NCBI GenBank assembly: GCA_949743265.1
Contig: CATJSX010000058.1
Coordinates: forward strand, 1-32,322
DNA from: an uncultured Peptococcaceae bacterium
Lineage (GTDB): Bacteria; Bacillota; Peptococcia; Peptococcales; Peptococcaceae
Direction of reading: 5' to 3'
Length of the DNA stretch: 32,322 nucleotides
Position 1 is the first letter of the stretch. The number at the start of each line of letters is the position of its first letter. Below, in pieces: positions 1-32,322 of the stretch. The notes beneath the pieces are model-generated. The model was not told where the DNA came from and made no database searches. It worked only from the letters and a program-made list of their open reading frames with translations. The position numbers and the translations under genes are program-made.

Positions 1-151
1 CAGAAAGTAGTCGATCTTCACAGCTTATTGTATTACATCAAATAAATGCTTCCACAAAAGTGAATATTTTTATCGATAATCTGATATATGAATGTTATTC
101 ATATGATAGCATCTATTAGATATTATGCAAATAAATTTTTTATTGATATAA

Positions 152-255
152 TCAGCATGTAAGAAACGCAAGAATTGCATGGCCAGCAATAGTTGCTTTG
201 CTACAGTACTCATAAGTTTAATCCAAAAGGTGGTGGTATCTGGCAACAAACCCAA
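152..255 (-). pseudogene. Possible remnant of a membrane protein C-terminus
   Basis: On the minus strand one frame reads LPDTTTFWIKLMSTVAK. A second frame then continues ATIAGHAILAFLTC followed by a stop at 152-154. Adding one A at the junction near 199 would join the two into a plausible membrane-helix C-terminus. The in-frame upstream part is closed by a stop a few codons before 255, so nothing longer survives. The family is not recognised. It may equally be chance open frame in AT-rich DNA. Confidence 0.15.
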
Positions 256-291
256 TTTACCTATCGATTAGTTTAACAAGCTTTTAAGTTG

Positions 292-307
292 ATAGTATCG
301 ATACTAT
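292..307. promoter_or_regulatory. Perfect 16-bp palindrome, candidate operator
   Basis: ATAGTATCGATACTAT is a perfect two-fold symmetric site. It lies 74 bp before the start codon of the first gene in the + strand transport/amidohydrolase cluster. Its size and position fit a dimeric repressor or activator site. The regulator is not in this window, and no second copy of the full site was noticed. Confidence 0.4.
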
Positions 308-380
308 TATTTCAGAAAGATTAAAATATATTCTTATGATTTGTTTGTATTAAAAAATATTTAAGAAGGGAGTTTATAAA

Positions 381-1781
381 ATGATAGATCTAGAAACTCT
401 TGATAAAAACAGCCTATGGAAATGGGCGCTGACCTTTGCCTTTTCCTTAAGCATCATGTTAATTCCGACCAATGAGGTGTTTACACCATCGTTAAGATTA
501 TTCTTTGCTGTAACGTCTTTTGTTATTTTCTTGTTCATTTTTGAATTTGCGCCATTGCTCGTTTCTGCAGCTCTTTTACCTGCGCTCTATATTTTTAGTG
601 GATTAGCTCCTATTGATGTGGTTCTATCGCCTTGGTTAAAACCAGTGGTCTATATGGCCATAGGTGCCTTTATTTTCGCCAATGTTTTAGATGAATGTGG
701 CTTGCTCAGGCGTATTTGTTTGTGGTGTATCGTTAAATGTGGTGGTACGTATAACAAAACCCTTTATGCTTTTTACCTAGCAGGTGTCATCCTTAGTATT
801 ATCACCTTTGGTCGTGGATATATCATTATTGCTACTATGGCTTATGGCATTTGCAAAGCCTTCGGCTACGATAAACCTTGCAAAGAATCTGCCATTATTA
901 TGTCTGTGGCTTGTATTGGCGCTTTTGGGTGCACCGCATTTATTTATTCTCCAGTAACGATTTCCCTATTGCAAAGCGGCATAGAAGCGGTAGGTCTTAC
1001 GGTTACAATGAATTGGTATACTGCTTTTGTCTATAATTGGCCCCATATTATCAGTGCCCTTTTGTTTATTTGGGTTATGACAAAAATTTTCAAAACTAAA
1101 AACTTTATTGTTGCTAACGGTCAAGAATATTTCAAGGAAGAATTAAACGCTTTAGGCAAAATTTCAAAAGAAGAAGTTCACTCGCTGATTATCTTAGCAG
1201 TGATTGTTGGCTATATCTTGACCCAAAGCCTGCATGGTTGGCCTTTAGAGTATATTTTCTTTCTTGCGCCGTATCTTTTATTTTTTCCTGGTTTGCGAGC
1301 AGCTACAGTTCAATCGGCAAACAAAGTCAGTCTTAATGTATTGATTTTTATGACATCTTGTATGGGAATTGGTACTGTCGGTGTCAGCGTAGGTTTTCGC
1401 GATTTTTTTATGGCTACCGCTATGCCGATTGTTTCTTCTTTAGGAGCCGTTCCGGTGTGCATTTTAACCGTAATTATTGCTGCTGCTTCCAATTTAGTTT
1501 TATCTGCTAGCGCCATTTATGCCACATTATCGGCGCCTTTGGCCCAGATAGCAGATATGCTGGGAATGAATCCTGTTACGTTAATGATGGCTACTATCGT
1601 TGGTTCTGATTGTTATTTCTTTCCACATGAAGTGACAACGTTTGTCGTAGTTTTCAGTTTTGGACTCATTACCATGAAAGATTTTATCAAGTTGGCTTCT
1701 TTAAAAACTTTATTAACCTTTGCCATCTTTTGCCTTATTGAAATACCTTACTGGTATCTGGCTGGTTTGTTTTACGTTTAA
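381..1781 (+). CDS. DASS/SLC13-like anion permease
   Basis: A 466-residue integral membrane protein with about 10-12 hydrophobic segments. It resembles the divalent anion:Na+ symporter (DASS/SLC13) group, which imports dicarboxylates and other organic anions. The C-terminal third has the family pattern of a re-entrant Ser/Ala-rich stretch (ASNLVLSASAIYATLSAPLA, near 380-400), then a GMNPVTLMMA helix and a polar SDCYFFPHE loop before the last helices. The classic SNT substrate motifs are not exact, so a related ion-transporter family is possible. The start ATG follows AGAAGGGAG at a good distance. It is the first gene of the cluster, 39 bp before the first amidohydrolase-like gene, which suggests it imports that cluster's substrate. 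The substrate is unknown. Confidence 0.65.
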   Translation: MIDLETLDKNSLWKWALTFAFSLSIMLIPTNEVFTPSLRLFFAVTSFVIFLFIFEFAPLLVSAALLPALYIFSGLAPIDVVLSPWLKPVVYMAIGAFIFANVLDECGLLRRICLWCIVKCGGTYNKTLYAFYLAGVILSIITFGRGYIIIATMAYGICKAFGYDKPCKESAIIMSVACIGAFGCTAFIYSPVTISLLQSGIEAVGLTVTMNWYTAFVYNWPHIISALLFIWVMTKIFKTKNFIVANGQEYFKEELNALGKISKEEVHSLIILAVIVGYILTQSLHGWPLEYIFFLAPYLLFFPGLRAATVQSANKVSLNVLIFMTSCMGIGTVGVSVGFRDFFMATAMPIVSSLGAVPVCILTVIIAAASNLVLSASAIYATLSAPLAQIADMLGMNPVTLMMATIVGSDCYFFPHEVTTFVVVFSFGLITMKDFIKLASLKTLLTFAIFCLIEIPYWYLAGLFYV

Positions 1782-1820
1782 TATTATTTACTATATAACT
1801 TATTCGAGGAGGAGTTTCCT

Positions 1821-2672
1821 ATGAAAATCATTGATATGAGATGTCGTCCGCCTTTGCCATCGTTGCTTTCGACAAGGTTATATAATGTCGAATACGCGTC
1901 CGCTTTTGCTAAGAAATTTGGCAATTCCTATATTGCTGAATCAGCCATCAACCGCTCAGTAAACCAACTTATTGGGGAAATGGATGCCTGCGATATTGCG
2001 TTAGGCGTCTACGAGGTGCGTTGGAGTGATGAATTAGACGCCAATCAGGAAGCACTGGATTTTCTAACCGCACATAAAGAGCGTTTTGTTGCTTTAGTGG
2101 CGACAAATATTTTAGATTTACCCGCTAGTTTGGAAGCAATAACCACTTATGCTATTGATGGTCCTTTTATCGGCGTTAATTTAGAACCTGGCAATCCAAG
2201 CCTTGGCTATGATTCATGGTTTATTGACGATAAAAGGTTATATGCTATTTATGATATTTGTCAGCAGCATGATTTACCGCTTACTGTAACCTTTGGCGGA
2301 TGCGCTTATCCTGATGCTACCGCTTATATGCCTATTCGCGTCGAAAACGTTTTGCGGCTTTTTCCAAAACTTCGTCTTGGGCTTTGCCATGGTGCTTTCC
2401 CTTGGTTTAAAGAATATGGTGGTCTTATGGTAAAATACCCCAATCTTCGTATAATCGCTGACAGTTATCTTATGCAGACACCCGGTTATCAACATTACAT
2501 TGAGGCTGCAAACTATTTACTCAGCGATCAAATTTTATTTGGCACCTCTTATCCTTACCATGCTCAAAAGCGAGTTTGTGATTTCTACATGAATACAGGA
2601 TTCCGAGACGAGGTACTCGAAAAAATTATGCGTAAAAATGCTGCTGATTTTTTAAAGATAGATTATATTTAA
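1821..2672 (+). CDS. Amidohydrolase-fold protein A (metal ligands replaced)
   Basis: A 283-residue protein of the amidohydrolase-2 (PF04909-like) TIM-barrel type. The fold is suggested by the N-terminal strand IIDMR, the late LGLCHGAFPWF segment and the C-terminal ILFGTSYPY. In active family members these places carry HxH, a metal His after strand 6 and a catalytic Asp (FGTD or FGSD). Here HxH is RCR (residues 7-9), the usual IHxG near the middle is VTFGG, and the Asp is Ser; only the His of LCHG remains. It may therefore be metal-free, use other ligands, or be non-catalytic. Two close paralogues follow at 2689 and 4775. The ATG follows a strong GAGGAGGAG site. It is transcribed with the permease. 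Confidence 0.75.
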   Translation: MKIIDMRCRPPLPSLLSTRLYNVEYASAFAKKFGNSYIAESAINRSVNQLIGEMDACDIALGVYEVRWSDELDANQEALDFLTAHKERFVALVATNILDLPASLEAITTYAIDGPFIGVNLEPGNPSLGYDSWFIDDKRLYAIYDICQQHDLPLTVTFGGCAYPDATAYMPIRVENVLRLFPKLRLGLCHGAFPWFKEYGGLMVKYPNLRIIADSYLMQTPGYQHYIEAANYLLSDQILFGTSYPYHAQKRVCDFYMNTGFRDEVLEKIMRKNAADFLKIDYI

Positions 2673-2688
2673 AAAGGAGTTGTTTAAT

Positions 2689-3537
2689 ATGAAATGTATT
2701 GATATGCGCTGTCGTCCACCTGTAAAATCTTTGGTGAACACCAGAATTTTTGATCCTGAATTTACGACTGCTTTTGGTCAACGCTTTGGTGGCTCCTATC
2801 CTGCTCAATCGGCAGTCAATCGTTCTTTAGAACAGTTGATTGCTGAAATGGATGCTGTTGGTATCGAAAAAGGGGTGTTTTCAGTGCGCCGAGATGGTTC
2901 TGAAACCGCTAATCAAGAAGCATTGGAAGTGCTTAGCCAATATCCTGATCGATTTGTGGCTATGGTAGGTTGTGATCCGTTGGCACTGGATACCGCAATA
3001 GCCGATATTGAGCAATATGTTTTAAACGGTCCTTTTACTGGCGTCACTACTGAACCTGGCAATCCCAAATATGGTTACGACTCATGGTTTATTGACGATG
3101 AGCGCTTGTTCCCTTTATATGAAAAATGTGCTCAACATAATTTGCCCTTAATTATTACAGTTTGTCGAGGCAGTATGCCAGATGCTACCGCTTTTATGCC
3201 TATTCGAGTAGAAAATATTATGCATACTTTTCCGACATTAAAGCTAGGCCTAAGTCATGCTGCTTGGCCATGGTTCACCCAAATGTGCGGAACTTGTATG
3301 AAGTATCCTACATTACGCATTATTACAGATAGTTATATATTGAAATTACCTGGCTATCAAGATTGTATCACCGCAGCTAATTATTTGCTCAGTGACCAGA
3401 TCCTGTTCGGCACTAGTTATCCTTATAATGATCAAAAATTCGTTCATGATTTTTATCTGAACTGCGGCATTCGTTCAGAAGTTCTGCCCAAAGTCATGTA
3501 TGATAACGCCGTCAACTTTCTTGGACTAGAGCAGTAA
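2689..3537 (+). CDS. Amidohydrolase-fold protein B (paralogue of A)
   Basis: A protein of about 282 residues, alignable along its whole length to the neighbour 16 bp upstream. Shared blocks are CIDMRCRPP at the start, GGSYPAQSAVNRS, NQEAL, GNPKYGYDSWFIDDE, PDATAFMPIRVEN, LGLSHAAWPWF and ILFGTSYPY. As in A, HxH is replaced by RCR, the mid-barrel His is absent (IITVCRG) and the late Asp is Ser. The ATG at 2689 is preferred over an upstream TTG because AAGGAG lies 9 nt before it. Strong conservation of the altered residues argues for a selected function rather than decay. The substrate is unknown. Confidence 0.75.
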   Translation: MKCIDMRCRPPVKSLVNTRIFDPEFTTAFGQRFGGSYPAQSAVNRSLEQLIAEMDAVGIEKGVFSVRRDGSETANQEALEVLSQYPDRFVAMVGCDPLALDTAIADIEQYVLNGPFTGVTTEPGNPKYGYDSWFIDDERLFPLYEKCAQHNLPLIITVCRGSMPDATAFMPIRVENIMHTFPTLKLGLSHAAWPWFTQMCGTCMKYPTLRIITDSYILKLPGYQDCITAANYLLSDQILFGTSYPYNDQKFVHDFYLNCGIRSEVLPKVMYDNAVNFLGLEQ

Positions 3538-3617
3538 TCTAGCGGATACAGATTATTTAATCCAAAATAAATTAAATTAGTAATTTTATTGCAAATATTG
3601 AATGCGACATGGTTTTA

Positions 3618-3687
3618 TTTCACTCTCACTTTTGTGATAGTTTGTGTTTAGACTGATACACAATATTATCACAAAAGCGGAGAGAAA
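3618..3687 (+). promoter_or_regulatory. Long imperfect hairpin in front of the FMN enzyme gene
   Basis: A nested inverted repeat: CTCTC (3623-3627) with GAGAG (3680-3684), CTTTTGTGATA (3629-3639) with TATCACAAAAG (3667-3677), and TTGTGT (3642-3647) with ACACAA (3658-3663). That gives about 22 pairs and a 10-nt loop. No T run follows on either strand, so it is not an ordinary terminator. It may be an mRNA-stabilising or processing hairpin inside the operon, a protein binding site, or a small repeat element. Confidence 0.45.
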
Positions 3688-3754
3688 TCAGTTATAGATC
3701 TATTATTAAAATTTGGCTATATGGTTTTTAGATTTAAAAAAGGAGAAAATGGTT

Positions 3755-4753
3755 ATGCATAACAAAATATGTGAAATCCTCAACATTGAAAAACCCATCT
3801 TGCAAGGTCCTATGTCATGGGTCAGCACTGCCCCTCTTGTAGCGGCGGTATCATCTGCCGGCGGTTTTGGCATTTTAGGAACCGCCATGGCTACGCCAGA
3901 ATTTATTGCTGAACAAATGCAGGCAGTCAAAGCACAAACCGATAAACCTTTTGGATTTAATATGGCATTTCATCCTGCTTTTTTAAGCGAAGAATATTTC
4001 AGTAACATTATGACGGTTGTACGAGCAGAAAAACCAGCAGCTGTTCATCTGGATACCATGCGTAACAAAACACGACATTTTGATTTAGCTTTCGCCAAAA
4101 AATATTTTGCTCTGTTTCATGAGGCAGGTCTAAAAATCATTACTAAAGTGTTTGCTGTACAGGATGCTTTACTGGCTGAACAAGCTGGAACTGACATTAT
4201 CATTGTCAAAGGCTGGGAAGGTGGTGGCCATATTACTGAACAGACCACTATGGTATTAGTACCTCAGGTCAGAGATATTTTATCAGTGCCAATTATTGCT
4301 TCTGGTGGTATTGCTGACGGGCGCGCCATGGCAGCGGCCATGATATTGGGCGCTGATGGTATTGAGATGGGAACGGCCTTCCTTGCTGCATCGGAAACGG
4401 CAATTCATCCCAACGCAAAAGCAGCAATACTTCAGGCTGGCGATATGTCTACAGTTATCACTGGGAGCTGTGCTGATGAATCCTGCCGTCAACTGCGCAA
4501 TAGTTTAGCAGAGCAGGTAAATGCTATTGAAAAAGAATATCCAGCGGCAGAAGCTGCTCAACGCATCCAACCGCTGGTTTTCCGCTCTGGTCGCACAGCA
4601 ATGCAAATAGGAGATATAGAACAAGGAGCTGTTATGGCAGGTCAAATCGTTGCTGCTATTGATTCCATTCGACCAGCACAAGATATTATTGAAACCGTTT
4701 ACAGTCAATGCCAAAAATTTCTGCTCAACGCCCGTGATATCGTTCTTCAGTAA
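3755..4753 (+). CDS. Nitronate monooxygenase / FabK-like FMN enzyme
   Basis: A protein of about 332 residues of the 2-nitropropane dioxygenase-like TIM-barrel family, which includes nitronate monooxygenases and the enoyl-ACP reductase FabK. Visible marks: ILQGPMSWVS near the N-terminus, SSAGGFGILG, the KGWEGGGHI loop with the family's catalytic His, and the phosphate-binding repeats PIIASGGIADGRAM and LGADGIEMGTAFLA that hold FMN. The ATG at 3755 is chosen because AGGAG lies 9 nt before it; the ATG at 3749 is too close. It sits between two amidohydrolase-like paralogues and so probably acts in the same pathway. No fatty acid synthesis genes are nearby, which makes a FabK role less likely. The substrate is unknown. 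Confidence 0.75.
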   Translation: MHNKICEILNIEKPILQGPMSWVSTAPLVAAVSSAGGFGILGTAMATPEFIAEQMQAVKAQTDKPFGFNMAFHPAFLSEEYFSNIMTVVRAEKPAAVHLDTMRNKTRHFDLAFAKKYFALFHEAGLKIITKVFAVQDALLAEQAGTDIIIVKGWEGGGHITEQTTMVLVPQVRDILSVPIIASGGIADGRAMAAAMILGADGIEMGTAFLAASETAIHPNAKAAILQAGDMSTVITGSCADESCRQLRNSLAEQVNAIEKEYPAAEAAQRIQPLVFRSGRTAMQIGDIEQGAVMAGQIVAAIDSIRPAQDIIETVYSQCQKFLLNARDIVLQ

Positions 4754-4774
4754 AGCTCTAGGAGGTGAATATTT

Positions 4775-5629
4775 TTGTACGCTATTGATATGCGTTGCCG
4801 TCCGCCATTGGATTCTACTTTAGATAGTCGTATGTATGATATGGATTATGCTTCGGCATTTGCTTATAAGTTTGGTGGCTCTTATCCCGCCCTATCTGCT
4901 CAAAAGCGTTCTGTTGCAAGTTTGCTGCAAGAAATGGAAAATACCAAAATAGTCATGGCTGTTTATGAAATTGGCTATGCGCCCAATATAGATGTTAACG
5001 CTGAAGCTTACGATTTTCTGCAAATCCACGGCGACCATTTCGTTGCTATGATTGGCACCAATATCACTGATATTCCTGCCTCATTGCAGGCTATTAAACA
5101 ATATCACTCTTTGGCGCACTTTGCAGGCGTGAATATTGATCCCGGTACGCCGCTTTTGGGTGTCTATTCCAAATATATCGACGATGAAACCCTTTTTCCT
5201 ATTTATCAGCTATGCCAAGATCTGAAATTACCTGTTACTGTCGCTTTTGGTGGATATGCTTATCCAGATATAACAGCTTATTTGCCGGTACGTATTGAAA
5301 ATGTTACACGTGTTTTTCCTAACTTGCGTTTGTGTTTTTGTCATGGGGTTTGGCCCTACACCACACAAATTTGCGGCTTAGCTCTTCAATATCAAAACGT
5401 TTATTTATGTCCAGACAGCTATTTAATGCTCATGCCCAGTTATCAAGACTATATTATAGCGGCCAATTATTTTATTCCAGAACAAATACTTTTTGGCACT
5501 TCCTATCCTTTTCATGCGCAGCAAAATGTCTATGCTTTCTATTTGAAGGCAGGTTTCACTGACGAGGCGTTGCCAAAAGTGATGTATGAAAATGCAGCTT
5601 GCTTCTTAAATCTTTCTACATCAAAATGA
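4775..5629 (+). CDS. Amidohydrolase-fold protein C (paralogue of A and B)
   Basis: A 284-residue third copy of the A/B family. It has AIDMRCRPPLDS at the start, GGSYPALSAQKRS, PDITAYLPVRIENV, FCHGVWPYT and ILFGTSYPF. It shows the same losses: RCR for HxH, VAFGG for the mid-barrel His region and Ser for the late Asp, with the His of FCHG kept. The start is TTG at 4775, fixed by the near-perfect AGGAGGTGA site 6 nt before it and by alignment of the N-terminus with A and B. It lies 21 bp after the FMN enzyme and ends just before a terminator, so it closes the first transcription unit. Confidence 0.75.
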   Translation: MYAIDMRCRPPLDSTLDSRMYDMDYASAFAYKFGGSYPALSAQKRSVASLLQEMENTKIVMAVYEIGYAPNIDVNAEAYDFLQIHGDHFVAMIGTNITDIPASLQAIKQYHSLAHFAGVNIDPGTPLLGVYSKYIDDETLFPIYQLCQDLKLPVTVAFGGYAYPDITAYLPVRIENVTRVFPNLRLCFCHGVWPYTTQICGLALQYQNVYLCPDSYLMLMPSYQDYIIAANYFIPEQILFGTSYPFHAQQNVYAFYLKAGFTDEALPKVMYENAACFLNLSTSK

Positions 5630-5645
5630 ATCGCAAGTTTATATA

Positions 5646-5681
5646 AAAGCTGTCCCACTGTTTTATAGGGCAGCTTTTTTT
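5646..5681 (+). terminator. Rho-independent terminator after protein C
   Basis: AAAAGCTGTCC pairs with GGGCAGCTTTT (one G-U pair), followed by a run of T residues. It lies just downstream of the stop of the third paralogue and marks the end of the 381-5629 unit. Confidence 0.8.
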
Positions 5682-6028
5682 GTTGTTTGACAATAGATGA
5701 TTGTTCATCAGCTGAAGAATAGTATAACGACTGAAAATTGAATTCGTAGAAGTAACGTTATTTGATAAGCAAAGAAAATCATGTTAGAAAAAATTTTTGG
5801 AGGGGATTATCTGCAACTTCTAAAATTTACGTCATTGGTTTGCTGCTAATAGTCCTATCTTTTCAGTATTAACAATAGAGCGTAAAAACTGAAACGACGA
5901 GTATGAATATAGTTTTATATTTATGATTTCACTCAATCTGTCCTTGATAAAAAAGCAAAACTGTCACTTTTTATCGGGTCAGTTTTGTGCTAAGATTATG
6001 TCATCATTTAGTGAAAGAAGGAATTCTC
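5682..6028 (+). other. Intergenic region with hairpins before the ECF gene
   Basis: No gene is supported. Inverted repeats include TTTCAGT (5861-5867) with ACTGAAA (5888-5894), and AAAACTG (5957-5963) with CAGTTTT (5980-5986), extended by AGC/GCT across a 2-nt bulge. The second hairpin ends about 40 bp before the start codon and has no T run. A regulatory leader for the transporter is possible, but no known riboswitch consensus could be recognised. Confidence 0.35.
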
Positions 6029-6565
6029 ATGAAGTATTCAACAGCTGATCTGACTAAAATGGCAATGATGGCTGCTTTAGTTTGTCTTTTGACCTTTACT
6101 GTCAAAATTCCTGTACCGGCTACAGGCGGGTATACTCATTTAGGTGATTGCATGATCTTTATTGGCGTTCTTATTTTGGGTTGGCGCAAGGCGGTGCCAG
6201 CGGCGGCATTGGGAGCAGCTTTGGCTGACCTATTTAGCGGTGCGGCGTTGTGGATTGTGCCAACTTTCATAATCAAAGGCGTTATGGCATTGATTATGGG
6301 CGTCTTAAGTGAGCGTTACTTGACCTCATATCGGCTGGGATGGTTGTTGGGAGCTGTTGTTGGCGGCTGCATTCAGATTATTGGTTATACCGTCGTTAAA
6401 ATGATATTTTTTAATTTGCCAGTAGCACTAGCAACAATACCTAATATTGTGATGCAAACGACAGCGGCTATTATGATTACTGTTGTCATTGTAATGGCTT
6501 TAACCAAAACAGCAGCAGGCAAGCAGCTGTTTAATTTGGGCGTAAATAACGACAAAACCGAGTAA
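6029..6565 (+). CDS. ECF transporter S component
   Basis: A hydrophobic protein of 178 residues with about six membrane helices. It matches the substrate-binding S subunit type of energy-coupling factor vitamin transporters (PF07155-like). Marks are the KMAMMAALVCLLTF first helix, the substrate-site loop GGYTHLGDCMIF, and ADLFSGAALWIVPTFIIKGVMALIMG. S components work with a shared EcfA/A'/T module, which is not in this window. The vitamin or precursor cannot be told from sequence. The ATG at 6029 follows AGAAGGA at normal spacing; an upstream frame extension lacks a site. It is followed 58 bp later by a canonical amidohydrolase. Confidence 0.75.
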   Translation: MKYSTADLTKMAMMAALVCLLTFTVKIPVPATGGYTHLGDCMIFIGVLILGWRKAVPAAALGAALADLFSGAALWIVPTFIIKGVMALIMGVLSERYLTSYRLGWLLGAVVGGCIQIIGYTVVKMIFFNLPVALATIPNIVMQTTAAIMITVVIVMALTKTAAGKQLFNLGVNNDKTE

Positions 6566-6623
6566 GCCAAAAATTAAACCATATTGAAAATTTCTGCACC
6601 AATTTACTAATGGAGGGATAATA

Positions 6624-7352
6624 ATGATAAAAAAAATTGACGCTCATGCACATATTGGCAGTTTTGACGGTTGGGCAAAAGTGAGTAATACGTTAGATAG
6701 TCTAATAAACGATATGGATATATATGACATCGAAAAAGTCATTCTCTGTGCTGGTGATAATGAATCTGTCAAACAGGCAAAAAATCGTTATCCTGAACGA
6801 ATTATTCCTTTGTATTACGCTAATCCGTTTTTAGCTGATCAAGCAAAAGCTATTGCGCATTATGTTCAAAACTACCAGTTTTGCGGCATTAAATTAAATC
6901 CTTTACGACATGCTTTTGTTGCTGATGATGAAATTGTCGATCCAATCATGCAATGTGCTGTTGAGTTTCATTTGCCAGTTTTTATTCACTGTGGTCATCC
7001 GCCTTATTCTCTGCCATGGAGTATTGCTCTTTTAGCAGAACGTTTTCCCAGTGTGCCTGTTGTCATGCTTCATATGGGACATGGTCACGGCGTTTATATT
7101 GACGCCAGCCTAAAGATGGCGAGACGCTACGATAATCTTTATTTGGAAATGTCCGGTATGCCCATGCCAAGTAAAATCAAAGAGGCTTATGATACTGTTG
7201 GCAGTGAAAGAGTTCTTTTTGGCACTGATGCGCCGTTTCATCATCCTTCCGTTGAAATTCAAAAAGTTTTGACCAGCGGTTTGAGTGAAAGCGAACAAGA
7301 AAATGTATTTTATAGCAATGCTATGCGGCTGATGCAGCAAAAAAACAATTAA
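6624..7352 (+). CDS. Metal-dependent amidohydrolase (canonical motifs)
   Basis: A 242-residue TIM-barrel amidohydrolase of the PF04909 type with its metal site intact. It has DAHAHIG at the N-terminus (HxH), FIHCGHPP in the middle, MLHMGHGHG later, and FGTDAPFHHP with the catalytic Asp near the C-terminus. It contrasts with the three paralogues upstream, which lost these residues and are some 40 residues longer. It is expected to hydrolyse or decarboxylate a small cyclic or carboxylated substrate. The ATG follows GGAGGG. It is probably co-transcribed with the S component 58 bp upstream. Confidence 0.75.
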   Translation: MIKKIDAHAHIGSFDGWAKVSNTLDSLINDMDIYDIEKVILCAGDNESVKQAKNRYPERIIPLYYANPFLADQAKAIAHYVQNYQFCGIKLNPLRHAFVADDEIVDPIMQCAVEFHLPVFIHCGHPPYSLPWSIALLAERFPSVPVVMLHMGHGHGVYIDASLKMARRYDNLYLEMSGMPMPSKIKEAYDTVGSERVLFGTDAPFHHPSVEIQKVLTSGLSESEQENVFYSNAMRLMQQKNN

Positions 7353-7383
7353 AAAACTGTCGAAAAATTTTTCGTTTTGCTGG

Positions 7384-7411
7384 TTGACAAATGAGAGGAA
7401 TATGGTAAGAT
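7384..7411 (+). promoter_or_regulatory. Sigma-A type promoter for the small membrane protein
   Basis: TTGACA (7384-7389), a 16-nt spacer and TAAGAT (7406-7411). Just downstream lies ACTAAT-AC-ATTAGT (7435-7448), and its sequence recurs inverted at 7410-7420. This is a possible operator overlapping the transcription start region. Confidence 0.6.
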
Positions 7412-7537
7412 TAGTGTATTAGATAAACGAATGCACTAATACATTAGTACAAATATCAAATTACTAACGTTAGCAACTTTTTACCTATCAACAACGTCTA
7501 CCGAATAGAAAGCAAAACGAAAAGGGAGGTCTGCACT

Positions 7538-7789
7538 ATGTCGGATAGTTTACAAAATTGGTCTAACAGTTTAAAAGTCGTTCAAGGAGGATTCTTGGTC
7601 GCCATTTTGTTTTATATTGTCGTTTTTTCCGGCGGAGGATTTTTTACCGCTTATTATGCATGGATGTTAGCTATTGTTAGTGGTATGATTGCAGCCGTTG
7701 TCAGTATGACGCAAAAAAACGCTGTCATGGTCTTGATAGACATGGCGTTGATAGCGCTGATGTTTATCCATTTTATTCAAATGGCCTGA
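7538..7789 (+). CDS. Small three-helix membrane protein, unknown
   Basis: An 83-residue protein with a short polar N-terminus and three hydrophobic segments (about residues 16-32, 38-57 and 62-82). A Gly-rich turn, FSGGGFF, follows the first. No family is recognised. The ATG is preceded by AAGGGAGG at good spacing, with its own promoter about 130 bp upstream and a strong terminator downstream, so it is a genuine single-gene unit. Downstream genes run in the opposite direction. Confidence 0.65.
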   Translation: MSDSLQNWSNSLKVVQGGFLVAILFYIVVFSGGGFFTAYYAWMLAIVSGMIAAVVSMTQKNAVMVLIDMALIALMFIHFIQMA

Positions 7790-7843
7790 TGATGTTGCTG
7801 CATCATACGTTATCGTGGCTCTCAAATGGTATGAAAATTTTAG

Positions 7844-7885
7844 ATACAAAAAGTCAGTCGTAATAACACGACTGACTTTTTGTAT
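7844..7885. terminator. Bidirectional terminator between convergent genes
   Basis: A perfect inverted repeat with 18-bp arms around the loop AATAAC; the core is AAAAAGTCAGTCGT / ACGACTGACTTTTT. The A and T runs allow termination from both sides. It serves the small membrane protein on the + strand and leuA on the - strand. Confidence 0.9.
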
Positions 7886-8013
7886 GTTTTATTTTCTGGT
7901 AATAATAAAGATGAAACAAAAATGCTTTTTCTACAACGTTGCCATGGGCATAAAATTTTTATTCACTAAAAGAAAAGCTATTACCCTGTAAACAGTAGAA
8001 AACGATTTATTTT

Positions 8014-9681
8014 TTAAGCTACTGTTATGCCTCGATTGATGGCGCTGACTAAAGCATTGATGGAAGCAGTAATAATATCGTTATCAATACCTGCGCCCCA
8101 AATAGTCTGACCATCTTCGCGGTCAATTCCCACATAAGCGATTGCTTGTGAAGTGGATCCAAGCTGTAGGGCGTGTTCTGTATAGGTCAAATTTTTATAC
8201 GATAAGTTTAGCTGTTGATGCAGCCCATTGCTGATAGCATCAAGACGACCGTTGCCATCAGCAGTAAACGTTTGCGATTGACCGTTTAATTCTGCGCTGA
8301 TAACAGCATGAATTCTTTCACCTTCCCGTTTGAAATGATGGCTGAGGATTTGGAGTTTGCCTTGCACATTGACATATTCTTCGAGAAAAATATTTTTGAT
8401 TTCTTCTGGCAATAACTCTTTGTGTTGATGATCAGAAATACCTTTGACCACATAGCCAAAATCCTCACGCATCTTAGGCGGCAGATCCAGACCAAATTTT
8501 TGTTCTAAAAGATAGCCGATGCCGCCTTTGCCAGATTGGCTGTTGATACGAATAACATCAGCGTCGTATTCACGACCGACATCTTTCGGATCTAATGGTA
8601 GATAAGGAATATCCCAAATTTTATTGTCATGTTCTTCACGCCACTTCATCCCTTTGGCGATAGCGTCTTGATGTGAACCCGAAAACGCCGCAAAAACCAA
8701 TTGACCGCCATATGGTTGACGCTCATATACTTTCATGCCTGTCATGGCTTCATAAACTTCCACAATTTCCGGCATATTGGTAAAATCTAAGTTAGGTTCA
8801 ACGCCATGAGAATACATATTAAGCGCTAATGTGATAATGTCAACATTCCCCGTTCGTTCACCGTTGCCAAACAAGGTGCCTTCAATACGGTCAGCTCCAG
8901 CCAAAAGTCCCAGTTCCGCATCAGCTACGCCGCAGCCGCGGTCATTATGCGGATGAAGCGACAAAATAACATTCTCACGATACTTCAAATGTTTACTCAT
9001 ATACTCAATTTGGCTGGCATAAACATGAGGCAATGACATTTCCACCGTAGCCGGCAGATTGATGATGACTTTGTGTTCTTTATCTGGTTGCCAAATATCC
9101 AATACTTTGTTGCAAATTTCCAAAGCAAATTCCATTTCTGTTCCGGTGAAACTTTCCGGCGAATATTCAAAGCGAAAATTACCTTCAGTTTTTTCGCCAT
9201 ATTCTTTTAATAGTTTAGCACCGTTTTCGGCAATCTTGATAATTTCTGCTTCTGATTTTTTAAAAACCATCGTTCGTTGTGCTACAGAAGTGGAATTATA
9301 CAAATGAACCACAGCATTTTTACAGCCTTTTAATGCTTCAAAAGTTTTCTTGATGATATGTTCTCTGGCCTGCGTTAAAACTTGCACTGTTACATCGTCA
9401 GGAATCAAGTCGTCATCAATCAGCTTACGCAAAAATTCAAATTCCGTTTCGGAAGCAGCAGGAAAACCAACCTCTATCTCTTTAAAACCTAATTTGACCA
9501 ATAATTTGAAAAACGTAATTTTTTCTTCCAAACTCATTGGTACAATCAACGCTTGATTGCCATCACGCAAATCAACGCTACACCATGCCGGCGCTTGGTC
9601 AATATATTCCTTACGGCTCCATTCCAGCGATTCTTCTGGCGGCATGAAATAACCTCTTTTGTATTTGTCTGTATAATGCAT
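8014..9681 (-). CDS. leuA: 2-isopropylmalate synthase
   Basis: A protein of 555 residues, the first enzyme of leucine synthesis, condensing acetyl-CoA with 2-oxoisovalerate. It is the long form like the yeast enzyme (LeuA type 2). The N-terminal region MPPEESLEWSRKEYIDQAP precedes the catalytic barrel with CSVDLRDGNQ, EVGFPAAS and the metal-binding LHPHNDRGCG, then GNGERTGNVD. The C-terminal part (from about residue 430) is the leucine-sensing regulatory domain. The start ATG at 9681 is set by AAAGGAG 8 nt upstream; a longer reading frame would run back into the leader terminator. It is controlled by the T-box leader directly upstream and shares a terminator with the convergent gene. Confidence 0.95.
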   Translation of the reverse strand: MHYTDKYKRGYFMPPEESLEWSRKEYIDQAPAWCSVDLRDGNQALIVPMSLEEKITFFKLLVKLGFKEIEVGFPAASETEFEFLRKLIDDDLIPDDVTVQVLTQAREHIIKKTFEALKGCKNAVVHLYNSTSVAQRTMVFKKSEAEIIKIAENGAKLLKEYGEKTEGNFRFEYSPESFTGTEMEFALEICNKVLDIWQPDKEHKVIINLPATVEMSLPHVYASQIEYMSKHLKYRENVILSLHPHNDRGCGVADAELGLLAGADRIEGTLFGNGERTGNVDIITLALNMYSHGVEPNLDFTNMPEIVEVYEAMTGMKVYERQPYGGQLVFAAFSGSHQDAIAKGMKWREEHDNKIWDIPYLPLDPKDVGREYDADVIRINSQSGKGGIGYLLEQKFGLDLPPKMREDFGYVVKGISDHQHKELLPEEIKNIFLEEYVNVQGKLQILSHHFKREGERIHAVISAELNGQSQTFTADGNGRLDAISNGLHQQLNLSYKNLTYTEHALQLGSTSQAIAYVGIDREDGQTIWGAGIDNDIITASINALVSAINRGITVA

Positions 9682-9702
9682 AATACTCACTCCTTTGTCA
9701 AA

Positions 9703-9744
9703 ATAAAAAAGCCCTTCATCTCTCAAAAGAGACGAAAGACTTTT
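9703..9744 (-). terminator. T-box leader terminator
   Basis: On the minus strand AGTCTTTCGTCTC pairs, with some G-U pairs, with GAGATGAAGGGCT, followed by TTTTT. It lies between the T-box motif and the leuA ribosome binding site, as expected for the regulated attenuator. Confidence 0.85.
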
Positions 9745-9990
9745 ATTTTCGCGGTACCACTCTCATTCATACATTTTTTGTATGCCCTCATTCCAGATAC
9801 GGACGCCAAGCGTCTTATATCCTCCTGTTATAACGGTCAGTTTCCGGCTTGACCTACTCGAATACTTCTTTCAGCTAGCTGCTTCAAGGCGAGTTCACAT
9901 CTTCTTTGCCACTGTTTTACACCGACCAACAGCTCTCTGGAGACGCCAAAAACATTACTATTCCTCTGCGACGCATTTATCAATTATTTT
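9703..9990 (-). promoter_or_regulatory. Leucine T-box leader of leuA
   Basis: The antiterminator T-box sequence GAGAGTGGTACCGCG is present on the minus strand, with TGGTACCGCG at fwd 9750-9759. Further upstream the Stem I specifier region reads GTGAACTCGCC, placing CTC (a leucine codon) at fwd 9891-9893. The AGAGAGCTG...GGTCGGTG stretch fits Stem I distal elements. Uncharged tRNA-Leu would stabilise the antiterminator and permit leuA transcription; charged tRNA lets the terminator form. The leucine specifier matches the downstream gene, which makes the call strong. Confidence 0.92.
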
Positions 9991-9995
9991 GGTTT

Positions 9996-10024
9996 AGTAT
10001 AATATAAAGTTCGTCAATATGCAA
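9996..10024 (-). promoter_or_regulatory. leuA promoter
   Basis: On the minus strand TTGCAT (fwd 10019-10024), a 17-nt spacer and TATACT (fwd 9996-10001). It starts 4 bp after the stop codon of the small retron-linked ORF. No terminator is seen between that ORF and this promoter, so retron transcripts would run into the T-box leader. Confidence 0.6.
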
Positions 10025-10027
10025 GAC

Positions 10028-10207
10028 TTATTTTTCTTCCTTTTCTATAGCGGTCTTACTTTTTTGCTTTTGATATTGTTCCATCAACGTTTTTAAACGG
10101 GTTTGCTGTGATTGAGATCCGTTTTGGTATGACGTTTTAACGCCTTTAGCGCTTTGCTCATGCCATTTATTGCGGTTTTTTGGTGTTACATAAACATTTT
10201 TGCCCAT
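10028..10207 (-). CDS. Small basic protein coupled to the retron RT
   Basis: A 59-residue very polar, Lys/Gln-rich protein beginning MGKNVYVTPKNRNKWHEQ and ending in a charged tail (KSKTAIEKEEK). There is no hydrophobic segment or signal peptide. The second half (about residues 36-59) could form an amphipathic helix or coiled coil. The start is separated by one base from the RT stop codon, and its AAAGGAG site lies inside the last RT codons, so the two are translationally coupled. The VYVTPKN...KW opening faintly recalls DUF2188-type small proteins, but this is an impression only. Function unknown. By position it is the only candidate accessory or effector protein of the retron. Confidence 0.7.
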   Translation of the reverse strand: MGKNVYVTPKNRNKWHEQSAKGVKTSYQNGSQSQQTRLKTLMEQYQKQKSKTAIEKEEK

Positions 10208-10208
10208 G

Positions 10209-11183
10209 TTAAACTCCTTTTGCTGAATTAGCCAACTGTATCAAAATCGTTTCTTTGGCTTCGACAAAAAATGAATCTGTCGGATTAAGCTGCAAAACAT
10301 AATTAACTTTGCCCAATAAATGCTGCCAGTAGCGTTCTTCTGCCAGTTCGCCTAAAGATAAAAAATACGTATCTCTTATGGTCTGCAAATGTGCTCTTAC
10401 TCCAAACTTCTGGCAATAATAAATTTCTTGTCGAAGTTTACGACGATAGTTTTTTGGCGCTTGCAATTTTTCATTAACAATCGCTCCTGTAACGAGTTGT
10501 TGTTTATAGTAAGGCATTATTTTGGTTTTAGCCGCTTTTAAATGAAATCCTTGTTTATGCAGTAATCTTTGTGCTAAAGCAAGGACTTCTTTAGCATTAA
10601 ACTGTCCAGAAAAAATTAAATCGTCACAGTAGCGGCTATAACTGATTGCCCGTTCTTGACACCATGCGCCTATTGTTTCATCAAAACGATTCAACACCAA
10701 ATTAGCTAATATCGGCGAAGTAGGCGCTCCTTGCGGCAAATGTTCGCGATAACAACATAAATTAGCCAACATCGTCCCAATCCGTTTGGACCAACCGCTA
10801 AAAGCACTGGTATATACCTGCAAATAAGTAATATTATCAAAAAAATCAGCGATGTCTAAACGCATTACTAACGGTTTTCCTAAGTGAAGAGATGCATTTT
10901 GGGCTAATCCTATCTTTTGCCGATAAGCCATAGCGAAATTCGAAATGGGTAGTTTTATCAGTAACTTGTCCAAAATTTGCCGTTGAACGAGTTTAAGCAG
11001 ATAATCTGGCGCCAAAATTTGGCGTTTGGAACCATCTGTTTTTTTAAGATAAATAACTTGGTAATGTTTTTCTGGTTCTTTACTGAGGGCAAAAAGCGTT
11101 GCTAATTCTTTTTCTGGAGACCAAGAATTTTCACCTAATAAAGACCAATGCAACAGCAATCTGTAGTCATCACATATTATCAT
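10209..11183 (-). CDS. Retron-type reverse transcriptase
   Basis: A 324-residue RT that copies the msd part of the adjacent RNA into branched msDNA. Motifs in order: NASLH (about 96-100), the retron-specific NAxxH; RLDIADFFDNI (motif A); LPQGAPTSPILANL (about 149-162, motif B); RYCDDL (about 184-189), the active site with YCDD in place of the common YADD; and VTGAIVN (from about 231), the retron VTG motif. It ends with a thumb segment containing NYVLQLNPTD. There is no maturase or endonuclease domain and no fused effector. The ATG at 11183 has AGGCGGTGA 8 nt upstream; a GTG at 11195 is an alternative start. The structured RNA lies 46 bp upstream and a coupled small ORF follows. Confidence 0.93.
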   Translation of the reverse strand: MIICDDYRLLLHWSLLGENSWSPEKELATLFALSKEPEKHYQVIYLKKTDGSKRQILAPDYLLKLVQRQILDKLLIKLPISNFAMAYRQKIGLAQNASLHLGKPLVMRLDIADFFDNITYLQVYTSAFSGWSKRIGTMLANLCCYREHLPQGAPTSPILANLVLNRFDETIGAWCQERAISYSRYCDDLIFSGQFNAKEVLALAQRLLHKQGFHLKAAKTKIMPYYKQQLVTGAIVNEKLQAPKNYRRKLRQEIYYCQKFGVRAHLQTIRDTYFLSLGELAEERYWQHLLGKVNYVLQLNPTDSFFVEAKETILIQLANSAKGV

Positions 11184-11228
11184 GTGGTTATTCACCGCCT
11201 GCCTTATTCAGCTGCTTTATAAAAAGCT

Positions 11229-11409
11229 ACGAAGGCAATACCCAAAGCGAAGCCAAAAGTTGCGCAGTCGTGCAAGCGAAGCGGCATCGCACATGAAATG
11301 TGCTGCAGCACGATGGAGCGACCTTTTGGTCTTTAGCTGCAATCTGTTTGATCAGACGGCGAATCGCCGCCTGATTGAAAATTATTTTCAATAAAACTAT
11401 TGCCTTCGT
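11229..11409 (-). ncRNA. Retron msr-msd RNA
   Basis: Bounded on the minus strand by ACGAAGGCAATA (a1, fwd 11398-11409) and TATTGCCTTCGT (a2, fwd 11229-11240), a perfect 12-bp inverted repeat. The G directly after a1 (fwd 11397) is a candidate branch nucleotide. The msr side has two hairpins: ATTGAAAA/TTTTCAAT, and a 9-bp stem CAGGCGGCG-ATT-CGCCGTCTG. The msd side forms one long nested hairpin, fwd 11253-11259 (CCAAAAG) with 11323-11329, CGC with GCG, and 11268-11273 (TCGTGC) with 11308-11313, enclosing GCACAT-GAA-ATGTGC. Position directly upstream of the RT and the a1/a2 arrangement match known retrons. Exact msr/msd borders and the msDNA ends are inferred. Confidence 0.88.
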
Positions 11410-11425
11410 TTTCTAAAGACAGTCT

Positions 11426-11431
11426 ATCATA
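11426..11431 (-). promoter_or_regulatory. Candidate -10 box for the retron
   Basis: TATGAT on the minus strand ends 16 bp before a1, placing a start site a few bases upstream of the msr-msd RNA. No good -35 is found at 17 nt; TTGTCA lies only 13 nt upstream. Weak. Confidence 0.3.
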
Positions 11432-11481
11432 AGATATCTTTTAATGACAATATATTTCATGCGTTTCAATATAAAGATGTT

Positions 11482-12399
11482 CTATTTATCATCTTCAAGA
11501 AATAGTACCTCTGGTTCCAAGTTAATTTGAAACTGCTTATGCACCTGATTCTTAATTTTCTCCATTAGTAAGCGCACATCATCAGCACTAGCATTGCCTA
11601 AATTGACAATAAAATTACTGTGCAATTCTGAGACCTTTGCCTGTCCGATTTGCCAGCCTTTAGCGCCAACGGCTTCAATTAAAGCGGCTGCCGCTTGCAT
11701 TGGTGGATTTTTAAAAATACTGCCGGCACTAGGGTAATTAAGCGGCTGTTTTTGCTGACGACTTTGTTTATATTGAAGCATTTGTTCTTTGATAGCTGCG
11801 CTGTTTCCTTTTTTTAATCGGAGAACAACTGACAAGATGACTAATGATTGGTCATGCTTAAACAGGCTATCACGATAACAAAAGGCGGCTTCTGTAGCTG
11901 CAATGGTTTGTTTTTGTCCATAAACATCACAATAAGTAACGGTTTCTATACTATCAGATAATTGCTGACCATGTGCGCCGGCGTTCATTACTACTGCTCC
12001 GCCAAGACTGCCGGGAATACCAGCGGCAAATTCTAAACCGCTAAGACCGTGCTCTGCTGCTTTGGTTGCTAAAAAAGGGAGCGGGACGCCGCTTTCGGCC
12101 ATTATTCGTTCGTCGTCAATAACAACCGTTTTCATTTGTCCGCCAAGTTTTAAAACTATTCCGCTAAGACCATCGTCGCTGATGAGAAGATTGGAGCCGC
12201 CACCTAAAATACGCAGCGGCAAACGATGTTTATGAGCGAAACTGACGATGGTGCATAATTGATTCGGCTCTTTAGGCAAAATCATAACTTCTGCTGGTCC
12301 GCCGATTTTAAACGTCGTATGGTTTTTAAGCGGCTCTGCTAAACGTATTTCACCTATATCTAGCGTTTGCAGCTGGCTCAGCCAATCTTTTGTAGACAA
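11482..12399 (-). CDS. murB: UDP-N-acetylenolpyruvoylglucosamine reductase
   Basis: A 305-residue FAD enzyme that reduces UDP-GlcNAc-enolpyruvate to UDP-MurNAc with NADPH in the cytoplasm. Marks: NHTTFKIGGPA and LGGGSNLL for FAD, GLEFAAGIPGSLGGAVVMNAGA, and YPSAGSIFKNP with the catalytic Ser; the C-terminal LEPEV carries the active-site Glu. The start is TTG at 12399, chosen because AGAGGA lies 7 nt upstream, while a longer reading frame would overlap the end of murC without a site. It is the last dcw gene here. The retron RNA begins about 70 bp beyond its stop, where ftsQ or related genes are often found. Confidence 0.95.
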   Translation of the reverse strand: MSTKDWLSQLQTLDIGEIRLAEPLKNHTTFKIGGPAEVMILPKEPNQLCTIVSFAHKHRLPLRILGGGSNLLISDDGLSGIVLKLGGQMKTVVIDDERIMAESGVPLPFLATKAAEHGLSGLEFAAGIPGSLGGAVVMNAGAHGQQLSDSIETVTYCDVYGQKQTIAATEAAFCYRDSLFKHDQSLVILSVVLRLKKGNSAAIKEQMLQYKQSRQQKQPLNYPSAGSIFKNPPMQAAAALIEAVGAKGWQIGQAKVSELHSNFIVNLGNASADDVRLLMEKIKNQVHKQFQINLEPEVLFLEDDK

Positions 12400-12410
12400 T
12401 TTCTTTTCCT

Positions 12411-13784
12411 CTATTCTGTATGTTTTTTTAATAACTCCGCCAGTTCTGCGGCGTTTTGCCAAATACTACCTGCTCCCAACATCAAAACCATGTCGCCCGA
12501 TTTGACTTCTTTCAATATCATTTGGTTGAGCTCGCTTTGTTTAACAAACACTGCCTCTGTATCTTTGGACATTTCCGTTAAAATTACATCAGACTCAGCT
12601 CCTAATGATATATCTTCTCCAGCTGAGTAGACTTCTGTTAAAAATACTTTATCCGCTTGTCGTAAACTCTGTGCAAAATTTTTGGCTAAAAATTTTGTTC
12701 TGCTGTAACGATGGGGTTGAAAAGCCACTAAAAGCCGTCCTGAATGATTACTTCTAGCAGCTTCAATTGTCGCCTGAATTTCTGTGGGATGATGCGCGTA
12801 ATCATCTATTACTTTGATATTACCTGCTTCTCCAATGAGCTGGAAGCGTCTTTTGGCGCCGCTGAACTGTGCTAAACATTGACTAATTTGTGCAAAATCC
12901 AAATTAAAATACCGTCCAACAGTAACAGCAGCCAAACCGTTAGTCATATTATGCTTTCCCGGTACTTGCAAAACCAATTCGCCTAAATACACGCCATTTT
13001 CATAAATATCTGCACGATTGTCACCATCATGACGCCAATTACGCGCTTGATACTGTGCGTTTTCGTGGAAACCATAAGTAATGGATTGACCTTTTTCGTA
13101 CTTCATCACTTCAGCTACTTCCGGACAATCTAAGCAATAAATACCGACGCCATGGTCATCGCTTTTTTGGATAAATTCAATAAATGTCGCCTGAATTTCT
13201 GCCAGATCCTTGTAATGATCCAAATGATCTTCTTCAATATTGGTAATTATTTTCATCCATGGTGATAATTTAAGAAAGGATGCGTCGCTTTCATCAGCTT
13301 CTGCTACTAAATAGTCGCTGTTGCCATATTTAGCATTACTGCCAATTTGCTTTAACTCGCCACCGATAATAATCGTAGGATCAATGCCGCAGCTATCCAG
13401 TAAAAGAGCAATCATAGAGGACGTAGTTGTTTTACCGTGTGCGCCAGCAATACAAATCGCTTTTTTATCCATCATTAGAAAAGCCAGCATTTCAGCGCGA
13501 TGAATAATAGGTATGTTTAATGACAGTGCCGCTTGTATTTCAGGATTATCTTCTTTGATTGCTGTTGAACGCACGATTAAATCAATGCTAGAATCAACAT
13601 TTTCTGCTTTTTGACCAATGATTATGCGTGCGCCTCGCTCGCCGAGTCGTTGAGTAACACTGCTGCTTTTGGCGTCAGAACCGCTAATTTCATATCCTAA
13701 CGCTAGCAAGATTTCTGCAATACCGCTCATGCCGATACCGCCGATTCCAATAAAATGTATGTGATTAAAATTGATATTTTCCAA
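12411..13784 (-). CDS. murC: UDP-N-acetylmuramate--L-alanine ligase
   Basis: A 457-residue Mur ligase that adds L-Ala to UDP-MurNAc using ATP. The N-terminal Rossmann motif HFIGIGGIGMSG binds the UDP substrate. GAHGKTTTSSM is the P-loop, EADESDASF and HLDHY follow in the central domain, and DDYAHHPTEI with FQPHRYSRT marks the C-terminal domain. The start is a TTG at 13784 with AGGAG 9 nt upstream. It ends 11 bp before the murB start and follows murG by about 33 bp, so these form one operon. Confidence 0.96.
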   Translation of the reverse strand: MENINFNHIHFIGIGGIGMSGIAEILLALGYEISGSDAKSSSVTQRLGERGARIIIGQKAENVDSSIDLIVRSTAIKEDNPEIQAALSLNIPIIHRAEMLAFLMMDKKAICIAGAHGKTTTSSMIALLLDSCGIDPTIIIGGELKQIGSNAKYGNSDYLVAEADESDASFLKLSPWMKIITNIEEDHLDHYKDLAEIQATFIEFIQKSDDHGVGIYCLDCPEVAEVMKYEKGQSITYGFHENAQYQARNWRHDGDNRADIYENGVYLGELVLQVPGKHNMTNGLAAVTVGRYFNLDFAQISQCLAQFSGAKRRFQLIGEAGNIKVIDDYAHHPTEIQATIEAARSNHSGRLLVAFQPHRYSRTKFLAKNFAQSLRQADKVFLTEVYSAGEDISLGAESDVILTEMSKDTEAVFVKQSELNQMILKEVKSGDMVLMLGAGSIWQNAAELAELLKKHTE

Positions 13785-13817
13785 GCTAGTCAGCTCCTAT
13801 CGCAATCGTTACGTTTG

Positions 13818-14930
13818 TTATTTTTGTAAATAAGGTTCAAGCAACGCTATTATTTTATGTAAGGCTTCTTTATCGCCGATTTCTTTCGCTTGCTGCGCCA
13901 TTTTTTGTCGAATTTCAACATTTTCTGTTAGCTGTATGATAGTTGTTAAAAGTGTTTCTTTCGAAAGCTCTTGATCCAAAATCATCATAGCCGCCCCAGC
14001 GTCAACTAACGCTTGAGCGTTATATTGTTGATGATTTTCACTAGCGAAAGGATAAGGCACCAAGATACTGGCTAAACCACAAGCAGTCAATTCTGCTAAA
14101 AAAGTAGCGCCGGCACGACCAATACAAAAATCTGCTGCATTTAATGCATATTCCATTTCGTGCAAATAAGGCTTCAAAATAATTTGTTTTTGCTTATTTA
14201 AATCAATTCCTAGCTTTTTTATGATTCCTAATGTTTCCTGATAACCATTTTTGCCAGTTAAATGGATGATTTGCAATTCTTTATGTTTGACAAGATCCGG
14301 ATAGCATTGTGCCATTGCTTGATTGATGCTTCTAGCGCCTAAACTGCCGCCGCTGACCAAAAGCGTTACTTTATCTTTCGCTAAACCTAGATAAGCTAAT
14401 CCTTCAGCTTTACTTATATTGAAAACTTCCTGTCGTACAGGCAGCCCCGTTTCTACAATTTTATTCTTTGGTTTGAAATAATCTTTTGCTGCAATAAAAT
14501 TGACCATCACTTGATCAGCAAAACCAGCTAAAAGACGATTGGTAACGCCAGGAAAAGCGTTTTGTTCATGAATAATTGCCGGCTTATGCAACAATTTAGC
14601 CGCTAAAATTACTGGTCCACAAACATATCCGCCAGTACCAATAACCAAATCAGGATCAAATTTCCGTACGACCTTTATTGCTTCAACGCCTCCCGCTATA
14701 GCTTTTAGACCTGCTTTGATCAGCTGAGGCGATAGCTTTCGTGGCAAACCTTCAACACTTATCGTTGCAAAAGAAATATCATTTTTAGGGACAATTGTGC
14801 TTTCCAAGCCTTTTGCTGTGCCAACATAAAGCAGCTTAATATCTGGATATTTTTCTTTTAAATGATTGGCGATAGCTAAAGCTGGATAAATATGTCCGCC
14901 GGTGCCGCCGCCAGTTAACAAAACATTCAT
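13818..14930 (-). CDS. murG: Undecaprenyl-PP-MurNAc-pentapeptide GlcNAc transferase
   Basis: A GT28-family glycosyltransferase of about 370 residues that adds GlcNAc to lipid I to give lipid II on the inner face of the membrane. The N-terminal GGGTGGHIYPALA loop, the VIGTGGYVCGPV segment, the IIHEQNAFPG motif, SGGSLGARSIN and the C-terminal GRAGATFLAEL are all present. Three start codons lie in a row (GTG 14936, ATG 14933, ATG 14930). The last fits best with AGGT upstream, but the choice is soft. It is separated from ftsW by a 120-bp AT-rich gap with no clear element. Confidence 0.95.
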   Translation of the reverse strand: MNVLLTGGGTGGHIYPALAIANHLKEKYPDIKLLYVGTAKGLESTIVPKNDISFATISVEGLPRKLSPQLIKAGLKAIAGGVEAIKVVRKFDPDLVIGTGGYVCGPVILAAKLLHKPAIIHEQNAFPGVTNRLLAGFADQVMVNFIAAKDYFKPKNKIVETGLPVRQEVFNISKAEGLAYLGLAKDKVTLLVSGGSLGARSINQAMAQCYPDLVKHKELQIIHLTGKNGYQETLGIIKKLGIDLNKQKQIILKPYLHEMEYALNAADFCIGRAGATFLAELTACGLASILVPYPFASENHQQYNAQALVDAGAAMMILDQELSKETLLTTIIQLTENVEIRQKMAQQAKEIGDKEALHKIIALLEPYLQK

Positions 14931-15053
14931 CATCACACCTGCTTTTCGTTAGATTGACGAAACAGTTGCTATTTTTTTCAATATAACTCCTATTATATTT
15001 TATCCATTCCTGCTAAATAAGCTAATTCTATTTTGTTATCTTTTTTATCAATT

Positions 15054-16151
15054 CTATTTTTTGACAAATCTTGACATATTCAATAAAAATCCTGCTGAAG
15101 CCAGCATAATACTCAACGAAGTGCCGCCGTAACTAATAAAAGGCAACGTGATTCCTGTTACTGGCAAAACGCCAACAACAACACATAAATTGATCAGCGC
15201 TTGAATGCCTACACAAACGGTTAGACCGAAAGCGATGTATGACTTAATAGTATCCTCCAGATTCATTGCTACCCAGAATCCACGCCAAACAAAAATAGCA
15301 AAAAGTACAATTACTAGTAGTGCTCCGATAAAACCCAATTCTTCACCAATAATCGCAAAAATAAAGTCGGTATGTTGCTCTGGCAACCATAATAGTTTTT
15401 GACGACTATCTCCCAAGCCAACACCAAAAAGCCAACCGGAACCAAGAGCGTACAATGATTGCACCAACTGCCAGCCGCTTTCGGTTAAGTTTTCAAAAGG
15501 ATGTAAAAAACCGTCGATGCGTTTCAAACGATATGGCTCCAAAATAATGGCTAAGATAACGATACTAATACCTATGAACCCGACAAAAAGCACATGCGCC
15601 CATTTAGCTTGCGCAATAATCATCATGCACAGTAAAGTACCCGCAACAACAATGGCTGTTCCTAGATCTTCTTTAACAATCAAAACGGGAATAACGGCTA
15701 AAAAAACGATAGAAATGAAAAAACCTTTCGGTGTACGAATATTTTTACCCAATGTCTTCAGCCAAATTGCAAACCAGACGATGATAATAGGTTTTGCTAA
15801 TTCTGCCGGAGCAAAACGCACGCTGCGCGTTCCTAGCCAACGTTTTGAACCGCCTACTTCAACAACGAAGGGCAGTGGCAATAAAAGCCAAACCAACATG
15901 ATAATGACTACAACAAGAGCAGGAGTGGCTACATTTTCTACAATTTCTGGTCGAATATACATCATGATAAACATGCCAATCAAACCGATTCCAGCAAAAA
16001 GTATTTGGCGCTTAAAATAGTAGAAAGCATCTTTATTTTCCAGCATAGCCTGATAGGAGCTGGAACTTAATACCATAATAGTACCAATGGTCAGTAATAA
16101 TATCGTCACATAAAATAGCACAAGGTCAGGCTGTTCTTTTCTTCTTTTCAT
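15054..16151 (-). CDS. ftsW: Septal peptidoglycan polymerase FtsW
   Basis: A 365-residue SEDS-family membrane protein with about ten helices that polymerises lipid II at the septum with a partner class B PBP. Family marks: LSSSSYQA early, the GGSKRWLG and FAPAELAKP motifs after helix 4, KEDLGTAIV, LYALGSGWLFGVGLGDSRQK, and the C-terminal GVLPVTGITLPFISYGGTS. FtsW, RodA and SpoVE are close relatives; its place between murD and murG supports FtsW. The ATG follows AGAAGG. The partner PBP is encoded upstream in the same cluster. Confidence 0.93.
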   Translation of the reverse strand: MKRRKEQPDLVLFYVTILLLTIGTIMVLSSSSYQAMLENKDAFYYFKRQILFAGIGLIGMFIMMYIRPEIVENVATPALVVVIIMLVWLLLPLPFVVEVGGSKRWLGTRSVRFAPAELAKPIIIVWFAIWLKTLGKNIRTPKGFFISIVFLAVIPVLIVKEDLGTAIVVAGTLLCMMIIAQAKWAHVLFVGFIGISIVILAIILEPYRLKRIDGFLHPFENLTESGWQLVQSLYALGSGWLFGVGLGDSRQKLLWLPEQHTDFIFAIIGEELGFIGALLVIVLFAIFVWRGFWVAMNLEDTIKSYIAFGLTVCVGIQALINLCVVVGVLPVTGITLPFISYGGTSLSIMLASAGFLLNMSRFVKK

Positions 16152-16170
16152 CGCAGCACCTTCTTTTCGG

Positions 16171-17514
16171 CTATATCAATTCATTAACCAACTTTTTAAA
16201 CAATTTTCCGCGTTCTTCATAGCTGTTAAACATATCCCAACTGGCGCATGCTGGTGAGAGCAGTACAATATCACCAGCCTTTGCTGCTTGCTGCGCTAAA
16301 AGAACCGCTTCTTCATAAGTAGCTGCTATTTCTATTGGCGTAAAACCAATTTTTAGCAGCGCTTCTTTGATTTCTTCTTTAGACTGCCCTAAAAGGATAA
16401 CTTTTTTAGCTTTTTGTTTAATTACATGAGCTAGTTGTGTAAAATCACTGCCCTTATTTTTGCCGCCAGCCAACAAAATAATCGGTTGCTCATAGGCTTC
16501 CAGCGCTTTTATTGTGGAGTCAGGATTTGTTCCTTTAGAATCGTTGATATAAGTTACGCCATTTAGTTGACGGACTTTTTCCAAGCGATGCTCTACACCT
16601 TGAAAATTGCGTAAAACATAGCGAATATGCTCTGTTGTTAAACCCATAACGATGCCGACAGCAATAGCTGCCATAGCATTTTGCAAATTATGAGCGCCTT
16701 TAATAGCAATTTCATCGCGTTTAATTACGACTGTTTTTTGACCATTCATCGCGCAGATGACTTGATCGTTTTCCAAATATATGCCTTCTAATAATGTATT
16801 CTGTTGCGAAAAAAATATAACTTTGCTTAGCGCTTTTTGTGCCAAATTAGCAAAATAAGGCTCATCTTGGTTGAGAATCAAAAAATCGTTTTCATTTTGG
16901 TTCTCAAAAATTCTGGCTTTTACTGATAAGTATTCCACCATGTCGTGGTGCCTGTCCAGATGGTCTGGCGTAAGGTTGAGCATGACAGCCACTTTGGGTC
17001 GAAAGTCAGCAATACTTTCCAGTTGAAAACTACTCATTTCTGCAACTATTAAATCGTTAGTCGATAATTGATCGACAATGTCGGTTAAGGGCGTACCGAT
17101 GTTGCCGCCCAGAACGACTTGGTAGTCGTTATTTTTGAACAGTTCGCCAATCAAAGTGGTCGTTGTCGTTTTGCCATTAGTTCCTGTAACAGCGATAAAA
17201 GGACTTTGCGCAAAGTGGTATGCTAATTCTGTTTCATTGATAACGGCAATGCCCAAAGACTTAGCAACCTTCACTGGTTCGATCGTCAATGGAATGCCGG
17301 GACTGATCACAATAAAATCTGGCTGTAATAACGACACATTGGGCTGTTTTTGCCAGATACAGTCAACTTCTAATGCTTCCAATTCAGCTAACAGCGTTTG
17401 ATCTAACGGCATTTTTAAATCGGTTAATATCACTTCCAGCTTTCTTTTGCGCAGAAACCGTACTGCTGCCAGACCGCTTCGCGCTGCTCCTATGACTAAT
17501 ACTCGTTTTGACAT
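16171..17514 (-). CDS. murD: UDP-MurNAc-L-Ala--D-glutamate ligase
   Basis: A 447-residue Mur ligase that adds D-Glu. VLVIGAARSGLAAVRFL is the N-terminal nucleotide-type motif, GTNGKTTTTTL the ATP P-loop and NLTPDHLDRH the central-domain signature. HRLEKV followed by NDSKGTNPDST is the C-terminal domain entry, with LLSPACASWDMF near the end. The ATG has AAGGAGG just upstream. It lies 10 bp after mraY and 19 bp before ftsW, all in one direction. Confidence 0.96.
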   Translation of the reverse strand: MSKRVLVIGAARSGLAAVRFLRKRKLEVILTDLKMPLDQTLLAELEALEVDCIWQKQPNVSLLQPDFIVISPGIPLTIEPVKVAKSLGIAVINETELAYHFAQSPFIAVTGTNGKTTTTTLIGELFKNNDYQVVLGGNIGTPLTDIVDQLSTNDLIVAEMSSFQLESIADFRPKVAVMLNLTPDHLDRHHDMVEYLSVKARIFENQNENDFLILNQDEPYFANLAQKALSKVIFFSQQNTLLEGIYLENDQVICAMNGQKTVVIKRDEIAIKGAHNLQNAMAAIAVGIVMGLTTEHIRYVLRNFQGVEHRLEKVRQLNGVTYINDSKGTNPDSTIKALEAYEQPIILLAGGKNKGSDFTQLAHVIKQKAKKVILLGQSKEEIKEALLKIGFTPIEIAATYEEAVLLAQQAAKAGDIVLLSPACASWDMFNSYEERGKLFKKLVNELI

Positions 17515-17524
17515 GAGTTCCTCC

Positions 17525-18499
17525 TTATTTTAAAAGACCAAACGTATGCACATACAAAAAAAGAGTCAACATAACTGCCGCTGCCGTTATCGCCCAAAAA
17601 ACATAGACTACTTTTTGTTCTGCCCAGCCGCAAAGCTCAAAATGATGATGCAATGGTGCCATTTTGAAAACACGAACTTTTTTCCATTTATAAACCGCCA
17701 CTTGAATCACATCAGAAATGACTTCCGCTACAAAAATAATTCCAATAATGGGTAAGAATAATTCTGTTTTTGTCAAGATTGCTAAAGAAGCCACTGCACC
17801 GCCTAACGCTAAAGAACCCGTATCGCCCATAAATACTTTAGCCGGATAGCTATTAAAGAATAGGAATCCTAAACAACTGCCTGCTAAAGCAGCGCTGAAG
17901 ATGGTCACAGTAAAACTGTTGCTGTAATAACCTATCAAGCCATAGCCAATAGCGACAATCATCGTTACACCAGCTGCCAAACCGTCAAGTCCATCTGTCA
18001 AATTAACAGCATTAGTCGTCCCTACTAATAAAAAGATCACAAAAGGAATATATAACCAGCCTAATTCAACAGCAATTCCTAAATAAGGAATAACGATTGC
18101 TGTACTTAAGCCTATTTTGCCAACGGCTAAATACGCAATTAAAACCGAAACTGCCAGTTGACCAATAATTTTTTGTATTGGTGTCAATCCTAAAGAACGT
18201 TTTTTGACAATTTTTATATAATCGTCTGCAAAACCGATTAAACCAAATCCAAGTGTCGCCAAAAGCAAAAAATAAACCATTAAACTTCCTCTAGCGATAA
18301 AAATAACCCCCAGAGTAATGGTGAAAAAAAACATAACGCCTCCCATTGTTGGCGTTCCCTGCTTTTGTAAATGACGCTTTGGTCCATCATTACGAACGCT
18401 CTGACCAAATTTTAAGCGACGTAACGCTGGAATCATCATTGGTCCGATAACTAAACTAGAACCTAAACTGATCAATAATGCTATGACGATTTGCTTCAT
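17525..18499 (-). CDS. mraY: Phospho-MurNAc-pentapeptide transferase
   Basis: A 324-residue membrane enzyme of about ten helices that makes lipid I from UDP-MurNAc-pentapeptide and undecaprenyl phosphate. Signature regions are KRHLQKQGTPTMGG near the N-terminus, FADDYIK, TNAVNLTDGLDGLA, VFMGDTGSLALGG and the terminal MAPLHHHFEL histidine motif. The start ATG at 18499 lies 4 bp after the murF stop, so the two are tightly coupled. Confidence 0.97.
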   Translation of the reverse strand: MKQIVIALLISLGSSLVIGPMMIPALRRLKFGQSVRNDGPKRHLQKQGTPTMGGVMFFFTITLGVIFIARGSLMVYFLLLATLGFGLIGFADDYIKIVKKRSLGLTPIQKIIGQLAVSVLIAYLAVGKIGLSTAIVIPYLGIAVELGWLYIPFVIFLLVGTTNAVNLTDGLDGLAAGVTMIVAIGYGLIGYYSNSFTVTIFSAALAGSCLGFLFFNSYPAKVFMGDTGSLALGGAVASLAILTKTELFLPIIGIIFVAEVISDVIQVAVYKWKKVRVFKMAPLHHHFELCGWAEQKVVYVFWAITAAAVMLTLFLYVHTFGLLK

Positions 18500-18503
18500 A
18501 TTT

Positions 18504-19871
18504 TCACCCCGTAATTTTTACAGCAATTTCTTCCATTTTCATGCCTCGACTGCCTTTAAGCAAGACAACATCATTGGGCAGTAATATTTTTTGGAGCAAT
18601 AACGCCGCCTGCGCATTGTCTGTAGCAAAATAAACTTTTGTATTTATTGTTGAATCAATGACGCTTTCGCCTATTAAACGCCCCAATTTTCCTACGGCTA
18701 TTACAATATCTATTGCCAATTCGCTTGCTTTTTGACCAACAGTAAAATGTCCTTCTTGTTCATATTGTCCCAATTCATACATATCCCCTAAAACGGCAAT
18801 TTTTCGTTGATAAGGCAGTTCTGCTAATACAGTTAAAGATGCTATCATAGACTGAGGATTAGCATTATAGGCGTCATTGATAAGTAATGCCCCATTAGTT
18901 GCTTGCATACGTTCCATACGCATAGCAGACCGGTTATTTTGTTTTAGCCCTTGTGCAATAACCGTCCATGAAATCCCTAACTGACGGGCAATCGCAATAA
19001 CGGGCAATGCATTCTCTACATTATGTTGACCATTTAACGACAGCTGAAGACACTGCTGTTCTTCTGATGTATGATACTCGAAACTTATTCCTTTTTCGTT
19101 TTCTTCAAGATGATCAGCCCATATATCGCAGTTTTGATTTAAGCCAAACCAATAAATATGCCCTTGACATTCCGAATGATATTGTTTTAGTAGCGAACGA
19201 TCTTGTTCGTTTAAATAAACTGCTCCTTCAGGCGCAATATGAGCTAAAAGTTCGGCTTTAGCGCGAGCAATATTTTCTTTAGAGCCTAAAAATTCACTAT
19301 GAACTGTGCCGATATTGGTGATGATACCATAATTAGGCTTAGCGATGCGACCTAAAAAATCAATTTGTCCTAGTCCTCGCATTCCCATTTCTAACACAAC
19401 ATACTTAGTTTGGTGATCGCTCTTCAATACTGTTAACGGCAAACCCAGTTCATTATTATGATTACCTACGGGCGCTACTGTGGGTGCAGCTAAAGACAAA
19501 ATATTAAACAGCATATCTTTGCTGGTCGTTTTACCGCTGCTGCCAGTAATCGCAATGACCGTTGCCGTTAATTGCTGACGAATGAATGCGGCTAATTTTT
19601 GTATAAACACTATACCGTCATCTGTCAAAAGAATGTTTTCTTTTTGTAAAAGATAATTTTTATCACTGATTGCCACTGCTGAGGCACCGTTCATTAGCGC
19701 TTGTTTGAGATAACGATGTCCATCAGTATATTCTCCTTTGATAGCAACAAATAGATCTTTTTCGTTTACTTGGCGGCTATCAATACAAATGCCGCTGATT
19801 TCTTGTTGTTCATCGCCGTAAACCTCATATCCCAGTGCTTTATTTATATCGGCTAAAGTTAATTTCAGCAT
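18504..19871 (-). CDS. murF: UDP-MurNAc-tripeptide--D-Ala-D-Ala ligase
   Basis: A 455-residue Mur ligase that adds the D-Ala-D-Ala dipeptide. ISGICIDSRQVNEKDLFVAIKGE is the usual MurE/MurF N-terminal domain (long form split here: IDSRQV, DLFVAIKGE). Then GSSGKTTSKDM is the P-loop, GNHNNELGLP and LEMGMRGLGQI are MurF-specific, and NDAYNANPQSM leads the C-terminal domain. The ATG follows GAGGTGA. It lies 9 bp after murE. Confidence 0.96.
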   Translation of the reverse strand: MLKLTLADINKALGYEVYGDEQQEISGICIDSRQVNEKDLFVAIKGEYTDGHRYLKQALMNGASAVAISDKNYLLQKENILLTDDGIVFIQKLAAFIRQQLTATVIAITGSSGKTTSKDMLFNILSLAAPTVAPVGNHNNELGLPLTVLKSDHQTKYVVLEMGMRGLGQIDFLGRIAKPNYGIITNIGTVHSEFLGSKENIARAKAELLAHIAPEGAVYLNEQDRSLLKQYHSECQGHIYWFGLNQNCDIWADHLEENEKGISFEYHTSEEQQCLQLSLNGQHNVENALPVIAIARQLGISWTVIAQGLKQNNRSAMRMERMQATNGALLINDAYNANPQSMIASLTVLAELPYQRKIAVLGDMYELGQYEQEGHFTVGQKASELAIDIVIAVGKLGRLIGESVIDSTINTKVYFATDNAQAALLLQKILLPNDVVLLKGSRGMKMEEIAVKITG

Positions 19872-19880
19872 GGTATCACC

Positions 19881-21359
19881 TCAGTTTTGGCTTCTTTGTT
19901 GAATTGCTTCTTTGGCTATTTCATAATCGTCAAAGTGATGTTTGACGCCATTGATTTCCTGATAATCTTCGTGACCTTTACCGGCCAATACAATTACATC
20001 GCCTTTTTGAGCCATTGCGATGGCCGCATGAATGGCTGCTGCTCTATCCTCAATAATTTGGTATTGTTCCGGCGTCATTTCTTTAACTACGCCGGGCAAA
20101 ATATCGTTAATAATTGCCATTGCTTCTTCGCTGCGTGGATTATCAGAAGTAACAAAACAATAATGACTCATTTGAGCCGCAATTGCGCCCATTTTGGGGC
20201 GTTTACTATGATCACGGTCGCCTCCACAACCAAAAACCGTAATGATTCGTCCTTGAGAAAATTCTTTTACTGCTGTCAGTACATTAGCTAGCCCGTCGGG
20301 GGTATGAGCATAATCAACCAACACAGAATAATTTTCGCTTCCTTCCACTCTCTGCAAACGACCAGCAACGCCATGGGCTTTTTGTAAAGCGTCTAATATC
20401 TTTTCGGTGGCAAATCCTAAACTATCGCCTACCGCTAGCGCTGCTAAAGCATTATAAACGTTAAATTTACCACTTAAGGGCAAATGGACAGGGGAATCAT
20501 CAAGTATAAAATCAGCGCCGTTAGCGGTAATTTTTACCGATTTGGCTTGCCAGCTAGCGTTTTTATCAATACCATACGTTACGATTGGCACTGCTGTCGC
20601 TACCATAAACTGAGCTGCGTGAGCATCATCAATATTGATAATGGCTGTTTTAGCAATTTCTTTTTTGATGCTTTTATCCAGCATGGCAAAAAGTTCAGTC
20701 TTTACTCGACAATAATCCTCCATAGTATGATGAAAATCCAGATGGTCTTGCGTAAGATTAGTAAAAACAGCAATGTCAAAATTACAGCAAGCTACCCGTT
20801 TTAAAGCTAATGCATGGGAACTGACTTCCATAACGGCATATTTTACGCCTTCCGCTACCATTTGCGCTAATAATGCTTGGAGTTCCAACGATTCTGGTGT
20901 TGTTCGGCTGCCTTCGATGATTTTTTCTCCAATACGATTATGAATTGTGCCAATAAGACCGACTTTTTCGCCTTGCGCTTCGATAATTTGAGCGATTAAA
21001 TTAGTTGTTGTCGTTTTGCCATTCGTACCGGTTACTCCAATCAAAGTCAACTGCTCGCTGGGCTGTCCATAGAAAGCGTTGCTAATTTGTGCTAAGGCTA
21101 AACGACTGTCTTCTACTAAAATCCATGGATAATCTATTGAGGTATAATTTTCATCGCTAACCATGACCGCAATAGCTCCTTTTTCCAGTGCTTGCTCAAT
21201 ATACTGATGCCCATCCGCATCAATTCCTTTGATAGCGACAAATAAATTGCCCAATTTGACTTTGCGAGAATCGTATTGAATGCCAGTGATTTGAATTCCC
21301 TGCCAAATAGCATGATCTTTATAATCTATTTTTTCCATTAGCTCGGTCAAATTTTTCAT
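19881..21359 (-). CDS. murE: UDP-MurNAc-tripeptide synthetase (mDAP type)
   Basis: A 492-residue Mur ligase adding the third stem residue. TGIQYDSRKV and LFVAIKGIDADGH form the N-terminal domain, GTNGKTTTTNL the P-loop, MEVSSHALAL and TNLTQDHLDFH the central domain, and DYAHTPDGLANVL with GCGGDRDHSKRP the C-terminal domain. SDNPRSE carries the DNPR motif that marks meso-diaminopimelate rather than lysine specificity, in line with a diderm Firmicute. The ATG follows AGAGGG. It is separated from the upstream pbp by about 200 bp holding a terminator, so it may have its own promoter. Confidence 0.96.
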   Translation of the reverse strand: MKNLTELMEKIDYKDHAIWQGIQITGIQYDSRKVKLGNLFVAIKGIDADGHQYIEQALEKGAIAVMVSDENYTSIDYPWILVEDSRLALAQISNAFYGQPSEQLTLIGVTGTNGKTTTTNLIAQIIEAQGEKVGLIGTIHNRIGEKIIEGSRTTPESLELQALLAQMVAEGVKYAVMEVSSHALALKRVACCNFDIAVFTNLTQDHLDFHHTMEDYCRVKTELFAMLDKSIKKEIAKTAIINIDDAHAAQFMVATAVPIVTYGIDKNASWQAKSVKITANGADFILDDSPVHLPLSGKFNVYNALAALAVGDSLGFATEKILDALQKAHGVAGRLQRVEGSENYSVLVDYAHTPDGLANVLTAVKEFSQGRIITVFGCGGDRDHSKRPKMGAIAAQMSHYCFVTSDNPRSEEAMAIINDILPGVVKEMTPEQYQIIEDRAAAIHAAIAMAQKGDVIVLAGKGHEDYQEINGVKHHFDDYEIAKEAIQQRSQN

Positions 21360-21499
21360 TGTTATCCCTCTTTTAGTGTTTTATTTTATAGTATAGCCTA
21401 AATCGTTGATAAATAGAATAACCAACCCTGTCACGAAAAAACTTTTTTGTTGTTTTCTGGTATAAATTTTTTATCTGAACGATGAAATTCCTACATTTT

Positions 21500-21545
21500 A
21501 AAAAGCCAGACCTTGGCGCAAAATACGCTGAAAATCTGGCTTTTT
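21500..21545 (-). terminator. Terminator between pbp and murE
   Basis: AAAAAGCCAGA (fwd 21500-21510) pairs with TCTGGCTTTTT (fwd 21535-21545), giving T runs on both strands. It follows the pbp stop on the minus strand and lies inside the dcw cluster, so it divides the cluster into two transcription units or attenuates read-through. A possible -10 (TATACT) lies just upstream of murE. Confidence 0.75.
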
Positions 21546-21562
21546 GATGTCCATCTGTGGTT

Positions 21563-23719
21563 TTAAGGTGTGGCTTGGGAAGAATTTGCCACATCGTCGT
21601 TATTTATGGGTTCTTCTTCCTCTGTCTGATTCAGTTCACATCGTACTCGCACGCTGGAGCCAATTTCTACTAGTGCGCCTGCTTCAGGAGTCTGTTCATA
21701 AACAATACCGCTGCCTTCAATAACAGCCCTTAGCCCAAGCCCGGACAAAATGTTATCCACTTCTCGAATGGTTTTACCTGTCAAATCAGGCAAAACAACT
21801 GTTGTTTCGCTGCTGTTTTGGCAATAAAGCAAGACATCGCTCCCCTTATTAACCATTGTTCCTGCTGGCGGTAAATAAGCGTATATCGTATCGCCTTGCG
21901 TTTGCACGATAGGATTTAAACCTGCCGCCAAAAAAATATTGATAGCATCAGTCGCATTGATTTGCTCTAATTGTGGAATAGTCACTTGAGCTTCTTCTTT
22001 AGGGAGATCTTCTTCAGTTAAAACAGTTTTGGGTACATTTAGGTACCATAAAACATCAGAAACGATATTGCTAAAAATCGGTCCGGCTAAAGCACCGCCG
22101 CCTAAATGGTCTTTGGGTTCGTCAATGATAACGATACAGGCAATTTGCGGATCATCTGCTGGTGCGAAACCGGCAAAAGAAACAACGTATTTATTATCAT
22201 AGCTGCCGCTCTCTGTGTTTAATTTTTGCGCTGTTCCTGTTTTGCCGGCAATCTTATATCCTTCAATTTGTCCTTTTTTGCCAGTGCCGCTAGAAACAAC
22301 GCTTTCCAAAATGATCCACATTTCTTTAGCTGTTTTTTCGGAAATTACTTGTCGTACAACTTTAGGTTCAAAAGATTCGACAATTTTCCCTTCATTATCA
22401 GTGATTTTGCTAACAAGATAGGGCTCCATTAAATAGCCGCCGTTAGCTACAGACGCAATCGCCGTAATCATCTGAATCGGTGTAAACGCGTTAACCTGAC
22501 CAATTGCCATTGCTGCAAAATCGCGAGGAACTGCTCTTTCTTTGCTTAAGGTTATTCCTGTGGCTTCGCCCGGCACATCAATACCAGTTTTTTCCCGCAA
22601 ACCGAAGCCTTCTAAATATTGATAAAAAGTATCTCCGCCAATTTTTTCAATCAATTCGGTCATGACAGGGTTGCAGGAATTAGCAACTGCTTGTGCAAAC
22701 GTCTGTAAGCCGTGTGCTCGCGGATGAATATGACATTTGATAGGCGTTGGGTCATTACCGATTTTTCTAGCGCCAGCACAGTAATAAGTGTCCTCTGGCG
22801 TTGTGGCGCCTACTTCCAAAAAAATAGAACCAGACAAAATTTTAAAAGTCGAACCCGGCTCATAGTTGCCACTGACCGCAAAATTAGTCCATACACTCTG
22901 TTCAACCGCATTGTAATTGTTAGGGTCAAAATTGGGCAAATTAGCCATTGCCAATATTTCAGCGGTTTTGACATCCATAACAACACAAGTTACGCCTTTA
23001 GGTTCTTGTTCTTGATAAACTTTAGTTATCTCACGCTCGGCAATATATTGAATCGTTTCATCTATTGTCAAATGTAAGTCGTATCCCGGCGTTGCTGGAA
23101 TAAATTCTTGCATAGCTTGCGGAATAGCATTGCTCTTGTTGTCGTATTCAATCAATAATTTGCCCGGCGTGCCGCGAAGTTCATCTTCGTATTTCATCTC
23201 TAAGCCGTTAAGCCCCTGATTATCAATGCCGGCAAAACCAATGACATGACAAGCTAGCGTTCCCTTGGGATAGACTCTTTTGGGTTCCTCCACAAAACCG
23301 ACACCTACCAACTTTTTTTCGCGAAGTTTTTGCACTTCGTCTTCATCAGCATGACGTTTTACCCAAACAAATTGGGCGTTTTTTTCTGCCATCTGTTCTA
23401 TTTTTTCCAGATCCATAGATAATATTTCTGCTAAAGTGGCAATGATTTCATCTTTATTGTCAGCTTTTTGGATATTGCGTGGATTGATATAAACAGAATC
23501 TTTTTCAACGCTAATTGCCAAAGCGTTGCCGTTGCGGTCATAAATAACGCCGCGATTCGCCTTGACAGTTAATTCTCTCAAGCGATTATTGAACGCTTTC
23601 TTTTCCATATCATCGCCGTTAATGAGTTGAACATAAATCAGTTTGCCAATGACAGTACCTAACATGATATAAATTAAAAGCAAGATGATGGCAATACGTT
23701 TTGTTTTTATTTTGCTCAC
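21563..23719 (-). CDS. Class B penicillin-binding protein with two PASTA domains
   Basis: A 718-residue bitopic transpeptidase of the FtsI/SpoVD/PBP2B group that cross-links septal peptidoglycan with FtsW. One N-terminal membrane helix (about 8-30) precedes RGVIYDRNG of the dimerisation domain. The transpeptidase has STFK (290-293, active Ser), SCN (348-350) and KTG (493-495). Two PASTA domains follow (about 578-635 and 641-696), then an acidic, Asn/Ser-rich tail. The GTG start at 23719 has AGGGG upstream at slightly long spacing. PASTA-tailed forms include both PBP2x-like division enzymes and SpoVD; which role applies cannot be settled from this window. It lies 14 bp after ftsL. Confidence 0.93.
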   Translation of the reverse strand: MSKIKTKRIAIILLLIYIMLGTVIGKLIYVQLINGDDMEKKAFNNRLRELTVKANRGVIYDRNGNALAISVEKDSVYINPRNIQKADNKDEIIATLAEILSMDLEKIEQMAEKNAQFVWVKRHADEDEVQKLREKKLVGVGFVEEPKRVYPKGTLACHVIGFAGIDNQGLNGLEMKYEDELRGTPGKLLIEYDNKSNAIPQAMQEFIPATPGYDLHLTIDETIQYIAEREITKVYQEQEPKGVTCVVMDVKTAEILAMANLPNFDPNNYNAVEQSVWTNFAVSGNYEPGSTFKILSGSIFLEVGATTPEDTYYCAGARKIGNDPTPIKCHIHPRAHGLQTFAQAVANSCNPVMTELIEKIGGDTFYQYLEGFGLREKTGIDVPGEATGITLSKERAVPRDFAAMAIGQVNAFTPIQMITAIASVANGGYLMEPYLVSKITDNEGKIVESFEPKVVRQVISEKTAKEMWIILESVVSSGTGKKGQIEGYKIAGKTGTAQKLNTESGSYDNKYVVSFAGFAPADDPQIACIVIIDEPKDHLGGGALAGPIFSNIVSDVLWYLNVPKTVLTEEDLPKEEAQVTIPQLEQINATDAINIFLAAGLNPIVQTQGDTIYAYLPPAGTMVNKGSDVLLYCQNSSETTVVLPDLTGKTIREVDNILSGLGLRAVIEGSGIVYEQTPEAGALVEIGSSVRVRCELNQTEEEEPINNDDVANSSQATP

Positions 23720-23733
23720 TTATTTATCAGCCC

Positions 23734-24267
23734 CTAAAAACCAATGCTCCTCAAAAAGCCTTTAAGAGCCGCCAAAATTCCTTCGTCTTCTGCTAATGGT
23801 TCGCTGACAGATAAACTCTCAGTAGCGCTTTCACTGGCGCGGTTTGGGATATAAGCGACATTACCTTCTGGTTTGACCATGCCTAGATTATTGATAGCAT
23901 AATCTTCGATAACCTGCAAATTGCCTAACGCAGCGTACTCTTGTTTTAACCGTTCATTTTCCGTTAAAATGGCAGTTAAATCTTCTTGCGAACGATTAAG
24001 CGTATAGCCTAAGCTGTTGATATAAGCGTATTGTGCTACCAAAGCAACTCCCATAATGAAAACGGCTAACATTTTAATGATGTTAGGCATAGTCAATGCT
24101 AAAAAAGTTTTCTTGGGTACTGTTCTATTGTTGGAAACTGGTCGTTTAGGTTGTGCCGGTTTTGGTCTTGGCGCTTCTCGCTGTTCTTCATAATAATCAG
24201 GCGCCAGCGCATTAGCAGTAGACATATAGTATTGACGGCTGTTATTTGGTATATTTGCTTTCTTCAA
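23734..24267 (-). CDS. ftsL: FtsL-like septal protein
   Basis: A 177-residue bitopic protein. A basic, Pro-rich cytoplasmic stretch (about 1-60, with EEQREAPRPKPAQPKRP) is followed by one membrane helix (about 62-84) and a short coiled-coil segment with heptad leucines (LTAILTENERLKQEYAAL, about 101-118). The AINNLGMVKPEGNVAYIP motif typical of FtsL/DivIC proteins comes next, then a low-complexity Ser/Glu tail. It would bridge the FtsW/PBP complex in the divisome. The TTG start at 24267 is preferred because GGAGGG precedes it and an internal ATG lacks a site. Position between rsmH and pbp is the standard ftsL place. Confidence 0.85.
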   Translation of the reverse strand: MKKANIPNNSRQYYMSTANALAPDYYEEQREAPRPKPAQPKRPVSNNRTVPKKTFLALTMPNIIKMLAVFIMGVALVAQYAYINSLGYTLNRSQEDLTAILTENERLKQEYAALGNLQVIEDYAINNLGMVKPEGNVAYIPNRASESATESLSVSEPLAEDEGILAALKGFLRSIGF

Positions 24268-24398
24268 GTTTATTCATCCCTCCCCAAAAATAGAATACAC
24301 GAATAATTAGAAAAACGCCTATTTTCTTTCTAAAAATCTTTACAGCCAAACAGTGTTTTCATATTCGTATAAATGGATAACCCCCATAATTTTTTGTC

Positions 24399-25337
24399 CT
24401 ATATGATTTTTTCCACCGCTCTAAATTTGGCGCTTTTAGAGCGTGAATTTTCCGCCGCTTCTGTTGGGGATGCAATAAGCGGTTTTTTAGTTAAAATCTT
24501 AACTTCTGAAATTTTATCGCATTGACAAAAAGGCATTTCTAGCGGACAAATGCAATCACTTGCCCAATATTTGAAGCGTTCTTTGACAATGCGATCTTCT
24601 AATGAATGAAAAGATATAATGCCTAAACGTCCGCCTTTTTTTAAGCGTTTGACTGCTTCATCAAGTGTTATCTTCAAAACGTCAAGCTCATGATTAACTT
24701 CTATGCGAATCGCTTGGAAAGTACGTTTAGCAGGATGAGAACCTTCTATCCGTGCGCCTTTAGGCACTGCTTTTTTGATAACTTCTACTAATTCTCCTGT
24801 AGTACGTATAGGAGATTGTTGACGAATTTGTACAATAAACTGTGCGATTCGTTTTGCCCAGTTTTCTTCGCCATATTCTTTGATGATGCGATGAAGTTCT
24901 GCTTCTGTATAACGATTAACCACGTCGTAAGCGCTAAAGGGCTCTGCTGGATTCATGCGCATATCAAGCGGCGCGTCTTGCATATAACTAAAGCCACGTT
25001 CTTTCTCATCAAGTTGATAAGAAGAAACGCCTAAATCAAACAAAATTTTATCAACCCCCAACGGCGCATAGTGATCCAAAATATCACCAAGATAACGGTA
25101 ATTACTATGAACGTAAATCACTTGTTCGTTGTATTGCGCTAAGTTGTTTTGGGCAGCTTTTAAAGCGTCGGGATCTTGGTCAATGCCGATAAGCGTTCCA
25201 CGTCCCTGCATATGCATCAGAAATCCTTTGCTGTGTCCGCCGCCGCCTAAAGTGCAATCGACAACGATATTATCGGGTTTAGCGTCCATCAAAGTCATAA
25301 TTTCCTCATAAAGTACCGGTATATGCTTAAATTCCAT
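24399..25337 (-). CDS. rsmH: 16S rRNA (cytosine1402-N4)-methyltransferase
   Basis: A 312-residue SAM-dependent methyltransferase (MraW) acting on C1402 in the ribosomal P site. HIPVLYEEIM opens the protein. DCTLGGGGHS is the SAM motif, FDLGVSSYQLD, PLDMRMN and HPAKRTFQAIRIEVN are family-specific, and IISFHSLEDRIVK closes the core. A CxC-type cluster (SDCICPL, FCQCD) lies near the C-terminus. The ATG follows GGAGGA. It is the first recognisable dcw gene here; no mraZ precedes it. Confidence 0.96.
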   Translation of the reverse strand: MEFKHIPVLYEEIMTLMDAKPDNIVVDCTLGGGGHSKGFLMHMQGRGTLIGIDQDPDALKAAQNNLAQYNEQVIYVHSNYRYLGDILDHYAPLGVDKILFDLGVSSYQLDEKERGFSYMQDAPLDMRMNPAEPFSAYDVVNRYTEAELHRIIKEYGEENWAKRIAQFIVQIRQQSPIRTTGELVEVIKKAVPKGARIEGSHPAKRTFQAIRIEVNHELDVLKITLDEAVKRLKKGGRLGIISFHSLEDRIVKERFKYWASDCICPLEMPFCQCDKISEVKILTKKPLIASPTEAAENSRSKSAKFRAVEKII

Positions 25338-25429
25338 ATGCTCCTCCGCTTGTTAAATGTTCAGGGAGCGTTTTTGTATCAACAATAGGCTGATAGTTTC
25401 CAAGAATATGATAATCATCACATCTCGTT

Positions 25430-25475
25430 TTGGGCTCCACTTTACATGCTTTATACCATTTATTCAATAAAAACC
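25430..25475 (-). promoter_or_regulatory. Possible promoter for the dcw cluster
   Basis: In the 200-bp gap before rsmH the minus strand shows an extended -10-like TGGTATAAA, and an alternative pair TTGAAT-17-TAAAGT that overlaps it. Neither matches consensus at both boxes. The position suits a start for rsmH and ftsL. Confidence 0.3.
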
Positions 25476-25535
25476 AGTTTTTTTCCTCTATTTTTTTTGA
25501 AATTGGCAAGGATTTTTTTGCTGGTTCTATTTTGG

Positions 25536-26483
25536 TTAAAATTGGTTTTGTATTCTTTTTTGCATACGAATGCTTTCGCTGCTAACTAGTTGATAAATTA
25601 CTGCTTTTTCGATGATGCGATCAGCCACTCGCTGTCCATATACTTTTTGTAAATCCGACAGGCTCAAGTTGGAATTGATTACCCATGGTTTATTGCGCAA
25701 ATTGCGTTCTTCTAAAATAATGCGCAGTTGATTTATGGCAAATCCAGTGACATTTTCCGCGCCCAAATCATCAATAACCAGTAAATCACAAGTTTTTAAC
25801 TGCTCTAATTCAAAAATACCCTCATGTCTAGCCGTTTCTTTATCAAATTTATATTCGCGAATCAAATCCAACAAATCGTCAATACGTTTATAAATAGCAG
25901 TTTGTCGATTGGCCAAAACGGCATTAGCCATAGCCACAGATAAGTGTGTCTTTCCTCGGCCCACTTCTCCTAAAAGCACCACGTTAAAACGACCTTTTCC
26001 CGATTTAATATCTTCTACTAATTGACGACATTTAGCGACTTTTTCTGCTATATCTGTTGGCTGATCGTAATAATTAACATTGAATGTGTCAAAAGTCAAC
26101 GAGCGCATATTTTCTGGAATCCCGCTACGTTGAAAAGTTTCGTCAAGCCGTTCTTGAATATAGCATTGGCATAATTCACCGGGACGAATATAGCCCCTAT
26201 CTTCGCATAAAGGACATTGCCATTGCGGTTTATAAATATTTTCATCAAGACCATGTTGTGCCAAAATAGCTTTTTTTTCCTGCATTAACGCGTTGACCTG
26301 CTGGTCAATTTGGGCAGAACGTTGATCATTTTTTTGAAAAATGCTGGATTTTATACGCGCAATGCTCAGCTGACCGATTTCTTCTGCAATTTCCGCTAAG
26401 CGAGGAATACGGTGATGAAGTGCTTCAACGACTCGATCGCATTCGTTTTGTTTTTCTCGTCTGAGTTGATCTCTGTCAATCAT
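25536..26483 (-). CDS. DnaC/DnaI-type helicase loader ATPase
   Basis: A protein of about 315 residues. It has an N-terminal charged, probably coiled-coil region (1-90), then a zinc-binding style Cys group (CPLCEDRGYI...CQC, about 91-110), then an AAA+ ATPase of the DnaC/IstB type with Walker A GEVGRGKTHL and Walker B LLVIDDLGAE, and a sensor-like IINSNLSL-type strand (INSNLSL). Family members load the replicative helicase. The ATG at 26483 has AGGTGA upstream; a GTG at 26492 abuts the dnaD stop and is an alternative. It directly follows a DnaD-domain gene, supporting a primosome role over a transposon IstB role. Confidence 0.88.
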   Translation of the reverse strand: MIDRDQLRREKQNECDRVVEALHHRIPRLAEIAEEIGQLSIARIKSSIFQKNDQRSAQIDQQVNALMQEKKAILAQHGLDENIYKPQWQCPLCEDRGYIRPGELCQCYIQERLDETFQRSGIPENMRSLTFDTFNVNYYDQPTDIAEKVAKCRQLVEDIKSGKGRFNVVLLGEVGRGKTHLSVAMANAVLANRQTAIYKRIDDLLDLIREYKFDKETARHEGIFELEQLKTCDLLVIDDLGAENVTGFAINQLRIILEERNLRNKPWVINSNLSLSDLQKVYGQRVADRIIEKAVIYQLVSSESIRMQKRIQNQF

Positions 26484-26492
26484 GATATTCAC

Positions 26493-27422
26493 CTACTCTA
26501 CTAGGAAATTCAAGTCGCGAGGAGTGGCGGTAAAGTTTTCTTGCGGCGGTTTCTTTTTATTGCCGTTGGCTGCTGACTTATTTTTTTGAGTAGTCAATGC
26601 GATTTTGTGTTCTTTTAAATCTTTCGGCGTAGCAATGCCTGCTTCTTGCCAGCCGGTAAGAATTGCGTCAATATAACCAAAAGAAGGATTATTGGCGTTG
26701 ATGGTATCATCTGCCGCCTGCAAAATCATTTCGTGGCTGAACTTCCAAAGGTTCGCCCATTTCAAATACATTTCCTTTTGGGCTTCGGTAGGATTATTGT
26801 ATTTGCCAATACGACGCAACACTTCCTGAACGCGACTGTTACTGCTTTCCAAATTATCAACAAAACGTTTGAAGCTGTCCGTATCTTCCACTTTGGCGGT
26901 GAAAGCCATTTTGCAAAAAAAACCAAAATCGTAACTGTGACGACGGTAATTTTTTTGATAGAAAGTAAAAATATGATAGATCAAGTCGTAAGACCAATTA
27001 TACCGCTGCACCGCTTCCATAATTTCCTGCTTTTCTTTTAAGGTTAAAAAATGTCCCTGTTCTCGCTCAAAGCGTTTGATAAGGTCAGAATAATTCAGTT
27101 CCTCACTGCTAAACCCTTTTTGTTCAATATGTACGGGCATTTCACCTAAGAACTGACTGATTTTGTCAAACATCGGTGAAAAATCGACTGTTTTTTCATC
27201 AACTGTCCAATGAACAATCCCTTTGGCATGTAATGTTTTAGCCGCGCTGATAGCGTATTGATCTTTAGGATCAATCTGATCACAGCCGCAATAAAGCAAA
27301 TAAACGATTTTGCCAATGTCTTCAAAGGTTAAGCCCAATGGTTCCATTAAGCCTAATAAATTTTTAGGCAAACCAATAACGCCGCCCTCAAAAAACCATG
27401 CTGTCATATTTTGTTTGATCAT
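26493..27422 (-). CDS. DnaD-domain primosome protein
   Basis: A 309-residue protein. The N-terminal half (MTAWFFEGGVIGLPKNLLGL, then a Leu-rich helical stretch) fits the winged-helix part of DnaD/DnaB_2 primosomal proteins. The C-terminal part SFGYIDAILTGWQEAGIATPKDL (two pieces: FGYIDAILTGW, GIATPKDL) is the DnaD domain signature. The last 40 residues are Lys/Asn-rich and probably disordered. The start ATG at 27422 has GGAG just upstream and begins 10 bp after the previous stop. Coupling to the helicase loader suggests replication restart or initiation at oriC. Confidence 0.8.
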   Translation of the reverse strand: MIKQNMTAWFFEGGVIGLPKNLLGLMEPLGLTFEDIGKIVYLLYCGCDQIDPKDQYAISAAKTLHAKGIVHWTVDEKTVDFSPMFDKISQFLGEMPVHIEQKGFSSEELNYSDLIKRFEREQGHFLTLKEKQEIMEAVQRYNWSYDLIYHIFTFYQKNYRRHSYDFGFFCKMAFTAKVEDTDSFKRFVDNLESSNSRVQEVLRRIGKYNNPTEAQKEMYLKWANLWKFSHEMILQAADDTINANNPSFGYIDAILTGWQEAGIATPKDLKEHKIALTTQKNKSAANGNKKKPPQENFTATPRDLNFLVE

Positions 27423-27432
27423 GTTGTTCTCC

Positions 27433-28236
27433 TCATAGTACGACCCCAGTAATGCGAATATCAATTTTAACAACGTTTAAACTCGCCAATTCATCAATAA
27501 TATTAAGTACGTCTCGCTGAAAATCGGTGATAATAGCTTGAATAGAAAGTCCATAACGAATACGCATATCACAATGGATTTTTACATCATAGCCATTCAT
27601 TTCTACTTGAATTTTGGCGTTGTGATCCAATTCGTCGTATTGCCAAAGTACATAGCGCACCATTTGTTCAATGGCGCTTTCGGCGATGGTCAACGTACCC
27701 AATTGAGAAAATCTAGGTCGAACAATGGACTTTTCTTCATTTTTACCGCCTTTTTTCTTAGCAAAGAAATTCACAATAGGATCAATCCAAAAATTGGGCA
27801 GATCTTTTTTCACTTCAATAGACGGCAGTGGAATAACGTGCTTGCCATCTTTGCGCATTTGTTGCGCTAGAGCAATTTGTTCTGGCGTAGCAATTTCTTG
27901 AATAAAGATTTTATATTTTACTGGTGGCAATTCCAGTGTCAAAGTAATACGATCAATCATTTTTTCTGAAGTCCCTAAAATCAAAATTCGTTTAGGTGCA
28001 ATACTTTTAAGCCGTTCCCGTACTTCGCTGGCATGTTTGGGATCGTTAAAAATCGCTCGTTTGACAGCTGCCATCTTTGTCGCTTCTGCTTTTGCTGAAC
28101 TGCCTGCCAATTTCTTGCCGTTTTTGATGAGTAAACCGTCGTCTATGATCGCTTCAATATCATAGTCGTTGGCTACTGCAATGGCATTGTGGCTTTTGCC
28201 TGTGCCGCTAGCGCCAATGAGTGCATAAACATCCAT
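27433..28236 (-). CDS. P-loop NTPase with C-terminal Asp23-like domain
   Basis: A 267-residue protein of unusual make-up. The N-terminus has a clear Walker A, GASGTGKSHN (about 8-17), followed by an acidic IIDDG strand and a helical region, as in kinase-like P-loop proteins. From about residue 170 a segment with GTLTIAESAIEQMVRYVLW and a final RIRYGLSIQAIITDFQ...VVKIDIRITGVVL resembles Asp23/Gls24 family domains, which occur in envelope-associated proteins. A Lys-rich linker (AKKKGGKNEEK) separates the two. The ATG follows GGAGG. It lies between sfsA and dnaD in one operon. Function unknown; ATP binding is likely. Confidence 0.7.
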   Translation of the reverse strand: MDVYALIGASGTGKSHNAIAVANDYDIEAIIDDGLLIKNGKKLAGSSAKAEATKMAAVKRAIFNDPKHASEVRERLKSIAPKRILILGTSEKMIDRITLTLELPPVKYKIFIQEIATPEQIALAQQMRKDGKHVIPLPSIEVKKDLPNFWIDPIVNFFAKKKGGKNEEKSIVRPRFSQLGTLTIAESAIEQMVRYVLWQYDELDHNAKIQVEMNGYDVKIHCDMRIRYGLSIQAIITDFQRDVLNIIDELASLNVVKIDIRITGVVL

Positions 28237-28265
28237 ATCGTCTTTCCTCCTTTTAATAAATTGTG

Positions 28266-28955
28266 TTAAAAGGCTATTCGTCCGCCAAAAGTGACGCCTG
28301 TCACTTCGACGATTGCTTTATAAACTAAAATTGTGACACCCATTTTTTGTGCTTGTCGCAACGCTTGGGTAAATAAAGCATCAGTTGTTTCGTTGGGTAA
28401 AAATGAGGAAGCATCGTTGCCCATGACAATAAAAACTACAAAACTATTACCGCCTTGCTTCTGATAACCTGTTAATTCCTGTAAATGTTTGACGCCCCGT
28501 TCAGTTGGCGCATCGGGAAAATAAGCGATGCCATTACGAACGAGGTTAACAGATTTTATTTCCAATAAACATTCTTTATTATTGAGCTCCAGTTTGAAAT
28601 CAAAACGGCTGTTACCCCATGAATATTCTCGTTTTATGTTGTTGGCACCGCTAAATTCCGGCAATAGCTGTTTTTCCAGCCAAAAAGCAAAAATGTGGTT
28701 GGCCATCTGAGCGTTAAGACAAATTTTTCGTCCTTCATGCTCAACCAGTACCAAATCGTAAGGCGTTTTACGTGTTTCTTTTTCTGCTTTATGTACCCAA
28801 ATTTTACTCATTGGCGTTAATAATTCTTTCATACGACCTGAATTAGCAACGTGAGCTTTGTAACGCTGTCCGTTTAGTTCAATTTCTGCACGGAAACGAT
28901 TATCCCGCTGAATAAAAACTGCTGGTAATAATTTATCAAACGGTATTTCATCCAT
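28266..28955 (-). CDS. sfsA: SfsA family protein
   Basis: A 229-residue homologue of 'sugar fermentation stimulation protein A', a nuclease-like fold protein of unclear role. Family marks: HVANSGRMKELL near residue 35, RKTPYDLVLVE, YSWGNSRFDFKLE, CLLEIKSVNL (E and K of the nuclease-like core) and YFPDAPTERGVKHLQEL, with the FVVFIVMG strand after it. Length matches the family. It lies 29 bp upstream of the P-loop/Asp23-like gene. Confidence 0.92.
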   Translation of the reverse strand: MDEIPFDKLLPAVFIQRDNRFRAEIELNGQRYKAHVANSGRMKELLTPMSKIWVHKAEKETRKTPYDLVLVEHEGRKICLNAQMANHIFAFWLEKQLLPEFSGANNIKREYSWGNSRFDFKLELNNKECLLEIKSVNLVRNGIAYFPDAPTERGVKHLQELTGYQKQGGNSFVVFIVMGNDASSFLPNETTDALFTQALRQAQKMGVTILVYKAIVEVTGVTFGGRIAF

Positions 28956-29032
28956 CGTTAAAGCCCCTTTCGTGATTTTATTGTATCAAAAAGCTTGGGC
29001 AAAAGCGAATTGTTTTTTCTTTTGCAAACAAC

Positions 29033-29057
29033 AAAAAAACGCTAACAATTATTAGCG
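29033..29057 (-). terminator. Orphan terminator upstream of sfsA
   Basis: On the minus strand CGCTAA-TAATTG-TTAGCG is followed by seven T residues. The stem is only 6 bp. It lies about 275 bp beyond the rpmA terminator and 78 bp before the sfsA start, so it has no obvious gene of its own. Confidence 0.55.
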
Positions 29058-29331
29058 ATACAAAATATCAAAGAAAATCGTTTCATTCCTAAATCAACCA
29101 TAATTGAAAAACGAAATTGCTATCGCTTAGCTTCATATTTGATGACAGTTATTTTATGCATTATTTTGTGCTGCAAAAATAAAAATGACATGCGTTTTTT
29201 GAGAAAGATTTTGACGAAATACTGCTATTCAGGCGATGTTATAAAGGATTTTCGAAGGAAAAATCATCGTTTCTAGTGATTGCATTGTATAGACTTCTTT
29301 GATTAAATTGTTTTATCGTTTTTATGTACAA

Positions 29332-29360
29332 AAAAAGACTGTCAAAACGACAGCCTTTTT
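29332..29360 (-). terminator. Terminator of the rplU-prp-rpmA operon
   Basis: On the minus strand AAAAAGGCTGTC pairs with GACAGTCTTTTT (one G-U pair) around the loop GTTTT, with a long T run. It lies 3 bp beyond the rpmA stop codon. Confidence 0.88.
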
Positions 29361-29363
29361 GAT

Positions 29364-29654
29364 TTATATAGCAGTTTCTACAGGATAAACGCTTACCTGC
29401 TTTTTGTGCTTGCCTTTGCGTTCATATTTTACCACGCCGTCAACTTTAGCAAATAAGGTATCGTCACCGCCGATGCCTACGTTGACACCTGGATGAATCT
29501 TAGTGCCTCTTTGTCTATAAAGGATATTGCCTGCTAAAACTTTTTGCCCGTCAGATTTCTTAGCGCCTAAGCGTTTGGCGTGAGAATCACGACCGTTTTT
29601 AGTGCTACCTACCCCTTTTTTAGATGCAAATAACTGAAGGTCTAATTTTAACAT
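29364..29654 (-). CDS. rpmA: 50S ribosomal protein L27
   Basis: A 96-residue ribosomal protein near the peptidyl transferase centre. It starts [20 protein letters not shown], the Firmicute form in which the first residues are cut off after LQLF by the protease Prp to expose [28 protein letters not shown] and the [12 protein letters not shown] segment are typical. The ATG at 29654 is fixed by GAGGAGGTG 7 nt upstream and by the family N-terminus. Confidence 0.97.
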
Positions 29655-29674
29655 CTTTCGCACCTCCTCGAAAG

Positions 29675-30001
29675 TTAATGTTTTTGTATTGTTCGCAAAC
29701 GAATATGTTCAGGATATGTCTTGCTGATTTGCTGTAAACCTAAATCCAGTGTTTTCAGTACGGCTTGCGCACGAATCAAAGATTCGCCTTGCGTACGTTT
29801 ATCCAGATAACAATACAACTTGCCATTTAACAAACCGCTTTCTATTACACTTTGGCTATCCAAACTGTTTTCAGTTGCGATAGCCAAGAAAGACACCGCT
29901 GCGCAAACAATATCTTTGCCGTAGGGGGCAAAATCAGCATGTCCTGAAATCTCATACCCTTGATATATACCATCTTTTTGATAAATAACTGCTTCAATCA
30001 T
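29675..30001 (-). CDS. prp: Ribosomal-processing cysteine protease Prp
   Basis: A 108-residue protease (YsxB/DUF464 family) that removes the N-terminal extension of L27. The catalytic pair is visible as [19 protein letters not shown]: His of GHA (about residue 21) and Cys of VCAAVS (about 33). It sits between rplU and rpmA, as is standard in Firmicutes with extended L27. Its stop lies 20 bp before the rpmA start. Confidence 0.95.
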
Positions 30002-30002
30002 C

Positions 30003-30314
30003 TTATGCTTCGATTTTTTCTACAGTAACTTTAGTATAAGGTTGACGATGACCTTTTTTCTTGCGATAGTTTTTCTTTGCTTTGTATTTGAATACAATGA
30101 TTTTTTTGCCTTTACCATGTTCTTCAACTTTCAAGCTCACTTTAGCTCCGCTAACATAAGGTGCGCCAACGCTTAGCTGTCCGTCTTTATTGACTAATAA
30201 TACTTTATCGATTACAACGGTTTCTCCGGCTTCTGCGCGTAAAGATTCTACTCTTAAAACGTCGCCTTCTTGGACTTTAAACTGTTTACCGCCTGTTTCA
30301 ATAACTGCGTACAT
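30003..30314 (-). CDS. rplU: 50S ribosomal protein L21
   Basis: A 103-residue 50S protein. It begins [18 protein letters not shown] and carries [19 protein letters not shown] and the [19 protein letters not shown] rRNA-binding basic tail typical of L21. The ATG at 30314 is preferred over an in-frame upstream ATG because GGGAGGTGG precedes it and the family N-terminus is MYAVI. It is the first gene of the operon with prp and rpmA. Confidence 0.97.
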
Positions 30315-30410
30315 TTCTCCACCTCCCTCAGGGTTTACTCGCCAAATAGCAGGTAGTCTCATGACTTTTGGAAACCTGATCTGTGCGGTTTTAGCGCCGA
30401 GCGCTTACGA
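30315..30410 (-). promoter_or_regulatory. Structured 5' leader of rplU
   Basis: The leader of about 95 nt can form AGCGC-TCG-GCGCT, then CAGGT...ACCTG enclosing AGTC-ATGA-GACT, then CCCT-GA-GGG next to the ribosome binding site. Firmicute rplU genes are known to have conserved leaders, so this may be an autoregulatory element. Agreement with the published L21 leader was not checked. Confidence 0.4.
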
Positions 30411-30416
30411 AATAAA

Positions 30417-30445
30417 ATTATACGGTATTTTTTAGAATTCGTCAA
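30417..30445 (-). promoter_or_regulatory. Promoter of rplU-prp-rpmA
   Basis: On the minus strand TTGACG (fwd 30440-30445), a 17-nt spacer and TATAAT (fwd 30417-30422). Near consensus, as expected for ribosomal protein genes. Confidence 0.85.
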
Positions 30446-30571
30446 GCTGTCGATGATATATTCTTTTTCAAATTGGTATAGCTGGATGCTATTTTGTAAA
30501 ACAATTTGTCAAATTATCTAAATCGGAAACTATGCTTACAAACAGTCCTTATGATAATTGAAAAGTTGACG

Positions 30572-31188
30572 TTATTTGTTATAGCCAAGTTCAGTAGGAA
30601 GATTATCCCAAAGTTCGGTTCTCGTCTTACTTTTTCTCAATTTTTCTAATACCTTTGTATCAGGGTCAGGATAAATTACAAAGTTATCGGCTTCTCCCAT
30701 TTGGGGACGAATTGGGAACGCAAGCTGTTCCGTTTCTACGGAAAACTGTGCGTTAATGCCAATTTTATTGCCTTTGGCGTCAAATCTTACCCATTTTTTA
30801 TAGTCTTTAATATATACGCCGTTTAGTCCATGATAAATTAGGATAGGCGCTATTTCATCATCTAAAATTAATTTTTGATAGCAAAAGCCTGTTGGAACAG
30901 ATTGGCAACGCAATAAAGCGGCTAATAAATGAGATTTAGCAGAGCAAATTCCATGACCTTTTTTAGCACTTCTGAAGCAGCACGGGTTATGGTGTCTTCG
31001 TTTATATCTGTCGAATGTGAAATATTATCTCTGACAAATTCATAGGCTGACTGAATAAAATCAAACGCACTATTTGCCTTTTTGAATAGTGCATCAGCCA
31101 ATGCTATAATCGCTTCATGGTCACAATCAATCACATTGTCAAGTTTTAAATAGTCATCAATTTTATTTGAGGATAAAATTATAGTCAT
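30572..31188 (-). pseudogene. Transglutaminase-like gene, frameshifted
   Basis: Two adjacent frames together encode one transglutaminase-like cysteine protease-fold protein of about 205 residues. The first frame starts MTIILSSNKIDDYL and has AYEFVRDNISHS and ITRAASEVLKK. It then loses frame at a run of six A residues (fwd T run 30960-30965). Adding one A restores GHGICSAKSHLLAALLRCQS, which holds the catalytic Cys. The second frame continues through YHGLNGVYI and VRFDAKGNK, which carry the expected His and Asp, to the stop. Loss of frame lies exactly at the active site, so the protein is inactive unless the run is slipped on or is a sequencing error. No partner genes are obvious. Confidence 0.8.
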
Positions 31189-31227
31189 TTTTCTCTCCAG
31201 TAAATCCCAATTTATTGTTTTGATTTA

Positions 31228-31233
31228 ATTATA
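31228..31233 (-). promoter_or_regulatory. Candidate -10 box before the transglutaminase gene
   Basis: A perfect TATAAT on the minus strand, 39 bp before the start codon. The -35 region at 17 nt is poor, so this is tentative. Confidence 0.3.
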
Positions 31234-31458
31234 TAGCTTAATCTCATTCAGTATGTTCTGTGAAACAATTGGAGTTTTCAGACAGCAAATGATCTTCTTA
31301 AAAAGGAACATGATAAATTTTGACGATTACCATCTTCTTGTCATCAACATTCTCACTGCTTTTTAACGTTTGTCAAATTAAACTATCCGAAACTAAAAAA
31401 ATGCTTTGAGACGCGAACATCAATTAGATGATTTGATTATCTTTGTGATACAGAAAAT

Positions 31459-31971
31459 TTACATGCCAAATTCTTCAGCGTATAGCATTGTTCCATGAAG
31501 CGATTCGGCATTTCTTTGCAATTTAATAGCCATGAAATTTTTAGATGGAATGCCGTCTGGCACTAAAACCCCCATTTGTTCGGCTGGTTGATACCCAAAT
31601 CTTGAGTAATATGTTTCATGTCCCAAAACGATAACGTACGAATATCCTAACTTTCTAGCTATTTCATGTCCTTTGTTTACTAAGGCAGTTCCTACGCCTT
31701 GATTTTGATAATCAGGTTTAACTGATAACGGTGCTAAAGCAAGTACTTCATTGACTCCAACTTTCGCCTTTGTGAATAAAATATGTCCTGCTATTGTTCC
31801 GTCTATTTCTGCTACCAATGATAGTTCAGGAATAAACGAACTTCCTTTTCTTAGAGCAGCAACTAAATTCTGTTCATTTCCATCAATATATTCTGCTGTT
31901 GCAAAAGCCTCTTTAATCAATTCATCAATTATTTGATAATCGTTTGATTGTTCTTTTCTAATTGACAACAT
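31459..31971 (-). CDS. GNAT family N-acetyltransferase
   Basis: A 170-residue acetyl-CoA-dependent acyltransferase of the YhbS-like GNAT type. IRKEQSNDYQIIDELIKEAF is the N-terminal strand-helix. LALAPLSVKPDYQNQGVGTALV holds the acetyl-CoA pyrophosphate loop (QNQGVGTA), and VIVLGHETYYSRFGYQPA is the C-terminal YhbS signature. The substrate is unknown. The ATG follows AGAGGA at good spacing. It stands alone, with intergenic DNA of roughly 190-270 bp on both sides. Confidence 0.85.
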   Translation of the reverse strand: MLSIRKEQSNDYQIIDELIKEAFATAEYIDGNEQNLVAALRKGSSFIPELSLVAEIDGTIAGHILFTKAKVGVNEVLALAPLSVKPDYQNQGVGTALVNKGHEIARKLGYSYVIVLGHETYYSRFGYQPAEQMGVLVPDGIPSKNFMAIKLQRNAESLHGTMLYAEEFGM

Positions 31972-32076
31972 AAAAATTTTCCTCTGTTCTTAGTTATTGG
32001 TTTTAATTTTCAATTTTTCATAAAAGACTAAACGCGCTTTGAATGATTGCTCTAATTACGTTGTGTTTCATTTTAA

Positions 32077-32126
32077 AAAAACTGCGGCAGATCATCTTGC
32101 AAAAGATAATCTATACCGCAGTTTTT
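32077..32126 (-). terminator. Terminator of the partial gene at the window end
   Basis: AAAAACTGCGG (fwd 32077-32087) pairs with CCGCAGTTTTT (fwd 32116-32126), with further pairing inside (AGAT/ATCT). It is followed on the minus strand by six T residues. It lies about 30 bp beyond the stop codon at 32159. Confidence 0.85.
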
Positions 32127-32158
32127 AGGCTTTCTTGCTTAGATTTTAATAAAATTTA

Positions 32159-32322
32159 TTACAGTTTTATTACTTCATAAATCATATTATCAACAAAATA
32201 GACTGTGACGTTTGTATCAGCTGGAAAATCAGACGGCGTTAGTCTCTGATTTCCTTTGTGCAGGTAAACGTTGCTGCTTAATGTATAGCTGCTCCAATCG
32301 CCTACTATCGTAGAATTTTGCA
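32159..32322 (-). CDS. C-terminal fragment of an unknown protein
   Basis: The last 54 or so residues of a protein whose start lies beyond the window. Readable parts include STIVGDWSSYTLSSNVYLHK and the end TVYFVDNMIYEVIKL. The alternating hydrophobic pattern suggests beta strands, as in repeated domains of envelope or S-layer associated proteins, but no family is assigned. The stop TAA is followed by a clear terminator. Confidence 0.55.
   Translation of the reverse strand, partial: QNSTIVGDWSSYTLSSNVYLHKGNQRLTPSDFPADTNVTVYFVDNMIYEVIKL

Follow-up and report, generated by a model that had tools for sequence, protein, structure and literature searches.

Three paralogous proteins encoded at positions 1821–5629 of the window (the whole 32,322 nt stretch analysed, from an uncultured Peptococcaceae bacterium) belong to an uncharacterised subfamily (DxRxRP) of amidohydrolase-fold proteins in which a pair of arginines takes the place of the metal site, and in three separate branches its genome context points to sulfonates. 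We propose that these proteins (AHS1, AHS2 and AHS3) and their relatives carry out metal-free elimination of sulfite from organosulfonates, a statement that, taken as a whole, falls a little short of an even chance. A role for the family in organosulfonate or sulfite metabolism is likely; that the family itself performs the elimination is possible, and distinctly more doubtful.

The operon and the metal-site residues

The three genes lie in a five-gene operon in the order DASS transporter, AHS1, AHS2, NMO/FabK-like flavoprotein and AHS3. The features of this part of the window are as follows.

381..1781, + strand: DASS/CitMHS-type sodium:organic-anion symporter, first operon gene (PF00939, E 2e-21)
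1821..2672, + strand: AHS1, DxRxRPP amidohydrolase-fold protein (R7, R9, H190, D214, Y216, S243)
2689..3537, + strand: AHS2, AHS1 paralogue, 56–57% identity (ATG at 2689)
3749..4753, + strand: NMO/FabK-like FMN protein, putative ene-reductase (PF03060, E 2e-59)
4775..5629, + strand: AHS3, AHS1 paralogue, 54% identity (RBS AGGAGG)
5645..5682, + strand: terminator-like hairpin with T run, operon end (fold −14 kcal/mol, z −2.8)
5987..6565, + strand: ECF-type riboflavin-transporter-like S component (PF07155, E 1.5e-26)
6624..7352, + strand: canonical metal-type Amidohydro_2 relative (HAHIG, FIHCGH, GTDAP), 23% identity to AHS1

AHS1 starts 40 bp downstream of the DASS gene and has the RBS GGAGG. 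For AHS2, the ATG at 2689 is a more likely start than the TTG at 2680 of the first-stage ORF, and the flavoprotein ATG at 3749, within a mechanical ORF beginning at 3713, is preceded by GGAG. The DASS gene scores 77.9 bits against TIGR00785, under the cut-off of 198.6, and the flavoprotein 280 bits against TIGR03151, under the cut-off of 453. The hairpin is absent from the consensus terminator scan, which has a loop limit of 8. The ECF-type S component is not in the operon and is no part of the AHS system, and no sulfonate-specific gene was found in the window operon itself. AHS1–3 are a local triplication; dN/dS was saturated in the trio comparisons that do not involve AHS1.

PF04909 (Amidohydro_2) is the only family matched by the trio (E 5e-20, 8e-19 and 2e-17 for AHS1, AHS2 and AHS3; 64–73 bits, cut-off 26.4), and there was no match to NCBIfam families. 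The preliminary description had reported RCR in place of HxH, loss of the mid-barrel His, Ser for the catalytic Asp, one retained His and a shared DMRCRPP/GTSYP signature, all of which were confirmed in the three ORFs. Beta-1 reads IDMRCRPP, with RxR replacing HxH/ExH; beta-5 lacks its terminal His; the beta-6 His (H190 in AHS1) is kept; and beta-8 reads GTSYP, with Ser where the canonical Asp stands. In profile alignments with solved metal enzymes, the canonical beta-5 His (YLH in 3s4t, YIH in 4icm) aligns with a Thr/Val/Phe stretch, and the beta-8 Asp (STDWP, AIDYP) falls on the Ser/Ala of G[ST][AS]YP. The AlphaFold model (pLDDT 85.7) finds 3irs as its top structural match (TM 0.84), followed by metal-dependent Amidohydro_2 decarboxylases, e.g., 2dvt (TM 0.76). 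Intact true ligands elsewhere were not seen in the profile and structure comparisons, the beta-6 His being the only canonical position kept. The metal-competent relative described earlier at 6624 is real and keeps its motifs (IDAHAHIG ... FIHCGH ... HMGHG ... GTDAP), but it lies beyond the hairpin and is a separate unit.

Descent and distribution of the subfamily

All three proteins carry the motif set D-x-R-x-R ... H[GASC]x[WYF]P ... PDxY ... G[ST][AS][YFH]P, which marks a subfamily with 20 members in the window genome, 19 of them full-length. Residues D5, R7, R9 and H190 are common to 19/19 full-length members and to BB4693 of Bordetella bronchiseptica; D214 and H190 are kept in most members of the subfamily, where the beta-8 Asp position is Ser, Ala or Thr. 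In a tree of 60 rows the trio falls within a 28-row clade (support 100/98), and this shared ancestry rules out independent loss in three paralogues. The parallel loss envisaged at first is therefore refuted: the trio share the same losses because they inherited a single state of a wide subfamily and, judging from these sequences, loss of the metal site is the ancestral state of the whole subfamily.

BB4693 (PDB 3irs, 3k4w), an uncharacterised structural-genomics TIM barrel, belongs to the same subfamily (31–33% identity, family profile E 4e-97, TM 0.84). It shares DFRLRPP, the missing beta-5 His, SHG and GTAYP, and differs in phylum, in branch (C) and in having Ala for Ser at beta-8. The cog2159 Amidohydro_2 decarboxylases and hydratases (gamma-resorcylate decarboxylase 2dvt, ACMSD, LigJ) share the fold (TM 0.6–0.76) and PF04909, but retain the metal ligands replaced in the trio. 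A search of the open literature found nothing on the function of BB4693/3irs, on the DxRxRP family or on its sulfonate link, and no amidohydrolase sulfolyase or desulfonation of sulfosuccinate to fumarate.

The subfamily is spread over Bacillota, Pseudomonadota and Campylobacterota. Plasmid-borne relatives have only 22–33% identity, and E. coli genomes gave no DNA-level match. No relatives were found in viral contigs, and a phage origin was rejected. Relatives from Pseudosulfitobacter and Rhizobium do not fit the motif, and those from Hydrogenophaga, Caballeronia and Desulfolutivibrio have no evident sulfonate context.

The distinct function suggested by the preliminary description is supported, and it is probably metal-free. 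The multi-subunit sensor or scaffold offered there as one possibility is disfavoured. Such a non-catalytic role would suit the loss of every canonical metal ligand except the beta-6 His and the several paralogues per genome, but the pocket residues are kept over four branches, the genes look catabolic in their operon placement and adjoin transporters, some relatives have cargo-like tails, and many AHS loci already have LysR regulators. This role is very improbable.

Sulfonate and sulfite neighbours

In branch A, the AHS gene adjoins an HpsG-type glycyl radical enzyme (NF048011, 1345–1585 bits, cut-off 1000) at a distance of ≤4 kb in eight genomes from five families. In one genus of this branch the AHS genes are part of microcompartment operons and their products have encapsulation-like tails, so called from motif likeness; a hydrophobic-moment test of these tails was uninformative, as it failed for a PduP tail too. 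At 9 of the 15 named genome loci of branch B, an SsuD homologue shares the operon with AHS, and the pair also occurs on plasmids of Aliarcobacter, Azospirillum and Methylocystis. A SorA-like gene, a cytochrome c gene and YeiH adjoin the branch B gene of M. bullatum. In branch C, M. nodulans and two Cupriavidus combine SDH, fumarase, AHS, a dicarboxylate or tripartite transporter and a TauE-type gene; M. nodulans has SorAB-like genes and YeiH in addition.

Among 398 genomes of the phylum, AHS co-occurred with HpsG in 9/13 cases (Fisher p 2e-13; 1e-9 with the window's own family left out) and with DsrA in 11/13 (p 7e-9; 1e-5), values that count related genomes as independent and carry no phylogenetic correction.

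These neighbours bear on the view that the proteins are decarboxylases or hydrolases that act on plain organic anions through a rebuilt metal site (e.g., H190/D214), and are linked to sulfonates only indirectly through the need of sulfite reducers for electron donors. The closest metal-enzyme folds are indeed Amidohydro_2 decarboxylases, and both residues are widely kept, but neither the SsuD operons of aerobes nor the adjacency to HpsG across Bacillota families would be explained, and this view is quite improbable.

Since C–S cleaving enzymes are already present in branch A (HpsG) and branch B (SsuD), AHS may act on another step there. HpsG, IslA and SsuD each release sulfite plus a carbonyl compound, and sulfite adducts would arise where C–S cleavage yields sulfite together with a carbonyl or enoate. 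An accessory enzyme splitting such spontaneous adducts (aldehyde-bisulfite, or Michael adducts, e.g., sulfosuccinate) would use the same elimination chemistry in a housekeeping or salvage role. The position of branches A and B beside such enzymes, the resemblance of some members to microcompartment cargo and the placement of branch C with fumarase/SDH are consistent with this, but it leaves the 19 branch D paralogues unexplained, and a salvage role is considered unlikely.

Branch D, which includes the trio of the window, was found in only one family. A dsrA match is present in 13/13 family genomes and is above cut-off in eight; as weak matches also turn up in ordinary genomes, dsrA is not proved in the other five, some of which are incomplete assemblies. 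Two AHS genes of this branch lie 6–10 kb from dsrAB. In the window genome, a DASS gene adjoins DxRxRP genes at 14 of 15 loci, most of the approximately 47 DASS carriers of the genome being situated away from AHS genes. DASS carriers transport many carboxylates. Flavoproteins of the ene-reductase type adjoin AHS genes at seven loci, and the only two PF03060 genes above cut-off in this genome both adjoin DxRxRP genes. The branch D paralogues mostly occur with a transporter, with no other C–S cleaving enzyme nearby.

LigI, L-fuconolactonase and 4-sulfomuconolactonase are metal-independent lactonases of the amidohydrolase superfamily (cog3618) with HxH/Asp, and in one such case sulfite is released on this fold. 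They provide a precedent for metal-free chemistry, but belong to another subfamily and have HxH/Asp rather than the RxR/Ser of the trio; the 50 best fold matches listed included no recognisable cog3618 entry. A metal-free enzyme resembling LigI or D-galactarolactone isomerase, acting on carboxylates (sulfonated or plain) as a lactonase, isomerase or hydratase, might prepare a substrate without C–S cleavage, as this precedent and the carboxylate transporters that are the main branch D neighbours would allow. Set against this are the HxH and Asp retained in LigI-type proteins, the lack of any recognised sugar-acid genes at AHS loci, and the recurrence of sulfite and sulfonate genes in branches A–C, so that a preparatory enzyme of this kind is also improbable.

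Proposed sulfite elimination and its implications

The route that we infer for the sulfite-eliminating reading, in a host that would respire sulfite, would begin with uptake of a sulfonated carboxylate by the DASS symporter. From this compound the AHS proteins would eliminate sulfite without a metal: R7 and R9 would bind the anionic group(s), and H190, together with D214 and Y216, would serve as the acid/base. The activated C=C product would be reduced by the NMO/FabK-like flavoprotein (OYE-type at sister loci), and the freed sulfite would pass to DsrAB.

The sulfite-freeing function would be shared with the glycyl radical enzymes HpsG and IslA and with SuyAB and CuyA, but their folds and cofactors are unrelated to AHS, and HpsG is a genomic neighbour rather than a homologue. 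Pfam and NCBIfam profile matches gave no homology between the trio and HpsG, IslA, SuyAB, CuyA or Xsc. The neighbourhood type recurs in the isethionate (IslA) microcompartment cluster of Bilophila wadsworthia, where a 'predicted amidohydrolase' adjoins a PduS homologue among PduS/PduT-like proteins, a phosphotransacetylase and an aldehyde dehydrogenase (PMC8667426). This 'amidohydrolase' (HMPREF0179_00649) is a candidate member of the subfamily, likened to AHS by neighbourhood and annotation only.

In its broadest form, the proposal would describe a new class of metal- and cofactor-free sulfonate lyase, with an Arg pair and His in an emptied metal pocket, of which a 20-member set with dedicated transporters would draw sulfite from many organosulfonates in one sulfite reducer, and which would also serve SsuD operons and the microcompartment lumen; this broad form is rather unlikely. 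Cleavage of organosulfonate C–S bonds is a source of the sulfide produced in guts and sediments; to our knowledge, the known anaerobic enzymes for this cleavage require glycyl radicals, iron or pyridoxal phosphate. If the proposal is true, a cofactor-free lyase family, expanded 20-fold in a sulfite reducer, adds a route to sulfite, might account for an unassigned gene of isethionate-type microcompartments, and gives the crystal structure 3irs a function. The predicted branches and neighbours make the proposal directly testable.

The window operon and its amidohydrolases

The three amidohydrolase-fold ORFs (AHS1-3) are intact, all match PF04909, and are the second, third and fifth genes of an operon:

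381-1781, DASS carrier (sodium:organic-anion symporter type, PF00939), first gene
1821-2672, AHS1, second gene
2689-3537, AHS2, third gene
3749-4753, NMO/FabK-like FMN protein (PF03060), fourth gene
4775-5629, AHS3, fifth gene
5645-5682, terminator-like hairpin 3′ of AHS3 (-14 kcal/mol, z -2.8)
6624, canonical amidohydrolase relative, beyond the hairpin, downstream of an ECF transporter component

In each ORF, beta-1 reads IDMRCRPP where canonical members have D-x-H-x-H, the beta-5 His is absent, the beta-6 His is present (H190 in AHS1), and GTSYP occupies the position of the canonical G[ST]D. The preliminary description of paralogues sharing a DMRCRPP / GTSYP signature and keeping one His, with HxH, the mid-barrel His and the catalytic Asp gone, is borne out by these readings and by a family profile alignment, in which the beta-5 His and beta-8 Asp of solved metal enzymes pair with trio-type replacements. 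A structure model of AHS1 (pLDDT 85.7, pTM 0.87) best matched BB4693 (PDB 3irs, TM 0.84), followed by metal-dependent decarboxylases. BB4693 is a crystal structure without characterised function. The canonical relative reported nearby is real, but the hairpin separates it from the trio.

Two further features were found in the window; no msr RNA for the reverse transcriptase was found in an Rfam scan.

9725-9980 (-), T-box leader (130 bits), preceding a leuA-like ORF (8014-9726)
10209-11195 (-), retron-type reverse transcriptase, best match Ec107-like retron RT (390 bits)

Phylogeny and distribution of the DxRxRP family

The window genome (3.04 Mb, 98% complete) holds 20 family members. D5, R7, R9 and H190 are kept in all 19 full-length copies and in BB4693, contrary to the idea of a parallel loss within the trio. 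A maximum-likelihood tree of 60 rows gave four groups: A, linked to microcompartments and HpsG, a glycyl radical sulfonate lyase (support 100/99); B, proteobacterial and campylobacterotal members with SsuD or SorA-like neighbours (100/100); C, comprising BB4693, M. nodulans and Cupriavidus (100/99); and D, 28 rows exclusively from the window's bacterial family (100/98), including 19 of the 20 window-genome copies. The trio forms a single clade (100/99), and its sister is a relative in genome G007 (100/97) with locus order DASS-NMO-AHS, so that the trio is best read, from the tree, as a local triplication of a pre-existing module. Within the order the family is confined to the window's taxonomic family (10/13 genomes; relatives carry 0-8 copies), and it is rare in the phylum (13/398 genomes).

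Gene contexts

A DASS carrier lies beside or near an AHS gene at 14 of 15 window-genome loci, the exception beginning at a contig end. By PF00939 hits alone, 16/20 copies have a carrier no further than about 3 kb away, versus about 11% of the genome (binomial 2e-12, a value that takes no account of the copies being clustered). The genome's two PF03060 genes that pass the cut-off adjoin AHS genes, and the five top-scoring OYE-family (flavoprotein) genes are each within 4 kb of one. Since both NMO/FabK and OYE are types of flavin ene-reductase, a C=C-forming elimination may be proposed.

The genome has about 47 DASS hits in 3 Mb, and 11 of its 12 OYE-family genes have one no more than 3.6 kb away. 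An AprA-like flavoprotein adjoining a DASS gene is split into two overlapping ORFs, possibly by frameshift or assembly error, and type I phosphodiesterase-like proteins (PF01663, ~680 aa) recur near DASS and DxRxRP genes:

L021:13435-15116 (-), AprA-like flavoprotein
L012:5515-7584, PF01663 protein
L013:6170-8263, PF01663 protein
L015:2269-4305, PF01663 protein
L022:8094-10136, PF01663 protein

The window genome's group-A gene clusters with a glycyl radical enzyme scoring 1346 bits against the HpsG sulfopropanediol model (cut-off 1000). This neighbourhood recurs in a relative (G001) and, at 1546-1585 bits, in six Bacillota genomes that are distant from it; the linked genomes span five families, and of the 9 genomes having both HpsG and AHS, 8 place them no more than 4 kb apart. 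Among 398 genomes, uncorrected for relatedness, HpsG is present in 9/13 AHS genomes versus 3/385 others (p 2e-13) and dsrA in 11/13 versus 43/385 (p 7e-9); leaving out the window's own family gave p 1e-9 and 1e-5, likewise uncorrected. In genus g5, AHS is the final gene of a microcompartment operon and carries an N-terminal helix-like stretch and Ala/Pro linker. The AHS C-terminus in genome G395, IQVIIENVIAQL, resembles the tail of the same-operon aldehyde dehydrogenase, IEDIVKQVLQQL. Microcompartment operons in sulfite-reductase-bearing relatives (L125, L127, L128, L129) end with a DxRxRP gene whose product is extended at its N-terminus by an encapsulation-like stretch. In the published Bilophila isethionate microcompartment cluster an unassigned predicted amidohydrolase follows a PduS homologue (PMC8667426).

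In group B, an SsuD homologue (a sulfonate gene) is in or near the AHS operon at 9 of 15 named loci, one truncated by a contig end: Gemmobacter, Pseudomonas, Rhodobacteraceae, a gammaproteobacterial MAG and two Campylobacteraceae MAGs. The same holds for plasmids of Aliarcobacter, Azospirillum and Methylocystis, and those of Azospirillum and Methylocystis also carry sfnG and msuE. The M. bullatum context holds a SorA-like molybdoenzyme, cytochrome c and YeiH. In group C, M. nodulans and two Cupriavidus have AHS together with SDH and fumarase, a TauE-type gene and a transporter for organic acids, with SorAB-like and YeiH genes added in M. nodulans; these neighbours suggest that fumarate and sulfite are the products, sulfosuccinate being one conceivable source. 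For group D, each of the 13 genomes in the window's family has a dsrA match (8 over cut-off), and a distance of 6-10 kb separates two AHS genes from dsrAB (L019). There are also contexts that hold no sulfur gene, in Hydrogenophaga, Desulfolutivibrio and Caballeronia.

A putative reaction

PF04909 is an established family and fold, and there are earlier cases of metal-free enzymes on the amidohydrolase fold; no description of DxRxRP subfamily function or a sulfonate link was found in the open-licence papers searched. With two Arg where the metal-binding His pair would be, the retained His and conserved D214-x-Y216, a metal-free, anion-binding pocket is plausible. Sulfite would be eliminated from imported sulfonates in groups D and C, and from adducts or alternative sulfonates in groups A and B. 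On circumstantial evidence, sulfite elimination accounts best for all the contexts together, and a link of the DxRxRP family to sulfonates has good support.
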